From: Vaginimicrobium propionicum
GTDB lineage: Bacteria; Actinomycetota; Actinomycetes; Propionibacteriales; Propionibacteriaceae
Assembly (NCBI RefSeq): GCF_900155645.1
Contig: NZ_LT706985.1
Location: forward strand, 496,001-560,000
DNA: 64,000 nucleotides
Direction of reading: 5' to 3'
In this document: piece after piece, positions 1 through 64,000 of the stretch
Position numbering within the stretch: position 1 is the stretch's first letter
How the letters are laid out: the number at the start of each line of letters is the position of its first letter
The notes under the pieces: generated by a model
Seen by the model: the letters and a program-made list of their open reading frames with translations, nothing else
Told to the model about the DNA's origin: nothing
Database searches by the model: none
Position numbers and translations under genes: made by a program

Positions 1-1
1 A

Positions 2-2953
2 CATGACAGATTAGCGTCCTGTCTTGAAGCCGTGAAGCGCTTTTCACAGTCAAATATTTTGCCAACCGACGAGGTTGATCGCCTGCTTTGCACAGCAGAT
101 CTACCAACAGTAATTTCTAGGCTTTCTACAGCTTTAGGAGAAATTGACTTAGCGACTATCGCCACTATCCACGAATACAGTTCTAGAATGCTTGACGAGT
201 TAGGAATGCTTGTTGACCACGATTCTTCTAGTAGCTTCCGAGAGGATCTACGCGAACTTATTGATCAAGTTAGCGCTGATATTTATTTGCAAGGATTTGC
301 GGAAGAAATAACTTGGGATGATGCTCTAAAAATTGGCACTGCCGCCTGCAAATTTAATAATTTTGATTTGATCCCCCGCAACGCTATCGAATATGACTTT
401 GGAGCTGACGTTAGAGCAGAGTTTGAGCGTCGCAAGCGTAACCTCCACATCCACAGCTATTCTGATATGGTTACTCGGCTAGCCGATGCACTAGCTGACC
501 CCAAGACTGGAAAACGAGCCGCTTTAACTCTCAGCAAACGCTTTCCCGTTGTTATGGTTGACGAATTTCAAGATACGGATCCTCAGCAATGGAGTATTTT
601 GAAGAAAGCTTTCGCCACAACCAGCACAGTCGTTTTAATTGGCGACCCGAAACAAGCTATTTATGGATTTAGAGGCGGCGATGTTGAGGCCTACTTGGCA
701 GCTAAGACGGCCACCGGTAATACCAAATCAATGCGAGTCAATTACCGCTCGGATCCGGGGGTAGTAAATGGCGTTTTGAGTTTGTTTCGTGACGCAAACC
801 TAGGCTCTCCTAGCTCGCCAATTTTAGTGCCCTTTGTTGAAGCAAATCGGAAAACAAACCGGCTATTACTTAACGGCATTCCGGTTGATACTCCCGTAGT
901 TATAAGGAGAGTTCCTGGGGAAAAATTACCCGTTGCTAATTCACGTACGGCGATTTATCAAGACCTTATTTGGCTGGTTGGACAATTGTGTTCGCGCTAT
1001 CAATTAGACAGCGATTTAGAGCCAAGAAATGTCTCCTTATCTGACATTGCGGTGCTTGTTAGGACAAAAAGCCGTGGGAATGAGATTCTTAAGGCACTAT
1101 CTGGTGCCGGGATCCCGGCTGTATTTTCTAGCACCCAAGACGTTTTTAGTTCGACTGCGGCAAGTCATTGGCTCACTCTGCTCGCGGCTCTTGTTGACTC
1201 CACTGCGGCGTCTCTAGGACGAGCTGCTTTGACCTGTTTTTTCGGCGCCAGTGGTCTAGATCTAGCCAAAGATAATAATTTGACCGCAGATATTTTTGCT
1301 TCACTGCGTCAACATTCTGCACTATTGAAAACTCTTGGGCCAATGGCTGTCTATGAATCTTTACTCGAAAAGAACGACCTCTACTCGCGACTGTTAGCTA
1401 GCGTTGGTGGCGACAGATTATTCACTGATCTAGGCCATATAGCTGAGCTGGCTGACCAATCTTGGCGGCGCAATAACTTCACAGCGCCACAATTATTAGC
1501 CTGGTTTGGTGACCAAGTGTCTTCGGCAGACGAGCAAGACAGTCGTGAACGGACCAGACGATTAGAAACAGACTATGCAGCAGTCACTATTAGCACTATT
1601 CACCAGGCAAAAGGCCTGGAATACCCCATAGTTTTATTGCCCGAAGCAACAGATTTATATATTCGTGACAAAGAAAAAATTCTTACTGGCCACTGGGGTA
1701 ACGAACGTGTTCTTGACGTCCAACCCTCCGGTGAAAGACGCAAGGCTTATTTAGCTGAGCAAGCAGCGGAAGAGCTACGTATTTTCTACGTGGCTGCTAC
1801 TAGAGCCGCATCTTATTTGGTTTCCTGGTGGGCTGAAACTCAAAAAAATACTGCTGCTTCGCCGCTATATAGGCTGCTCACTGAATCAACCGGTAAGTTG
1901 AATGTTCCACCTTCAGTTGACATTCAAGAAGCCGTAAGCGGTCCAAATACATGGCGGCCTGAACTGGAAGAAACTGAGCAGTTACACGTAAGATCTTTTA
2001 CTCGCACTATCGATCACACATTCAAACGCACCTCGTACTCTGGATTAACTAAAGATTTGCATTCTCAGGTTTTACCTGCAGACGTAGACGAGCCACTAGA
2101 AGATACCGCGCCCGCATCGGCTCAGTCATCAGCTTCGTCAAAATTAGCCGGGTTAGTTGGTGGCGTCGATTTCGGCACCTTGGTGCACGCCATCCTTGAG
2201 AACGTGAATCCAGGGGCAAAGAATTTATCAAAAGAAATGCTTGCTGAAACTACTCGTCAGCTGAGCAAACTTCCGATAGCCACCATCGATAAAAATCTAC
2301 TTGCAGACGGACTATGCCAAGTTGTCACTACCCCACTTGGCATTTTGACGAATCATGCTTCGCTGGCAGATCTAGGTGCTAAAAACAGACTGACCGAATT
2401 GGGTTTTGAACTGCCAATGGGAGCACAAGGCCACTGGTCTACGCTTGCAGATATAGCCGCGCTATTCGATGATCCAAAGCTCCAAGACCCGAACAAAGTC
2501 TTAGCAGGTTACGGCAGCGAATTAGCGGCAACATCGGCTGGCCGAGCTAGCCTACATGGTTTTCTCACTGGCTCTATCGACGCTGTCTTGCGGGTTGGCG
2601 AAAAATATGTGGTTATTGATTACAAAACAAACAGGATTCCTTTGAGAACCGGTGAAGAATTAACCGCAGATAAATACAGTTTTTCAAATATGGACACGAT
2701 GATGCGTCAATCCCATTACCCCCTACAGGCATTGATATATCAAGTGTGTTTGCACCGCTATCTTTCTTCGCGGTTACCCGATTATCAACCGCAACGCCAT
2801 CTGGGTGGTGCTGGATATTTATTTGTTCGTGGAATGCTCGGTGAGCAAACCCCGATGACCGATTACATGCCCTGCGGAGTATTCACATGGCAGCCAAACC
2901 CTGAAATGGTGGTTGCTGCTTCCAATTTGATAAGTGCAGGTGATAAACGATGA
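2..2953 (+). CDS. recB: RecB: exodeoxyribonuclease V beta subunit (5'-truncated by window edge)
   Basis: SF1A (UvrD-like) helicase with a C-terminal RecB nuclease domain, the 3'-5' motor and nuclease of RecBCD, which resects double-strand breaks for RecA. The frame is open to base 2, so the GTG at 32 is internal and the Walker A region lies outside the window. Visible motifs in order: Walker B VDEFQDTD, motif III GDPKQAIYGFRGGD, motif IV NYRSDP, motif V TIHQAKGLEYPIVLLPEA, motif VI YVAATRA. The nuclease domain has GTLVHAIL, then GSIDAVL and VVIDYKTN, the Asp/Asp/Lys set of RecB nucleases. The stop overlaps the recD start by 4 bases (ATGA), which implies translational coupling. recC would be expected upstream but is not visible. 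AddA-type helicases share these motifs; the recD partner favours RecB. Confidence 0.93.
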   Translation, partial: HDRLASCLEAVKRFSQSNILPTDEVDRLLCTADLPTVISRLSTALGEIDLATIATIHEYSSRMLDELGMLVDHDSSSSFREDLRELIDQVSADIYLQGFAEEITWDDALKIGTAACKFNNFDLIPRNAIEYDFGADVRAEFERRKRNLHIHSYSDMVTRLADALADPKTGKRAALTLSKRFPVVMVDEFQDTDPQQWSILKKAFATTSTVVLIGDPKQAIYGFRGGDVEAYLAAKTATGNTKSMRVNYRSDPGVVNGVLSLFRDANLGSPSSPILVPFVEANRKTNRLLLNGIPVDTPVVIRRVPGEKLPVANSRTAIYQDLIWLVGQLCSRYQLDSDLEPRNVSLSDIAVLVRTKSRGNEILKALSGAGIPAVFSSTQDVFSSTAASHWLTLLAALVDSTAASLGRAALTCFFGASGLDLAKDNNLTADIFASLRQHSALLKTLGPMAVYESLLEKNDLYSRLLASVGGDRLFTDLGHIAELADQSWRRNNFTAPQLLAWFGDQVSSADEQDSRERTRRLETDYAAVTISTIHQAKGLEYPIVLLPEATDLYIRDKEKILTGHWGNERVLDVQPSGERRKAYLAEQAAEELRIFYVAATRAASYLVSWWAETQKNTAASPLYRLLTESTGKLNVPPSVDIQEAVSGPNTWRPELEETEQLHVRSFTRTIDHTFKRTSYSGLTKDLHSQVLPADVDEPLEDTAPASAQSSASSKLAGLVGGVDFGTLVHAILENVNPGAKNLSKEMLAETTRQLSKLPIATIDKNLLADGLCQVVTTPLGILTNHASLADLGAKNRLTELGFELPMGAQGHWSTLADIAALFDDPKLQDPNKVLAGYGSELAATSAGRASLHGFLTGSIDAVLRVGEKYVVIDYKTNRIPLRTGEELTADKYSFSNMDTMMRQSHYPLQALIYQVCLHRYLSSRLPDYQPQRHLGGAGYLFVRGMLGEQTPMTDYMPCGVFTWQPNPEMVVAASNLISAGDKR

Positions 2954-4806
2954 GTTCTTCCGTGGTAGCTAGCGGTCTGATTCAACGGTTCAACGAGGCC
3001 GAGTTGGTTGGAGACGCCGGCGTTCATATCGCCCGTACCATAACCAGTTTGTTAGACGAAAAAAATGAATTGGTGTCGCTAGCTCTAGCTTTATGTGTTC
3101 AAGCTGCTGAATTGGGATCAGCCTGTTTGCCTTTCACCTCGATAGCCGACATGAATGAACTACTAACCTTGCGTTTTAGCGAAGAAGAAGAGGACGAGGA
3201 ATTAGCCAATTTGCGCGCTCACTTGAACTGGCCGTCTTTAGAAGACTGGATTGAATCATTACGCAATTCACCAAATGTTGCTTTTAGCCAAAACCAATTA
3301 GCTAACGACCAGCCGATGAGGATGGTTGACGGCAATCTTTACCTGGAACGCAACTGGATAGCACAGCAGAGCGTGACGAAAACAATTCTGGCTAGGTTGG
3401 CACAAACACCACCAACAATCGATCCAGCGGCTGTCCGTGAGGTTTTGGACAACATCATTACCCAAAACGTCGATGTTGACGAGAGACTGAAACAAGCTAG
3501 TCGGGTCCAGCTAAGAGCAGTCGAGCAGGCAATCTACAATTGGACGAGTGTCATCGCCGGTGGGCCTGGTACTGGAAAGACATATACTGTCACGCGCCTG
3601 CTAGAAGCCTTAGCAGCAACCAGCTCAAAGCCACTATTTATTGGCATGGCCGCACTATCTGGAAAGGCTGCAGCCAGACTAAATGAATCCTTAGCTGCCG
3701 ATTCACGATACTCAACGCTTGCTATGAAGCTACGTTTTGACCGAGCTGTCACTTTGCATCGGCTGCTCGGAGCTCGCGGCATCATGGGCGGTTTTACCTT
3801 TAACGCCAATAATCTATTGCCCCATGACGTGGTAATAATCGATGAAGTATCAATGGTTTCGTTGCCTATGATGGCTCATCTTCTAGAAGCCATTCACCCA
3901 CACACCCGATTAATCTTGATTGGTGACCCCGATCAATTAACTTCTGTCGATGTGGGCACGGTATTAGCGGATATCGTCGATGCTAAATTGCCAGCCAATG
4001 CTGTATCCAACAAACCGTTAGTGTCTACACTGAGCGTCAACGTTCGAAACGCTGGGCCAATATCGCAACTTGCCGAAGCGATTCGTCTAGGGCAAGGCGA
4101 AGAATCGATAAAGATTCTAAATAGCGGTGAAAACTTGGAGTTCATCGACACAGATGCTGCGTTATATCGACTCCAAGATGACAAAGCGCTAGTTGACGAC
4201 ATCATTCAAGCCGGGCAAGAAATGCTAACTGGTGCGACCACTGGCGAATACGGCAAGGCATTGCGTGCCCTAGATTCGCATCGAATTTTATGCGCTCACG
4301 CTCACGGTGTGTATGGGGCCTCCGGGTGGGCGCACAATGTCGAGAACTTATTGCATCGATTTGTCGAAGGTTGGGGCATAGGAAATGACGAATGGTATCC
4401 CGGCAGACCAATTTTAGTTGCGGCTAATCTGCCAGATATTGAGGTGTATAACGGTGATACTGGCGTGCTGGTGGCCAAGCACGGCCGACTAAAAGCAGCA
4501 ATTGGGACCCCAAACACATATCGTCTGCTCAATCCCTATGCTCTTGAAAAGTATCAAACTATGCACGCTTTGACAGTTCACAAATCCCAGGGAAGTCAGT
4601 ATGAGAAGGTGACTCTGGTATTACCCCAAAACTCGCCGATTCTTACTAGAGAACTGCTCTATACGGCTGTAACTAGGGCAAAGAAAGCCCTCAGAGTGAT
4701 TGGAACAGCTCAAGCTTGGCAGTCAGCAATTGATAATCCAGCGCGTCGAGCCTCAGGTCTAACCAATGAGTTAAAGCGAGGCCTAGAAGGGCTCCTTACC
4801 AACTAG
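2950..4806 (+). CDS. recD: RecD: exodeoxyribonuclease V alpha subunit
   Basis: SF1B helicase, the fast 5'-3' motor of RecBCD. The 618 residues are close to the usual RecD length. After an N-terminal RecB-contact region of about 190 residues come Walker A GGPGTGKTYT (about residue 204), Walker B VVIIDEVSMVSLPMM, GDPDQLTSVDVGTVLAD, and the C-terminal UvrD-like segment ALTVHKSQGSQYEKVTLVLP with YTAVTRAKK. The ATG lies in an ATGA overlap with recB, so the two subunits should be made together. The 3' end overlaps the convergent nudC by 24 bases, leaving no room for a separate terminator. RecD2-type helicases carry a long N-terminal extension that is absent here, so this is the RecBCD-type RecD. 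Confidence 0.94.
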   Translation: MSSSVVASGLIQRFNEAELVGDAGVHIARTITSLLDEKNELVSLALALCVQAAELGSACLPFTSIADMNELLTLRFSEEEEDEELANLRAHLNWPSLEDWIESLRNSPNVAFSQNQLANDQPMRMVDGNLYLERNWIAQQSVTKTILARLAQTPPTIDPAAVREVLDNIITQNVDVDERLKQASRVQLRAVEQAIYNWTSVIAGGPGTGKTYTVTRLLEALAATSSKPLFIGMAALSGKAAARLNESLAADSRYSTLAMKLRFDRAVTLHRLLGARGIMGGFTFNANNLLPHDVVIIDEVSMVSLPMMAHLLEAIHPHTRLILIGDPDQLTSVDVGTVLADIVDAKLPANAVSNKPLVSTLSVNVRNAGPISQLAEAIRLGQGEESIKILNSGENLEFIDTDAALYRLQDDKALVDDIIQAGQEMLTGATTGEYGKALRALDSHRILCAHAHGVYGASGWAHNVENLLHRFVEGWGIGNDEWYPGRPILVAANLPDIEVYNGDTGVLVAKHGRLKAAIGTPNTYRLLNPYALEKYQTMHALTVHKSQGSQYEKVTLVLPQNSPILTRELLYTAVTRAKKALRVIGTAQAWQSAIDNPARRASGLTNELKRGLEGLLTN

Positions 4807-5667
4807 CCAACGATGAATTATTCGTGAAGCTAGTGAAGCATTCGTTGGAAGTAATAATTTACCTCCCTGGTGGCAAGTTATAACTTCTTTACGAGAATAG
4901 AAACGCGCCCACTCAAGCTCATTGCCGTCTGGCTCTAGGGAGTCAGGATTTAGGGTGCGAGCGGTAAAGCCAAGCATTAGGGAGCACGGGAAAGGCCAAG
5001 GCTGAGTACCGAAAAAGCCTAAATGTGTGATATCCAGATTTGATTCTTCACTTATTTCACGGTGGCAGGCTTGTTCTGCCGACTCCCCCGACTCAACGAA
5101 CCCCGCGAGAATTGAAACCCTCTTCGGCGCCCACGCTACATGGTGAGCCAATAACAGCCGGTCTTGACTATCGGTTACGCCAACGATTACCGCCGGATCA
5201 GTACGCGGGAAATGTTGACGTCCACATTCGGCACAAACTGCTTGAAACCCACCATTTACCGAATGCAGAGTGCCGCTGCATGTGGGACAAAATTTCGCTG
5301 ATGCATGCCAGTGCAAAATGGCTTGAGCTACGGTAGCAGCCTGAACCTCAAGTGCACTAGCCTTCAATGAACGAAGATCAACGGCGTCCTGACAACTAGA
5401 AACGCGCACCGCAAACCATGGCTGCCCAGAAGCGATACCTAAAAATACTGTGCGCTCATCGTATTCGCCTCGAGGTTTAACACCGCCTATAGGTGTTTCG
5501 ATTCGAAACTTCTCATCGACACGTATCAGCCTAGCAAATGGTGATTTCCAAAGCTCACGGTAGCTAGAGTCATCACGGCATTCTTGGGAGTGATCTAGAT
5601 AAGACACGTCATGCCACAGGGTGTGAAACCATTCGGGACGATTCAACAAATCCTCGACTGCCATCAT
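4783..5667 (-). CDS. nudC: NudC: NADH pyrophosphatase / deNADding Nudix hydrolase
   Basis: Hydrolyses NAD(H) to NMN(H) and AMP and, in characterised homologues, removes NAD caps from RNA. The 294 residues show a four-Cys zinc site (CPTCSGTL and CAECGRQ), then FPRTDPAVIVGV, a Nudix box running from GFVESGES to REISEESNLD, and the NudC signature QPWPFPCSLMLGF, here preceded by Thr where Ser is common. The start ATG overlaps the adnB stop (ATGA), so it is the last gene of an adnA-adnB-nudC unit; mycobacteria have nudC close behind adnAB. A second ATG three bases further in is equally possible. Confidence 0.93.
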   Translation of the reverse strand: MMAVEDLLNRPEWFHTLWHDVSYLDHSQECRDDSSYRELWKSPFARLIRVDEKFRIETPIGGVKPRGEYDERTVFLGIASGQPWFAVRVSSCQDAVDLRSLKASALEVQAATVAQAILHWHASAKFCPTCSGTLHSVNGGFQAVCAECGRQHFPRTDPAVIVGVTDSQDRLLLAHHVAWAPKRVSILAGFVESGESAEQACHREISEESNLDITHLGFFGTQPWPFPCSLMLGFTARTLNPDSLEPDGNELEWARFYSRKEVITCHQGGKLLLPTNASLASRIIHRWLVGKEPF

Positions 5668-8600
5668 GGTTTCAAGGCTAATATCTTGGTCAATCTCTTG
5701 GCTAACTGTTCACTCGACGGCAATTGGGTGGCGCGCTGAATCTTGGCAGACCGCACGTGATAAAAAATCGCGTCTACTCGCTCAGGTGCTACACCAACTA
5801 TTTCTGCCCATGCTGCCCGATAAATAGCTAACTGCAATTCGTCAGCTGGTTTATCTGAAGTTTTCCAGTCCACTACTTGATAATCGAATTCACCCGTGCA
5901 CTTATAAACGGCGTCTATCCGGCCACGCAATTGAAAATCCCCAGTCACTAGAACGAATGGTTCCTCAACGGCATAAGGAACCCGATTAGCGTATGGCCCT
6001 TTCTCAAAGGCTTCCTTCAACTGGGCAAGCTTGCGATCAGCATCAGTATTTTCTTCCTCGTCCCAATCCATGTCGAGCTCATCAAGACTAGGTGTTTTAT
6101 TAAATCTCTCCTCTAACCATTGATGAAACCGAGTGCCAATTCCTGCCATGCGGTTCGACAATCTTGGCATTGGACGCAGCATTTGTTGCAAATATTGTTC
6201 TTGGTTATTGGCCGCTATTATCGCAGCGGAGGCAGAAATAGATTTCTGCGCAACAGGAGATAATTTTCGTTCTCGTCGTTCTTTTACCTCAGAAACCAGT
6301 AGGTGAGCCTGTTCAAACCACTGTTTGGCTATCTGTTCATCTTCATAAGAGAGCTGAACGTCCTGGCAAGTCCAATTTCCAACTAGCTCAGCTATTTCGC
6401 GCTGCGCCTCAACCCAATCATTATTTAGTTCAACCGGCCAAGCAACTGATGCATCCCGCTCAGCTAGCGGGTTCTCTTCCGCTACCTCAGGTCGGCTACT
6501 TTGGCCTATCAATGCCTCTATATCAGTGAAATACTCGGATGGATTACTAGGTGTTAGCCTATTTTGACGCCAGTAATGTGTTGACGCTACTAGCCGGTGT
6601 CTAGCCCTAGAGGCAGCTACATAGGCTAGCCTGTCTTCAGCTTGGCGCTGCTCACTTTTCAATGCTTTAGTGAAATCTTCAATACCTTGTTTAGAAACCT
6701 CTAGAAGTGTAGGCACCCAAGCAGCATCTCCCCGCAAATCTGAAGGCAAGGCTTTAGCCGATGTCACCCAGTTATCTCCAACTTTGGTGTCTGGGAATGA
6801 TTTGTCCACTAGAGCCGGCAGAAATACTAAATCCCATTCCAAGCCTTTGGCTTTATGAACAGTAAGCAGCTTTACAGAATCATCCGGGCTAACCACCTCT
6901 TGTTCCAGGCCAACACCTTCTAATAATTCGGCATCGAACCATGCGAGCAACCCTGAAAGGGTAGCCTCGCTTGTAAGGCCACAGTATTCGCTAACAGCTT
7001 GTTGAAATTTCATCACTTGAGCCCAGCGATTTTTTAGCCTCATTTCAGTGGCCAATCCCAATGTTTTTATGACTCGTTGAGTCAGCTCTAAGACCGGTTC
7101 ATCGCGCTGAGAACTGAGTCGGTTGTACTCAGCTAGAAACAGCTTGATCCTGTTAGTAGCTGTTATAGATAGTGGTAAATCTTGTGGGTTGGCTAAGGCA
7201 TCCATTAGGCATCGTCCTTTTTCTCGCCTACCCAGAGCCGCTAAATCTGTCGCCCCTATTCGCCATCTTGGCCCGGAAAGCAGTTGCACGGCGGCCGGGT
7301 CGCAAGTGACGTCATTAATTAGCCGAAGGGTAGCTACTGCCTCATTTATTTCTGGCAATAAAAGCAGACCTGCCAAACCAACTATCTCTACCGGCACATC
7401 TTGGTCACTTAAGGCTTCATAGATAGCAATTATTTCCGCGTTTTTCCTAGTCAATACCGCTATGTCAGACCAGTTCGCGACCTGGCCTCGATCTTTAGCA
7501 GAAATGATTTCTTCTGCTATCCAAGCCACTTCTTCTGGCCAGGTTTGCCACGCGAAAGCTGACAAATCCCCTTCAGCCTGACCTGTAGGTGGCACAAGGC
7601 GGGTATCTATTACCTCACCATTTTCAGCGGTAAATTGCAGACGCTCGTCGGCTCGTAACGGGGAAGCCAGTTTATTTGCCACGTCCAGTATTTTCTTGTC
7701 GCTGCGCCTGTTCACTGACAGTGCGTAGGTTGTTGCCGGTGTAAAATCCGACTTCAAAAATGCTGTTCTAAAAGCCAAAATATTACTTGGCGCCGCTCCA
7801 CGCCAACCATATATCGCTTGGTATGGGTCACCAACTGCAGTTACCGGGTGACCTAATCCTGTTTCAACACTGTCGCCTGTAAATAGTCCGCTTAGCATTT
7901 TCGACTGGGCAATCGAAGTATCTTGATATTCATCTAGCAGCACAACTGCGAAATGTTCTCGCAATTTAGCCCCAACTTCTGGAACCTGCATAGCTAACCG
8001 TGCAGCTCCAGCCATCTGGTCACTAAACTCAGTGACGGCTAAGTGTTTTTTTGCTTCTCGATAAGCTTCCACGAGCTGAAGCAATTCGAGACGTTCTTTT
8101 GCAACCTTTTCAGCATCTCTAATCACCGCATACGGTTTGCCTCTCCACAAAGGTGCTTGAGCCAAAGCAGCCAGGTAGTCCTCAGTCCATTGACGCAACT
8201 GCGAACAAGTCACCAAGTGAGACGTTAATTGCTCATTAAGATCTAGCAGTCGATTCGTTACGGTTGAAAAAGTTCCACTTAGATACTCGAACGAGCCGCT
8301 AGCATCTGCCACTACTTGTGCGGCCAACCTGAATCGTTGAGCACCAACGATCATTGTTTGATCAGTATCTAAACCAATTCTCATGCCATGGATTGCCACT
8401 ACGCGTTGCGCGAATGAGTCATAGGTGGACATGGTTTGCTCACCGGCATCATTTGGGCCAGGTTTTGAGCTTATTCCAGCCTTAGTCAATGCCGCGCTGA
8501 CTCGATCAGCTAATTCTCCGGCAGCTTTGCGAGTGAACGTCAGCCCAAGCACTTGGTCAGGGCTTACTTGCCCAGTACCGACCAACCACACCACTCTGGC

Positions 8601-8747
8601 TGCCATAACTGTTGTTTTTCCTGTGCCAGCTCCAGCAATAATGACTGCCGGCTCCATAGGCGCAGTAATTGCAGCTAATTGCTGATTTGAAAAGGGAATA
8701 TCCAACAATTTAGAGATATCACTTGGTTTCGTTATGACGGTTCTCAT
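5664..8747 (-). CDS. adnB: AdnB: helicase-nuclease subunit of the AdnAB resection complex
   Basis: UvrD-family helicase plus RecB-type nuclease, the main motor of AdnAB, which resects double-strand breaks in actinobacteria. About 1027 residues: Q-motif region FSNQQLAAI, Walker A IIAGAGTGKTTVMAARV, motif Ia GLTFTRKAAGEL, Walker B VVLLDEYQDTS, motif III GDPYQAIYGWRGA, motif IV NRRSDKKIL, motif V TVHKAKGLEWDLVFLPAL, motif VI RLAYVAASRAR. The C-terminal nuclease has GTRFHQWLEE, GRIDAVY and YQVVDWKTS. The frame opens further upstream, but ATG 8747 sits in an ATGA overlap with adnA behind a GGAGG-type ribosome site, so I chose it. Order and motor type match the Mycobacterium Rv3202c-Rv3201c pair. 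Confidence 0.92.
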   Translation of the reverse strand: MRTVITKPSDISKLLDIPFSNQQLAAITAPMEPAVIIAGAGTGKTTVMAARVVWLVGTGQVSPDQVLGLTFTRKAAGELADRVSAALTKAGISSKPGPNDAGEQTMSTYDSFAQRVVAIHGMRIGLDTDQTMIVGAQRFRLAAQVVADASGSFEYLSGTFSTVTNRLLDLNEQLTSHLVTCSQLRQWTEDYLAALAQAPLWRGKPYAVIRDAEKVAKERLELLQLVEAYREAKKHLAVTEFSDQMAGAARLAMQVPEVGAKLREHFAVVLLDEYQDTSIAQSKMLSGLFTGDSVETGLGHPVTAVGDPYQAIYGWRGAAPSNILAFRTAFLKSDFTPATTYALSVNRRSDKKILDVANKLASPLRADERLQFTAENGEVIDTRLVPPTGQAEGDLSAFAWQTWPEEVAWIAEEIISAKDRGQVANWSDIAVLTRKNAEIIAIYEALSDQDVPVEIVGLAGLLLLPEINEAVATLRLINDVTCDPAAVQLLSGPRWRIGATDLAALGRREKGRCLMDALANPQDLPLSITATNRIKLFLAEYNRLSSQRDEPVLELTQRVIKTLGLATEMRLKNRWAQVMKFQQAVSEYCGLTSEATLSGLLAWFDAELLEGVGLEQEVVSPDDSVKLLTVHKAKGLEWDLVFLPALVDKSFPDTKVGDNWVTSAKALPSDLRGDAAWVPTLLEVSKQGIEDFTKALKSEQRQAEDRLAYVAASRARHRLVASTHYWRQNRLTPSNPSEYFTDIEALIGQSSRPEVAEENPLAERDASVAWPVELNNDWVEAQREIAELVGNWTCQDVQLSYEDEQIAKQWFEQAHLLVSEVKERRERKLSPVAQKSISASAAIIAANNQEQYLQQMLRPMPRLSNRMAGIGTRFHQWLEERFNKTPSLDELDMDWDEEENTDADRKLAQLKEAFEKGPYANRVPYAVEEPFVLVTGDFQLRGRIDAVYKCTGEFDYQVVDWKTSDKPADELQLAIYRAAWAEIVGVAPERVDAIFYHVRSAKIQRATQLPSSEQLAKRLTKILALKP

Positions 8748-11644
8748 CGCTCCTCCAAAGTTATTTTGGCGGGACAATCGGCAGCATATGCACAATAGGA
8801 ACACTGCTTGCCGGTAATCGCCCGATAATCTTGATCTCGAACGATCTCAGCGGCTTTGGCAAGACGCGCTTCAACCCAAGTTGGGGAGGTTTCTTCTTCT
8901 CCAACAATCTGCGGACGAGCGTCTAAGGATGGTTGAACCATCACTTTCGGCAAATCAGTCTTAGTGTCAGCTACCCTCAAATAAACCAGCAGAGCATCAG
9001 CCAATCGGGTTGAAGTAGTTAATGCAGAAAAAGCCCCATTCTTGGCCGCTAACTGGTACACCCCCAGCTGACCCAGTGCATGAACTTCTTTTTTTGTCGG
9101 TGGCTTTTTTGCGGTTTTGTAGTCGATAATGCGCAATGCTCCACTAGAGTCAACCTCCAGCCGGTCAACTTTGCCAACTAACTGAATTGGTTGGCCTGCA
9201 ATTGAGACTTCCACAAAAAATGGCACTTCTGTTCCTAGCAAATGCTCATCTTTACGTCTGGAATGCCAGTCAACTAGTCGGCGCAATGAAGCTAGGGCGC
9301 TCTCATGCTCGACCTCACTTAACCATGCAGCGTCGAAATCTATCTCATGCCACGAATTCTCTAGGCGCGTAGCTAATTCTTCATAGCTCAACCCATCCTT
9401 AGCTGAATCTTGGGCGAGTTGATGAATAAGCGTCCCCACCAGGGCAGACGAGTTGGTTGGTGTTTCAGCACGCACTTTGCGACCTAAAAACCATTGTCGT
9501 GGGCAGGCAAGAAGCGCATCTAGATCCGTGCCAGATAGCCTGATTGATCTGGCGGTTGGGGTTTTGGGCAACGCCTCATCAGAAAATTTCGCTATTTTCC
9601 ACCAATTCATTGGATCAGCAGCTGGAACCAGGGGGCGGCCTAAGGAATCAGTTTGGGATTTCAAATCTGCCAATAACGCAATTGCTCGGTTGCGTAACCC
9701 AGAGCTAAGTGCTCTATCTGCTGCACTGTCACGCAGCCTAGCCACTAACGAATCCAAATTAGCTAACGGCTCCTGGTTAGGAGTGTGGATATCAACCTCT
9801 AATTCTGAAAGAAATCTTGATGGTTTAATACCTGCTTCTTCATCCTGGGTTCCGACAACTATTAGTTTTTCGCTAGCTCTAGTTATCGCCAACAAAAAAG
9901 CTCGACGTTCTGCACAAATTTGTTGACTGATAGATATCGGATCATCGAATAGATCCGGCGGAGGTAAGAGTCTAGGCCACGCCCCTTCTTCTAAACCAGT
10001 AACGACAACTAGCGGCCAAGCCTTTGCTACTGCTCTATGCGTCGTTAAGACGTTCACGCCTAGCTGAGCCGAGTCAGACTCCCTACTAGTGTCGGCGGCG
10101 ATTTGCTGGGATGAAATCTCGTCTAGTAATTGTTTTACTCCGCGTTTTCCGCCTAATTTTGTTCTCTCAGCAGCATCAAATAATGCTATAACTGCATCTA
10201 AATCACGGTTAGCTCTGTCAGATTCGTCGCTGGCGGACAAAGCTGTCGTGCGCAGCCGATCTGGCCAGTTACTAAAAGACCAAATTCGCCATAACAGGCT
10301 GGCAGTATCGTTACCAGAAGAAATTCCCTCAGCTATTTTATCAAGTAATTTATTAAGGCGTATTTTGCCGTCCTCTTTGCCAGTTCGTAATTCTAAAGTT
10401 GTCATACCCCCTATTGGCCCGGTAAGCATGGTTTGCCAAATCGAATCGTGAATCTCTTGACCATCAAAGCGAGCCAACCCCGCCTCTAGAACTGTTATTA
10501 GCGCTCGTACGCTAACCTCTTTTGCAAGGGCTAATTCGTCCCCCGCAGCGTGTACGGGAACCCCTGACGAGGTAAGTAACCTAGCCAATTGCGACACTGC
10601 CGCGCCGCCTGCCCGAGAAATGACTGCCATATCGTGCCAAGCCAGACCGCGACAATGAGCTAACCGCAGTCGGGAGCAGATATAGGAATTTGGGTCTTTA
10701 ACCACTACGGCTTCCACGTCATTACCTAAGGCAGGATGAGCCTGCTGCACTATTTGGCCTCGGTAATCTAATCGAGACGCTACCGACGAAAAAACACGGG
10801 CGAGCTGTGGTTTGGCTCTTTTACTTTCCGTAAGTTCGATTCGGCGAGTGTGCCCATTGAAAACTTCGTCAAAATCTATAGCTGAGCGTGGGTCTGCGCC
10901 TCGAAAACGAAAAACGCTAGTGTTTGGGTTAGTGAAAGCGACCACGCCAATACCGAAAGAATGCAAGTCTGCTAAGAGACTGACTTGGGCTTGGTCTAGT
11001 TCTTGGAAGTCATCCACGTATATGGTTTTCAACTCGCCAGCCAACACTTGACCAGCTTCTTGAGTGATTAAGATGCGACTTCTATGAATTAATTCGCTGT
11101 AGTCTATTACTCCTTCGGCATCGAGAACGTCGAGATAGTGCTCAAAGAATTGTCCAAGTGCAACGAAATTTCCGCCACGGGTGATTAAGTCAGACGCATC
11201 TAGGCTATGCTGCCGCACTCTGGCAAGAAAAGCGCGCAACTGACGCACGAAAGCTTTAGTCTTTACAGCTTGTCGAAATTCTTGCGGCCAATCAAATTGG
11301 TAGCCAGCTATTAGTTCTCTTAGCCTAAACTCTTGCTCAGGTGCGGTTAGTACCTTAAGTGGCTCGCGATCACCAGGCGTAAATCGCTGCATAAGACCTT
11401 GAGCCCAGGCGTGCATGGTTGTCACTTGTGGATCTCGTTGAGTCTTGCCTACAGCATCTAATATTTTGGTTCTCAACACTTGAGCCGCTTGTCGAGATAC
11501 TGCAAAAACTGGAGTCGAGTTCAATGGTTGACCATTCTTTGCCGAATCAGCAACAGCATCAATAAGCATGGCGGTCTTACCAGAGCCAGCAACACCCACT
11601 ACCAAAGTTGCTGCCCGCTCATCGAATATCTTCACGCTAAACAT
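8744..11644 (-). CDS. adnA: AdnA: helicase-nuclease subunit with Fe-S cluster motif
   Basis: First gene of the adnA-adnB pair. The 966 residues begin with an abbreviated N-terminus and Walker A VVGVAGSGKTAM near residue 16, then Walker B TIYVDDFQELD (divergent DDFQ instead of DEFQ), a motif III region with FRFRGADPRS, and TTHRAVAKAWPLVVVTGL in the motif V position, also divergent from the usual HxAKG. The C-terminus is a RecB-family nuclease: GTLIHQLAQD, VGKVDRLEV, LRIIDYKTAKK. Cysteines ACPRQWF upstream and CSYCAYAADC downstream of the nuclease core fit the four-Cys Fe-S clamp of AddB/AdnA nucleases. Known AdnA subunits are weaker motors than AdnB, consistent with the drifted motifs. The next gene, 11769, is divergent. 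Confidence 0.9.
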   Translation of the reverse strand: MFSVKIFDERAATLVVGVAGSGKTAMLIDAVADSAKNGQPLNSTPVFAVSRQAAQVLRTKILDAVGKTQRDPQVTTMHAWAQGLMQRFTPGDREPLKVLTAPEQEFRLRELIAGYQFDWPQEFRQAVKTKAFVRQLRAFLARVRQHSLDASDLITRGGNFVALGQFFEHYLDVLDAEGVIDYSELIHRSRILITQEAGQVLAGELKTIYVDDFQELDQAQVSLLADLHSFGIGVVAFTNPNTSVFRFRGADPRSAIDFDEVFNGHTRRIELTESKRAKPQLARVFSSVASRLDYRGQIVQQAHPALGNDVEAVVVKDPNSYICSRLRLAHCRGLAWHDMAVISRAGGAAVSQLARLLTSSGVPVHAAGDELALAKEVSVRALITVLEAGLARFDGQEIHDSIWQTMLTGPIGGMTTLELRTGKEDGKIRLNKLLDKIAEGISSGNDTASLLWRIWSFSNWPDRLRTTALSASDESDRANRDLDAVIALFDAAERTKLGGKRGVKQLLDEISSQQIAADTSRESDSAQLGVNVLTTHRAVAKAWPLVVVTGLEEGAWPRLLPPPDLFDDPISISQQICAERRAFLLAITRASEKLIVVGTQDEEAGIKPSRFLSELEVDIHTPNQEPLANLDSLVARLRDSAADRALSSGLRNRAIALLADLKSQTDSLGRPLVPAADPMNWWKIAKFSDEALPKTPTARSIRLSGTDLDALLACPRQWFLGRKVRAETPTNSSALVGTLIHQLAQDSAKDGLSYEELATRLENSWHEIDFDAAWLSEVEHESALASLRRLVDWHSRRKDEHLLGTEVPFFVEVSIAGQPIQLVGKVDRLEVDSSGALRIIDYKTAKKPPTKKEVHALGQLGVYQLAAKNGAFSALTTSTRLADALLVYLRVADTKTDLPKVMVQPSLDARPQIVGEEETSPTWVEARLAKAAEIVRDQDYRAITGKQCSYCAYAADCPAKITLEER

Positions 11645-11768
11645 CTAACCATCTGACGGTGACAATTTTCGTTTACTTAAGGGTTAGCAACCAGCTAAGG
11701 GCTACCATCAGAAAGCTAGATAGCCCTTAGGTGGGTAATCTTTTTGCTCACTGCGGTAAGTTGAGCTT

Positions 11769-11987
11769 GTGGAAATAAAGATCGGTGTAACAAATATCAA
11801 TCGCGAAATAAGTATTGAATCCGAAATAACTGCCGCTGAGCTTACTAAGAAACTAAAAGCGGCTATGGATGGTGGGCTTCTAGAGATAGACGGCACCAAT
11901 GGCCGTCGGCTAGCCATCCCTACTAGTCAGATTGGTTATCTTGATATGGGGTCTGAACATCCTCGTCCAGTTGGTTTCAGCGTTTAG
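11769..11987 (+). CDS. DUF3107 family protein
   Basis: A 72-residue actinobacterial protein beginning MEIKIGVTNINREISIES and ending in ISQIGYLDMGS-like sequence (TSQIGYLDMG). It matches DUF3107, whose mycobacterial member (Rv3208A, TB9.4) lies in the same neighbourhood of MiaE-like and DEAD-box helicase genes. Biochemical function is not established. The GTG start fits the family length. The stop TAG shares bases with the stop of the convergent MiaE-like gene (TTAG, 4-base overlap). Confidence 0.85.
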   Translation: MEIKIGVTNINREISIESEITAAELTKKLKAAMDGGLLEIDGTNGRRLAIPTSQIGYLDMGSEHPRPVGFSV

Positions 11988-12598
11988 GCGTTTAGCCCAA
12001 GATGACGCAATCTTGTCATGGCAGATTTGAGTAGAGCGTCCATTAAGGTTCCTACAGCAGCTAGATCTACTAGCCCATCGTCATTGGTACCAGACAAGAT
12101 ATTGCTCAGCTCAACATCTCTAGCAGCTAGTGTTTGGGTCAATAAGATAGCTTCAGAAACTACTCGGCGGCCGTACAGACTCAGTGAATCAGAAATATCG
12201 TCTACCACTTGGCTAGATACGAAATCTATGCTTCGCCACATGGCTTTACCTGGGGTTATCCGCTTGGCTGTTTCCGGCTCAAGCCTAGGCAATAAGGTTT
12301 CGCTCAAGTCAACTATTAGGCCAGCGCAAATTGCCAATCGCAGCATTGATTGTGAGCGATTTTTTGGAGCAGTTACCGAGATAAACTGGGCGAATGCCTC
12401 CACTAACTCCTCAAACCGTCCTTTGATAGAACGCAAAGACTCGGTTTGTTCAGCGAACATCGCGAAATGGCCAGCACCTAAAGTATCTAGTCGTAGCCTG
12501 TCACTAATTTGCGGGGTTTGTTTAGCCAACCCAACAAAGGCTTCAGACAAGCAAAGATTCGAATAGGCGAAGACGCAGACGAGTTTCGACTCACTCAT
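11984..12598 (-). CDS. Ferritin-like fold protein, MiaE_2-type (possibly without metal site)
   Basis: 204 residues, mostly helical, in the position where actinobacteria encode a ferritin-like protein related to tRNA-(MS2IO6A) hydroxylase (between DUF3107 and a DEAD-box helicase). I recognise it by context and by the helix pattern SNLCLSEAFVGLAKQ, then LDTLGAGHFAMFAEQ. Di-iron relatives carry Glu three residues before the helix-B His (ExxH); here that position is Gly (GAGH). Metal binding may therefore be lost, and a catalytic role should not be assumed. It converges on DUF3107 with shared stop bases and diverges from the helicase gene at 12648. Confidence 0.62.
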   Translation of the reverse strand: MSESKLVCVFAYSNLCLSEAFVGLAKQTPQISDRLRLDTLGAGHFAMFAEQTESLRSIKGRFEELVEAFAQFISVTAPKNRSQSMLRLAICAGLIVDLSETLLPRLEPETAKRITPGKAMWRSIDFVSSQVVDDISDSLSLYGRRVVSEAILLTQTLAARDVELSNILSGTNDDGLVDLAAVGTLMDALLKSAMTRLRHLGLNA

Positions 12599-12647
12599 AA
12601 GCGGATATTTTACTTGCTATGGGCGCGCTATACCTTAGGCGCACCCA

Positions 12648-14048
12648 GTGACGCTAGCATTGAATGCGATGAATGAAAATCGAGATCAAACAACATTTGA
12701 AGATTTAGGGGTTGACCCCAAAACTTGTCAGGCGCTGGCAAAAATCGGGATAACTCAGCCATTTCCTATTCAGACGCTGGCTATACCCATAGCGCTATGT
12801 GGCACTGACATGATAGGTCAAGCCCACACTGGCACCGGTAAAACTTTGGCATATGGATTGCCAATTTTGCAGCGAATCATGCTTCCAGGCCATGACGGCT
12901 TCGATGAATTCAGCCACTACGGCAAACCACAAGCACTAGTCCTGACACCTACTCGGGAACTTGCTTTGCAAGTTACTAATGATTTAGCTCAAGCAGCCAA
13001 AAACGTTGACGCTAGATTTGTCACTATCTACGGAGGCGTGAGCTACGACGACCAGTTAAACGCTCTAAGGCAAGGCGTTGACATCGTTGTTGGCACTCCA
13101 GGACGTCTCCTCGATCTTGCCAAACAGAGTGTCTTGGATTTATCTCAAGTTTCGATACTGGTGCTTGATGAAGCAGATGAAATGCTTGATCTCGGCTTTT
13201 TGCCAGACGTCGAAAATTTAGCAGATCGTACTCCAACCGATAAACAAACGTTATTGTTCTCGGCAACTATGCCAGCCGAGATCGTCTCGTTAGCTAGATC
13301 TAGGTTAAATCATCCTGTCCGAGTTCGTGCTGAAGGTGGCGATGCCCAAGCAACCGCTCCTGACACCACACAACTCATCTATCAGGCTCACGAGCTCGAC
13401 AAACCAGAGATGATAGGCAAGATTCTACAGGCAGATGGGTGTGGAAAGGTGATGATTTTTACTCGCACAAAGTTTTCCGCCCAACGCTTAGCAGATGACC
13501 TGCTAGATCGAGGTTTCAAGGCTGGTTCGATTCACGGTGACTTAAATCAAGCTCAACGCGAACGAACATTGCGCAGATTCCGTAAAGGTGATTTGCAAGC
13601 CTTGGTTTGTACTGATGTTGCTGCTCGTGGCATTGACGTTTCAGGTGTAACGCATGTTGTTAACCTGGAAGTTCCTGATGACCCAAAGCAATACATTCAC
13701 CGGATCGGACGCACTGGCCGCGCGGGAGAGACTGGAGTAGCTGTCACCCTGGTAGATTGGCAAGACGTTGTACGGTGGAATGTCATCAATAAAGCCCTAG
13801 AGCTGAATTTTGCTGACCCGCCTGAAACCTACTCAACCAGCGAGAATTTTTTGACTGATTTAGGAATTTCGCCAGATATTAAGGGACGGTTGAAGGCCAG
13901 TTCACCACGCAAACCAAGACGCGACAGGACAAGAACCCATTCTAAAGCCGTTGAAACCGAAGTTAAGCACCCGAAAGTTCGCCGCCCAAGGACTAGGCGG
14001 CGAACCAAAAATGGCAAGGTGATACGGGAAGGTAACCGGAAGTCCTAA
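12648..14048 (+). CDS. DEAD-box ATP-dependent RNA helicase (RhlE/CsdA-like)
   Basis: Complete DEAD-box helicase of 466 residues. Q motif FEDLGVDPKTCQALAKIGITQ region, motif I AHTGTGKT, Ia PTRELALQV, Ib TPGRLLDL, II VLDEADEMLDLGF, III SATMP, IV MIFTRTK, V TDVAARGIDV, VI HRIGRTGRAG. The last 60 residues are a basic Arg/Lys-rich tail typical of helicases that bind structured or ribosomal RNA. Likely roles are mRNA turnover, ribosome assembly or cold adaptation. GTG 12648 is the longest start; the ATG eight codons in (AMNENRDQ) is an alternative. The stop overlaps the stop of convergent ddh (CTAA). Confidence 0.92.
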   Translation: MTLALNAMNENRDQTTFEDLGVDPKTCQALAKIGITQPFPIQTLAIPIALCGTDMIGQAHTGTGKTLAYGLPILQRIMLPGHDGFDEFSHYGKPQALVLTPTRELALQVTNDLAQAAKNVDARFVTIYGGVSYDDQLNALRQGVDIVVGTPGRLLDLAKQSVLDLSQVSILVLDEADEMLDLGFLPDVENLADRTPTDKQTLLFSATMPAEIVSLARSRLNHPVRVRAEGGDAQATAPDTTQLIYQAHELDKPEMIGKILQADGCGKVMIFTRTKFSAQRLADDLLDRGFKAGSIHGDLNQAQRERTLRRFRKGDLQALVCTDVAARGIDVSGVTHVVNLEVPDDPKQYIHRIGRTGRAGETGVAVTLVDWQDVVRWNVINKALELNFADPPETYSTSENFLTDLGISPDIKGRLKASSPRKPRRDRTRTHSKAVETEVKHPKVRRPRTRRRTKNGKVIREGNRKS

Positions 14049-14995
14049 ACCATTTTGACGAGTTCTGCTATTGGTTGAGGATGAAGCAAATATGGCGGTA
14101 TCTCAAGCACTGAGCGCGCGCCAGTTTGGCCTTGCATATTTAGCCGATAAGCGGCGCGTCCAAATGCTACTGCCACTGCAGCTGTGAAATCCGGGTTTGC
14201 GCTCAATTTAAGGGAGTATTCGATCAGGTGATTGGTTCCTCCGGCTTCACCAGCCGAAATTACATGCCCGCCGTGTGGCATTCCGGTGTGGTCGCGTAAG
14301 AACTCTTCTTCGGAGATGAAGTTCACCTCTACCTGGTAGCCAACGAAATAGTCGGGCATTTCGATAATTTCTTTGCGGATTCGATCTTGGTCAGCTTCAT
14401 CGGCGACTATGAAACACTGTCTACGGTGAGTCTCATAGCTGGTTAGCCCTACCGCTTGGGCTCCACGAGCCTTTTCGAGAGCCTGTTCCAACGGAATGGT
14501 ATATTGAACAGCCCTCTTTACTCCTTTTATTCTGCGTAAAGCATCGGAATGACCTTGAGAAACCCCTGGACCCCAAAAAGTGTTTTGCGTGGCATTTGGC
14601 AAGATAGCTGAAGCGTAAACCCTAGCTAGACTGAACATTCCAGGATCCCAGCCGGTAGATACGACAGCGATGTGGCCCGATTCACGAGCGACTTTATCCA
14701 TCTCTTCTCGATGCTGAGGCACATAGTGGTGGTTGTCGTAGGTGTCTACGGTATTTGTGGCTTTCGCAAATCTTTCAGCCTGAGTTGGAATATCGGTGGC
14801 TGAGCCGAGACATAAATAGGCCACATCTATGTTTTTGGCATGTTTTTCAAATTCGGCCACATCGAAAACTGGGTTTGTAGTGTCTAGTTTTGCTCTGCGG
14901 GAGAAAATGCCGTAGAGATCAATGTCTTGAATGGCAGTGATAACTTTCTCGACGCTCTTGCCGAGGTTGCCGTATCCGACTATTGCTGCTTTCAC
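14045..14995 (-). CDS. ddh: Meso-diaminopimelate D-dehydrogenase
   Basis: NADP-dependent enzyme interconverting meso-diaminopimelate with tetrahydrodipicolinate and ammonia, the one-step branch of lysine/DAP synthesis. The 316 residues match the family length. N-terminal Rossmann motif AIVGYGNLGKSVEK, then YDNHHYVP, STGWDPGMFSLARVYA, FWGPGVSQGHSDALRRI, and a substrate-binding region with TGMPHGGHVISAGE. All are hallmark Ddh segments. It gives direct ammonia assimilation into DAP, of interest beside the urease and glutamate dehydrogenase genes of this window. Transcribed alone, convergent with the DEAD-box gene. Confidence 0.95.
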   Translation of the reverse strand: MKAAIVGYGNLGKSVEKVITAIQDIDLYGIFSRRAKLDTTNPVFDVAEFEKHAKNIDVAYLCLGSATDIPTQAERFAKATNTVDTYDNHHYVPQHREEMDKVARESGHIAVVSTGWDPGMFSLARVYASAILPNATQNTFWGPGVSQGHSDALRRIKGVKRAVQYTIPLEQALEKARGAQAVGLTSYETHRRQCFIVADEADQDRIRKEIIEMPDYFVGYQVEVNFISEEEFLRDHTGMPHGGHVISAGEAGGTNHLIEYSLKLSANPDFTAAVAVAFGRAAYRLNMQGQTGARSVLEIPPYLLHPQPIAELVKMV

Positions 14996-15119
14996 GGTAG
15001 GCCTTTCTTCAATTTTGATGTCACCGATATTACGCGAGGCTAAAGCAGGTATTGTCTTGATGTTACTTCGTGAAACAACTGCTTAATTCCCTAACGGTTT
15101 ACCGTACTGCCTGCACAAA

Positions 15120-16295
15120 TCACGAAGTTGAGGTGCGGGTTTTGCTGGCTAACGCGATGATTGCCAAACCAGAAACTAACACCAATCCTGATCCAACCCG
15201 CAAACTGGTCGCCTGGGCTAGCGCCCCGATAATTGGTGATGAAACTAACATTCCGGCTCGCATTATCCAACTAACGACAGTTATTCCGGTGCCTTCTTTT
15301 AACCCTGGCAGGCGTCCAGCTGCGGCATAGGCGCCAGGTATGATCGTTGCGCAACCGTAACCCATCAAGGCATATCCAACGAAGACAGCCCATGGTATCG
15401 GGAAAGCAACCACTATTAGCCCGCCAAGAGCTATCAACACACCACCTAAACGCACCATGTTTACGCGCCCGAATCTATCCGTCAGCGGGTCACCAATTAT
15501 TCGACCGATAAATTGAACTCCAATAATGACTGTGTACCCCAAGCCAGCAGTTCCGATAGTTGCGCCAGCTTCTCGGTTTAGATAGAGCACAGACCAGCTA
15601 GAACCGAAGTCTTCAACGATTACTCCGCTTACTGCTAAGACGCCGAGCAATATCAACGAAACCCAAACTGCTCGATCAACCGCATGCTCCGTTTCAGTTT
15701 TTGCAGAAGTGGACTCATCTGAAAGATTACGTTCGCTGATCTTCGGCGGCACATCGGCTAGTTTTCCAGCGGTGATAGCGACTGCGACCAACACTAAACC
15801 CGAAGCACTAAGGTGCCAACCGATTGGGATATCAAACTCGGCGGCTGCCGCTCCAATTGCTGCACCTACTGCAGCGCCCAGACTCCACAGCGCATGTAAT
15901 GAGTTCATTATGGACTTTTGGTAGTAGTCCTCGACCTGTACGGCATGCACATTCTGAGCCGCATCCGTGACGGAATCGGCAGCCCCGGCAAGCACCATGA
16001 AGAGCCCAACTACCCAGATCTTTGGGGCAAAACCTAAGGCTGCTATAGCCAGGCAAATTATTAGTGAACCAAATACAGCCACCCGACGAGCACCAAAACG
16101 CCTAATCAGGAAGACAGCGAACATTGCAGCAACTAAAGCACCCAGCGGGCCCAATGCAACTGTCAGTCCATAGACTCCATCAGCTAAGCCAAAGGTATGT
16201 TTTATTTGAGGCAATCTTGGCACCAGATTTGTAAAGGTCGCGCCATTTACGAAAAATAGCAACGAAATGCCCGTTCGGGCACGCACTGGGCTCAC
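15120..16295 (-). CDS. MFS transporter (YbjJ-like)
   Basis: 391 residues with about twelve hydrophobic segments, a short N-terminus and a central cytoplasmic loop near residues 195-215 (rich in Ser, Glu and Thr). The region RRFGARRVAVFGS after the second helix is the MFS loop 2-3 signature in divergent form, and DRFGRVNMVRLGG repeats it in the second half. LVPRLPQIKHTFGL and the overall pattern resemble the YbjJ/FucP-like branch, often annotated as sugar or drug transporters. Substrate is unknown. The GTG start is supported by an AAGGAGG site just upstream. Confidence 0.82.
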   Translation of the reverse strand: MSPVRARTGISLLFFVNGATFTNLVPRLPQIKHTFGLADGVYGLTVALGPLGALVAAMFAVFLIRRFGARRVAVFGSLIICLAIAALGFAPKIWVVGLFMVLAGAADSVTDAAQNVHAVQVEDYYQKSIMNSLHALWSLGAAVGAAIGAAAAEFDIPIGWHLSASGLVLVAVAITAGKLADVPPKISERNLSDESTSAKTETEHAVDRAVWVSLILLGVLAVSGVIVEDFGSSWSVLYLNREAGATIGTAGLGYTVIIGVQFIGRIIGDPLTDRFGRVNMVRLGGVLIALGGLIVVAFPIPWAVFVGYALMGYGCATIIPGAYAAAGRLPGLKEGTGITVVSWIMRAGMLVSSPIIGALAQATSLRVGSGLVLVSGLAIIALASKTRTSTS

Positions 16296-16365
16296 AGCCC
16301 CTCCTTAAAAAGTATTGGCTGATTAAAAAATATTAAAATTATGACTTTGAGACGGCGACAAACTA

Positions 16366-17484
16366 TCAGTAATAAACCATCTTCATCGCCTGACATACCT
16401 GGGATAGCGTCTCGTCAGCAATCTCGTTAGCACGCTCATTTCCTTGACGAAGAACTTGCTCTAGATATCCCAGATCAGCCAACAATTCTTCTCTACGCGC
16501 TCTTATCGGAGCGAATTTTTCGTTAACAGCTTCAATGACTAACTTCTTTAGTCCGCCGCCGCCGCCGTCACCGATTTCATCAGCAATGGCGATAGGATCA
16601 CGCTCAAGACATAGCGCAGCAATATTTACCAAGTTGGAAACTTCTGGGCGATTTTCAGGATCGAAGGTGATGTGACGATCAGAGTCTGTCACTGCTTTTT
16701 TGAGTAATTTCGCAGTTTCATCGGCACTCATCCCAATTTCGATAGTATTCCCCCTTGATTTGCTCATCTTTGTGCCATCCAAACCTAGTATGGACGCCCC
16801 CTGACTGAGCAAAGCTTCTGGTGAGGGGAAAACTGGTTCATCAGGAGTAGCTCTGCCGTACCTCTCGTCAAATCGCCTAGCTATAACCCTGGCTTGTTCC
16901 AAATGCGGCAGTTGGTCTTTACCAACCGGAACTAAGTTCGCCTTGCAAAATAAAATGTCAGCGGCTTGATGAACCGGATAGGTCAGTAACAGGCCGGTCA
17001 TTGGGCGAGCCCCCGTGGCATCGTGTTCAGCTTTCACGGTGGGATTTCGATAAAGCTCGGAGTCACTAACCAACGATAGGAACGGCAACATGAGCTGATT
17101 TAAGGCAGGTACCTGGGAATGGGTAAAAATTGTGGTTTTTCTAGGATCAATACCTATCGCAATATAGTTGGCTAGCGCCGAGTAGACCCGCTCGCGAATA
17201 GGCCCAACCCCATCGCGGTCGGTGACTACTTGATAATCAGCAATTAACACAAATGTGTCGACACCCAAATTCTGTAACCGAACCCTATTGGCAAGAGAAC
17301 CAAAATAATGGCCGATGTGAAGATTCCCAGTAGGTCTATCTCCGGTCAACATCCGGTATTTACCAGGATTGGCCGCTAAATCTTTTTCGATCACCCGGCT
17401 TCGTTCCAAACTGGCATTTAATGAAGCCTGTGACGTGGATTGGGCAAGTGCCGCTGCTACATCAGCGTCGGCAATTTGTTTCAT
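16366..17484 (-). CDS. trpS: Tryptophanyl-tRNA synthetase
   Basis: Class I aminoacyl-tRNA synthetase charging tRNA-Trp. The HIGH motif appears as TGNLHIGHYFGSL (about residue 55) and the KMSKS loop as GTKMSKSRGNTIEI (about residue 225). The 372 residues are longer than the usual 330-340 because of an N-terminal extension of about 45 residues; ATG 17484 has a GGAGAG site, so the extension looks real. Homologues of this longer form occur in actinobacteria and lactobacilli. The downstream PHP gene lies 33 bases upstream on the same strand, so they may form one unit. Confidence 0.95.
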   Translation of the reverse strand: MKQIADADVAAALAQSTSQASLNASLERSRVIEKDLAANPGKYRMLTGDRPTGNLHIGHYFGSLANRVRLQNLGVDTFVLIADYQVVTDRDGVGPIRERVYSALANYIAIGIDPRKTTIFTHSQVPALNQLMLPFLSLVSDSELYRNPTVKAEHDATGARPMTGLLLTYPVHQAADILFCKANLVPVGKDQLPHLEQARVIARRFDERYGRATPDEPVFPSPEALLSQGASILGLDGTKMSKSRGNTIEIGMSADETAKLLKKAVTDSDRHITFDPENRPEVSNLVNIAALCLERDPIAIADEIGDGGGGGLKKLVIEAVNEKFAPIRARREELLADLGYLEQVLRQGNERANEIADETLSQVCQAMKMVYY

Positions 17485-17517
17485 CGCTCTCCTAAGGTCT
17501 CCCCTAGTCTAGAGCAC

Positions 17518-18369
17518 TTATGCCCTACCTCCACGACTGGCTATGACCCGTAGTAATTCGGTCAAGGCTGTGGCGCGGGTTGTTTCACATCCTAATTCGT
17601 GGCCGATCTTGCCCGTGCCGTGATAATCGCTACCACCAGTGCGAATTAATCCGAGCCTAGCTCCTAACTCGTGCAATAAATCTCTGTCGTGAGCTGAATG
17701 GGAAGGATGATCAACCTCGATACCGTCCAAATGCATATCGAAGGCCATCTCTTCGATTATTTCGGGAGTTATTTGGGTTGAACCACGTGAGCGAATGAAG
17801 GGGTGGGCTAAGACTGCTACGCCTCCGGCTCCATGAATTAACTCAATTCCTCGGCTAACCTCAACCGCGTAACGCTCAACATAGGCGAATCCACCCTCAC
17901 TTAAGTATTTTTGGAAGGCTTCGTCACGATTTACCACATAACCGCGAGCTACCATCGCATCTGCTACGTGAGGACGGCCAACGCTGCCTGTGCTGGAATG
18001 ATTGGCGACTTCTTCTAGGGTGATTTCCATACCCAGCGAACCAAGTTTGGCTAGTGTTTCCGGTAGTCGATCTCGTCTAGATGCACGTACCTTGGCCAGC
18101 TCCATATTCAACTCTTCGTTGTTGGTTTTGCAACCATAACCAAGCAAGTGGACAGTGGTGTTGAAGAGACGAGCACTCATTTCTAGCCCATCAACAACTT
18201 GCAAGCCAACTCGACGAGCACATTCATCCGCCTCAGCTAAACCGTCAAAAGTATCGTGGTCACACAAGGCAATAGTTGATAACCCTTTTGCCTGAGCATT
18301 GAGGACTAATCGAGTAGGGCTATCAGTCCCGTCCGACAGCGATGAGTGGGTGTGCAGATCAATCCTCAT
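17518..18369 (-). CDS. PHP-domain phosphoesterase (RNase AM / YciV-like)
   Basis: 283 residues of the PHP metal-dependent phosphoesterase fold. The N-terminal motif MRIDLHTHSSLSDGT supplies HxH, followed by ALCDHDTFDG, GLEMSA, a Glu-containing central region and AVLAHPF, and a C-terminal GGSDYHG, the expected metal-ligand positions of the family. The best described relatives are E. coli YciV (RNase AM), which trims 5' ends of short RNA and hydrolyses 3',5'-nucleoside bisphosphates. It precedes trpS by 33 bases on the same strand. Which activity applies cannot be told from sequence. Confidence 0.85.
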   Translation of the reverse strand: MRIDLHTHSSLSDGTDSPTRLVLNAQAKGLSTIALCDHDTFDGLAEADECARRVGLQVVDGLEMSARLFNTTVHLLGYGCKTNNEELNMELAKVRASRRDRLPETLAKLGSLGMEITLEEVANHSSTGSVGRPHVADAMVARGYVVNRDEAFQKYLSEGGFAYVERYAVEVSRGIELIHGAGGVAVLAHPFIRSRGSTQITPEIIEEMAFDMHLDGIEVDHPSHSAHDRDLLHELGARLGLIRTGGSDYHGTGKIGHELGCETTRATALTELLRVIASRGGRA

Positions 18370-18408
18370 GGTTATGCCTCCAATTAAGAATATTTTGCCC
18401 CAAAATTG

Positions 18409-21400
18409 TCATAGAAGACTCCTAAGCGCCTGAAGTGCGACACTAACCCTTGCCAGATCAACTGGCCCAGAAATTGATTGTGTAATTTGAGCCAGGATGT
18501 GTTCACGTCTAAGTTGGTCATTCCACCAATTTTCTACTCCACCGGCAGCCAACGCTTTCTTCGTCAGCTGTTCTTGAAGATTCCACAGTTCGTTGCGCAT
18601 GGAGGCTCTAGCCATAATTTCCCAGCGGGTTGCTTGACCAAGATTTTCTGAAAATTTCATCACTAAATCTGCACCGCAAATCTCACGAACCGAAAAATAG
18701 GTTTTGGCTACGGTTTTTAATGGATAATTGGATGCATTCGCTAAGTGAACAATAGGCAGAGCCATCTGCGCCCATCGACAATCCGCCAATCTGTCAGCCA
18801 AAGATTTTGCAAGTCCTCCCGCTACCAGTGAATCACGTAATTCGTGCCATTGATTTCTGCCTGCCGGTGTTAATAGCTCAGCTAAATTAGCAATAACCTT
18901 AAAAACACTTGAACCGTAGATAGTGATCGATTCTGCGATGTTGACCCCCAAGCGCATTTCTTGCAATACCCATCGGGTAGCTCGCTCAACCATTTTACGA
19001 AGCCGCAGACGCTGAGCATTCTTCAAATTAGCGCTGCCCGCTGAGCGTCTCAAAGCAATCTCGATATCTGCCACGGCCAACAAATTCCTAGCGAGTAATT
19101 GGGCGCGAATCACTTCTGCGATGCTGGCGCCAGTTTCTTCGGCTAGCCGGTGAGCTGCCGTAAGTCCTTGGCTATCGACGAAACGGTTGGCTGCCACGGT
19201 AGCAATAATCTCTCGAGCTAGCGGATGAGTAATCATCAAGTCTTCAACCTTAGCCAGCGGATTCGGGAAATAACTTATTAAGCGGGCAGCGATATACGGG
19301 TCTTCTGGCAGATCAGAAGCTAATATTTCGGTTTGTAAGCGGTTCTTTACTAACGCCAATAACTTAGCTATCTCTGGGGCTGTAAGCCCGCGCCCGGCTG
19401 CCGTCAACACACCCATCGCCTCGCTGGTTGGCAATTCTTCCTGCTGGCGATCTACTCCTAACCAGACCATTAATTCTTCGTAAGCTGCGTTTCGAGTTGC
19501 TGCCCGTATTAAGGCGGCAGCCACGGCTTCATTTTCGGCTACGCAATGATCTAAAGCAGCCCGCTTTACTTGGGGCCAACAAGCAGCAAAAAGTTCTTGA
19601 CTTTCTTCAATAGTTAAACGTCGAGCAGCTAATGCTTGGTCGATTAAGATTTTTATATTCACTTCATAGTCAGAAATATCTACAGCTGCTGAACAATCCA
19701 AAAAATCTGCATTTATTCGGCCACCAGCGCGAGCATACTCAACCCGGCCATTCATGGTTACACCAAGTTTTGCGCCTTCCACAAGACACTTAGCGCGAAC
19801 GTCTTTACCGTTAACCCGTACTGAATCATTTGCTTTATCGCCAACGGCATCATTGGATTGTGTGCTGGCTTTAATGAAAGTGCCAATACCACTATCCCAA
19901 ATCATGTCTACCGGGGCTTTAAGAATGGCCGAGACTAGATCATCGCTGCTAAGTTCACCTTGAGCAGAAATATTGAGCACTTTGCAGGCTTCTGCTGAGA
20001 TGCTAATGGCCTTTGCTGCTCGATCATAAACACCACCACCTGCAGAAATAATGTCTTGTCGATAATCCTGCCAACTTGATTTGGCTAATTGCGAGACTCG
20101 ACAGCGTTCTTGCCAGCTAGCCAGTGGATCTGGATTAGGGTCAATGAAGACATAATTATCATCGAAGGCGGCTACCAGTCGGATCTTCTTGGAGAAGAGC
20201 ATCGCGGAACTAAAAAGTTCGTCACCGATATCCCCTATACCGACAACAGAAAATTCATCTTCTTCACCCATTCCTAATTCGCTTAAGTGACGCTTCCCCG
20301 ATACCCACGAACCTAGTGCCGTTATCTTGGAATGCTGTTGGTTAAAACTTCCTTCGCCGCCAGAACAGAAAACATCACCATGCCAAAAATTTTTCTTCTT
20401 AGCCAATTGCTTAGCGATTGGGGTGAAACTGCTAGTTCCCTTATCGGCCGTTAAGACCAGGTAGGGGCTAGGAGAGTCATAGCAGACAATGTCTTGGGGA
20501 TAAACGTTTTCACCTGAGTCGACATTATCGGTTAATGAAAGCAGAGCGTTGACGAATAATTCATAGCAGGCTTGACCCTCACGTTGCTTTTCGTCGCCGG
20601 TTAAGGCGGCCTGTCGATAAGAATAAAACCCTCCGCCAGCACCCGATGGGACAATCAACGCGTTTTCTATCTTCTGACGTTTGGCTAAACCTAGAATTTC
20701 AGCACGGTAATCCTCAGCACGATCACTCCAGATCAGTCCACCGCGCGCAATCTGTCCGAAGCTTAAGAAACACCCTTCTAGGCGAGGAGAATATACAAAG
20801 ATTTCTGTTACCGGACGCGGGCTAGCCAACATAGATAATTTGGCTGAAGAAAGTTTGAAGGCCAACGCGTCTTGGTCACTATTGCGAGCAAAAAAATTGG
20901 TGCGCACCATGGCGTTAAGAACTTCTAAATACTGGGTGAAAATCCGGTCTTCGTCAAGCGTGCGAACATCAGCAATCGCTTCTGATATTTCTGCCTCAAG
21001 GATCGCCAACTTTTCTTGACACTTTTTTCTGTTTGGAGAAAATTTCTGGTGAAAATATTCAATTAATTTAATGCAAATACCAGGATAAGCAACTAGAGCA
21101 TCACTTATATACGCTTGCGAATATTGGCTGCCAGCCTGACGCAAATAACGTCCAATGGCTCTGAGAACTCCAACTTCACGCCAGTCAAGACTGGTTAACG
21201 TAATTAGGTGATTGAGTTCGCTAGCCTCTGTTGCTCCTGAATAGCTAGCCTCAAAGGCTTCGATAAATCGCTGCCTACCTTCAAAAGCCCAGTCATCGAC
21301 ATCAGAAATGATGTCTGGCAGGCGCAATCCAAAATCATAAACAATAGCTGGCTTGTTGCGTAGCGTTAATTCATAAGGACGTTCATCAGCAACTCTCACT

Positions 21401-23118
21401 CCAAGACTAAGAAGGTGTGGCATGACCTGGGACAGAGACATTTCGGAAGCAACTCGAAAAATTTTAAGCCGAAAGTCGACCCCATCTTCGGGAGGTGTCG
21501 GGCGGTAGATGCGAAGACCCATATCGCTGGGATTAGAAACATTGTTTAATGCCATCAAGTCGTCGATGGCTTCGATCGGTGTGTATTCTTCACGATAGCC
21601 TTCTGAGAAAACAATGCCACGTTTAGCTGAATCGATGCGGTCAGCGACTTCAGCGAACCTGTCTGACCAGCTTCTAGTCGCTTCGGTAATTGAATTGCGT
21701 AATCTTTTCGGGTCAATACTAGGTAAAACCTGTCCCAGATCAGCACGAACGGTTAAATAGACCCTTGCCAACACGGATTCAGAAACATAGAGACTCCATT
21801 CGACTTTAGTGGCTCCGGTAGCCGCTTTTAGAACCTTAATCATCGTTTCACGAACGGTAGTGTTATAGCGGTCGCGGGGAAAATAGATTAGGGCACTGAG
21901 CATGCTACCCCACCTACCTCGGCGGACGTAGGTACGCACTTCACGACGTTCTTCAACATTGATGACCTGAGCCAAAATGGGCGCTAGTTCTTCAGCACTG
22001 CCTTGAAACATTTCTTCACGTGGGAAAGATTCAAGGGCAGCATTTAGTGCTTGACCGCCGTGAGAATCTGGTTCATAGCCCACCAAAGCCATAATTTCTT
22101 TAGCTCGTTTAGCCAAGACTGGAATATGAAAAACTGATTCCGCATATGCGGTGGAAGTAAATAACCCTAAATAGCGATCCTCTCCCTTTATGCGTCCATT
22201 TTCGTCAAAAAGTCGAACCCCAATGTAATCCAGATATGCAGATTGTTTAATTCGTGAACGCTGCGAATCTTTAGTTATGATCAACTCTTCGTTATCATCT
22301 TCACTAAAAACGGTGGCATGAAATCTGGTGGTGGCACGTTCATCGTCAGCCAAAATACCGAGGCCAGTGCCAGTAGCAATGAATCTGCCCTGATCATTAA
22401 TGTCATACCGACGCTGACCTATAGCAATGAAATGACTATCATCAGCCAACCACACCAACATTTGGGCACTAACGCGGTCTTTCATCATTCCAGCTCTGGC
22501 TAGCATGGCTTGGCTCATAGCCCGAGTATCAGAACTTGCGATAGCCAAATCAGCAAGTGCTAATTTCATTTCATTTTTCAGCTTTGCTGCACACTGACTG
22601 ATTGGCTGACCGAGTGGAGCTCTCAGCTCAAGCCACACCCAAGACTCTCTAATCGCGTCGCCATGTTGAAGACCCAATTCAATGAGACGACCAGAATCTT
22701 GGCGCTTAACCAAGAATTGGGGGTGAGCTAACTCATATACCGTCCACCCCAAGTCATTTGCCACTTGAAGAAGTGAATCGACGATATATCGCCGATCATC
22801 GGTTACCACCTGCACCACAACATGACCTGACATATCCCAGTCTGTTTGACCCGGCTCTAAGACATCAATCAACGTTTCACCGATCTGGCGGTTTAGTGCT
22901 AGCTGCACATGAGAGCGCAATGCACTCGCCAATTGATCGGCTTGTCTGGATAGCAGCGACGAGCCTGCCTCGTGACGGAAATAGTGGTTTAGGAACGCTC
23001 TAGCTTGTTCTTTCGAATCAAACTCTGCCCCTTGTTCGAACCAGGCGTCTACTACCTGCGTCAAAAATTCGGCCGCGATACCAGTTTTCGGGTCTGGCAA
23101 CATCTGAGGATTAACCAA
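18409..23118 (-). CDS. gdh: NAD-specific glutamate dehydrogenase, large GDH-180 type
   Basis: 1569 residues, the size of the ~180 kDa NAD-GDH first described in Streptomyces and present in mycobacteria and pseudomonads. It deaminates glutamate to 2-oxoglutarate and ammonia. A long regulatory N-terminal half is followed by the catalytic core: ARGGLIWSDRAEDYRAEILGL region, PSGAGGGFY, DIVCYDSPSPYLVLTADKGT region, FWHGDVFCSGGEGSFN and the nucleotide-binding VVGIGDIGDELFSSAM. The best start is the TTG at 23118, six bases behind AAGGAG; an ATG five codons in is the alternative. It stands alone, divergent from DUF2505. Mycobacterial Gdh of this type is controlled by phospho-GarA; no garA is visible here. 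Confidence 0.92.
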   Translation of the reverse strand: MVNPQMLPDPKTGIAAEFLTQVVDAWFEQGAEFDSKEQARAFLNHYFRHEAGSSLLSRQADQLASALRSHVQLALNRQIGETLIDVLEPGQTDWDMSGHVVVQVVTDDRRYIVDSLLQVANDLGWTVYELAHPQFLVKRQDSGRLIELGLQHGDAIRESWVWLELRAPLGQPISQCAAKLKNEMKLALADLAIASSDTRAMSQAMLARAGMMKDRVSAQMLVWLADDSHFIAIGQRRYDINDQGRFIATGTGLGILADDERATTRFHATVFSEDDNEELIITKDSQRSRIKQSAYLDYIGVRLFDENGRIKGEDRYLGLFTSTAYAESVFHIPVLAKRAKEIMALVGYEPDSHGGQALNAALESFPREEMFQGSAEELAPILAQVINVEERREVRTYVRRGRWGSMLSALIYFPRDRYNTTVRETMIKVLKAATGATKVEWSLYVSESVLARVYLTVRADLGQVLPSIDPKRLRNSITEATRSWSDRFAEVADRIDSAKRGIVFSEGYREEYTPIEAIDDLMALNNVSNPSDMGLRIYRPTPPEDGVDFRLKIFRVASEMSLSQVMPHLLSLGVRVADERPYELTLRNKPAIVYDFGLRLPDIISDVDDWAFEGRQRFIEAFEASYSGATEASELNHLITLTSLDWREVGVLRAIGRYLRQAGSQYSQAYISDALVAYPGICIKLIEYFHQKFSPNRKKCQEKLAILEAEISEAIADVRTLDEDRIFTQYLEVLNAMVRTNFFARNSDQDALAFKLSSAKLSMLASPRPVTEIFVYSPRLEGCFLSFGQIARGGLIWSDRAEDYRAEILGLAKRQKIENALIVPSGAGGGFYSYRQAALTGDEKQREGQACYELFVNALLSLTDNVDSGENVYPQDIVCYDSPSPYLVLTADKGTSSFTPIAKQLAKKKNFWHGDVFCSGGEGSFNQQHSKITALGSWVSGKRHLSELGMGEEDEFSVVGIGDIGDELFSSAMLFSKKIRLVAAFDDNYVFIDPNPDPLASWQERCRVSQLAKSSWQDYRQDIISAGGGVYDRAAKAISISAEACKVLNISAQGELSSDDLVSAILKAPVDMIWDSGIGTFIKASTQSNDAVGDKANDSVRVNGKDVRAKCLVEGAKLGVTMNGRVEYARAGGRINADFLDCSAAVDISDYEVNIKILIDQALAARRLTIEESQELFAACWPQVKRAALDHCVAENEAVAAALIRAATRNAAYEELMVWLGVDRQQEELPTSEAMGVLTAAGRGLTAPEIAKLLALVKNRLQTEILASDLPEDPYIAARLISYFPNPLAKVEDLMITHPLAREIIATVAANRFVDSQGLTAAHRLAEETGASIAEVIRAQLLARNLLAVADIEIALRRSAGSANLKNAQRLRLRKMVERATRWVLQEMRLGVNIAESITIYGSSVFKVIANLAELLTPAGRNQWHELRDSLVAGGLAKSLADRLADCRWAQMALPIVHLANASNYPLKTVAKTYFSVREICGADLVMKFSENLGQATRWEIMARASMRNELWNLQEQLTKKALAAGGVENWWNDQLRREHILAQITQSISGPVDLARVSVALQALRSLL

Positions 23119-23179
23119 GGTTGACTCCTTAACAACAGCTATGAGCTTACTTGGTAGCTGAATAAGGCATTATGTAGTT

Positions 23180-23647
23180 ATGCACATTTCAACTCGACAA
23201 GAGTATGCTGGCGATCCGAAAACCGTTTTCGACATGCTAACTAATAGGAATTTCTTAACCGAGGTGGCCAAACGGGTCGGCGCCGAAGAATATTCAGTCG
23301 AAGCTGGTGATAATGAAACAAAACTGCATGCAGAAATTCCCTCACCTAGTCAAGTACGCAGTTTTGTTGGCGACACGTTGAATTTGAGATTTTTTGCGCG
23401 CTGGACAGAGCTAAATGACGGTAAAGCCACAGCAGCCCTTAAAGCAACAGTGGATAAAATGCCCGCCTCATATAGTGGGGAAATCACACTATATGGCGAA
23501 GAAGACAAGACAGTCCTCAATTACGAAGCTGACTTCGATATTCACATCCCGCTAATCGGTAGCAGACTCGAAAAAGCTGCTGCGCCAAATGCTGTGAAAG
23601 TTCTGGACGTTTTCCAGCAAGTAGGCGACGAGTGGTTAGCTGATTAA
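23180..23647 (+). CDS. DUF2505 family protein (START-like fold)
   Basis: 155 residues, recognisable as the actinobacterial DUF2505 family, which adopts a START/SRPBCC-like ligand-binding fold. The N-terminus HISTRQEYAGDPKTVFDML and the conserved tail with IPLIGSRLEKAAAPN are typical. No signal peptide or membrane segment is visible, so it should be cytoplasmic. Function and ligand are unknown. Its stop TAA overlaps the stop of the convergent DUF6912 gene (TTAA). Confidence 0.83.
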   Translation: MHISTRQEYAGDPKTVFDMLTNRNFLTEVAKRVGAEEYSVEAGDNETKLHAEIPSPSQVRSFVGDTLNLRFFARWTELNDGKATAALKATVDKMPASYSGEITLYGEEDKTVLNYEADFDIHIPLIGSRLEKAAAPNAVKVLDVFQQVGDEWLAD

Positions 23648-24078
23648 GCCTCACTGATATCATGCCAACTCAAATCATGTTCGTTCATAAAATCGTTGGC
23701 AGCTAGCCAAGCTTCATCAATATTTTTGCCACGCAGACTTTCTACCAATTCTCTTGGTGCCGGTTCATCATCGCTAAACCAAGCCATAACTTTGTCAGCA
23801 GGTATCGTTTTAACTTCTACTCCCCCGTTCCCGGCTTCTAGCTGGCTGGGTTGTGCACTAACATCAACCACTAAAACGAAACGAGCACCGAAGGTGGCTA
23901 GCGCAAAAACGCTAGCCACCTGGAGGGCAGCAAAATCTGCTTCTTCATCGCTGTCTAGCGATATATCGAAAGTTTCACGAAGCGCCTTATTAGGGCTAAA
24001 AGCCTGCAGCGGACCGGCTAGATCTTGTCCTTTAGCTATCGCCTTTAGTTGGGCTGGGGTCGCGGGTAGAAAAATCAT
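23644..24078 (-). CDS. DUF6912-like small protein downstream of secA
   Basis: About 144 residues from the ATG at 24078, giving MIFLPATPAQLKAIAKG as N-terminus, the way DUF6912-type actinobacterial proteins begin. DEEADFAALQVAS and a C-terminal region around EAWLAANDF also fit. The open frame continues upstream into secA, but an ATG 4 bases after the secA stop is the more reasonable start, so the two genes are probably co-transcribed. No catalytic motif is evident. Function unknown. Confidence 0.68.
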   Translation of the reverse strand: MIFLPATPAQLKAIAKGQDLAGPLQAFSPNKALRETFDISLDSDEEADFAALQVASVFALATFGARFVLVVDVSAQPSQLEAGNGGVEVKTIPADKVMAWFSDDEPAPRELVESLRGKNIDEAWLAANDFMNEHDLSWHDISEA

Positions 24079-24082
24079 TTCA

Positions 24083-26929
24083 CTATTTATTCTGCTGGTA
24101 GTGGCAGTATTTATATTTCTTCCCAGACCCGCAAGGGCAAGGCTCATTGCGTTTCACTTTTGCCCACTCGTCCTTAGTCACTTGGCGGGCACTGGTTTCA
24201 GCGCTCCCGTCCTCTGACGGCGCGGAATAACTATATTGCTCGCTCTTGCGAGGTTCAGTTAGGTTTGGCCGCTTGTTGTTGGCTTTTCGATCAGGCTTTT
24301 TATTCTCTGCTGAAGAATTATCTTCCCCAGGCTGGCCAGGAGTCTCATCCAGATTATCGGGTTCAACTTCTCCGAGATCTTCAAGCTGTGTTGCCATTTC
24401 TTCTTCGGCGTTGAGGTGATTCAACGTGTAGTTGTTGTTAAATAACAGCCGCACTACCTCTTCAACGAAACCGGCCTGCATCTGATCAAACATCTGGGCG
24501 CCTTCACGCTGATATTCAACCAGCGGATCACGTTGAGCCATAGCTCGCAACCCGATACCTTCACGCAGATAGTCCATCTCATATAGATGTTCTCGCCATT
24601 TGTGGTCTAAAACGCTCAACCATACTTGACGTTCCAGCTCTCGCATGGTCGGAACAGATATTTCCTCATCATCTTCATCGCTAACAGTGGTTTGTCCAAG
24701 AGCTGTTTCTAGGCGATCGTAGGCTTCCACTGCATCTTTGACGAATGCGTCAGCGAAATCCTCAACCTCTTCCACATCTTCAAAATCGGACTGCTTCAAT
24801 GACACCGGGTAAACCTGGCTCATGACTTGCCATAAACCATCAAGGTTCCAGGTTTCGCTAAATCCGGTTAGATAGTTGCGCACCCCATCACCGACAACGC
24901 GCTCAACGTAGCTAAGCATGATGTCTTTGATGTTTTCACCCTTAAGAACTTTCTCGCGATCACCATAAATGGCATGCCGCTGACGGTTCATTACATCATC
25001 GTACTTAAGCACATTCTTTCGAATCTCGAAGTTCTGAGCTTCCATCTGTTTTTGCGCGGACTCAATCGACTTAGAGATCATCTTCATTTCGATTGGTTCA
25101 TCATCAGGCACATTTAGCCTCACCAGCGCCGATTGAACAACCTCTGGACGGAATAAACGCAGCAGGTCATCTTCTAAGCTCAAATAAAAACGGGATTCCC
25201 CTGGGTCACCTTGACGTCCGGAACGACCACGTAACTGGTTGTCGATGCGCCGCGATTCGTGACGCTCAGAGCCAACCACATATAGACCACCTAAATCGGT
25301 GACCTCATCGTGTTCATCTTGCACTTGTTTCTCGAAAATCGGCAGCAGCCTGGCCATTTCCTTTTCATATTCTTCGGCATCTTCGACCGGGTCGATCTCG
25401 CGTTCTTTAAGATCCTGGGTGGCCATAAATTCTGGGTTTCCGCCGAGCATAATGTCAGTGCCACGACCAGCCATATTCGTTGCCACAGTAACGGCACCTT
25501 TTCGTCCAGCCTCGGCAACAACAGTTGCTTCTCGCTCATGTTGTTTAGCGTTTAGCACTTGGTGTGGGATGCCGGCCTTTTTCAAGCGTCGAGAAAGCTC
25601 CTCCGATTTCTCAACGGAAGCCGTACCCAATAACACTGGCTGGCCGTTTTCATGACGTTCGGCTACATCGCGGACGATAGCATCAAACTTTGCATCTTCA
25701 GTACGGTAAATCTGGTCATTCTTATCTTCCCGAATCATTGGCACGTTCGTTGGAATGACAATAACGCCTAGCCCATAAATCTTTTGGAACTCAGATTCTT
25801 CAGTTTTTGCGGTACCAGTCATACCCGCTAGCTTGCGATACATCCGGAAATAATTCTGCAAGGTAATCGTGGCTAAAGTCTGATATTCGTCCTTTACCTC
25901 GACGCCCTCTTTTGACTCTAGGGCTTGATGCAAGCCCTCATTGTAGCGACGGCCAACCAGCGTTCTACCAGTGTGTTCGTCAACGATTAAGACTTCGCCA
26001 TTGGCTACCACATAGTCTTTATCATGGTGGAAAAGCTCTTTTGCGCGAATCGCGTTATTCAAGTAACCAATTAGTGGGGTGTTAGCCGACTCATAAAGGT
26101 TACTAATACCCAAAGTGTCTTCGGTTTTCTCGATACCGGAGGCCAAAATCGCTACGGTACGTTTCTTCTCGTCAACCTCATAGTCCTCATCACGCACCAG
26201 ACGCTGAGCAAGCCTAGAGAAAACGGGATACCACTGCTTATTTTCCGTTGCTGGCCCAGAAATAATGAGCGGAGTTCGAGCTTCGTCAACCAGAATCGAG
26301 TCAACCTCGTCGACGATGGCGAAATTGTGGCCACGTTGAACTTGGTCAGCGACACTCATCGCCATATTGTCGCGTAAATAATCGAAACCGAACTCATTGT
26401 TTGTTCCGTAGGTGATGTCGGCGTTATAGGCTTTTCTGCGTTCGGCAGGTGTCATTTGGGACAGGATGACGCCAACGTCGAGACCTAAAAAGTGGTGGAC
26501 ACGACCCATCTGTTCGGACTGGAACTCGGCCAAATAATCGTTAACGGTAACAACGTGTACACCCTTGCCTTCTAGAGCATTCAAGTAGCTAGGCATTAAA
26601 GCGACGATAGTTTTGCCTTCACCAGTCTTCATCTCGGCAATATTGCATTGATGCAGCGCCGCCCCACCCATCATCTGAACGTCGAAAGGTCTCTTACCTA
26701 AAACACGCTTAGACGCTTCACGAACTGTAGCAAAAGCTTCCGGCAAGATGTCATCAAGCGTTGCCCCGTTTTCAAGACGTTGTCTGAAGCTTGCTGTTTG
26801 TCCTTTAAGTTCCTCATCATCCATATTGACGAAATCGTCTTCGATGAGTGATACCTGGTCAGCGATTTTCTCAAGTTTCTTGAGGGTTTTGCCTTCGCCG
26901 ATGCTAAGTAGGCGATCTATAAAGCTCAC
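24083..26929 (-). CDS. secA: SecA preprotein translocase ATPase
   Basis: Motor ATPase that pushes unfolded secretory proteins through SecYEG. 948 residues, standard for SecA1. Walker A MKTGEGKT (about residue 100), [19 protein letters not shown], the cross-linking domain, [37 protein letters not shown] with [13 protein letters not shown], the helical scaffold, and a C-terminal SEC-C zinc motif [13 protein letters not shown]. It lies downstream of hpf, mirroring mycobacterial secA1. A stem-loop sits between them, so it may be partly uncoupled. Confidence 0.97.
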
Positions 26930-26985
26930 GAGTTTTGTCCCTTACTAAATTCTGTTGACTCGCTTAAGTGTAGCTAACAGAAACG

Positions 26986-27013
26986 ACCGGCCAACTCTAT
27001 CGAGGTGGCCGGT
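26986..27013 (-). terminator. Stem-loop between hpf and secA
   Basis: Arms accggcca (26986-26993) and tggccggt (27006-27013) pair perfectly and the inner ctc/gag extends the stem. On the minus strand it is followed by a T-biased stretch (cgtttctgtt). It lies 33 bases past the hpf stop, so it probably ends or attenuates the hpf transcript before secA. Confidence 0.6.
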
Positions 27014-27045
27014 GCGAATCTTCGTTAAAAATATTTGCTGTTTGT

Positions 27046-27666
27046 CTAACCTTCCAGAACGTCTAAGTGGATAACACCGTAGTCATAAGCTTTGCGGCGA
27101 TAAACCACGCTAGGTTTGCCAGAGTCAGCATCGACATATAGGAAAAAATCGTGTCCTACTAATTCCATCTCGTCTAAAGCCTGAGCCAAGGTGAGCGGAC
27201 GCGAAGCATGCAACTTCTCACGCACCACTAGCGGACCGTCGCCGGTAACTTCCAACCCAGCAACATTCTTCTTTTCTGGCTGATTTTTTTCACCGGATAG
27301 ATCGATGGATTCCACATCATCCAATCCAGCACCTAGCCACTTATAGGAACGCAAACCACGATTTCGTTTGCGCCTATCAGCAGCCTTACGTAGCTGCGTA
27401 AGCAATTTATCTTCTGCCCTGTCTAAAGCCGTTCTCTTATCTCCAGCTGTGCCAGTAGCCCTAACTACTGGACCTTTGCCGCGCAGCGTTATTTCACAAC
27501 GAATATCGTCATCTGGTGTTCCCTTCGCAGGGCTAGCTGTAAACTCAACTTCTACACGAATAACACGATCTTTCAACTTGCTAATTGATTCAGTCAATCG
27601 TTGGCTAATCTGCTCTCGCATTTCATCGCTGATGTTGCAGTGGCGTCCGGTGATAGAAACTTCCAT
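27046..27666 (-). CDS. hpf: Long-form ribosome hibernation promoting factor
   Basis: Long HPF of 206 residues: an N-terminal S30AE/RaiA domain (MEVSITGRHCNISDEMRE, RVEVEF, TGTAGDKRTALDRAEDKL) joined by a linker to the C-terminal dimerisation domain (MELVGHDFFLYVDADSG, VVYRRKAYDYGVIHLDV). Long forms dimerise 70S ribosomes into inactive 100S particles in starvation. The start has a strong AAGGAGG site. In mycobacteria the equivalent gene is also next to secA1 and comF. Confidence 0.94.
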   Translation of the reverse strand: MEVSITGRHCNISDEMREQISQRLTESISKLKDRVIRVEVEFTASPAKGTPDDDIRCEITLRGKGPVVRATGTAGDKRTALDRAEDKLLTQLRKAADRRKRNRGLRSYKWLGAGLDDVESIDLSGEKNQPEKKNVAGLEVTGDGPLVVREKLHASRPLTLAQALDEMELVGHDFFLYVDADSGKPSVVYRRKAYDYGVIHLDVLEG

Positions 27667-27734
27667 GACATCCTCCTTGATAGTGGTGTAAACCGCTTAC
27701 TTAAAAAGTTACCCTTTTGTTAACCTTGCCGTCG

Positions 27735-28406
27735 CTAAATCGCTGTAGTCATTAGGGGTTTCTTGATTAGTGGGGTAGCTGCGATGGTCAGGGCACCTAA
27801 ACAGTCAGCCCCGACAGCTAGTAAAGCTCGATTGGCTTCCCTAAGGGTTGCACCGGTGGTGACCACATCATCGAAAATCATTACTTTTCGTCCGCTGGCA
27901 GCCTTTTTTGCTTCCATTGAAAACATTTGACTGGCTAGCCGATCATGTCTATCACGTGTTTTTTGATCACCTACCCTACGCTTGCGAACCAACCATCTTT
28001 TTAGTTCAACTCCTAAGCTGACTGAGATAACCCTCGCCAGACTTAAACAGTGGTCGTAGCCCCGTCGTCTAACAGCGGCACTATCGGATGGTATTGGACA
28101 AAGAACCACACCTGTCGGTATTGAACATCGGTTGACCACTAACTGAGCTAGTGGTTTACATAGCTCCCAAGCCCCACGCTCCTTGTGAGAAAGAATCAAT
28201 CTTGATACTGGCTCAACATAGGCTGAACCAGCCTGAATATTTAGACCAGGTGCGCTAGCCCCCAATGATGGCAGATACCTTTGAACGCTGGGTAGAGCTG
28301 AAATCTTTTCTAAACATTCACTACAGATACCAAGCCCAGGCGCACCGCAGCCGGGACAACTTGCCCCTAAAAATAAGTCTGCTAATGCTGAAATAATCTT
28401 CCGCAT
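27735..28406 (-). CDS. ComF-family phosphoribosyltransferase-like protein
   Basis: 223 residues. N-terminal zinc-binding motif CPGCGAPGLGICSECL is followed by a type I PRTase domain ending in the PRPP-binding motif VMIFDDVVTTGATL. ComF proteins support DNA uptake in competent bacteria, but most actinobacterial members have no demonstrated role. It sits between lpqB and hpf, matching the mycobacterial order. RRRGYDHCLSLARV is the usual conserved middle segment. Confidence 0.85.
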   Translation of the reverse strand: MRKIISALADLFLGASCPGCGAPGLGICSECLEKISALPSVQRYLPSLGASAPGLNIQAGSAYVEPVSRLILSHKERGAWELCKPLAQLVVNRCSIPTGVVLCPIPSDSAAVRRRGYDHCLSLARVISVSLGVELKRWLVRKRRVGDQKTRDRHDRLASQMFSMEAKKAASGRKVMIFDDVVTTGATLREANRALLAVGADCLGALTIAATPLIKKPLMTTAI

Positions 28407-28475
28407 GCAGACACCATGATTAGCGGATAGCCACCACGATCAACGTGACAACTTCGCCGCCAGATAGGACAACAT

Positions 28476-30209
28476 TTATTCGACTTCGTAAGTCAAATCG
28501 CTCAACTCTTCAGCGAAAGCAGGCCAACGATATTGTTCCTCAAATCTCATTGCCCGCCCCGATGACGTTAAAACTGCAGAAGCATAAAGCGGAGAATTTG
28601 GGTAGGAGATAAGCCGAATCGGATCGTAGTCACCGAAGGGTCCAAAAGAAGTCGTAATAGCGGCGTCTAGATCCGTTGAGAATACGGCGAAGTGGGGGGC
28701 GGTCGGAGTGGCGGCTAAAATCATCAACGAGGAAACTGAGCTCCAAGCTACATCTCTAATTGATGTAATTTGATTGGGACCTTCATTTAGGATTTGGTAA
28801 CGCCAATTGCCCACGTAAAGACCGTCACCAAACTGCAATCTGGCCAGACCATAAATCTGGTGGTCAGATTCTTGGGCGACAATCGCGACCCTAGTCACGT
28901 CTGGTGAAATTTTGAAGGCCACGATAGCAGAAGCGCTTAAACCATCAACACGGGTTGTCTGTACGCTAAGGTCATCACCAAGTCGACAAATGACTGGGTC
29001 ACCATCTACCTGCGCTGACCACCAAAAATGCCCAGCAGCGTATTGTAAAGAGTTGATTTTCTCGGCCTCAAATACTTTTTGGGGTTTAGCATTCCTCGCA
29101 ACCACCCACACTTGACGCGTATCCCCAGTGACAACGCCGAGCTGATTGCCAGAGATTGCTATTTTTCCGATAGCCAAGTTTTCAACATTGAAACCGCTGT
29201 CTAGCTGCCCAACCACTCCTGATCTAGTGGTAAGGGTCACGATCTTGCCGCCTTGCACCCCGTAGAGTTCCGGTTTACCATTTTGTCTTTCAGGAGCCAG
29301 CACACCAAGGTTTTCGGGTCGAACCCGCCCGTCGGCGCCAGCACCTGGCACCGACAGCACGTGACCACCAGCTTTTAGTTGAATAGCAGCAACCCCGTCT
29401 AACTCTCGTAGCGTCCATAGCAGCTGGGCAGCGATTAAACCGCGTTCACGGGCAGGCAATTTCTCCACCTCAACACTAAATGAGACATGCGCAGTCGCAT
29501 CCTCACCTACCCAAGTACCAGACGTAGTGGCATCGGCTGGGAATAAATTCTGGACGCCATCGGCTAACCAATTGTCAGGACCAGCCAAGAGTTTGCGCAC
29601 CACGTTATCTGGCTGCAAAGAACTTGTGGGCATGAAAATTTGCTCTGGCACTACAGACTGCGAATCTAAAGAAATATAAAAAAGTGTTACAGGCTTAAAT
29701 GAACGCTTGAATCGTTGTGCGGAAAGCATTATTCCTTCGCCAGGGTTAGAAATGCGCCATTGTCCCTCAATACGTTGCATTTTGAAATCGTGCGAAAATG
29801 GCTTTTGCGCTATTGACGTATAGCGACCGGCTTCATCTAAACGCCCCATTTGATTAGCTCTCAAAAGAGCTGTGCCATCTTTAGAAATGATGGTCGCTTG
29901 AGATGCATCCGAGTAGATGATCGCTTGGTTGTCCGGATCCCAGGCGGTGCTGGCTTCTGCCGTCAAATACTGCCTAGCGACTTCGTAATTTCTCGCCGGC
30001 GATTCCAAAGCAGACAAAAACCCCTCCAAAATTAATTCCGGGTCACCGTCTTTAACTGGGGGCAGAGCTGCCACATCTATCTGTGGAAAGTTACGGCCAG
30101 ATTCAGTATTTGGCACGTATTCGATTGACCCGCTGGTCGGGACTCTAGCGCACCCACACACCATCATCATCAGGATGATAACGCCAATTATTACCCTACG
30201 ACTAGGCAT
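28476..30209 (-). CDS. lpqB: LpqB: lipoprotein partner of MtrAB
   Basis: About 577 residues from the ATG at 30209, which has GGAGG seven bases upstream; the frame opens 12 codons further into mtrB but that is unlikely. Signal peptide with hydrophobic VIIGVIILMMM and lipobox VCGC gives a lipidated Cys near residue 20. A GerMN domain follows (PVTLFYISLDSQ, then VVRKLLAGP), then a beta-propeller-like C-terminal half. In mycobacteria LpqB binds the MtrB sensor from outside and tunes cell-wall and division responses. Last gene of mtrA-mtrB-lpqB. Confidence 0.92.
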   Translation of the reverse strand: MPSRRVIIGVIILMMMVCGCARVPTSGSIEYVPNTESGRNFPQIDVAALPPVKDGDPELILEGFLSALESPARNYEVARQYLTAEASTAWDPDNQAIIYSDASQATIISKDGTALLRANQMGRLDEAGRYTSIAQKPFSHDFKMQRIEGQWRISNPGEGIMLSAQRFKRSFKPVTLFYISLDSQSVVPEQIFMPTSSLQPDNVVRKLLAGPDNWLADGVQNLFPADATTSGTWVGEDATAHVSFSVEVEKLPARERGLIAAQLLWTLRELDGVAAIQLKAGGHVLSVPGAGADGRVRPENLGVLAPERQNGKPELYGVQGGKIVTLTTRSGVVGQLDSGFNVENLAIGKIAISGNQLGVVTGDTRQVWVVARNAKPQKVFEAEKINSLQYAAGHFWWSAQVDGDPVICRLGDDLSVQTTRVDGLSASAIVAFKISPDVTRVAIVAQESDHQIYGLARLQFGDGLYVGNWRYQILNEGPNQITSIRDVAWSSVSSLMILAATPTAPHFAVFSTDLDAAITTSFGPFGDYDPIRLISYPNSPLYASAVLTSSGRAMRFEEQYRWPAFAEELSDLTYEVE

Positions 30210-31743
30210 TATTATCCTCCGGTTCCAGGGGTAAGGCAGAGGCAATCAATTCGATACTCGGACTTTTTGGCAAGGTTAACCGAAATTGCGCCCCACACCC
30301 AGGTTTGCCCCAAGCTTCTAACCAGCCATTGTGAAGATGGGCGTCGGCTAAGGCTATGGAAAGACCCAAACCTGTTCCCCCAAGCACCCTATTCCGAGAT
30401 GGGTCAGCACGCCAGAAACGATGAAATACTAATTCTGCCTGATCAGTTTGGAAACCTACTCCATGATCTCGAACCGTAACTGCTACGCAATCATTGTCTG
30501 CTGCCAAATGCACTTCAATAGGGTGCTGACGCCCATGCTCGATGGCATTGGATAACAGATTTCTGACAATGCGACGGATGCGTCTAGGGTCGCATTCGAC
30601 GATGCAGTCTCCTTGAGCAACTAGAGACATTTCAGCACCCATCTGACGCGCTATAGAATTAGCTGCGCCTATTTCGCTAGAAACTAATTCCGCTAAGTCG
30701 GTTTCTTCAAGGCTGAGTAAAGCAGCCCCAGCATCAAATCGTGATATCTCTAACAAGTCAGCCAACATAACCTCAAAACGGTTAATCTGGCCACCTAATA
30801 ACTCGGTGGTACGTCGCTGAGTAGGTGGCAACTCGCTTCTAGACTCATAGAGCACATCTACTGCCATCCGCATGGTGGTCAACGGGGTACGCAATTCGTG
30901 ACTAACATCAGAGACAAATTGTTGCTGTACTTTAGACAAATCTTCAAGTTGTTGAATTTGTTTCTGCAAAGTGGACGCCATTGAATTCATCGATTTGCCA
31001 AGGTCAGCAATCTCGTCACAACCCTCAACTTTCATTCGTTCATCAAGATTGCCGTCCGCAATGCGCAACGCAACGTCTCTAGCTTCGATAACTGGCGAAG
31101 TGACTCGTCTTGAAATAAGCCAAGAGGAAATAGACAAAGCGATCAATAGCACTACCCCAACCGAGGCTAAGGCCTGCCAAACAACATCCAAGGTGGCAAT
31201 TTCGCGGCTTTGCGGGAAAAGAAAATAAACCGGAAATTTTTGGCCATTTGTAGTCTGGAGGTTTCCTCCGATCACCAATCCTGGTTCTGACGAGGAATCT
31301 TGATAAACAATATTGGTTGGAGTGACCCAAAGCCCAGCACCACCTTGCTCGACTTGGTCTCTAAGAGCATCGGGCACTGATGAAGCCGTTATCGACCGCG
31401 AGATATAAACTGAGGATCCGGCTTCAACGACCACTCCGTACTGGCTCGGCTCAGAGCCCATCTCGACGGCTAATTGCCCTAATCGCTCATATAAAGATCC
31501 AGTAGCTAAATCTGTTTGAGTTATTTGGTCTTGCATCCTGGCTAAAGCAGTTGAGGCCTCAGCTTCAGCAGCCTGACGCTTTCCTTCCAATACACCGGTC
31601 GTTACTCGCTGAAGTATCAGTGCGCCACCAACCAAACAAATCAGCAGACTCATGACAATGGTGGAAACAACCACCCGCGTCAAGATAGAAGACCGCCAAG
31701 CTTTTATTGCTCGCGTCACCAGTTTCGGCTGATAGATAGCCAC
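30202..31743 (-). CDS. mtrB: MtrB: membrane sensor histidine kinase
   Basis: 513 residues. Two membrane segments (VVVSTIVMSLLICLVGGAL and VVLLIALSISSWLI) flank an extracellular sensor of about 150 residues; then HAMP (SRRVTSPVIEARDVAL), a DHp domain with FVSDVSHELRTPLTTMRM, and HATPase boxes NLLSNAIEHG, DHGVGF and GGTGLGLSIA. It phosphorylates MtrA, located 3 bases upstream. The stop lies within a few bases of the lpqB start. Targets in relatives are cell division, wall metabolism and osmoregulation genes. Confidence 0.95.
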   Translation of the reverse strand: MAIYQPKLVTRAIKAWRSSILTRVVVSTIVMSLLICLVGGALILQRVTTGVLEGKRQAAEAEASTALARMQDQITQTDLATGSLYERLGQLAVEMGSEPSQYGVVVEAGSSVYISRSITASSVPDALRDQVEQGGAGLWVTPTNIVYQDSSSEPGLVIGGNLQTTNGQKFPVYFLFPQSREIATLDVVWQALASVGVVLLIALSISSWLISRRVTSPVIEARDVALRIADGNLDERMKVEGCDEIADLGKSMNSMASTLQKQIQQLEDLSKVQQQFVSDVSHELRTPLTTMRMAVDVLYESRSELPPTQRRTTELLGGQINRFEVMLADLLEISRFDAGAALLSLEETDLAELVSSEIGAANSIARQMGAEMSLVAQGDCIVECDPRRIRRIVRNLLSNAIEHGRQHPIEVHLAADNDCVAVTVRDHGVGFQTDQAELVFHRFWRADPSRNRVLGGTGLGLSIALADAHLHNGWLEAWGKPGCGAQFRLTLPKSPSIELIASALPLEPEDNNA

Positions 31744-31746
31744 GCG

Positions 31747-32454
31747 CTATAACTCAGATGTCTCTCCGGCGCGATAGCCGACGCCACGAACAGTGACGAC
31801 GATTACCGGATGTTCCGGGTCGTGCTCAATTTTAGAACGGAGCCGTTGTACATGGACATTAACTAGGCGTGTATCAGCGGCATGACGATAGCCCCAAACT
31901 TTCTCTAATAACTGCTCGCGGCTAAAAACCTGACGCGGTTTAGAAGCTAAAGCTGTTAAGAGATCAAATTCCAGTGGAGTTAAGTTCAGCTCTTCATCCC
32001 CACGCTTAACGCAGTGACTTTCTGTACTTATTTCTAGGTCGCCGATACGAAGTGTCGCGTCCTGACCTGAGCTCTGATTGCGTAGCCGTGCACGTATCCT
32101 GGCAAGAAGTTCTTTAACTTTGAAAGGTTTAGAAACATAATCATCAGCCCCAGCCTCTAGGCCTTTTACGACATCATTCGTGTCACTGCGAGCCGTTAAC
32201 ATGATGATCGGTACCCCAGATTTTTCTCGGATTTCGCCGCAGACCTCCACACCGTCTTTACCTGGGAGCATCACGTCAAGCAAAACTATATCTGGATTGT
32301 TTTGTCGAAAGGCCGCCACAGCCTTGTCGCCGGTCGGGCACAATACACAGTCGAAACCTTCCTGGTGCAACACCAGTTGAAGCATCTCTGATAGCGCTGC
32401 GTCGTCATCGACAACCAACACTTTTGTTCTTTCTTGACTGCGTCGATCCGTCAT
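31747..32454 (-). CDS. mtrA: MtrA: OmpR-family response regulator
   Basis: 235 residues: receiver domain with VLVVDDDAAL, phospho-acceptor DIVLLDVMLPGKDG, Thr/Lys switch positions (IIMLTARSD, YVSKPFKVKELLARIRARL), and a winged-helix domain (LEISTESHCVKRGD, LTPLEFDLLTALASKP, VWGYRHAADTRLVNVHVQRLR). This is the essential actinobacterial MtrA, controlling oriC/division and wall hydrolase genes in relatives. First gene of mtrA-mtrB-lpqB; 72 bases separate it from yqgE downstream of no shared promoter that I can identify. Confidence 0.95.
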   Translation of the reverse strand: MTDRRSQERTKVLVVDDDAALSEMLQLVLHQEGFDCVLCPTGDKAVAAFRQNNPDIVLLDVMLPGKDGVEVCGEIREKSGVPIIMLTARSDTNDVVKGLEAGADDYVSKPFKVKELLARIRARLRNQSSGQDATLRIGDLEISTESHCVKRGDEELNLTPLEFDLLTALASKPRQVFSREQLLEKVWGYRHAADTRLVNVHVQRLRSKIEHDPEHPVIVVTVRGVGYRAGETSEL

Positions 32455-32526
32455 ATTCGCCGCCTATCTGCTCACCAATTCAATCAACATGTTAGCGAGC
32501 AAGAACGATAAAATTGCTGACGGCGC

Positions 32527-33093
32527 TCAGTTCATCTTCGGATCTGATACCCACGAGGCTGTCATACCAAGCAAACCTCCTTGACGACGCAGCACGTTTC
32601 GCCATAGCTTTTCGGGTTTAGCGGTAAAAAAATCGACGCTGGTGGCTTTAACCACATGCCAAAAACCTTTTTCCAGTTCCTCATTTAATTGACCTGGTCC
32701 CCAACCGGCATAACCAGCATAAATTCTTAATTGGGAGTAAGTTCCGGCAACCAATTCTTTAGGGGTGTCTAGGTGAAGTAAGCCCACATTGCCAATAATT
32801 TTTCGCCAACCCAAAGGTTCTTCGTCAAGCTCGTCCACGCTAGCCAAACAAATAGCCCCATTTGGCGATACCGGGCCACCGGAGAACATTTTTTGTGGTG
32901 GACAGGTCAGGTGTGACCAACCAGGTAGGTACTCATCTATCCCTAATTGAGTCATTTTGTTAAGAGCCACCCCCAGCGCACCGGTTTCATCATTATCAAG
33001 AATCAGCACCACCGAGCGAGTGAAGTAACCGCTAACAGTTGCCACATCGGCGACGATTAAATCACCAATCTTAGGCACCTTGGTCAAAGTCAC
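32527..33093 (-). CDS. YqgE/AlgH family protein (DUF179)
   Basis: 188 residues of the UPF0301/AlgH family: GDLIVADVATVSGYFTRSVV, DNDETGALGVALN, FSGGPVSP, then GYAGWGPGQLNEELEKGFW. These are the conserved blocks of the family. The structure is known for several homologues but the function is not. GTG start. It is divergent from the Pif1-like gene across only 48 bases, which must hold both promoters, and it precedes mtrA on the same strand. Confidence 0.88.
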   Translation of the reverse strand: MTLTKVPKIGDLIVADVATVSGYFTRSVVLILDNDETGALGVALNKMTQLGIDEYLPGWSHLTCPPQKMFSGGPVSPNGAICLASVDELDEEPLGWRKIIGNVGLLHLDTPKELVAGTYSQLRIYAGYAGWGPGQLNEELEKGFWHVVKATSVDFFTAKPEKLWRNVLRRQGGLLGMTASWVSDPKMN

Positions 33094-33141
33094 ATTTATA
33101 GTCTTACATGACGGAACAAATAATGGTGCACACTATAAGAT

Positions 33142-35358
33142 GTGACGTCATCAATAGAGATAACGGACGAGTTTGCTTCGGCTTTAGAATTATTGCGGGC
33201 TGGTCAATCTGTTTTTATTACCGGTAATGCCGGTACTGGCAAATCAACTTTAATTCGATATTTCATGGATAAGTCTAATAGAAATATTGTAGTGGCTGCG
33301 CCCACTGGGGTTGCAGCATTAAATGTTGATGGCTATACCCTACACAGACTCTTTGGCTATTCTGCCCTAACAACTATTCAAGATATTAAATCTGGGGACG
33401 CTAAGCCTGGAAAATTTTGCCCAATCATCAGAAAACTAGACACCCTAGTCATAGACGAAGTTTCGATGGTTAGAGCTGATTTATTCGATATGGTAGTTGC
33501 CACTCTTGAACGTTTCGGCCCTAAACCAGGAACACCTTTTGGTGGCGTTCAATTGGTGCTAGTTGGCGATCTATATCAGTTACCTCCAGTCGTCAGAGAA
33601 GACGAAAAAGAATACTTTAAAACATTTTACGACAGTCCATATTTCTTTTCGGCTCATAGCTATTCCAAACGGCTGTTTCCAACCATTAATTTGACGAAAG
33701 TATTCCGTCAGCTTGGTGACGATCGATTAGTTAATATGCTTAATGCGATACGCACAGGAAGAACAACTACTGCAACTTTGGCAGAAATAAATTCGCGAAC
33801 CAACAGCGATTTTGATCCTAGTGGGGACGAGTTTTGGCTAACTTTAGGCACAACAAATCGCATAGTGGATGCCACCAACCGCCGCCGACTCTCACAACTT
33901 CCTGGGGAAGCCATAACTTCTTATGCGAAAATTTCTGGCGACACCGACGGTTTTGAACCACCGACTCCCCTGGAACTAACTTTCAAAATTGGCGCCCAAG
34001 TAATGATGCTCTCTAATGACCCGGCTAGACGTTGGGTTAACGGCAGCATAGGCGTAATCACCGACGTGATTATTAATGAACAGATGGCAGATGATTCAAT
34101 CAATGTTCAGGTGAGACTAACAACCGGATCTATTATTGAGTTCTCCACTCACACGTGGGATATTACCCGTCCTACTACCCGAGGCGGGACATTAAGAAAA
34201 GAGACGGTGGGAAGTTTTACTCAACTGCCATTCAAATTGGCTTGGGCAATAACTATTCACAAGTCACAAGGTCAAACACTCAATCGAGCAATCATTGACC
34301 TATCCGGTGGGACGTTTGCTAGTGGACAACTCTACGTCGCCTTGTCTCGATGTAAGAGTCTCGAAGGTATTGTGCTGAAACGCGCGATTCAACCAAAAGA
34401 CTTAAAAACAGACTTTAGAATTCGTGAGTTTTTAGATGACGCCACCAGCAAACTAAAAACGCAAGATTTCTGCTATCTGGGAATGATTTGTGTCGGTCGC
34501 AAAGATGGATTTGTTCGTCCGATTGAAATTGCAGTGGCAAATGACGAGGGTGATGTTTTCGAGACGCTGATTAACCCAACACGTGACATTGGTGATGCAG
34601 CTAGCCAATATGGGCTTAGCGCTGGCGATCTTCAAGCCGGACCGACTCTGCGCCAAGCTTGGCCGGCAATAGAGAAGCAACTTTTTGGGCGCGCAGTCAT
34701 TTGTTGTGAGCAAGACGCGCTAAATATCCTGGACACAGAGCTAAAACGCAATGGCTTAATCGCACCATTTGAAAATATTTTGGTATTGGCTGGCGATCAC
34801 GATGATTACGTTTCAGCTCGCGAAGCTGCATTAGCGGTCAGAAAATTAGCTAAGCATCAAAAGCATCTAGCAGGATGCCCCTATATTCCTAACGCTAGTT
34901 TTGATGAAAACTTAGATTCATTTGTGCTTGCCAGAAACGGTTTCATCACTGCTTGTGGAGCAGCGGCCGACGTTAGCCAAGCTATCTCTACCAACATTGT
35001 AGATATGCCATTATCGGAACGCACCAAAGCGCTATTAGCCCGGTTCAAAGAAGATTACGGTATAAAAATTAGTTATCAAGAGCCAGTAACAACCAGTATC
35101 AATACTTATCTAATTCAAGGGATACGAGTTTGTTTCACTGGTACCGCATATGTGGACAACAAGATTTATAGCCGCGAAGAAATGGAGTCAATAGCTAGCA
35201 ACGCTGGGTTAATACCGGTATCAAATGTGTCTAAAACTAGGTGCGACATTTTAATTGCAGCAGATTTGGCGACACTTTCTGGAAAAGCGAAAAAAGCACG
35301 AGAGTTCAAAAAACCAATCTTTAGCGCAGCAGAATTCCTGCACGCCGTCGAACCTTAA
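33142..35358 (+). CDS. Pif1-type helicase fused to DnaQ-like (inactive) region and BRCT domain
   Basis: 738 residues. Residues about 1-435 form a Pif1/RecD-like SF1B helicase: Walker A TGNAGTGKSTLIRYF, motif Ia APTGVAALNV, Walker B DTLVIDEVSMVRADLFD, motif III LVGDLYQLPPV, motif IV TKVFRQ, and the UvrD_C-like LAWAITIHKSQGQT with YVALSRC. Residues about 450-530 align to the DnaQ exonuclease layout (IEIAVANDEGDVFETLINP, YGLSAGDLQAGPTLRQAW, LKRNG), but the catalytic DxE strand reads MICVGRKDG and the HNxxFD block reads CCEQDALN, so nuclease activity is probably lost. Residues about 660-738 form a BRCT domain (GIRVCFTGTAY, CDILIAADL). GTG start. Probable role: replication or repair helicase; targets unknown. 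Confidence 0.87.
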   Translation: MTSSIEITDEFASALELLRAGQSVFITGNAGTGKSTLIRYFMDKSNRNIVVAAPTGVAALNVDGYTLHRLFGYSALTTIQDIKSGDAKPGKFCPIIRKLDTLVIDEVSMVRADLFDMVVATLERFGPKPGTPFGGVQLVLVGDLYQLPPVVREDEKEYFKTFYDSPYFFSAHSYSKRLFPTINLTKVFRQLGDDRLVNMLNAIRTGRTTTATLAEINSRTNSDFDPSGDEFWLTLGTTNRIVDATNRRRLSQLPGEAITSYAKISGDTDGFEPPTPLELTFKIGAQVMMLSNDPARRWVNGSIGVITDVIINEQMADDSINVQVRLTTGSIIEFSTHTWDITRPTTRGGTLRKETVGSFTQLPFKLAWAITIHKSQGQTLNRAIIDLSGGTFASGQLYVALSRCKSLEGIVLKRAIQPKDLKTDFRIREFLDDATSKLKTQDFCYLGMICVGRKDGFVRPIEIAVANDEGDVFETLINPTRDIGDAASQYGLSAGDLQAGPTLRQAWPAIEKQLFGRAVICCEQDALNILDTELKRNGLIAPFENILVLAGDHDDYVSAREAALAVRKLAKHQKHLAGCPYIPNASFDENLDSFVLARNGFITACGAAADVSQAISTNIVDMPLSERTKALLARFKEDYGIKISYQEPVTTSINTYLIQGIRVCFTGTAYVDNKIYSREEMESIASNAGLIPVSNVSKTRCDILIAADLATLSGKAKKAREFKKPIFSAAEFLHAVEP

Positions 35359-35430
35359 CTAGCTAGCTGGCAAGACGTCACTTACTCCCCTCACTAATCC
35401 AGCCTTATTAGCCAGGTCTAATATCGCTGT

Positions 35431-37929
35431 TTAGCGCAGATATTTGGCAGTTACACTTTCGCTGTTTGCTAATAGATCAGCAAAACTCCCGGCTACAACA
35501 ACTTGACCGCCAGCTTGACCCCCGCCAGGCCCCATATCAATGATGTAATCACCATTTCGGATAACGTCTAAATCGTGCTCGATAACCACGACTGTCGCTC
35601 CATTTGCCATTAACGCATCAAAAACCGAAAGCAGATTCTTTACATCTAGTGGATGCAATCCGATCGTTGGCTCATCAAAGACGAATACCGCGTCATTTTG
35701 TTTGCGTCTAAGCTCGGATGCTAGTTTTAGCCGCTGCGCTTCCCCACCAGAAAGTTTCGTAGTGGCTTCACCTAGCGTGAGGTATCCCAACCCCAAATCC
35801 TTTAATATCTCTAACTTCGCTCTTACTCTTTCTAGGTCACAAACCTCTATAGCCTGACTTACTTCAAGAGCCATTAACTCAGGTAACGAGTAGCTTTCGA
35901 GGTTTGCACCAGGACGCTTAATTAGATAAGCATCCTGGTTATATCTGGCGCCTTTGCAATCTGGGCAAGCTATCTCAACGTCTGGCAAAAATTGAATATC
36001 TAAACTGATCGTGCCAGTGCCCTCACAAGTGGCGCATCTTAATTTGCCGGTGTTATAGGAGAAATCGCCGGCCTTTAAGCCTTTTTCTTTTGCCTGAGGT
36101 GTATGCGCAAATGCTTTTCTTAACTCATCATGAATATTGGCATATGTAGCAACGGTTGAGCGCACATTGACACCAATAGGGGTGGCATCAATCAACTTAA
36201 CCTGTTTAATGCCCTCAGCTTTGATTTCGACGACGTGCTCCGGAAATTTTTTTCTAGCAATTAAAGCTTCCAATGCCGGGACTAAGCTTTCAAGAATTAA
36301 TGTTGTTTTACCTGAGCCAGATACACCAGTAACTACCGTTAGTCGCTGCTGAGGCAGGCAAATATGTGCAGGCTTTACAGTGTGTAAATTGGTGGTGGCT
36401 AACGAAATCTCACCATGCTCAAACAGCTTGCCATCAACAACTCTTGGTCGCATTTCGGTATTTATTTTGTCAGCAAGATAGGAGCCGATAATCGAGGCAG
36501 AGTTGGTTTTTATTGTTTCTTGGTTACCTGTGGCAATTACTCGTCCCCCATCAGCCCCAGACCCAGGACCTAATTCAACAATCCAGTCAGCCTCTTTCAG
36601 TATCTGAGTATCATGGTCGACCAAAATAATTGAATTTCCATCTTTCACTAGGTCTTTCATCACCATATTTAAGCCGAATATATTCGCCGGATGTAACCCA
36701 ATAGATGGTTCGTCGAGAACATAGAGCACGCCGGTTGTGCGGTTGCGCACCGCTCTAGCTAATTGCATTCGCTGTCGCTCACCGGTGGACAAGGTCGCTG
36801 AGGCGCGATCTAGAGTCAAGTATCCAAGACCCAACTCGAGCAGTCTGGTGGCGTTAACCGAGAAAGCTTCACAAATATCTTCAGCCATTTTCGTCAATTC
36901 TGGCGGCATTTTTGCTGGTAGATCCCTAACCCATTCCACTAATTCAGTCAAAGTCATTTGGCAGGTTTGGGCTAAGGATTGGCCATTTATTAAAGGTTTT
37001 CTAGCGTTGTCTGAGAGCCTAGTGCCGCCGCATTTTGGGCAGACGTCCGATTTTAAGAACTTTTCTACCCGTTTCATACCTTTTTCGTCTTTCACCTTTG
37101 CTAGGGCATTTTCGACTGTGTATTTGGCATTGAAATAGGTGAAATCCATTTCTCCGGCAGCACCGGAAGTTTTGTTTTGATAAATCATGTGATGTTTTAT
37201 CGGCGGACCGTTAAATACCAAATCACGCTCTCTAGGGGTTAATTCCTTAAAAGGAATATCAGTACGCACCCCTATCTGTCTGGCGATATCTTTCATTAGC
37301 TTCCACATGAGACTTTGCCAAGGCAATACCGCGCCTTCGTCGATTGTCAAAGACTCATCGGGCACCAAAGTTGACTCATCGACAGTTCTGACGATCCCAG
37401 TGCCTCGACATTGCGGGCAGGCGCCTTGGGAGTTGAAAGCTAACTCTTCCGCACCAGGCGCGTAAAACTTTTCTTCGCAAGTTGGGCACGTAAGTTCCCG
37501 TTCAGCAGCAACTGCTAGGGTAGGCGCCAAATAATGCCCCCTCGGGCAGCAATGGCTAGCCAATCTTGAATACATTAGCCGCAAACTATTTAATAGCTCA
37601 CTTCCGGTGCCAAAGGTGGCTCTTATGCCAGGAACGGCTGGTCGTTGGTGCAGCGCTAGAGCAGCTGGAACATAGCGGATTTCATCGATTTTAGCCTTAG
37701 CAGCTCCGGTCATTCGACGTCTGGTGTAAGTAGATAGGGACTCTAGATATCTCCTGGAACCCTCAGCGTAAAGGACGCCTAGAGCTAGCGACGATTTTCC
37801 TGACCCTGATACCCCCGCTATGCCAACGATCTGATTGAGTGGAATATCAACATCTATATTTTTTAGGTTGTGTACTTTTGCGCCGCGAACCAAAATTTTT
37901 TCAGGTCCGCTACTCACATGACTCTTCAT
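35431..37929 (-). CDS. Short UvrA paralogue (UvrA2-like ABC ATPase)
   Basis: About 832 residues, over 100 shorter than canonical UvrA. Two ABC ATPase modules: Walker A GVSGSGKSSLALGVLYAEG with signature LSTGERQRMQLARA, and Walker A GVSGSGKTTLILE with LSGGEAQRLKLA. Zinc-type cysteines occur at CPTCEEK/CPQCRG, CPKCGG, and CATCEGTGTI/CPDCKGARY. The region between Walker A and the first zinc motif is too short for the UvrB-binding domain, as in UvrA2/DrrC-type paralogues linked to damage tolerance or DNA-drug resistance. I prefer ATG 37929 behind GGTGGGG; TTG 37941 and GTG 37938 are alternatives. Convergent with the Pif1-BRCT gene. Confidence 0.88.
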   Translation of the reverse strand: MKSHVSSGPEKILVRGAKVHNLKNIDVDIPLNQIVGIAGVSGSGKSSLALGVLYAEGSRRYLESLSTYTRRRMTGAAKAKIDEIRYVPAALALHQRPAVPGIRATFGTGSELLNSLRLMYSRLASHCCPRGHYLAPTLAVAAERELTCPTCEEKFYAPGAEELAFNSQGACPQCRGTGIVRTVDESTLVPDESLTIDEGAVLPWQSLMWKLMKDIARQIGVRTDIPFKELTPRERDLVFNGPPIKHHMIYQNKTSGAAGEMDFTYFNAKYTVENALAKVKDEKGMKRVEKFLKSDVCPKCGGTRLSDNARKPLINGQSLAQTCQMTLTELVEWVRDLPAKMPPELTKMAEDICEAFSVNATRLLELGLGYLTLDRASATLSTGERQRMQLARAVRNRTTGVLYVLDEPSIGLHPANIFGLNMVMKDLVKDGNSIILVDHDTQILKEADWIVELGPGSGADGGRVIATGNQETIKTNSASIIGSYLADKINTEMRPRVVDGKLFEHGEISLATTNLHTVKPAHICLPQQRLTVVTGVSGSGKTTLILESLVPALEALIARKKFPEHVVEIKAEGIKQVKLIDATPIGVNVRSTVATYANIHDELRKAFAHTPQAKEKGLKAGDFSYNTGKLRCATCEGTGTISLDIQFLPDVEIACPDCKGARYNQDAYLIKRPGANLESYSLPELMALEVSQAIEVCDLERVRAKLEILKDLGLGYLTLGEATTKLSGGEAQRLKLASELRRKQNDAVFVFDEPTIGLHPLDVKNLLSVFDALMANGATVVVIEHDLDVIRNGDYIIDMGPGGGQAGGQVVVAGSFADLLANSESVTAKYLR

Positions 37930-38048
37930 TAACCCCACCAACTAATCGTTGCTTTATAAAAACCATATCGACTGAACCACTCAGGCGTATTACCGGCAAT
38001 GATGGTTGAGAATGGACGTTTTGGTCGATGACCTAAAAGCTTGGCATT

Positions 38049-39257
38049 ATGGCTGGCATGTTTGATCGCGCCTCTAGACGAGGAAACGTTGAACCATTTT
38101 GGGCAATGGAAATCCTCAAACTAAGTAATGAGTTAAAGAGTCAAGGACGCGAAGTTTTCCCGCTTTGCCTAGGACAACCATCCACGCCTGCCCCTACTCC
38201 TGTACTGGAGGCAGCCAAATGTGCTTTGACAAATGAGCAGCTTGGCTACACTGACGCCCTAGGTCTGGCTAGCCTGCGCCAACGCATCGCCGACAACTAT
38301 CGCAATGACTACGCGGCCACAGTTTCTCCTGAACAAATAGCTATTACTACTGGCTCCTCAGCAGCGTTTACCGCCATCTTTTTGGCTGCCTTCGAGGCTG
38401 GTGATGCAGTTGCCATGACTAGACCTGGTTATCCTGCTTATCGAAACACTTTGTCATCTTTGGGCTGCCAAGTTGTCGAGTTAGATTGTGGCCCAGATTC
38501 CGGTTGGCGTCCAAGCATAGAAAATCTTGAGAAACTAACTAACTATCGCCCTATAGCAGGGTTAATCATTGCTTCTCCGTCGAACCCCACTGGCACGGTA
38601 CTAACCGAACCAGAATTAGCAGATATTTATTCTTGGTGTAGCGAAAATGATGTGCTTCTCATATCAGACGAGATCTATCACCAAATCGGCTTCGGCACAG
38701 ATTTCGCCTCAGTGACTCAGTTTGGCGACGAACATATTGCGGTGGGGTCTTTCTCAAAATATTTTTCAATGACAGGCTGGCGACTAGGTTGGACGGTGTT
38801 GCCGAAACCGCTGGTACGCCCAGTGGAATTGCTGTTGGGCAACCTCAATCTGTCCGCCCCTACCTTGTCCCAATTTGCTGCTATGGCTGCTTTCGACCCT
38901 CAATCACGCCTTGAGCTGAACTCTCATGTTCAACGCTACCGGCGTAACCGCGATATCGTGGCCGCTGGTATAGCTGAAATTGGTTGCCCCACACCCCCAC
39001 CGGCTGACGGCGCATTTTATTGTTTCCCTGATGTGTCTCAGTTATGTGAAGATTCACGTTTCTGGTGCGCTGATTTATTGAGGGAAACTGGAGTGGCGCT
39101 AACCCCAGGAGTCGACTTTGCCACAAATAGTCTTCCCGGTGATGGCCTAGACCCGGCCTTGGACGGAAAGCATTTCGTGCGTATCTCTTATTCTGGATCA
39201 ACTGAGATTGTGACAGAGGGCATACGCCGGTTAGTCAATTTCGTAACTAACGGCTAG
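38049..39257 (+). CDS. Class I/II PLP-dependent aminotransferase
   Basis: 402 residues, fold type I aminotransferase. YTDALGLASLRQRIADNY, ITTGSSAAF (phosphate-binding loop), IIASPSNPTGTVL, DEIYHQIGFG and the PLP-lysine region GSFSKYFSMTGWRLGW, then GAFYCFPD and FVRISYS near the C-terminus. Aspartate/aromatic or valine-pyruvate type; exact substrate not assignable. Two nearby ATG starts (38049, 38058) are possible and neither has a strong ribosome site. It converges on the radical SAM gene with 8 bases between. Confidence 0.87.
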   Translation: MAGMFDRASRRGNVEPFWAMEILKLSNELKSQGREVFPLCLGQPSTPAPTPVLEAAKCALTNEQLGYTDALGLASLRQRIADNYRNDYAATVSPEQIAITTGSSAAFTAIFLAAFEAGDAVAMTRPGYPAYRNTLSSLGCQVVELDCGPDSGWRPSIENLEKLTNYRPIAGLIIASPSNPTGTVLTEPELADIYSWCSENDVLLISDEIYHQIGFGTDFASVTQFGDEHIAVGSFSKYFSMTGWRLGWTVLPKPLVRPVELLLGNLNLSAPTLSQFAAMAAFDPQSRLELNSHVQRYRRNRDIVAAGIAEIGCPTPPPADGAFYCFPDVSQLCEDSRFWCADLLRETGVALTPGVDFATNSLPGDGLDPALDGKHFVRISYSGSTEIVTEGIRRLVNFVTNG

Positions 39258-39265
39258 CGCAAGAC

Positions 39266-40477
39266 TTAGTTTGCCGGGACTTCGCCCTGCCAATTTGGTG
39301 GAATATAGACGCAATTCGGGTCAGCTGCCAGGTAGTCGCCGGTCATGGCATAAGCGGTAGAACGCGAACCACCGCAGATCGCATTGAAACCACATACTCC
39401 ACATTTGCCACCAAACCTGGACGGAGTGCGCAGATCTTGCATTACTTTTGTTTCCCGATAAAGCTGGTCGAAGGAGCGTTGCCTAATATTGCCAACTTTT
39501 ATGGGTAGGAAACCAGACGGATAGACATATCCTTCGTGATCAACGAAAGCGAAACCAGACCCGGAATTAATCGCCATTGGCGGGCGTGGTGGGCGCGGAT
39601 TCGGTGCGTGATCACCCATAATTCTGACGGTTTCGGCACATAGCCAGTGGTAAAGTTCGCCGCGCTGGCTAGGGTTAGCCAACTCTTTAGGCGCTACGCC
39701 AGCATCAGCAGCGTCAGCTCTTTGAATAGCTATACGCCGATACTGCGGCGCTTCGGTGGTTTTAATCGCAATCCGGTCAGAGACATCGTGCTGCCAGTGC
39801 ATAACGTCTTCACGCTCGGCGGGGGTCAACATCTGCAGGTGAGCACCGCGTCCAGTTGGGACGAGCATAAATGTGTACCACATGAACGCATTGAGGTCGA
39901 TAGCATTTTTTAGCATCTGTGGGGCTTCATGAATGTTGCCCTTAGTTAAGGTGGTGTTGATCTGCAACCTAAACCCAACCTCGTTGATAATCTTGGTGGC
40001 TTCCACAGTTTTTTCGAAGGTGCCCGCGAATCCTCTGAACGCGTCATGTGTTTCAGCACTTGCACCATCGAGGGAAACGCTCATCGCTTTGCCCCCTGCT
40101 TCACGCAAGGCAATCAAGCGTTCTTTGGTAAATAACGGTGTGACGGACGGAGAAATGGAAACGTGTAGACCGCGCTCAGTTCCGTAGCGAACCAGCTCCA
40201 CTAGATCCTCACGTTCAAAGCAATCGCCACCGGTAAACACCACCATCGGGCGCGGCTTATCGTAGCTAGCCAACTGGTCAAGTAGATTAATGCCTTCCTC
40301 ATGGCTTAGCTGGAGTCGGGAAGGATGGTGTTGTGCCTCGGCTCTACAGTGTTTACACACCAGCTGACATGCCCTGGTTACCTCCCAGATGACCATAAAA
40401 GGTTTCTTAGTGATGTCGTGCTTTATGGTGCGTACGATTGGTTGATGGGAACCATGCCCAGAATGCGGATGTGGCAC
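39266..40477 (-). CDS. Radical SAM/SPASM protein (TIGR04053-like, heme-pathway AhbD relative)
   Basis: 403 residues. The radical SAM cluster motif is TRACQLVCKHCRAEA (CxxxCxxC), followed by VVFTGGDCFER (GGE-like), VSLDGASAETHD and NTTLTKGN. A C-terminal SPASM region CGVCGFNAICGG with later DPNCVY binds auxiliary Fe-S. The N-terminus is His-rich (MPHPHSGHGSH). It resembles TIGR04053-type proteins near AhbD/NirJ heme-synthesis enzymes and peptide-maturation enzymes. No precursor-peptide gene or heme gene is visible beside it. GTG start with GGAAGGAG upstream. Substrate unknown. Confidence 0.85.
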   Translation of the reverse strand: MPHPHSGHGSHQPIVRTIKHDITKKPFMVIWEVTRACQLVCKHCRAEAQHHPSRLQLSHEEGINLLDQLASYDKPRPMVVFTGGDCFEREDLVELVRYGTERGLHVSISPSVTPLFTKERLIALREAGGKAMSVSLDGASAETHDAFRGFAGTFEKTVEATKIINEVGFRLQINTTLTKGNIHEAPQMLKNAIDLNAFMWYTFMLVPTGRGAHLQMLTPAEREDVMHWQHDVSDRIAIKTTEAPQYRRIAIQRADAADAGVAPKELANPSQRGELYHWLCAETVRIMGDHAPNPRPPRPPMAINSGSGFAFVDHEGYVYPSGFLPIKVGNIRQRSFDQLYRETKVMQDLRTPSRFGGKCGVCGFNAICGGSRSTAYAMTGDYLAADPNCVYIPPNWQGEVPAN

Positions 40478-40636
40478 TAATACTCCTTCCTGAACACTTT
40501 AGAAGTCTAAGCGACCAATCTAAGAGACACCCAGTCCCTAAATATCGAGTTGTCCTGCCACTTGTACAAGTAAGGCCTCAACAAGTTAAACTCAGCCGCA
40601 TATGCAATCGAATGATTTTAGTTGTTGGGGGAGTTA

Positions 40637-43600
40637 GTGTTCGAGAAATTTAAGACATTAGGCGTGCTGGCGGTTGCTTTGCCATTTTTTATAGTCCCTG
40701 GCATCACAGATGCTTGGGCTGAAACTGATGTCGTTGACTCAGCGAACCCGTCCGCTTCGGCCACTCCAAATGAAAATACGGAGCCAAGCGAGGACGTTGA
40801 GCCAGTAGATGATTTAGAAACACCCTCCCCCGATCTGGCTGCTGAGCCTGAAACTCCAGAAAGCGACAATGCTTTAGAAATAGCGCCAGAAGCTGTCCCG
40901 CAGCCTGTGGGTGCTCCTGGTCAGACTATTGTTATTAATAGTTTCGATGACTTAAAGCCACATCTTTCGGTTACCGAAACATTTCTCAAGCCTGGTGTCG
41001 CTGAGACAAAACGGACAGTTCTTGGTCTAGAGCCTGGCAACTATCAGCTAGCTACTGATCTATCTCTAAACATGCAGGATCCATATTTTGCCGATAAGCA
41101 AGGTGCCATAGCTATGGGGCTGTTTTCCTTTGCCCCATCTGACCCACAAGCTAGTGAGGCTAATCTCAGCTTCGATGGTAAAGGCCACAGCATCAAAATC
41201 GTTAACGAAGATGCCGTTTCCCTGTTTGGCACTATCCACGGCAATAACATTTCGATTTCTAATCTCAACGTTGAATACGCTAAGAACGTTTCTGGTCACG
41301 GCTTCGTCCAAAGGCTAATTGCTGGCGAATCAAATACTGCTACCGGCAAAGCGAACGGTTTAGTATCTAACGTCACTATCACTATTCCGGGTGATGTGAA
41401 GCCGCAGGCTATGACCGAACAAAGCTCTTATTCTAATAACTTTGTCGATGGTCAATACCAAGGTGATATAGCCACCGGTTTCGCCTGGTATTTAGATCGA
41501 ATTAATATCGATGATTTGAAGATTTCTGTTGCTGGCAACATCGGTTCTGATACTCCACCAAGTGCCGGTTATATGTCTTCAGCTTTTGGTCTTACCTTTC
41601 ATTACGGAGATGCGAGGCTAACTACTGAGGGCGAAAATCAGCTTTCTCAGGGCAACGATGAGGTACTGAAAGATCTCGGCCGGTTAATCAATTTTTCTCT
41701 AGACGTGAACAACATCATCGCTCACGGTAACTACCTAGCTATGAGCGCTGGGCTAGGTCACGATATGGGCGAAACCTGGGTTGATAACGCTGTCCTCAAT
41801 GTTAAAGGCGACATTAAATCTGTCGTCGACGGAAACGGTGATGGCATTAAACACTGGAAATATCGTTCCTACGCCGCTGGTTTCTCAGAAGAAGTTTGTA
41901 ACCTTACAAACTCAAAGCTTGACGTTAGCGAAATTGCTTTAGACGTAGCAGACAATATCCCCAACAAATTTAATGGGGGTCCGATTTATGGTGGCGTATT
42001 CGGTATCGCTTATGACAACTCCAAAGGTTACTTAGAGCGCGTCTCTAACAACACCCTAAATATTGGCAAAATGCAGGCTAAAGCCCCGTTCAATGTGATG
42101 ATGAGCGCCGGGTTCTTCAACACCTGGAATAGCTATGGCGATAGGGGAATCGATTTTTGGCAGGAATACGAAAAAAACACCATCACTGTCGGTGATGTTA
42201 ACGCAAATGTTTCTGGCAATAGCGAATTAAGCTTCCTAGGTTTAGGCGAAAGAGCGCGCACTGGTAAATCACTTAAACACGAACTCAAAGAAGTTTCCGC
42301 GCGCGACAACAGCATCACGGTTGGTAACGTTAATCTAACTAATCCTGAAGGCGATACTTTTATGTCGCTCTTACTAGAAAATGCTGCTAACGCCAAGAAT
42401 AATAGCGCTAACTACGGTGACATAACCATCAAGAGCTCTTCGACAGGGTTCACTGGCTTAGGGAAACTGCAAAATAGATTACCTAAGCGCGACGAGGATG
42501 ACGCCATGTTTGAAACCATGGCCGAAAATAACAACGTTAAAATGGGCAACGTCACCATCGAAACTAAGACTGCTGGATATATTTCATTACTTGCTGGCGG
42601 CCAGGATGTAGGCCAGAAGATGCAGTCAAATACTGCTCAGGCCAAAGACTTCCACGTAACTATTACTGACCCTGGCGCTAGCCGAGTCAACTGGTGGGTC
42701 AGTGGCATAGTTTCATATCAAAGAGATTCTATCAGTGGCTGTCATGTTTGGGTTGATGACGTCAGCCTGAAAGCTGGTGAAGGTTCAGACGGCTTTTTTG
42801 GTCTTGGATCAGGATTTTCAACAGCAGGTGCAACACTGAGCGATTCTTCAGCTTTCGTCCATAAAAACATCAATGTTGACGTGGATGCTCATCTTTGGGG
42901 TGGCGGCTTTGTTGGATACAGCAATGGTTCTACTTTTACCAACAACAACTTCCAAGTCGACGGCGAATTTGGGGCTCCAAAGCAGGGCAGCTTCCTGGGC
43001 GGTTTCGTTGGGCGAGCCAAAGACAGCAAGTTCATCAACGATTCTGCCCTAATGTTGAATAGCTACGCTCCGTTCGCCCAATCCATGACTGGTGGAGAAT
43101 TATCGGATATCTCTCATTACATTAACCATCCAGCTCCTGATTATTGGTCGGGCTTGTTGGCGGCTGGCAACGATAAAAATGACACCAATACAATGCCGAC
43201 GGTTAAAGACTCGACACTGTTAGTTGAGCGCGCTAACCAGGACACTCCTTTATACGTGACCAGTCAGGTTAGCCAAGATTCGGGGAACAACTGGGTGACA
43301 GTAGTCAACAACGAGGCTAGCCCCGTCGAAATTGCTGGGAAAAAGAATTACGACAATAGATTGGGTTATTCAACCAAGACTGCTACCCACGAGTGGGATG
43401 GCGAAGAATACCCGGTAGTTGTTAGGGACGAGGCACAGCCAGTTGGCAGTATAAATATTGCCCACCGTTCTTTCCAAGATAAATACTGGAACCCCGATTC
43501 GCCGTACTACGAGCCGGCTAGTACTAACGAGGCGCCCGAATCTGACTTCGGCTATCTCGACCGGAAAACAGATATTGATGCCTTACAAGCATTTGGTGTT

Positions 43601-44062
43601 AACGCTAGCGACATCGTCTCAGATGACGTAGCCAGTGGCACTTTGAGGACTTGGCATAAACGCCACCTTGGGCTACGTGCTGCTACTAGCGCTACTGCCC
43701 CAGGCCCGGTTTTTGATCTGCTAGGCATTAAAGCAATGGCCAAATATTCGGTCACTTATAACGCTAATGGAGCAACCGCCGGTAGCGTGCCGGTCGATGA
43801 CAAACTTTATCTGCTAAATGATGAGGTATCGGTTGCCATGCTTGGCACACTGGCCTGGGATGGATATAAGTTCTTAGGCTGGAATACGCAAGCTGACGGT
43901 AATGGGATCATGTACCAACCTGGTGACGTTTTCCAGATCACTGAGGACACCGTCCTTTATGCCAGGTGGGAAAAGGCACCCGAATCTAGTGAGAATCAGA
44001 CACCTCAACCTAACCAGGAAAAGGTGTCTAAACCTAAGCGGTTACCAAAGAGCGGCTGTTAA
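40637..44062 (+). CDS. Large secreted/surface protein with InlB-type repeat and LPKSG end
   Basis: About 1141 residues. Signal peptide (KTLGVLAVALPFFIVPGI, likely cleavage after AWA), then an acidic Pro/Glu/Ser linker, then about 800 residues of beta-rich sequence with recurring Asn/Gly motifs such as NTITVGDVNANV and NSITVGNVNLTN, suggesting a right-handed beta-helix. Near the end is an InlB B-repeat (Listeria-Bacteroides type): VTYNANGATAG, YKFLGWNTQADG, VLYARWEK. It ends KRLPKSGC and stop: an LPxTG-like pentapeptide without the hydrophobic helix and basic tail. I chose GTG 40637 over TTG 40622, though GGGGGAG lies only 3 bases before it. Probable host or matrix interaction; ligand unknown. 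Confidence 0.85.
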   Translation: MFEKFKTLGVLAVALPFFIVPGITDAWAETDVVDSANPSASATPNENTEPSEDVEPVDDLETPSPDLAAEPETPESDNALEIAPEAVPQPVGAPGQTIVINSFDDLKPHLSVTETFLKPGVAETKRTVLGLEPGNYQLATDLSLNMQDPYFADKQGAIAMGLFSFAPSDPQASEANLSFDGKGHSIKIVNEDAVSLFGTIHGNNISISNLNVEYAKNVSGHGFVQRLIAGESNTATGKANGLVSNVTITIPGDVKPQAMTEQSSYSNNFVDGQYQGDIATGFAWYLDRINIDDLKISVAGNIGSDTPPSAGYMSSAFGLTFHYGDARLTTEGENQLSQGNDEVLKDLGRLINFSLDVNNIIAHGNYLAMSAGLGHDMGETWVDNAVLNVKGDIKSVVDGNGDGIKHWKYRSYAAGFSEEVCNLTNSKLDVSEIALDVADNIPNKFNGGPIYGGVFGIAYDNSKGYLERVSNNTLNIGKMQAKAPFNVMMSAGFFNTWNSYGDRGIDFWQEYEKNTITVGDVNANVSGNSELSFLGLGERARTGKSLKHELKEVSARDNSITVGNVNLTNPEGDTFMSLLLENAANAKNNSANYGDITIKSSSTGFTGLGKLQNRLPKRDEDDAMFETMAENNNVKMGNVTIETKTAGYISLLAGGQDVGQKMQSNTAQAKDFHVTITDPGASRVNWWVSGIVSYQRDSISGCHVWVDDVSLKAGEGSDGFFGLGSGFSTAGATLSDSSAFVHKNINVDVDAHLWGGGFVGYSNGSTFTNNNFQVDGEFGAPKQGSFLGGFVGRAKDSKFINDSALMLNSYAPFAQSMTGGELSDISHYINHPAPDYWSGLLAAGNDKNDTNTMPTVKDSTLLVERANQDTPLYVTSQVSQDSGNNWVTVVNNEASPVEIAGKKNYDNRLGYSTKTATHEWDGEEYPVVVRDEAQPVGSINIAHRSFQDKYWNPDSPYYEPASTNEAPESDFGYLDRKTDIDALQAFGVNASDIVSDDVASGTLRTWHKRHLGLRAATSATAPGPVFDLLGIKAMAKYSVTYNANGATAGSVPVDDKLYLLNDEVSVAMLGTLAWDGYKFLGWNTQADGNGIMYQPGDVFQITEDTVLYARWEKAPESSENQTPQPNQEKVSKPKRLPKSGC

Positions 44063-44070
44063 TTAAAAAC

Positions 44071-44110
44071 AAAATGGCTACCCGCCCAGATCTGGGCAGG
44101 TAGCCATTTT
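44071..44110. terminator. Bidirectional 20-bp inverted repeat between convergent genes
   Basis: Arms 44071-44090 and 44091-44110 are complementary at 19 of 20 positions, forming a long hairpin flanked by AAAA and TTTT, so each strand ends the stem with a T-run. It lies between the stops of the surface-protein gene and the ABC transporter gene and should end transcription in both directions. Confidence 0.85.
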
Positions 44111-44120
44111 GTATAACGGC

Positions 44121-47100
44121 CTATTCGCTTCGTAACGCTTCTACTGGATCTTCTTTGGATGCCTTAGACGACGGAATCAACCCGGCAACAAAAGATAGAG
44201 CCATCGAAACAACAATCAAAATTATGGCTGCCAGCAACGGTAACTGGGCGATATTGTCTATCCCGAATTTGTTAGACACCACGATATTTGCCGGAATAGT
44301 AAGCAATAAAGTAGCCACAATGCCGATAAGACCAGCAACAAATCCAATAATTAGCGTTTCGGCGTTAAACACTCTAGCAATATCAAGTTTACTAGCGCCG
44401 ATAGCCCTTAAAATACCGATTTCTTTACGCCGCTCTAAAACGGAAACATAAGTAATAATCCCGATCATTATGGACGAGACCACCAACGAAATAGACACAA
44501 ATGCAATTAGCACATAACTAACCACGTTAACTATGTCGGTAACTGATGACATTAAGGTGCCGACAACATCTGTATAAGTGATTACTTTCGATTCCTCGTT
44601 GGCAGCAAGCTGGGTGTCGTTATAGTCATCTAGGATTTTGATAATTTCGCCTTTAGATTCGAAATCTTTAGGGTAAATATCTATCTGGGTGGGTTCATTC
44701 AACTCTGCATAACCTAAGGTGCGAAGGTTACGTTCTAAGGTGTATCCCTCATTTTTTGACATTGCCATGAATATTTGAGCTAATTCTTGCGGGTCAGCAT
44801 TAATACTGAACGCCTCCAAGAATTTTTCCTCATCAATATTCATAGCGTTAGACATATTGGCTGCTAACTGACCAATAACATTTTCCATAGAGCCAGAAAT
44901 TTGGCTCGATAGCGAGGCGGCAATCTGCTCACCAACCTTCGAGGCATAAGTATTCATGACAGATGACAAATAATTTGTCAGTGCCACCTGCAAACTATTT
45001 TCGAGACCAGATAAATCTAATCTCACCCCGGCCTCGCCTAAGGCTTGGCGTCCAGCATCGGTGACTAAGAACTTTGGTAAAACATTTTGAACATCTAACG
45101 GATCTAGGCCACTAGTTTGGGCAAAACTCAAATAGGAAATAGCGAATTTTATGCTGGTTTTAGAGCCGGGCATCGCATTATCGAGTTTGTCTATCGCTTG
45201 GCTTCCTGGCAGATCCTCAAGAAATTGTTGAAGTGTTGCGGCAACGTTTAGCGGATCAAGACTTTCTGCCTCCGCATAGTTGAAATAGGCATCAATAAAA
45301 TCCATCACCGGTTGTATGCCAGTTTGCAAAGCCTGAGCCATTTTTGCTAAGGCGGCTTGTCCTTCGGGATCTTTCAGAAATATCTGTAAATTATTCCTGG
45401 CCTGGCTAGGATCTAAACCCTTCGATTCAACAAATCCGGAATAGGTGTCAAGAAAGTCGTTGATGGCGCCTGCTATTGCACCCTGCGAGGCGCCGTCATT
45501 ATTTTCAGGCGGGTTGACCACAAAGATGTCTTTCAGATTCATGCCTTGGACTTGGGATAAGTCTAATTGCGGCATGGCATTTGGGTCTATATCTAGATAT
45601 GGCATGGAAATGCGCAATGCTGAAGGGTCAATGGTGAAGGCATCCGCATTAACGCTAAAAGCTCCAGCGAGTTTATCTTTATCGATTTTCACCAATTCGC
45701 TCGGATCAAATTCTGATATTGCCTGAGATTCTTCAGCAAAGCTCTTCCCCGAAAATACATTCACTCCCGGATGAGATAACTGATCGCGTACTATCTCAGA
45801 TTTTGCGGCATAGTCAATCAATTCTTGGGTTAAATCATTAGTGTAGTAAATAGCTGGATAAAGCGGAGTTGGTGACGTGGCAGATTTCGGTTTTACAATG
45901 CCGGAAATATGCATCACACGGCCATCTGCCACCAATTTTTTCAAGTATTCTTTGTCGCTGCTTCGGTCACGCCAAACGTGGTATTTGTCGTCGAGAGTGT
46001 AATAGTCGCTAGGGTGAACTAATTTCACCGTCGACGACATTATCTGGTCATAAGAATATGAACTAACTGGTGCTAGTCTCTCGACATTCTCACCAGCGCG
46101 TAATTTATCGATCATGCCAGCCAATTCGTCTGGATCTTTTACCCCCAAGGCGTACAATGCCATATCTGTCACTGACCCGTCATTGGTCAGCACAACAACC
46201 ATTTCGTCTGAGCTGCTCGGCCAGTCTCCAGCGACAATGTCATAGTAACCTTCGACGATTGACATATCTTTCACAAGTGGGCGGAAAGTGTTGGAGTCGG
46301 ACAGCTGAGCCGAAAAATCGGTTCCAGCCGAGGCGGTGAGCCCCAGCGCATTAAATGTTTGGTCAGGATTTACTTGGTATATCTGGTCACTTTGCAGATA
46401 GAAATGCGGGGTTATTCCGTAAAAATATTCGATGCCTTGCACATAGTCATCAATATTTCCACCGTTATGGTCGATAAATGATTTAAGACTGGTCAAATCA
46501 TTCGAGTTCATGCCTTTGAACACCGAGCCCAACATTGGCATTTCTTGAACTTTATTCGGCTCCGAATTCGGCTCACTGGCTTGATTTGCCATGCCTAACA
46601 TGGCTGTCATATCCATACCCTGCGAATAAATTTGCAGCGGATACATTGACAGCGTTTCTTCTTCAAGATTCTTGATGTAATCATCGACGCCGGTTGCCAG
46701 GGCAAGAATCGCGGCAATCCCGATAATTCCAATGCTGCCAGCAAAAGCGGTCATCAAAGTGCGACCTTTTTTCGCCAGCAAGTTTGTGAATGACAACCCT
46801 AAAGCGGTCAAAAAAGACATTCGACGATTCTTATTGGGGTTACGAGTTTCGAGATTGTCGGTTTCAACCGTAAACGGATCAGTGTCGCTGGTGATGACTC
46901 CGTCTTTCAGATGAACTGTGCGAGTCGCATATTCGCTGGCTAACTGCGGGTTATGGGTGACCATTATGACGAGCCGGTGACGCGCTATACCTTTCAGCAG
47001 CTCCATGATGTGCGTGCTGGTTTGGGAATCCAGTGCACCGGTTGGCTCATCAGCCAACAAAATTTCTGGGTCGTTAATCAGCGCCCGGGCAATGGCAACC

Positions 47101-47546
47101 CGCTGCATTTGCCCGCCGGAAAGCTGATTCGGGTGCTTGTGCACGTGGTCACATAACCCGACGTCCGCCAACGCAGCTAGGGCACGCGCGCGTCGTTCAC
47201 TCGGCGCCACCCCCGCCAGTGTTAAAGCCAATTCGACGTTAGCCAGGACGCTTTGGTGCGGAATTAGGTTATAGCTTTGAAACACGAAACCTATCCGGTT
47301 GTTGCGGTAGGTATCCCAGTCGCGGTTGCTGTATTTTTTCGTCGAGACACCATCAATCACGATGTCGCCAGAATCGTATTTATCTAAACCACCAACGATA
47401 TTGAGCAGCGTCGTCTTTCCCGAACCGGACGGCCCAAGAATCGCAACAAACTCACTATCACGGAAGTTGACTGTTACCCCCGCCAACGCTGCCTGTGTAA
47501 AATCGCCAGTTGTATAAGACTTGCGCACATCCGTTAGCTGCAGCAT
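44121..47546 (-). CDS. MacB/FtsX-type ABC transporter, fused ATPase-permease with giant extracellular domain
   Basis: About 1141 residues from ATG 47546 (GAAGG upstream; the frame opens 10 codons earlier). N-terminal ATPase: Walker A LGPSGSGKTTLLNIVGGLD, signature LSGGQMQRVAIARAL, Walker B ILLADEPTGALDS, H-loop MVTHN. Then one membrane helix (FAGSIGIIGIAAILALATG), about 690 extracellular residues, and three C-terminal helices with the FtsX core (ISLVVSSIMIGIITYVSVLERRKEIGILRAIG, VSMALSFVAGLIPS). The topology is that of mechanotransmission transporters. The extracellular part carries three repeats of about 51 residues centred on LDP motifs. Substrate unknown; related actinobacterial and Firmicute proteins act in peptide export, sensing or wall-hydrolase control. 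Confidence 0.9.
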   Translation of the reverse strand: MLQLTDVRKSYTTGDFTQAALAGVTVNFRDSEFVAILGPSGSGKTTLLNIVGGLDKYDSGDIVIDGVSTKKYSNRDWDTYRNNRIGFVFQSYNLIPHQSVLANVELALTLAGVAPSERRARALAALADVGLCDHVHKHPNQLSGGQMQRVAIARALINDPEILLADEPTGALDSQTSTHIMELLKGIARHRLVIMVTHNPQLASEYATRTVHLKDGVITSDTDPFTVETDNLETRNPNKNRRMSFLTALGLSFTNLLAKKGRTLMTAFAGSIGIIGIAAILALATGVDDYIKNLEEETLSMYPLQIYSQGMDMTAMLGMANQASEPNSEPNKVQEMPMLGSVFKGMNSNDLTSLKSFIDHNGGNIDDYVQGIEYFYGITPHFYLQSDQIYQVNPDQTFNALGLTASAGTDFSAQLSDSNTFRPLVKDMSIVEGYYDIVAGDWPSSSDEMVVVLTNDGSVTDMALYALGVKDPDELAGMIDKLRAGENVERLAPVSSYSYDQIMSSTVKLVHPSDYYTLDDKYHVWRDRSSDKEYLKKLVADGRVMHISGIVKPKSATSPTPLYPAIYYTNDLTQELIDYAAKSEIVRDQLSHPGVNVFSGKSFAEESQAISEFDPSELVKIDKDKLAGAFSVNADAFTIDPSALRISMPYLDIDPNAMPQLDLSQVQGMNLKDIFVVNPPENNDGASQGAIAGAINDFLDTYSGFVESKGLDPSQARNNLQIFLKDPEGQAALAKMAQALQTGIQPVMDFIDAYFNYAEAESLDPLNVAATLQQFLEDLPGSQAIDKLDNAMPGSKTSIKFAISYLSFAQTSGLDPLDVQNVLPKFLVTDAGRQALGEAGVRLDLSGLENSLQVALTNYLSSVMNTYASKVGEQIAASLSSQISGSMENVIGQLAANMSNAMNIDEEKFLEAFSINADPQELAQIFMAMSKNEGYTLERNLRTLGYAELNEPTQIDIYPKDFESKGEIIKILDDYNDTQLAANEESKVITYTDVVGTLMSSVTDIVNVVSYVLIAFVSISLVVSSIMIGIITYVSVLERRKEIGILRAIGASKLDIARVFNAETLIIGFVAGLIGIVATLLLTIPANIVVSNKFGIDNIAQLPLLAAIILIVVSMALSFVAGLIPSSKASKEDPVEALRSE

Positions 47547-47752
47547 CCTGACCTTCCCGAGACAGTTAATCCCCACCTAAAGCTTAACGACAGCCAACAA
47601 CTGCTTGGCTAACCTGCACGAGCACTCAGGTGTACTGCAATTAGCTCTTCGTTGAAGAATTCGCCTTGCTAATACTTTCAATAGTAAATTTGTGTTTCTG
47701 CGCCAAACGATTTTAGATAAACAGAAAACAGGTACAAAAGCGAGATTTAGCC

Positions 47753-48784
47753 TTGAAAAGAAGAACTAACTCTAGGCATAGGTCATTCACCTCTCCAATA
47801 ATCGATTGCTCATCCCCGATTGACAAGCACGTTACCCGTGCCGCTAAGCGAGTCTTGGCTACCCTAGAAGCGCCGGTTAGCGTGGTCGGGTCAATCAATG
47901 CCGATTTGACTGTTGAAACACAGCGTCTACCCAAACCGGGCGAAACAGTTTTTGGTGGGCCGCTGGCCACTTTGCCAGGTGGCAAATCGGCTAACCAGGC
48001 TGTCACCTGCGCCCTGCTTGGTGCCGAGACTAAATTAATCGGAGCCCTTGGCACAGATGCCCATGGCGATTTACTTTTGAACTCACTCACCAAGGCAGGA
48101 GTCGAAATCACTGGTGTTCAGCGGCTAGCCGGATCTTCGGGGTCGACATTGATCACCGTAGATGAGGCCGGTGAGAACACCATCGTCTATTCTGCTGGCG
48201 CAAATACGCTTGTTGACGCCGAGTTCGTGCGATCCAGGGCACAGCTAATTACTAGCTCCAAGACACTTGGGTTGTGTTTAGAGGCTCCTGTGGATGCCGT
48301 CCATGAGGCTGCAAGGATTGCCAATGAAACCGGCGTTGAGGTGGTGTTGAATTATTCTCCAATAACCGCGCTGCCTGATTCGTTACTGAAATTGGTTGAC
48401 GTCCTGATTGTTAATGAGCATGAATTAGTGGCGTTGAGCGGTAGCCGGCTGGATGTGACTAACGTGTCGCAGCTTCAAACTAACCTAACCAAACTAGGTT
48501 TTAGACGGGTTGCTTTGACTATGGGTGCAAACGGTTCATTGATATTGGATAACGGCGAGGTGACGCGCATACCCGCCTTCACAGTAAAAACTGTAGACAC
48601 CACGGGTGCTGGAGACTCATATATGGGGTCGCTTTTGGCAGCCCTAGCCGCCGGGGCTTCGCTAGCTGATGGCGCTTGCTTGGCAGCTGCCGTTTCTGCC
48701 TTGGCTACCACTGGAGTTGGCGCCCAATCTTCTTATCACAGCGCTAAGCAAGTTCGAGACTTTTTGACAAAGTACGAAGTTTAA
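47753..48784 (+). CDS. PfkB-family sugar kinase (ribokinase-like)
   Basis: Ribokinase-type fold: VVGSINADLTVETQRLPKPGET, LPGGKSANQAV and LGTDAHGD at the N-terminus, then the PfkB signature TVDTTGAGDSYMGSLLAAL carrying the catalytic Asp. Most similar in pattern to ribokinase, though nucleoside or other pentose kinases cannot be excluded. The frame opens with TTG at 47753, giving about 40 residues more than usual before VVGSIN; internal TTG 47855 or GTG 47882 are plausible real starts. No sugar transporter or regulator is adjacent, so the substrate has no context support. Confidence 0.85.
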   Translation: MKRRTNSRHRSFTSPIIDCSSPIDKHVTRAAKRVLATLEAPVSVVGSINADLTVETQRLPKPGETVFGGPLATLPGGKSANQAVTCALLGAETKLIGALGTDAHGDLLLNSLTKAGVEITGVQRLAGSSGSTLITVDEAGENTIVYSAGANTLVDAEFVRSRAQLITSSKTLGLCLEAPVDAVHEAARIANETGVEVVLNYSPITALPDSLLKLVDVLIVNEHELVALSGSRLDVTNVSQLQTNLTKLGFRRVALTMGANGSLILDNGEVTRIPAFTVKTVDTTGAGDSYMGSLLAALAAGASLADGACLAAAVSALATTGVGAQSSYHSAKQVRDFLTKYEV

Positions 48785-49183
48785 CTCGTCCACGTCACCT
48801 TTTAGCTGCCCAAATCTAGGACAGCAGTATTTAATTTGAAGCGTGAAAATAACCGGATTCATGTCGAGGATTAACTAAAAACTATTCGGTCACATGACCA
48901 GATGAGACATAAAAGCAAGACAATGCAATATTTGACTATTTAAATTTGAGTAGAAAATAAAGCAGCATCCACTGATATTTAATGCCGCATAATCCGCAAG
49001 ACACCCCTAGCCACTGTTTCCTAGCACGCTTAGAAACTGATTGGAGTGTGTCTAAGGCTTTGTGAGCCAACAAACAAGAGTAAAACAGCTGCATTACTAA
49101 ATCTAAATTCTACTCACCATTTGAATGTAATGATTTGTCGTTATCTCGTTAAATTATCGGAGAACTTTTGATAAGTTGACAAC
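48785..49183. other. 399-base intergenic region before the urease island
   Basis: AT-rich, with no convincing open frame or RNA gene. A dyad GGTCA-CA-TGACC lies at 48888-48899 and could be an operator. I could not find a convincing -35/-10 pair. The promoter of the EamA-type gene at 49184 must lie here. Confidence 0.4.
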
Positions 49184-50383
49184 GTGTTAGCTAGTACAAC
49201 TGTGGGGAAAAATGTTCCATCCCCCGTTAAACATGTCAGCCACGGCAAGGCTGTTTTAGTACTTCTGGTCGGTACTCTATTCTTGTCTGGTACTCCACTT
49301 TGGGTAAAAGCAGCCAATATGGATCCAGCCACTCAAGCTTGGCTTCGAGTCATCCTCGGTTTCTTATGCCTACTACCTTTCGGCATCATGGAAATCCGCA
49401 AAAAGCAAGCACTGCCTAAACAAGGCATCATCCTGGCGGTAATCTCCGGTCTGTTCCTAGGCGTCGACTTCACCGCCTGGAACTACTCAATCTTCCTGAT
49501 TGGCTCTGGTGTGGCCGCAATTCTGCTTAACCTGCAGGTTGTTATCGTGCCAATGCTTACCGCGATTATCGACAAGTTCCGTCTGCCACGCTCTTTCGCC
49601 TTTGTGCTGCCAATCATGATTGTCGGCGTGTTATTCACTGGCGGTGTTTTCGAGAGCGCAGGCGAAGGCTTTGTCGGTCCCGAAACCATTTCAATTTTTG
49701 GAATCGAACTCAAGACGGCGGTCTTGGGTACGGCCTTCGGTTTGACATCCGGTATCTGCTATTCGTGCTACCTGTACTTCTCGCGCAAGGCCAGCACTAC
49801 AGCGCCACGCAAGGATCTCTACGTTCAGCCAATGATGTACACCATGCTCGCGCAATCGGTATTCCCGACTATCTGGATGTTCACTGGCGGCAACGGCTTT
49901 AACGTCACCCACGGTGTGATGACGAAGAACGCTGACGGCGTCATGGTGCTACCAAACATGCAAAACGGTATCAGTATCTCTGACGCGACCATGATGGGTG
50001 ACCCCGTAAACATGGGGAACTGGATTAACCTGATCATCCTGATTGTTATTGGTCAGGCTGCTGCTTGGACGATGGTGCAGTTCGGTTCGGTATGGCTTGA
50101 TCCGACCCTGTCTGCCGGCATCCTGTTGCTGTCGCCGGTTACCTCAGTTATCATTGCTGGCCCACTATTTGCTGAGTGGCCTTCTGCCCTGCAGTGGTTG
50201 GGTGTCGTCCTAATTTTGGGTTGCGTGGCATACCAGAACGGGTTGATACAGATAGTTATCTCGAAGATAACGGGTAAACCGCTTGCTAAGGATGAATATG
50301 CTGAAAGCGAAGATACGCCCGCCAGCGACGAGAAAACTGAGGCTGCCCCAATAGCTGAGGGCAAGAACAACTCACAAAGTTAA
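49184..50383 (+). CDS. EamA/DMT-family transporter at head of urease locus
   Basis: 399 residues with about ten membrane helices in the two-fold EamA (DMT) arrangement (AVLVLLVGTLFLSGTPLWV start, WLRVILGFLCLLPFG, and repeated in the second half ending LLLSPVTSVIIAGPLFAEWP). A hydrophilic loop of about 55 residues between helices 6 and 7 and a charged tail of about 35 residues are unusual additions. It lies 160 bases before ureA on the same strand and shares the C-ending, highly expressed codon style of ureABC. Candidate substrates include urea-cycle or amino compounds, but the family is too broad to say. GTG start. Confidence 0.8.
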   Translation: MLASTTVGKNVPSPVKHVSHGKAVLVLLVGTLFLSGTPLWVKAANMDPATQAWLRVILGFLCLLPFGIMEIRKKQALPKQGIILAVISGLFLGVDFTAWNYSIFLIGSGVAAILLNLQVVIVPMLTAIIDKFRLPRSFAFVLPIMIVGVLFTGGVFESAGEGFVGPETISIFGIELKTAVLGTAFGLTSGICYSCYLYFSRKASTTAPRKDLYVQPMMYTMLAQSVFPTIWMFTGGNGFNVTHGVMTKNADGVMVLPNMQNGISISDATMMGDPVNMGNWINLIILIVIGQAAAWTMVQFGSVWLDPTLSAGILLLSPVTSVIIAGPLFAEWPSALQWLGVVLILGCVAYQNGLIQIVISKITGKPLAKDEYAESEDTPASDEKTEAAPIAEGKNNSQS

Positions 50384-50424
50384 TCGCCAAGCTTCCTGAC
50401 GTTCGCTAAACGTTAAAAGCACTC

Positions 50425-50472
50425 GAGATACGCGAAAGTGCGAGTACCAAAATTCTCCTTTTCGCGTATCTC
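50425..50472. promoter_or_regulatory. 13-bp inverted repeat upstream of ureA
   Basis: gagatacgcgaaa at 50425-50437 and its exact complement tttcgcgtatctc at 50460-50472 are separated by 22 bases. It lies between the EamA-type gene and ureA. There is no T-run after it, so it may be an operator or an RNA stem rather than a simple terminator. Confidence 0.5.
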
Positions 50473-50543
50473 ACTACAACGAAATAGATCTAGTGCAAGG
50501 GCTTAAAACGCCCTGCATAGATAAAACAAAATGGAGGATTTTC

Positions 50544-50846
<303 letters not shown>

Positions 50847-50867
50847 CTGAAAAGAGAATTAACAATC

Positions 50868-51176
50868 ATGATTCCAGGTGAATATTTACTACAAGATGAG
50901 CCGGTCATGCAGAATGCAGATCGTGAGGCGATTACCCTCGAGGTAACCAATACTGGCGACCGCCCGGTGCAAGTTGGTTCACACTTCCACTTCGCAGAGG
51001 CTAATAGCGAGCTTGACTTCGACCGCAAGGCGGCACTTGGTAAGCGTCTTGATATTCCTGCAGGCACAGCGGTCAGGCTAGAGCCTGGTGATTCTAGAAC
51101 TGTCAACCTCGTTGACTTCGGTGGTAAGCGTGAGGTTTATGGCTTCAATGGCAAGGTAAACGGCAAGGTTGACTAG
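50868..51176 (+). CDS. ureB: Urease beta subunit
   Basis: 102 residues, standard UreB length: [53 protein letters not shown] and VEL-type strand [15 protein letters not shown]. These are the conserved blocks of the family. Lies 21 bases after ureA and 89 bases before ureC. An intercistronic hairpin follows. Confidence 0.97.
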
Positions 51177-51206
51177 GCACAGGGCGTAAAGACTGACTAG
51201 CAATCA

Positions 51207-51226
51207 GACCTAACGAGTTTTAGGTC
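51207..51226 (+). other. Hairpin between ureB and ureC
   Basis: gacctaa (51207-51213) and ttaggtc (51220-51226) form a 7-bp stem with a 6-base loop, about 40 bases before the ureC start. It has no T-run. A processing or mRNA-stability element would be the simplest guess. Confidence 0.4.
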
Positions 51227-51265
51227 AATAACTCATAAGCGAAAATACTTTATTAGGAGAAGATA

Positions 51266-52987
51266 ATGGCGTTCGAAATGGCACGACGCGCGTACGTTGA
51301 GCTGAACGGCCCAACAGTGGGCGACGGCATTCGACTTGCTGATACTAACTTGATTGCCCGCGTGGAGAAGGACTACCTGACTCCGGGCGAAGAAGTCTCA
51401 TTTGGCGGTGGCAAAGTTATCCGCGACGGCATGGGGCAAGACGGTCGTTCGGTTTCGTCCGATGACGTGGTTGATTTGGTCATTACCAGCGCGACAATCA
51501 TTGACTACACCGGCATCTACAAGGCTGATATCGGCGTTAAAGACGGCAAGATTTTCAAGATTGGCCAAGCCGGCAACCCAGATACTCAAGATAATGTTGA
51601 CATCAGGGTGGGTGTGTCCACCGAGGTCATCGGCGGCGCAGGATTAATCGTCACCGCAGGTGGAATCGATACCCACATTCACTATATCTCCCCTGACCAG
51701 ATGGAAGCCGCTCTAGACAACGGCATCACCACACATATTGGTGGCGGCACTGGTCCGGTGGATTCAACGAATGCCACCACTGTCACGGCCGGCCCCACTA
51801 ACCTGCGTCATATGATTCAGGCCTCTGAGAGTTTCCCAATTAACGTGGGCTTCTTGGGCAAGGGGCACGCTGCCGCACCAGATCCGCTTCGTGAGCAAAT
51901 CTTGGCCGGTGCTATTGGTCTAAAGATTCACGAGGACTGGGGCGCAACTGCAAATGTGATTGACCAGGCCTTGGCTGTGGCTGACGAGATGGATTTCCAG
52001 GTTGCTATTCACACTGACACCCTTAATGAGGGCGGCTTTGCTGATAACACCATTGCGGCGTTCAAGAACCGCGTCATCCACACTTTCCACACTGAGGGTG
52101 CTGGCGGTGGCCACGCCCCCGATATTTTGAAGGTTGCTGGCCTACCGAACGTGTTGCCGGCCTCTACTAACCCGACGCTGCCCTACACCATTAACACTAT
52201 GGACGAGCACCTCGACATGATTATGGTGTGCCACCACTTGAATCCAGACCTGCCGGAGGATGTGGCTTTCGCTGATTCACGTATCCGTAAGGAAACCATC
52301 GCTGCTGAAGACGTGCTGCATGATATGGGCATCATGTCGATCACTTCCTCTGACTCGCAGGCTATGGGTCGTGTCGGTGAGGTTGTAACCCGCACTTGGC
52401 AGGTTGCTCACCGCATGAAGGAACAATTCGGTTCTCTAGCTGGAGACTCGGAAGGCAATGATAATGAGCGCATCAAGCGCTATGTCGCCAAGTACACCAT
52501 CAACCCCGCCATTGCGACGGGTATCAGCCATGCGGTTGGTTCGGTTGAAGAAGGAAAGCTAGCTGACCTGGTTATCTGGGAACCGGCCTACTTTGGTGTC
52601 AAGCCGAAGATGGTATTGAAGAATGGTTATGTGGTGCGCTCAGTTATGGGTGACTGCAACGCCTCCATTCCGACCCCACAGCCTAGGACGATGCGTTATT
52701 CTTACGCTGCTCGTGGCGTGCTGGCAGCCAAGGTTTCTGCAACCTTCTTGCCAACTGCCGCTTTGAATGCTGGCCTGGAAGACGAGTTGCGCGCCGATGG
52801 CATGAACCGTCTATTCATTGAGGCGAAGAATATGCGCAATATCTCAAAGGCAGATATGAAGCACAACTCCGCTACCCCGAATATCGAGGTTGACCCACAA
52901 ACCTACCAGGTGCGGGTTGACGGCAAGCTGATTACTTCTAAACCAGCTTCCACATTGCCGATGGCTCAGCGTTACTTCCTCTTCTAA
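51266..52987 (+). CDS. ureC: Urease alpha subunit (catalytic)
   Basis: 573 residues, amidohydrolase-superfamily Ni2 enzyme converting urea to ammonia and carbamate. All active-site blocks are present: [12 protein letters not shown] (two His ligands), GLKIHEDWG (carbamylated Lys), [28 protein letters not shown] (two His ligands), MVCHHLNP (flap Cys and His) and [12 protein letters not shown] (Asp ligand). The enzyme should be active if matured. The ATG has GGAGAAG upstream. Codon choice is strongly C/G-ending, suggesting high expression. Confidence 0.98.
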
Positions 52988-53010
52988 ATTAGAAGAAAAA
53001 TAACCCTAGT

Positions 53011-53042
53011 TGGGGGATCGCCATTTTGCTGGCGATCCCCCA
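53011..53042. terminator. Perfect 13-bp hairpin after ureC
   Basis: tgggggatcgcca (53011-53023) and tggcgatccccca (53030-53042) are exact complements around a 6-base loop. It lies 23 bases after the ureC stop. The downstream sequence (cattggtg) has no T-run, so it may be a processing/stability structure or partial terminator separating highly expressed ureABC from the accessory genes. Confidence 0.55.
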
Positions 53043-53132
53043 CATTGGTGCTAAAAGCTTGTTGACGTAGTCAGTAGATGGCACAAATTCATTGGGACGC
53101 GAGAAAGTTAAGTCTTCATTCCACTGTTTAAT

Positions 53133-53156
53133 TGAATGATTAGTAAAATGAATGAT
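53133..53156. repeat. TGAATGAT direct repeat upstream of ureE
   Basis: tgaatgat occurs at 53133-53140 and 53149-53156, starts 16 bases apart, about 110 bases before the ureE start. Tandem half-sites one and a half helical turns apart could bind a response regulator, though chance cannot be excluded in AT-rich DNA. Confidence 0.35.
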
Positions 53157-53216
53157 AACCTTGTTTATTCAGCATCATGGTGATGTGTAACCCGATAATG
53201 GCTCTAACAACAGCCG

Positions 53217-53239
53217 ATGCCGAATAAAAGAATCGGCAT
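53217..53239 (+). other. Stem-loop in ureE leader
   Basis: atgccga (53217-53223) pairs with tcggcat (53233-53239) around a 9-base loop, 23 bases before the ureE start. No T-run follows. It may affect access to the ureE ribosome site. Confidence 0.4.
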
Positions 53240-53262
53240 GTCGCCAACTAAGAAAGAAAGAC

Positions 53263-53739
53263 ATGACTATATCTAAGATTCTAGGTAACGTTACTGAACT
53301 GTCTGACACCGAGCGCGAAAAGCTACAGGTTGATTACGTTCTTTTCGATAACGAGTCACGCCTGAAGAGAGTGCAGCGCGCTCGAAGCGAATCCGGACGT
53401 GAGATTCCAATAAAATTAAAGGCAGGATTTCGCGAACTAAAAGATGGAGACATCTTGGTTCGCGACGGCAACGAGGCGATCGTAGCCAAGATAAAACCAA
53501 CTGACGTATTAGTTATCAAACCGCGCACCATCCGCGAAATGGGTGTGGTTGCTCATACTCTCGGGAACCGCCACATGCAGGCGCAATTCTTCGATGTGGA
53601 TAGCCAATTCTCAGCACCAGTAATGGTGGTACGTTACGACCACACTGTTGAGCACTATCTGGATCACGTCAAGGTTGACTACGAACGCGGCAATTACGTA
53701 ATGCCAGAAGCTTTCCGTCATGCTGAACACACCCACTGA
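53263..53739 (+). CDS. ureE: UreE urease accessory nickel metallochaperone
   Basis: 158 residues. N-terminal peptide-binding domain (RVQRARSESGREIPIKLK, DGDILVRDG) and C-terminal metal-binding domain (HTLGNRHMQAQF, VVRYDHTVEHYLDHVKVDY). It ends with a short His-containing tail AEHTH. Delivers Ni(II) to the UreFGD-apourease complex. Its stop lies 20 bases into ureF. A long 275-base gap separates it from ureC. Confidence 0.94.
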   Translation: MTISKILGNVTELSDTEREKLQVDYVLFDNESRLKRVQRARSESGREIPIKLKAGFRELKDGDILVRDGNEAIVAKIKPTDVLVIKPRTIREMGVVAHTLGNRHMQAQFFDVDSQFSAPVMVVRYDHTVEHYLDHVKVDYERGNYVMPEAFRHAEHTH

Positions 53740-54439
53740 TTTTCATCGCAAACTGGTAACTTGGCACCTTACCGATTCTGCGCTTCCAACGGGTGGGTTC
53801 GCCCATTCCGCTGGCCTAGAAACATTCGTTCAAGATGAAAGAGTGCACGACCCAAATACCTTTTCAAAATGGTTACACGGTTACCTCAGGCAAGCCAGCT
53901 TCAATGATGCGCTAGCTGTCAAGTGCGCTGTGCAGTTGCATGAAAACGAATTGAATGATGAGGGAAAGCTCAAAGCGCTACGCGATTTAGACGCCTTACT
54001 TCATGCTTGCCAAGCACCAAAACAGGTACGAGCTTCGATGAATTCAATGGGGCGAAGAATGGCTAAGATTGCTTCTTTCATTGCACCAGAAGATTTCTTA
54101 GTCACCCAGTATGCGCAAGCTACTAACGCTCATCTGATGCACGGCAATCCGGGAATTGCTTCTGGACTAGCGTTGGCCGCATCTAACGTAAGTATGCATG
54201 ACGCGGTTTCGGCTTATCTTATGCAGATGGCTAATTCGATCACCCAAAACGCTATCCGCGCCATACCACTAGGCCAAGACGCCGGCCAGCAAATTCTTGT
54301 CGGTGCATACCCGATTATTGAGAAAGCAACCCAGATGACAATAAGTCACGATGTCAGCGATTTGGGCTGTGTTGCTCCCCAGTTAGAGATTGCACAAATG
54401 GCACATGAAGATCTTCGATCACGAATGTTCATGTCATAA
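53720..54439 (+). CDS. ureF: UreF urease accessory protein
   Basis: 239 residues, all-alpha. TDSALPTGGFAHSAGLETFVQ is the family signature, with helical repeats down to a C-terminal region near ISHDVSDLGCVAPQLEIAQM. UreF bridges UreG and UreD on the apoenzyme and gates GTP hydrolysis. Overlaps ureE by 20 bases, indicating coupled translation, and precedes ureG by 56 bases. Confidence 0.94.
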   Translation: MLNTPTDFHRKLVTWHLTDSALPTGGFAHSAGLETFVQDERVHDPNTFSKWLHGYLRQASFNDALAVKCAVQLHENELNDEGKLKALRDLDALLHACQAPKQVRASMNSMGRRMAKIASFIAPEDFLVTQYAQATNAHLMHGNPGIASGLALAASNVSMHDAVSAYLMQMANSITQNAIRAIPLGQDAGQQILVGAYPIIEKATQMTISHDVSDLGCVAPQLEIAQMAHEDLRSRMFMS

Positions 54440-54495
54440 AGCATGCATTTTACGAAATTAGATAGATTATTTTTGAAACGAGAAAAGGAATAGAA

Positions 54496-55107
54496 ATGAC
54501 TGCAATCAAAGTTGGCGTTGGCGGCCCGGTAGGGTCTGGCAAGACCGCGCTAATCGAGCGAGTCACTCGTGCCCTAGACGGTCAAGTCTCTATGGCAGCG
54601 ATCACTAATGATATTTACACCACGGAAGACGCCAAGATTCTAGCTCGCGATAGTGTGCTACCAGTCGAACGGATTATCGGTGTTGAAACTGGCGGATGCC
54701 CGCACACTGCAATTCGTGAAGACACCTCAATGAACGACGCTGCTTACCAGGAACTAATTAAGCGTTTCCCAGATTTGGAATTGGTTTTCATTGAATCAGG
54801 CGGCGATAATTTATCAGCTACGTTCAGCCCCGAATTGGTGGACTTCTCGATTTACATCATTGATGTCGCCCAAGGTGAGAAGATCCCACGCAAAGCAGGC
54901 CAAGGGATGATTAAATCGGATCTTTTCATTATCAACAAGACAGATCTTGCCCCGCATGTTGGCGCTGACCTCAATGTCATGGTTGAAGATTCGAAGGTAT
55001 TCCGCAAAGATAAGCCTTTCGTGCTGACAGATCTCAAAACAGACGAAGGGTTAGAGGGCGTTCTCGACTGGATTCGCCATGAAGTGTTAATGCAGGATCT
55101 TGTCTAA
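54496..55107 (+). CDS. ureG: UreG urease accessory GTPase
   Basis: 203 residues, SIMIBI-class GTPase: P-loop [44 protein letters not shown] (conserved CPH nickel site), [19 protein letters not shown] and the NKTD base motif [13 protein letters not shown] hydrolysis drives nickel transfer to UreC. ATG after an AAAGGA-type site. Its stop overlaps the ureD start by one base (TAATG). Confidence 0.97.
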
Positions 55108-55982
55108 TGCAAATTCCTAGTGGAATCTTTATCCACAATCCACCACACGAAGAAATTGGTGTTTTAGATCTGGGCGTGGCGATAAGCGGCGGAAAGTCTA
55201 TCGCCACGCGCCAGTATCACACCAGAGCAATGAAGATAATTCGCCCCCATTATCTTGACGATTCGGGGCAAGTTTTTTACATTATCGCCAACCCTGGCGG
55301 TGGCTATTTGGGTGGCGACGCTTACCGAATGAATATCAGCGTTGCCGAAGGTGCGTCTCTCTTATTGACAGATCAATCAGCAACCAAGGTGTACCGTACT
55401 CCAGAAGATTTCGTGGTGCAAAATATCAGCTTTAAGGTTGAGGCTGGTGCGGTATTTGAGTACATTCCAAACCAGTTGATTTTGTATCGTGATGCTGATT
55501 TTCGCCAACAGATAACCGCAGATGTCTCCCCCACTGGTTCGCTTTTCATGACGGACATCATTACCCCAGGGTGGTCTCCTGATGGCGAACTGTTTAGCTA
55601 TAAGCAGGCAAGGCTACGTAATGAGATAACTGTTGGCGATGAATTAGCGCTAGTTGACAATTTGCGCATTAATCCGCTGCTGAGCGAGTTTGGCGAAGAT
55701 AAGGATTTTTTCATGGCTGGACGTACTCACGTTGCAACAGCCATCTGTTTTGACCCCGGTATTGACTCGGAATTGATCGACGAGATAAAAGCAATTATCA
55801 AGACTCGCTGTGAGGCTAATCAAGACATGGTGGGTGCGCTTAGCGAGTGTGACCGCCCTGGTTTTATGTTGCGTGCTCTTGGCAGTCGAACTGAGGATTT
55901 ACACAACCTGATGCTTGCAGCCGCGAATCATGTGCGAAAGAAATTACGTGGACAAGGCAAAATAAACCTTCGTCAATACTGA
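55107..55982 (+). CDS. ureD: UreD urease accessory scaffold
   Basis: 291 residues of the UreD/UreH family: ANPGGGYLGGDAYRM, LLLTDQSATKVYRT, FEYIPNQLILYRDADFRQ, TDIITPGWSPDGELF and a C-terminal AANHVRKKL. It binds apourease and provides the nickel tunnel with UreF. Last of ureEFGD, one-base overlap with ureG. Five bases separate its stop from the convergent regulator gene. Confidence 0.94.
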   Translation: MQIPSGIFIHNPPHEEIGVLDLGVAISGGKSIATRQYHTRAMKIIRPHYLDDSGQVFYIIANPGGGYLGGDAYRMNISVAEGASLLLTDQSATKVYRTPEDFVVQNISFKVEAGAVFEYIPNQLILYRDADFRQQITADVSPTGSLFMTDIITPGWSPDGELFSYKQARLRNEITVGDELALVDNLRINPLLSEFGEDKDFFMAGRTHVATAICFDPGIDSELIDEIKAIIKTRCEANQDMVGALSECDRPGFMLRALGSRTEDLHNLMLAAANHVRKKLRGQGKINLRQY

Positions 55983-55987
55983 CGGTC

Positions 55988-56293
55988 CTAAATTTCGTGA
56001 GTAGCGCCCATCCAGTGCAGTAAGTTATGGACGTCATCATCAGCGATGGCGTATTTTATGCTGCGACCCTGCCTGGCAGATTTTACGGTTCCCACTCTTT
56101 CCATCGCACGAAGTGAGGCCGACACTGTCGCCATTCTTAGACCAGCAGCATCGGCAAGCTCGCCTACTGTGTACACGTACTGACCGGCAAAATGGATTGC
56201 AGTCAAGAGTTTAAGCCTGGTTGGATCCCCAAGAATTTTGAATGTTTTTGACCGTCTTTCAGCCAAGATCAGATTATCTGACAGCTCTGCCAT
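55988..56293 (-). CDS. ArsR/SmtB-family regulator, candidate nickel sensor
   Basis: 101 residues from ATG 56293 (AGGAG upstream; the frame opens 20 codons earlier). Winged helix-turn-helix: TFKILGDPTRLKLLTAI, VGELADAAGLRMATVSASLRAMERVG, RQGRSIKYAIAD. The C-terminal helix DDDVHNLLHWMGATHEI is rich in Asp and His where NmtR-type Ni/Co sensors carry their ligands. No cysteine pair of the classic arsenite type is visible. It lies between ureD and the nickel-type transporter and may repress either or both. Metal specificity is inferred. Confidence 0.82.
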   Translation of the reverse strand: MAELSDNLILAERRSKTFKILGDPTRLKLLTAIHFAGQYVYTVGELADAAGLRMATVSASLRAMERVGTVKSARQGRSIKYAIADDDVHNLLHWMGATHEI

Positions 56294-56366
56294 TGATTTT
56301 CTCCTAGCTTTGATAAGAGATTTTGGCGAACGAAACCGCCTGCCTACCGACAAACAACTAGTAGAG

Positions 56367-56408
56367 CCCCTAGCAACCAGGATTTAGGTAGCCATCAGCT
56401 GCTAGGGG
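56367..56408. promoter_or_regulatory. Inverted repeat upstream of the ArsR-type gene
   Basis: cccctagca (56367-56375) and tgctagggg (56400-56408) are exact complements 24 bases apart, between the small membrane protein gene and the regulator. There is no T-run, so it could be a self-operator or an intercistronic stem. A related motif occurs near the nik promoter (see findings). Confidence 0.42.
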
Positions 56409-56466
56409 TTTACTTTTACAAAATGCACAATGCAGCGGTTCAATAAACCGCCACACCGCTCAAAAA

Positions 56467-56664
56467 TTACTGAGTTGGTTGGCTAGGCTGGTTAGCGTCA
56501 TTGGCCACTAGCACTGTCAAAATAGTGCACAACACAGTCTGAATAATGGTGAAAGCGGTGTTCCAGCCAACCTGCCCAGTCTGGAAGTTGTGGGATGCTG
56601 CAAAAATTCCCATCAAGATTGCGACCAGGGCAAAACTCAAAATTACCTGCCGAGTACGTGACAT
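56467..56664 (-). CDS. Small two-helix membrane protein, unknown function
   Basis: 65 residues with a good GGAGG site six bases before the ATG, so it is likely translated. Two hydrophobic stretches (VILSFALVAILMGIFAA and FTIIQTVLCTILTVLVA) surround a short loop with NFQTGQVGW, then a polar Gln/Pro/Asn tail. I do not recognise a family. It lies downstream of the transporter genes and upstream of the regulator on the same strand, so a role in metal transport is possible but only from context. Confidence 0.7.
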   Translation of the reverse strand: MSRTRQVILSFALVAILMGIFAASHNFQTGQVGWNTAFTIIQTVLCTILTVLVANDANQPSQPTQ

Positions 56665-56901
56665 TTGATTTCCTCCACGAAACTAAACTACAAATATTAT
56701 TATCTCGGTTTAAAGAAGAAAATGTGGTATTGCGCCGAGAATACGTTTCCCTTCTTCCAAATTACAGCCTAGTAAGCATTGACGCGATTATAGACGCTGA
56801 CAACCCAGTTTTGCCAGTATCACCAGTTTTATGGCAGCTGTTGCCACCATGCCAAGTTAAAAAAACTTTTTTATTGATTTTCTGAATTCAGATATGCCTA
56901 T

Positions 56902-57498
56902 TTAGCGAACAGTCACTACCCGATCAGCAATCTTTTCCACTAACAGTTGGTCGTGGGTAACAGCCAAGATCCCAATATTTCTGCGTCTAGTTTCAGCGAG
57001 CAAAAAATCCCAGATTTGTGCTTGTGAAATTGGATCCAACATGGTGGTTATCTCATCGGCAACTAAATACTTAATATCGACGCGTAAGGCTCTGGCAATA
57101 CAAAATCGCTGAATTTCACCGCCAGACAGCTCGCTTGGATAACGAGATAACCAATTACTTTCGATACCGAGCCGCTCAAGAAGCTGCTTATCTATATCGC
57201 CTGCTTCTTTCAGCGTTTCACCCATCTTCAGTCTCGGATCAACCGATTGCTCAGGATGCTGCCAAATCATCTGCACACTGCGCGCCTTGCGACGTGATAA
57301 CGGCTGGTCGCCAACCTGGATACTGCCACTCATTGGAGTCAAGAAACCCGTTAGTAGCTTGCAAATCGTTGTTTTCCCTTGTCCGCTAGGACCAAATAAG
57401 GCTACCTTCTCACCAGGATTAATCTGCAGGTTGAAATCCTTGATTACTGGCTGATTTTTGCGGTATTCGAACCAAATGTGGTTAGCAACTAGACTCAC
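56902..57498 (-). CDS. ABC transporter ATPase, second subunit (NikE/OppF-like)
   Basis: 198 residues, at the short end of the OppF/NikE group. Walker A ALFGPSGQGKTTICKLL, signature LSGGEIQRFCIARAL, Walker B YLVADEITTMLD, H-loop AVTHD. No C-terminal oligopeptide-transporter extension, unlike its partner. GTG start overlaps the upstream gene stop (GTGA). Energises the NikABCDE-like importer. Confidence 0.9.
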   Translation of the reverse strand: MSLVANHIWFEYRKNQPVIKDFNLQINPGEKVALFGPSGQGKTTICKLLTGFLTPMSGSIQVGDQPLSRRKARSVQMIWQHPEQSVDPRLKMGETLKEAGDIDKQLLERLGIESNWLSRYPSELSGGEIQRFCIARALRVDIKYLVADEITTMLDPISQAQIWDFLLAETRRRNIGILAVTHDQLLVEKIADRVVTVR

Positions 57499-58448
57499 AG
57501 CGGTTCACTCCCGAGCAATTTTTCGTCATAAGCGGCAGGATTGGCACACCGAACCATTGCCCTGCCGATCCGCACGGACGCAATCTCCGTGCCACACGCC
57601 TCAATCTTCCAAGGACATCTGGACGCAAAGGGACAGCCAGAATAGTCGCCTGGCAACGGCTGAGTCCCTGGGTAAGGAGCGAAACCTCGTCCCGGCAGAG
57701 AATTGAGAAGAGCTCGAGTATAGGGGTGAAAGGGGCCACCCGTATGTGAGGCAGGATCTTGCCAATCACTAATCATGCCAACTTCTAGGGTTGTTCCCGC
57801 ATAAAAAACCGATGCTCGGTCTGCGTAGCGCAACGCCAATTCGACGTCGTGGGTAATTATTAGCGCCGCATTTCCGGCATCCGCAAATTGTCGCAAGTCC
57901 TGCATAACTAATTCTGCTAATTCAGAATGTAAGCCAGGAGTCGGCTCATCAGCAACAATTAGTTGCGGTTTGGCCAATAGTGCAGCCGCAATCAACACTC
58001 GACGAGCCATACCACCAGAGATCTCGAATGGGTATTTGTCGGCAGTGTCTTCAGGTAATTCATAACGTTTGAAAAAACGAAGCATATCTTGGGCGTTGCA
58101 TCGGTTTTCACCAATCACTTGGGGTCCAATTTTCATTAATGGATCCAAACTATTTACGCTTTGGGGTATCAGCCCGATTTCGTAGCCAGCAAGAGCAGAA
58201 AGAGAATCTGCCGTAAGTTTTTCCCCACGATATTCGATATCGCCTGCAACGAATGCGGCCTGGGAGCTAATCCCTAAAATGGCCTCAGCCAACAGGCTTT
58301 TGCCAGAACCGCTGGAGCCGATAACGGCCAGAATCTCACCAGGTCTTACCCTCGCGTGAAGTCTGGAAATAACGTATTGAATTTCCCCAGTTTTGGTCGG
58401 AAATCCAATTGATAGATCGTTGATTGCCAGCATTGGTTGTTCGCTCAT
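57495..58448 (-). CDS. ABC transporter ATPase, first subunit (NikD/OppD-like)
   Basis: 317 residues: Walker A VIGSSGSGKSLLAEAILG, Q-loop region GLIPQSVNSLDP, signature ISGGMARRVLIAAALL, Walker B LIVADEPTPGLHS, H-loop IITHD. The C-terminal oligopeptide/nickel-transporter extension CPFASRCPWKIEACG supplies Cys residues typical of the group. Overlaps the permease gene by 4 bases. Confidence 0.92.
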   Translation of the reverse strand: MSEQPMLAINDLSIGFPTKTGEIQYVISRLHARVRPGEILAVIGSSGSGKSLLAEAILGISSQAAFVAGDIEYRGEKLTADSLSALAGYEIGLIPQSVNSLDPLMKIGPQVIGENRCNAQDMLRFFKRYELPEDTADKYPFEISGGMARRVLIAAALLAKPQLIVADEPTPGLHSELAELVMQDLRQFADAGNAALIITHDVELALRYADRASVFYAGTTLEVGMISDWQDPASHTGGPFHPYTRALLNSLPGRGFAPYPGTQPLPGDYSGCPFASRCPWKIEACGTEIASVRIGRAMVRCANPAAYDEKLLGSEPL

Positions 58449-59344
58449 CGTCCGCCCCCTAATAGGACACGCATCGCCCGAGCAAAAGCGTCAAAAATTA
58501 ATACGATCGCTAACAGAGCCACCCCAGGAAATACTGCCGCCCACCACATGCCAGCGCCGACATATCCAACAGACTCACTCAAAATTACTCCGATAGCTGG
58601 CGAATCAGGTGACAGACCGAAACCAAGAAATGTGATTGAGGCCTCATGCATAATTGCGTGCGGAAATAGCAAGATGGCTCCAACCATGGCTTGCGGAGCC
58701 AAAGCTCGCCAGTAGTGTTTAGTGGCAATCTGCCATGGGTTTCGTCCTAGCGCTTGAGCGCTGGCAATATAAATAGATTCTCTGACTTGTAACACTTCCG
58801 AGCGAACCACGCGGGCTAGGGAAGGCCAGTGCGTCACTGCCACCCCAATCGCTACACCCCAAAAACCTCGTCCCAAAGCGATAGAAATCAAAATAAGTAG
58901 TAGTAGATGGGGAATGCCCAAAACTAGATCAATTACCCAAGTGATTGCCGAATCTAACCAGGACGGACCGATAGCAGCTAGCACCCCTAAAATTACTGCT
59001 ATTAGCGCGCTGACTAGCGACGCGATGATACCGATAAGAATCGATGTGGATAGGCCAGCGAAGGTGCGCGCAAAAATATCGCGCCCCATCCAATCGGTAC
59101 CAAACAGATTCGTCAAGGTCGGTGCAAGACCCGTGTGCGTAAAATCTGTTGATGTGGCGGCTTGCCTAAGCGTTATTCCAATACCAACTATTAACGCCAA
59201 TACCACCACAGACGTGATGGCCTGGCGCAGGGCAGTCTTCGGGTTCGCCAGCCGAGGTAATTGAGGTAGATGAAAAACTCGCTTGCCAATATCAACGCTC
59301 GCATACTTTGATACAAGATTTGTCGGTTTAGCCACGCTGACCAC
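58445..59344 (-). CDS. ABC transporter permease, NikC/DppC-like
   Basis: 299 residues with about six membrane segments. The EAA-type cytoplasmic loop reads IYIASAQALGRNPWQIATKHYW and TDWMGRDIFARTFAGLSTSI matches the DppC/NikC N-terminal block. Overlaps the preceding permease gene by 17 bases, so translation is coupled. Confidence 0.92.
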   Translation of the reverse strand: MVSVAKPTNLVSKYASVDIGKRVFHLPQLPRLANPKTALRQAITSVVVLALIVGIGITLRQAATSTDFTHTGLAPTLTNLFGTDWMGRDIFARTFAGLSTSILIGIIASLVSALIAVILGVLAAIGPSWLDSAITWVIDLVLGIPHLLLLILISIALGRGFWGVAIGVAVTHWPSLARVVRSEVLQVRESIYIASAQALGRNPWQIATKHYWRALAPQAMVGAILLFPHAIMHEASITFLGFGLSPDSPAIGVILSESVGYVGAGMWWAAVFPGVALLAIVLIFDAFARAMRVLLGGGR

Positions 59345-60401
59345 GCCTTATTCGGGGATCAACTACCCCATATAGCAATGTTGCGATGGTATTGCCGGTA
59401 AAGACTACCGCCGCTGTTATCACCGATATTCCTGCCAACAGAGCCGTATCAGAACCTAGACCCGCCGTTACCGTCGCTTGTCCTAGACCCGGATAGCTAA
59501 ATACTTGTTCTACTAGAATTGAGCCGCCGAAAATCTCCGCCACAGAAGCGAACTGCAAAGTCAAGGCTGGCAAAACGATATTACGTAGTCCATGACGTCG
59601 TACAGCTTGCCACTTGGATTCGCCTCGCGCTTTTGCGTAGAGAAAAAAGTCCGAGTCCATGACATCTACTAGCTTTTCTCGAGTGTGAAGAGTGATATTC
59701 GCAATGCTTACCACACTCAAAGTTGCTGCCGGTAGGACTGCGTGGCGAATAGAATCGAAGATTGTCACATCAGCCGCGCTCACCCCAATGGGAGCAGCAA
59801 AACCGGCTGGGAACCAACCAAGCCAGACGGCGAAAACCATCAACACCAACATCCCTAACCAAAATGTTGGCGTCGAGGCCAGCCCATAACAAATGGTGGT
59901 GATTATCCGGTCAACGACTTTATTGCGTTTAGCCCCAGCGATTACCCCAAGGGTAAAACCTAGAACGCCAGAAAGCACCCACGCCGTAGCTAACAGCAAA
60001 ACCGAATTAGAGAATTTCCGCCAAATTACATGAGAAACTGCCCCGTTGTAGCGCAGTGAGACGCCCATATCGCCATGAATAAAAGCGGTAAACCATGAAG
60101 CGTACCGCTCCCAAATCGGTGTGTCTTGACCCCAGTAAGCACTTAAGATAGCACGCTGCTCAGGGCTCATATTTTGGACGGCTACCGAACCATAGTTGGC
60201 TTGAAGCGGATCTATCGGCGAGAGCGAAACTAGCCAGAAAACTATTATCGATACGCCCAGCAGCAAAAGCACTAGCTTTAATATCGCGACCAGCGAAAAT
60301 CGCAAGAACCACGGGAGCCCAGCAGAAGAACCGGCTAGGTGAGTCACACTATTGGGTGACTCACCTAGCGATTCAGCAGATTGCTTTAATTCCAAGACCA
60401 C
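59328..60401 (-). CDS. ABC transporter permease, NikB/DppB-like
   Basis: 357 residues including an extra hydrophilic N-terminus of about 35 residues, then the DppB/NikB pattern: MSPEQRAILSAYWGQDTPIW, GDMGVSLRYNGAV, FWLGMLVLMVFAVWLGWFPAG and the EAA loop DSDFFLYAKARGESKWQAVRRHG. Overlaps the binding-protein gene by 16 bases. Confidence 0.92.
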   Translation of the reverse strand: MVLELKQSAESLGESPNSVTHLAGSSAGLPWFLRFSLVAILKLVLLLLGVSIIVFWLVSLSPIDPLQANYGSVAVQNMSPEQRAILSAYWGQDTPIWERYASWFTAFIHGDMGVSLRYNGAVSHVIWRKFSNSVLLLATAWVLSGVLGFTLGVIAGAKRNKVVDRIITTICYGLASTPTFWLGMLVLMVFAVWLGWFPAGFAAPIGVSAADVTIFDSIRHAVLPAATLSVVSIANITLHTREKLVDVMDSDFFLYAKARGESKWQAVRRHGLRNIVLPALTLQFASVAEIFGGSILVEQVFSYPGLGQATVTAGLGSDTALLAGISVITAAVVFTGNTIATLLYGVVDPRIRRGQRG

Positions 60402-62032
60402 TGATCCACGTTATTAACCACGGCCCAGCCATGGCCATGCGGGTGAGGTTTCTGATCTGCGATGTGCAAACCGTCACGCACAAAATAGAGGTGGTCAACA
60501 TTAGCTAGCCACACCCAGGACGCGGCACCATCAATACCGGCACCTTCTGGGCCTACTTGGGCTGCCTGGAATTCCCGATTCGACTCCTCAAGATCCTTTG
60601 TTGAGATGGCCTTTTTGAGGTGTTCATCGATGACGTCACTGGCGTAAAGCGAGAAGTTGCCCCAACCTGTTGAATACAGCAGGTTGTAGACCTCAATCGG
60701 TGAGTTGGAACCCCAACCCCAAAGAATCGCATCAGAGTAGCTAACTCCATAAATATCGTCCCAAGACTTGCCAACCGGGTTCACTTTCACGTCGATATTC
60801 TTTACTTGGTTAGCGAATTCAGCGGCTAAGGCTTGCCTGGTTGAGTCGGAGGATGGATAAATTAGGTCGAACTCTGCACGTAGACCGTCTTTAGCCAGCA
60901 CTCCATCAGAATCGGCCTTCCAGCCGTCGTCTGCCAAAATCTTCTTGGCTTTTTCGACATCTTGCTTAAATACACTGTCCTTGCTAGACCAAGGCATACC
61001 ATCGGAGACACCGAAGGCTGGCGTGCCGTGCCCCTTGAGCACGTTTTTAACCATTAGATCTCGATCAATGGCGTAGTTCAGTGCTTTTCTGATGGCGAGA
61101 TTAGCTGTGACATCATTGCCAGCCGGATAGGTTTTCGTGCTGTCGTTGAAGGAGTTATCAGCAGGTTTGAAAGTGCCACCAGCAGGGCTTGTGGGCAACG
61201 AGATACCACGAGAATCAACGGTGGCGAAACTCGCTAACGTATAACCGTCAACTTTCTGGTCAGCTTTTGGCGCATAGACGTAGGCGACATCGACTTCACC
61301 AGCACGAACCGCTGCTAAGGCAGGATCTTCGTCCATGAAAGTAGCGATTAGTTTCTTCATCTTAGGCTGCTCGCCATAATAATCAGGGTTCGCGCTAAAG
61401 ATAGCTTGTTGACCCTGATCCCACTGATCTAGGACGTAACGTCCAGACCCAATTGGGTTGGCACCATAATTCGGGCCGTAGCTAGCCTCAGGCACGATTC
61501 CTAACACGGCGAGCGTATATAGCAGGGTATTATTCGGCTCACTCATCTTGATAGTGACGTTAGTGTCATCATCAGCAACTGCTTCTTTAACTCCAGTTAA
61601 CTCGCACACAGCACCTGGATCATTAAGCACAGAGTTGACGGTAAACGCCACATCAGATGCTTTCAAGTTGGTGCCATCAGTGAACTTAACGTCATCACGA
61701 ATCTTGAAATGCCAAGACATAGCATCGTCTGCCATCGAATATTCAGTGGCCAAATCTTCGACAAAGTTCATATCCTTATCGGTATTGATAAGGGTGGACT
61801 GAATTAACGGCTCGTGGACGTGCCCACCACAACCCCAACCCTTGATTGGGTCGAAGCCGGAATCATTTTCCGAGGCTTTAGTCATAGCGACGCGTACTTC
61901 GTCGCTATGCTGTCCTGCGCTCTCGGTAGAGCCAGCGGAACCTGTACCAGACGAGCAACCAGCTAGCATGAGCACGCCGGCGCTTAACACCGCCCCGATT
62001 TTCATCGGAGTTAGCTTGCGTCGTAAAAACAT
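60386..62032 (-). CDS. Nickel/peptide-type substrate-binding lipoprotein (SBP_bac_5)
   Basis: 548 residues. Signal peptide with lipobox LAGCSSG (Cys near residue 26), then an SBP_bac_5 fold: AWHFKIRDDVKFTDGTNLKASDV, VDVAYVYAPKAD, IRKALNYAIDRDLMVK. Two features favour nickel or a nickel chelate over peptide: GCGGHVHEPLI near the start and a C-terminal HPHGHGW, as in NikZ/CntA-like binding proteins. Together with the neighbouring urease this makes nickel uptake the best guess. First gene of the five-gene minus-strand operon. Confidence 0.88.
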   Translation of the reverse strand: MFLRRKLTPMKIGAVLSAGVLMLAGCSSGTGSAGSTESAGQHSDEVRVAMTKASENDSGFDPIKGWGCGGHVHEPLIQSTLINTDKDMNFVEDLATEYSMADDAMSWHFKIRDDVKFTDGTNLKASDVAFTVNSVLNDPGAVCELTGVKEAVADDDTNVTIKMSEPNNTLLYTLAVLGIVPEASYGPNYGANPIGSGRYVLDQWDQGQQAIFSANPDYYGEQPKMKKLIATFMDEDPALAAVRAGEVDVAYVYAPKADQKVDGYTLASFATVDSRGISLPTSPAGGTFKPADNSFNDSTKTYPAGNDVTANLAIRKALNYAIDRDLMVKNVLKGHGTPAFGVSDGMPWSSKDSVFKQDVEKAKKILADDGWKADSDGVLAKDGLRAEFDLIYPSSDSTRQALAAEFANQVKNIDVKVNPVGKSWDDIYGVSYSDAILWGWGSNSPIEVYNLLYSTGWGNFSLYASDVIDEHLKKAISTKDLEESNREFQAAQVGPEGAGIDGAASWVWLANVDHLYFVRDGLHIADQKPHPHGHGWAVVNNVDQWSWN

Positions 62033-62075
62033 GTTGACCTCAAACTTTCAGGCTGACAATCAATTGACTGCTTGA

Positions 62076-62105
62076 ATTATATGTGAGGGGCTAAACGCTC
62101 AGCAA
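62076..62105 (-). promoter_or_regulatory. Candidate sigma-A-type promoter of the nik-like operon
   Basis: On the minus strand TTGCTG (complement of 62100-62105) and a perfect TATAAT (complement of 62076-62081) are 18 bases apart. They lie 44 bases before the binding-protein start. The spacer contains TTTAGCCCCT, a motif that recurs in this region and could be an operator. Confidence 0.6.
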
Positions 62106-62268
62106 CTTTTTTGGCAAATCTTGTCAACAAATCAGTTGGATTAGAGTCGGCAAAGGCAACACAATGTCCGAGTCGGCGAATAACTAAGTCGCTTAGATCG
62201 CCATTTGTTGCACACAAACCAAGCAATCAAGGCATTATTCCTAACCATTTTCAGGCACTTCTCAGCTC

Positions 62269-62322
62269 TAGCCCCTAGACGTCAAGCTCAGCCGCTACGA
62301 TACCTGCATGTTCTAGGGGCTA
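62269..62322. repeat. Perfect 11-bp inverted repeat upstream of gntP
   Basis: tagcccctaga (62269-62279) and tctaggggcta (62312-62322) are exact complements with 32 bases between. It flanks the likely gntP promoter area, so looping by a regulator is possible. Confidence 0.6.
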
Positions 62323-62381
62323 TGAAAAAGGAAAGGATGTTTCACATTTTGGGCGACGAAGCCCAAATTTTTGGATATTAA
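62322..62381 (+). CDS. Candidate 19-codon leader peptide before gntP
   Basis: ATG at 62322 opens a frame of 19 codons ending TAA (MKKERMFHILGDEAQIFGY). AGGGG precedes it by three bases; a second ATG at 62337 sits directly behind AAGGAAAGG and would give 14 codons. The frame overlaps the hairpin at 62348-62367. Translation would affect hairpin formation, but no amino-acid run typical of attenuators is present. Confidence 0.35.
   Translation: MKKERMFHILGDEAQIFGY
62348..62372 (+). terminator. Terminator-like hairpin in gntP leader
   Basis: tttgggc (62348-62354) pairs with gcccaaa (62361-62367) around a 6-base loop and is followed by TTTTT (62368-62372). This is an intrinsic-terminator layout 47 bases before the gntP GTG, hence a possible attenuator. 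Confidence 0.55.
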
Positions 62382-62418
62382 ATCAACAGAATTGATTTTT
62401 AACTGTTAGGACGACATC

Positions 62419-63798
62419 GTGGAAAATTGGGAACAAACCCTTGGAGCGGGGCCGCTCCTAGGTATTGCCGCAGCAGGCATTCTGATAATTCTTTTTCTGA
62501 TCATCAAGTTTAAGCTGCACGCTTTTATCACCCTCGTACTTGTGTCGGTGTTGACTGCAATCGCAGCTGGCATTCCAACCGGTTCACTCTACGACGTAGT
62601 TATGGGCGGGTTCAGAAGCACCTTGGGGGACGTAGGTATTCTTGTCGGCTTTGGTGCCATGCTCGGTAAGCTAATCGAACACTCCGGAGGTGCCCAAGCA
62701 TTAGCTGACGCCATGATTCGCCGCTTCGGTGAAAAGCGCGCGCCACTGGCTCTTGGGCTAGCGTCACTACTACTGGGCTTCCCCATGTTTTTCGATGCTG
62801 GTTTAGTCGTCATGCTGCCAATCGTCTTCGCGGTTGCAGCTCGCGTTGGTGGGCCAATCCTGCTTTACGCTTTCCCGACCGCTGTGGCGTTCTCGGTCAT
62901 GCATGTCTTCGTGCCGCCGCACCCCGGCCCAGTCGCAGCATCTACTTTCTTCGGCACAAATCTCGGCATTTTAATAGTGGTTGCCGTCATTATTGCCTTA
63001 CCCACTTTCTACGTGACCGGTTATTTGTGGGGCAAATTCGTCAGCAAGAAATTCAATTTCACTGAGGTGGTTGGCGCCGCATTCGGTCATGACGGCCGGG
63101 ACGTCAAGAACCCACCTAAGCCTAGGACCATCGTCGCTATCTTGCTGTTGCCGATGATGCTGATTTTCTTAAATACCGGCGTTGATTTCGCCGTTAAGGC
63201 CGGTGCAATAACGGGTCATGAGCTTTGGGCTCAAGCGTTTACGTTCGTCGGCAAGAGCGGTATCGCTTTGCTTATCTCTGTGCTCGTCGCACTGCCGATT
63301 CTGGGTGGTTTTCGCGGGCTCAAGGGCAGCGCCCTAGAGCAATTGATCGATTCTTCTTTGGGGCCGATTGCCTCGGTGGTATTCATTACTGGCGCTGGCG
63401 GAATGTATGGTGGCGTGCTACGCGCTTCCGGTATTGGTGATGCTGTGGCTCACATCATGGGCGATCTAGGTATTCCAGTCATCTTGGCTGTTTATCTGGT
63501 GGCCGCATTGCTGCGTATCGCTCAAGGATCGGCCACTGTCGCTTTGACCACTGCCGCTGGGTTGATGGCGCCAGCGGTGCTCGCCGGTGGCTACTCCCCC
63601 GTTCAGATTGTTGCCATAACACTAGCCTGCGCAGCCGGGTCTGTATTTGCCTCCCACGTCAATGACTCCGGATTCTGGCTTGTCGGCAGGCTGTTGGGCA
63701 TGGACGTGAAGACCATGCTGAAAACTTGGACAGTGCAGCAGGCGCTGCAATCTATGATGGGTTTCGCGCTAGCGTCAGTTGTTTTCGTTATCTTCTAG
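62419..63798 (+). CDS. gntP: GntP-family gluconate/sugar-acid permease
   Basis: 459 residues with about 12-14 membrane helices of the GntP family, proton symporters of gluconate and related sugar acids. Family blocks: LGDVGILVGFGAMLGKLIEHSGGAQALADAMI, FFDAGLVVMLPIVFAVA, MHVFVPPHPGPVAAS, RIAQGSATVALTTAAGLMAP and ASHVNDSGFWLVGRLLGM. GTG start behind TTAGGA. The convergent dehydrogenase suggests idonate or gluconate as substrate, but glycerate or fructuronate relatives exist. Confidence 0.92.
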   Translation: MENWEQTLGAGPLLGIAAAGILIILFLIIKFKLHAFITLVLVSVLTAIAAGIPTGSLYDVVMGGFRSTLGDVGILVGFGAMLGKLIEHSGGAQALADAMIRRFGEKRAPLALGLASLLLGFPMFFDAGLVVMLPIVFAVAARVGGPILLYAFPTAVAFSVMHVFVPPHPGPVAASTFFGTNLGILIVVAVIIALPTFYVTGYLWGKFVSKKFNFTEVVGAAFGHDGRDVKNPPKPRTIVAILLLPMMLIFLNTGVDFAVKAGAITGHELWAQAFTFVGKSGIALLISVLVALPILGGFRGLKGSALEQLIDSSLGPIASVVFITGAGGMYGGVLRASGIGDAVAHIMGDLGIPVILAVYLVAALLRIAQGSATVALTTAAGLMAPAVLAGGYSPVQIVAITLACAAGSVFASHVNDSGFWLVGRLLGMDVKTMLKTWTVQQALQSMMGFALASVVFVIF

Positions 63799-63826
63799 GG
63801 TCACGCGAGTCAACGTAGGTAAATGC

Positions 63827-63867
63827 AGAGTTGCTCCCCAGAGGCGAAACCTTTGGGGAGCAACTCT
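63827..63867. terminator. Bidirectional terminator between gntP and dehydrogenase gene
   Basis: agagttgctcccca (63827-63840) pairs exactly with tggggagcaactct (63854-63867), and inner bases agg/cct extend the stem to a 5-base loop. It lies between two convergent stops, 29 and 8 bases away respectively. Confidence 0.8.
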
Positions 63868-63874
63868 TTGACGC

Positions 63875-64000
63875 TTAGCTCAGTTTTAACATCACTTTTG
63901 ACGAGCCCGTCGAGCGGTCGGCCGCGACACGGAAGGCTTCCACTGCGTCTGCCAGGTCGAATTCGTGGGTCATCAGCGGTGAGACATCAACGTCTTTCAA
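63875..64000 (-). CDS. Zinc-type alcohol dehydrogenase family, C-terminal end only
   Basis: The final 41 codons before TAA are seen; the rest lies beyond the window. VSPLMTHEFDLADAVEAFRV and GSSKVMLKL are the C-terminal pattern of medium-chain dehydrogenases such as sorbitol, threonine or L-idonate 5-dehydrogenase. Position opposite a GntP permease favours L-idonate 5-dehydrogenase, but this is only context. Zinc ligands are not visible here. Confidence 0.75.
   Translation of the reverse strand: MKDVDVSPLMTHEFDLADAVEAFRVAADRSTGSSKVMLKLS

Follow-up and report, generated by a model that had tools for sequence, protein, structure and literature searches.

Textbook sorting signals of surface proteins need a hydrophobic helix and a charged tail. 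The family Propionibacteriaceae includes the skin bacterium Cutibacterium acnes, and Tessaracoccus is another of its members. According to the accessible parts of earlier studies, LPXTG proteins number 12 in P. avidum, 15 in P. acnes and 18 in P. granulosum, with nucleotidases among them (PMC3848858), and C. acnes has one class F sortase with 19 predicted substrates, for which Girolamo 2019 is cited (PMC7913060, PMC8200545). The closest described case is DsA1 (PA25957) of C. acnes, which has an LPXTG motif without a membrane-spanning domain and a charged tail (PMC5527093). The motif of DsA1 stands at position 411 of 432 residues, so that the remainder is longer than that of the protein described here, and the accessible part of that report presents DsA1 as a single odd case and proposes neither a family pattern nor an enzyme (PMC5527093). 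The missing tail has thus already been published for DsA1. The family-wide pattern seems to be undescribed: the literature that we searched held no description of it, subscription journals were mostly beyond our reach, and priority is uncertain.

In this study, we analysed a window of 64,000 nucleotides of Vaginimicrobium propionicum (positions 496,001 to 560,000 of contig NZ_LT706985.1). The gene under study and its surroundings have the following features:

40622-44062, + strand: open reading frame of a secreted surface protein of 1146 aa with a tailless C-terminus
40622-40720, + strand: signal-peptide-like N-terminus, up to ...GITDAWA, recognised by eye (KD15 of residues 1-40 peaks at 2.29)
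43745-43963, + strand: Flg_new / Listeria-Bacteroides repeat domain, residues 1042-1114 (Pfam PF09479, E 7.1e-11)
43976-44041, + strand: polar linker with basic residues at its end (...KVSKPKR), from the sequence
44042-44059, + strand: tailless sorting motif LPKSGC at the extreme C-terminus, an ending common to L089/L029
44060-44062, + strand: stop codon TAA
44069-44112, no strand assigned: terminator hairpin between convergent genes, 20-pair stem, with the T-run read on the - strand
44121-47576, - strand: convergent neighbour, an ABC transporter of FtsX type

The C-terminus of this protein is ...NQEKVSKPKRLPKSGC, that is, KRLPKSGC followed by TAA. Like proteins with the LPXTG cell wall sorting signal (PF00746, Gram_pos_anchor), it belongs to a setting of signal peptide, surface-type domains, polar linker, motif and sortases; LPKSG at 44042-44056 is an LPxTG-type motif near the C-terminus in which Ser replaces Thr. 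It differs from that signal in that the hydrophobic segment and the charged tail are missing. In the protein at 40622-44062, the search after LPKSG for a hydrophobic segment and for a positively charged tail found neither, only one residue (C) and then the stop, and one residue after Gly is the rule in the proteins described below. Averaged over 15 residues, Kyte-Doolittle hydropathy peaked at 0.17 within the final 60 residues. No tail-like segment was found 3' of the gene in the other two frames, and the hairpin folds at -32.8 kcal/mol (z -7.1), with none of 200 shuffles equally stable. The first-pass annotation had read this gene as ending in KRLPKSGC-TAA without a tail, and this reading was borne out by the lack of a tail in any frame and by the strong terminator from 44069. 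The genome is a single contig of 2,010,679 bases, so the tailless end is not caused by a contig end. Flg_new is the sole Pfam domain of the protein (42.5 bits, above the cut-off of 27). No orthologue was found in the wider contig collection or in 95 relatives, and the sole signal of a relative was C-terminal Flg_new repeats in one genome (G031).

The ending is not confined to the window. The pattern LPK[ST]G occurred at 14 places in the 2.01-Mb genome, versus 20 in the reversed control. In six of these 14 cases the motif stood close to the C-terminus of a long ORF, meaning one of about 500 codons or more; four of these ends were tailless, with 6-8 residues from L to the stop, and two were tailed (LPKSGGDSAW...AHRRKAK and LPKTGTSG...SRRR). 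L031 (FPKTG), the seventh long ORF among the 14 places, is not a surface-protein end. The four tailless secreted proteins, the window protein included, are all unrelated. One of the others was also found with the LPxxGC-stop pattern and ends KAKKLPKSGC-stop; a domain search on L089 found no domain. The remaining two have a signal-peptide-like start: LPKTGR-stop closes one of 736 aa, in which Rib and DUF7933 domains were found, and LPKTGVNR-stop closes one of 810 aa, which carries Ig and TIG domains. The tailless ends in this genome are more than chance. The motif searches in this genome required either Lys as the x residue or a terminal Cys, so that other tailless proteins may exist. The PF00746 search found further LPXTG proteins with full tails; tailed and tailless LPXTG proteins therefore coexist in one genome.

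The LPx[ST]GC-stop pattern was then run on 198 genomes of the family, and among the matches listed it singled out Tessaracoccus sp. OH4464_COT-324 (G119). In this genome, a GH20, a VWA, a thioester-domain and a 5'-nucleotidase protein all end LPKTGC-stop, and by eye a hairpin-forming repeat follows each end. The GH101 protein of G117 ends LPRTGC-stop, and the lamin-tail protein of G110 ends LPSTGC-stop. All six are typical sortase-substrate domain types. L079 (LPRTGC, a 150-codon frame) was excluded as possibly frameshifted, and L078 has no N-terminus because of a contig end. As a control, LP[KR][ST]GC-TGA gave 8 matches in 394 genomes of the class, none of which closes a long ORF, and the longest open frame among those listed was 108 codons. 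A codon-limited scan for LPKTGC in the wider contig collection gave 17 stretches, of which three, from Tessaracoccus, are real ends, the same as those of G119; the remaining stretches among those listed lie in open frames of fewer than 100 codons, frames below 40 codons having been left out. No PF00746 sorting signal scored above the cut-off in the Tessaracoccus-group genomes G119, G117 and G110, though sortases are present there. Because PF00746 models rely on the tail, tailless substrates are missed by them, as these three genomes show.

The 5'-nucleotidase of G119 had matches in 94 of the 198 genomes, and the ends of 50 orthologues were inspected. Half of them (25/50) were tailless, three had a full sorting signal (G004, G027 and G160), 18 had no motif, and four were not readable, apparently because of a wrong frame (G142, G016, G039 and G043). 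Some of the 18 orthologues without a motif come from genomes with class F. In two of these 18, L245 (G111) and L248 (G107), a long P/K-rich linker ends GGGRTSARAC-stop, possibly a lost or frame-shifted motif. Among the 25 tailless orthologues, one residue follows Gly in 22, and two, three and four residues follow it in one each. All 25 have T and G, 24 have P and 23 have L; the L, P, T and G positions agree in 94% of comparisons, versus 13% for the linker. The first residue past Gly is V in eight, N in four, A and S in three each, H in two, and C, I, L, T and E in one each, with T, E or A in this place in the three that have a longer remainder; the last residue is free to vary. A motif that persists behind so freely diverging a linker is a motif in use.

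In vitro, soluble LPXTG with one further residue serves as a sortase substrate, and the single residue past Gly in these proteins matches this smallest good substrate. An extra Gly after LPXTG is described, in the accessible part of one source, as improving the sortase reaction (PMC8553144). From the sequence comparisons, we lean slightly towards the view that the window protein is a sortase substrate with a tailless sorting signal, with a class F-like sortase as the likely enzyme. The signal peptide would export the protein and the polar linker would cross the wall; the sortase would recognise the C-terminal LPxTG-type motif with its single residue, without a membrane-retained tail, and the class F-like sortase would cleave the motif behind Ser/Thr and attach the protein to peptidoglycan. 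We infer the cleavage of the motif, the linkage to the wall and the part of class F. The ending points to a truncated form of the standard cell wall sorting signal; the loss of the tail probably happened at the level of the lineage, with the motif kept under selection. The first-pass annotation had offered two explanations for the ending. A deleted anchor that leaves a secreted form is disfavoured as a local event, since the ending recurs in three more proteins of the genome and in half of the inspected nucleotidase orthologues, while another anchoring mode fits better if it is taken to mean a tailless sortase signal.

Five proteins of the genome matched PF04203, and a sixth sortase is class F-like:

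G000:C1:2002548-2003207 (L319 4549-5208), - strand: class F-like sortase of this genome, found with model A3 and compared with NCBIfam NF033748

A3 is a model of the second sortase type of the Tessaracoccus group. Compared with the class F sortase (NF033748; SrtF of C. acnes), this enzyme shares the catalytic His, Cys and Arg, which are intact (SSHTY, IVCTD and GRM), and differs by its low score: it matched NF033748 over 150 positions with 59.5 bits, below the cut-off of 166, and for this reason we call it class F-like, a divergent member. By eye, its gene is flanked by those of DNA polymerase I and ribosomal protein S1. A3 matched 87 of the 198 genomes at E 1e-8; the 75 genomes with E 2e-31 or better were taken as the class F-like type, and the 12 that matched at E 2e-16 or weaker were excluded. 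His, Cys and Arg are intact in 48 of the 49 class F-like loci read, that of V. propionicum included, and the exception (G017) is a weak match. A class F-like sortase was found in 24 of the 25 genomes with a tailless nucleotidase and in none of the three with a full tail, a co-occurrence that is confounded by descent. The nucleotidase of G128 ends PPKTGH-stop, yet a class F-like match was not found in this draft genome. For G119, G117 and G110, PF04203 matched no proteins other than the class E-like and class F-like ones. The co-occurrence with tailless ends and the intact triad make class F the best candidate. Should class F truly act on tailless LPxTGx ends, the family's surface proteomes need redrawing, and the purpose of the tail can be tested on a single nucleotidase, whose orthologues naturally come both with and without it.

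Among the other readings, the one that survives best is that the tail disappeared in the lineage and left merely secreted proteins with a vestigial motif. The lack of a hydrophobic tail in any frame agrees with it, and DsA1 of C. acnes, tailless as well, is believed, in the accessible part of that report, to be both surface-associated and secreted (PMC5527093). However, an idle motif should decay, and here it is kept at the exact C-terminus of 25 orthologues behind a linker that agrees in only 13% of positions. We therefore consider a vestigial motif unlikely.

Another reading starts from a degenerate class E sortase of the same genome:

L009 1273-1884 (G000:C1:1675276-1675884), + strand: class E homologue (NCBIfam NF033747)

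L009 shares the whole domain of the class E sortase (NF033747; PDB 5cuw SrtE1), aligning over its full length at E 1.5e-34 with 119.7 bits against a cut-off of 160, and differs by Tyr and Ser at the columns of the catalytic His and Cys, so that neither catalytic residue is present. The class E model matched 163 of the 198 genomes, and the 90 copies read, which come from 89 genomes, divide into 43 with both His and Cys and 47 that have lost either or both. The dN/dS values of nine degenerate pairs (0.16-0.48) are close to those of four intact pairs (0.11-0.29), which indicates that the dead class E fold is kept by purifying selection. Degenerate copies occur in 42 of the 53 genomes with class F and in 5 of the 36 without. 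A class E pseudo-sortase with a membrane helix might bind LPxTGx and hold the protein at the membrane or pass it to class F, a receptor in trans substituting for the tail in cis. Against this, tailless ends occur in genomes in which the class E search at E 1e-15 detected no homologue (e.g. G012, G034, G109, G112, G116 and G122), and also beside an intact class E (G018 and G106). Moreover, 44 of the 47 degenerate copies fall in one clade of the class E tree, about five state changes suffice, and an independent-pairs test of class F against class E decay, with at most five pairs, was not significant. We regard this reading as quite unlikely, and give slightly less credence still to its more specific form, in which the dead class E would capture LPxTGx ends as they leave the translocon and present them to class F, a pseudoenzyme thus replacing the cis tail.

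The genome also encodes three class C-type sortases that could serve the tailless proteins (L006, L007 and L008, with triads present by eye; NCBIfam was run on L007), and a pilus-type class C sortase might polymerise or anchor them. Class C sortases act on pilins, however, and the pilins here are fully tailed (e.g. L011, which adjoins L007); tailless ends also occur in the Tessaracoccus-group genomes, where the search yielded just two sortases, one resembling class E and the other class F. This possibility appears very unlikely to us. That the window gene alone suffered a local deletion or frameshift, or was misread in sequencing, is highly improbable: a 3' deletion in a single gene would look like this, but three more genes here and many other genomes share the ending, and the other frames hold no tail.

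Three further ideas were dropped. Stop readthrough or a frameshift into a tail was ruled out, as no tail lies downstream in any frame. The terminal Cys as a lipid or disulfide anchor, suggested by the Cys at the ends of two proteins of this genome and of those in G119, reflected a bias of the Cys-only pattern, Cys being present in 1/25 tailless orthologues. A substrate Cys that replaces the lost sortase Cys was rejected, as the residue is free and tailless ends occur where class E was not found.

Beside the tailless sorting signal, the conserved pseudo-sortase raises a second question. An independent correlation of class E decay with class F was dropped, given the single clade and the too few pairs. 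The genome G100 has two class E copies (L172 and L189), one intact (HCR) and one degenerate (YGR), and from these two copies the degenerate clade may be a paralogue. The genome of V. propionicum has another weak relative:

L010 1447-2052 (G000:C1:1592253-1592552), - strand: weak sortase relative from the PF04203 search

L010 is probably dead, as its catalytic His and Cys seem to be missing (IIGGENTP and LTLFAPS). In the class E homologues L149-L152 (from G110, G118, G121 and G130), AGNC stands in place of AGHR beside an intact TTC, and the former active site thus holds two Cys and zero His.
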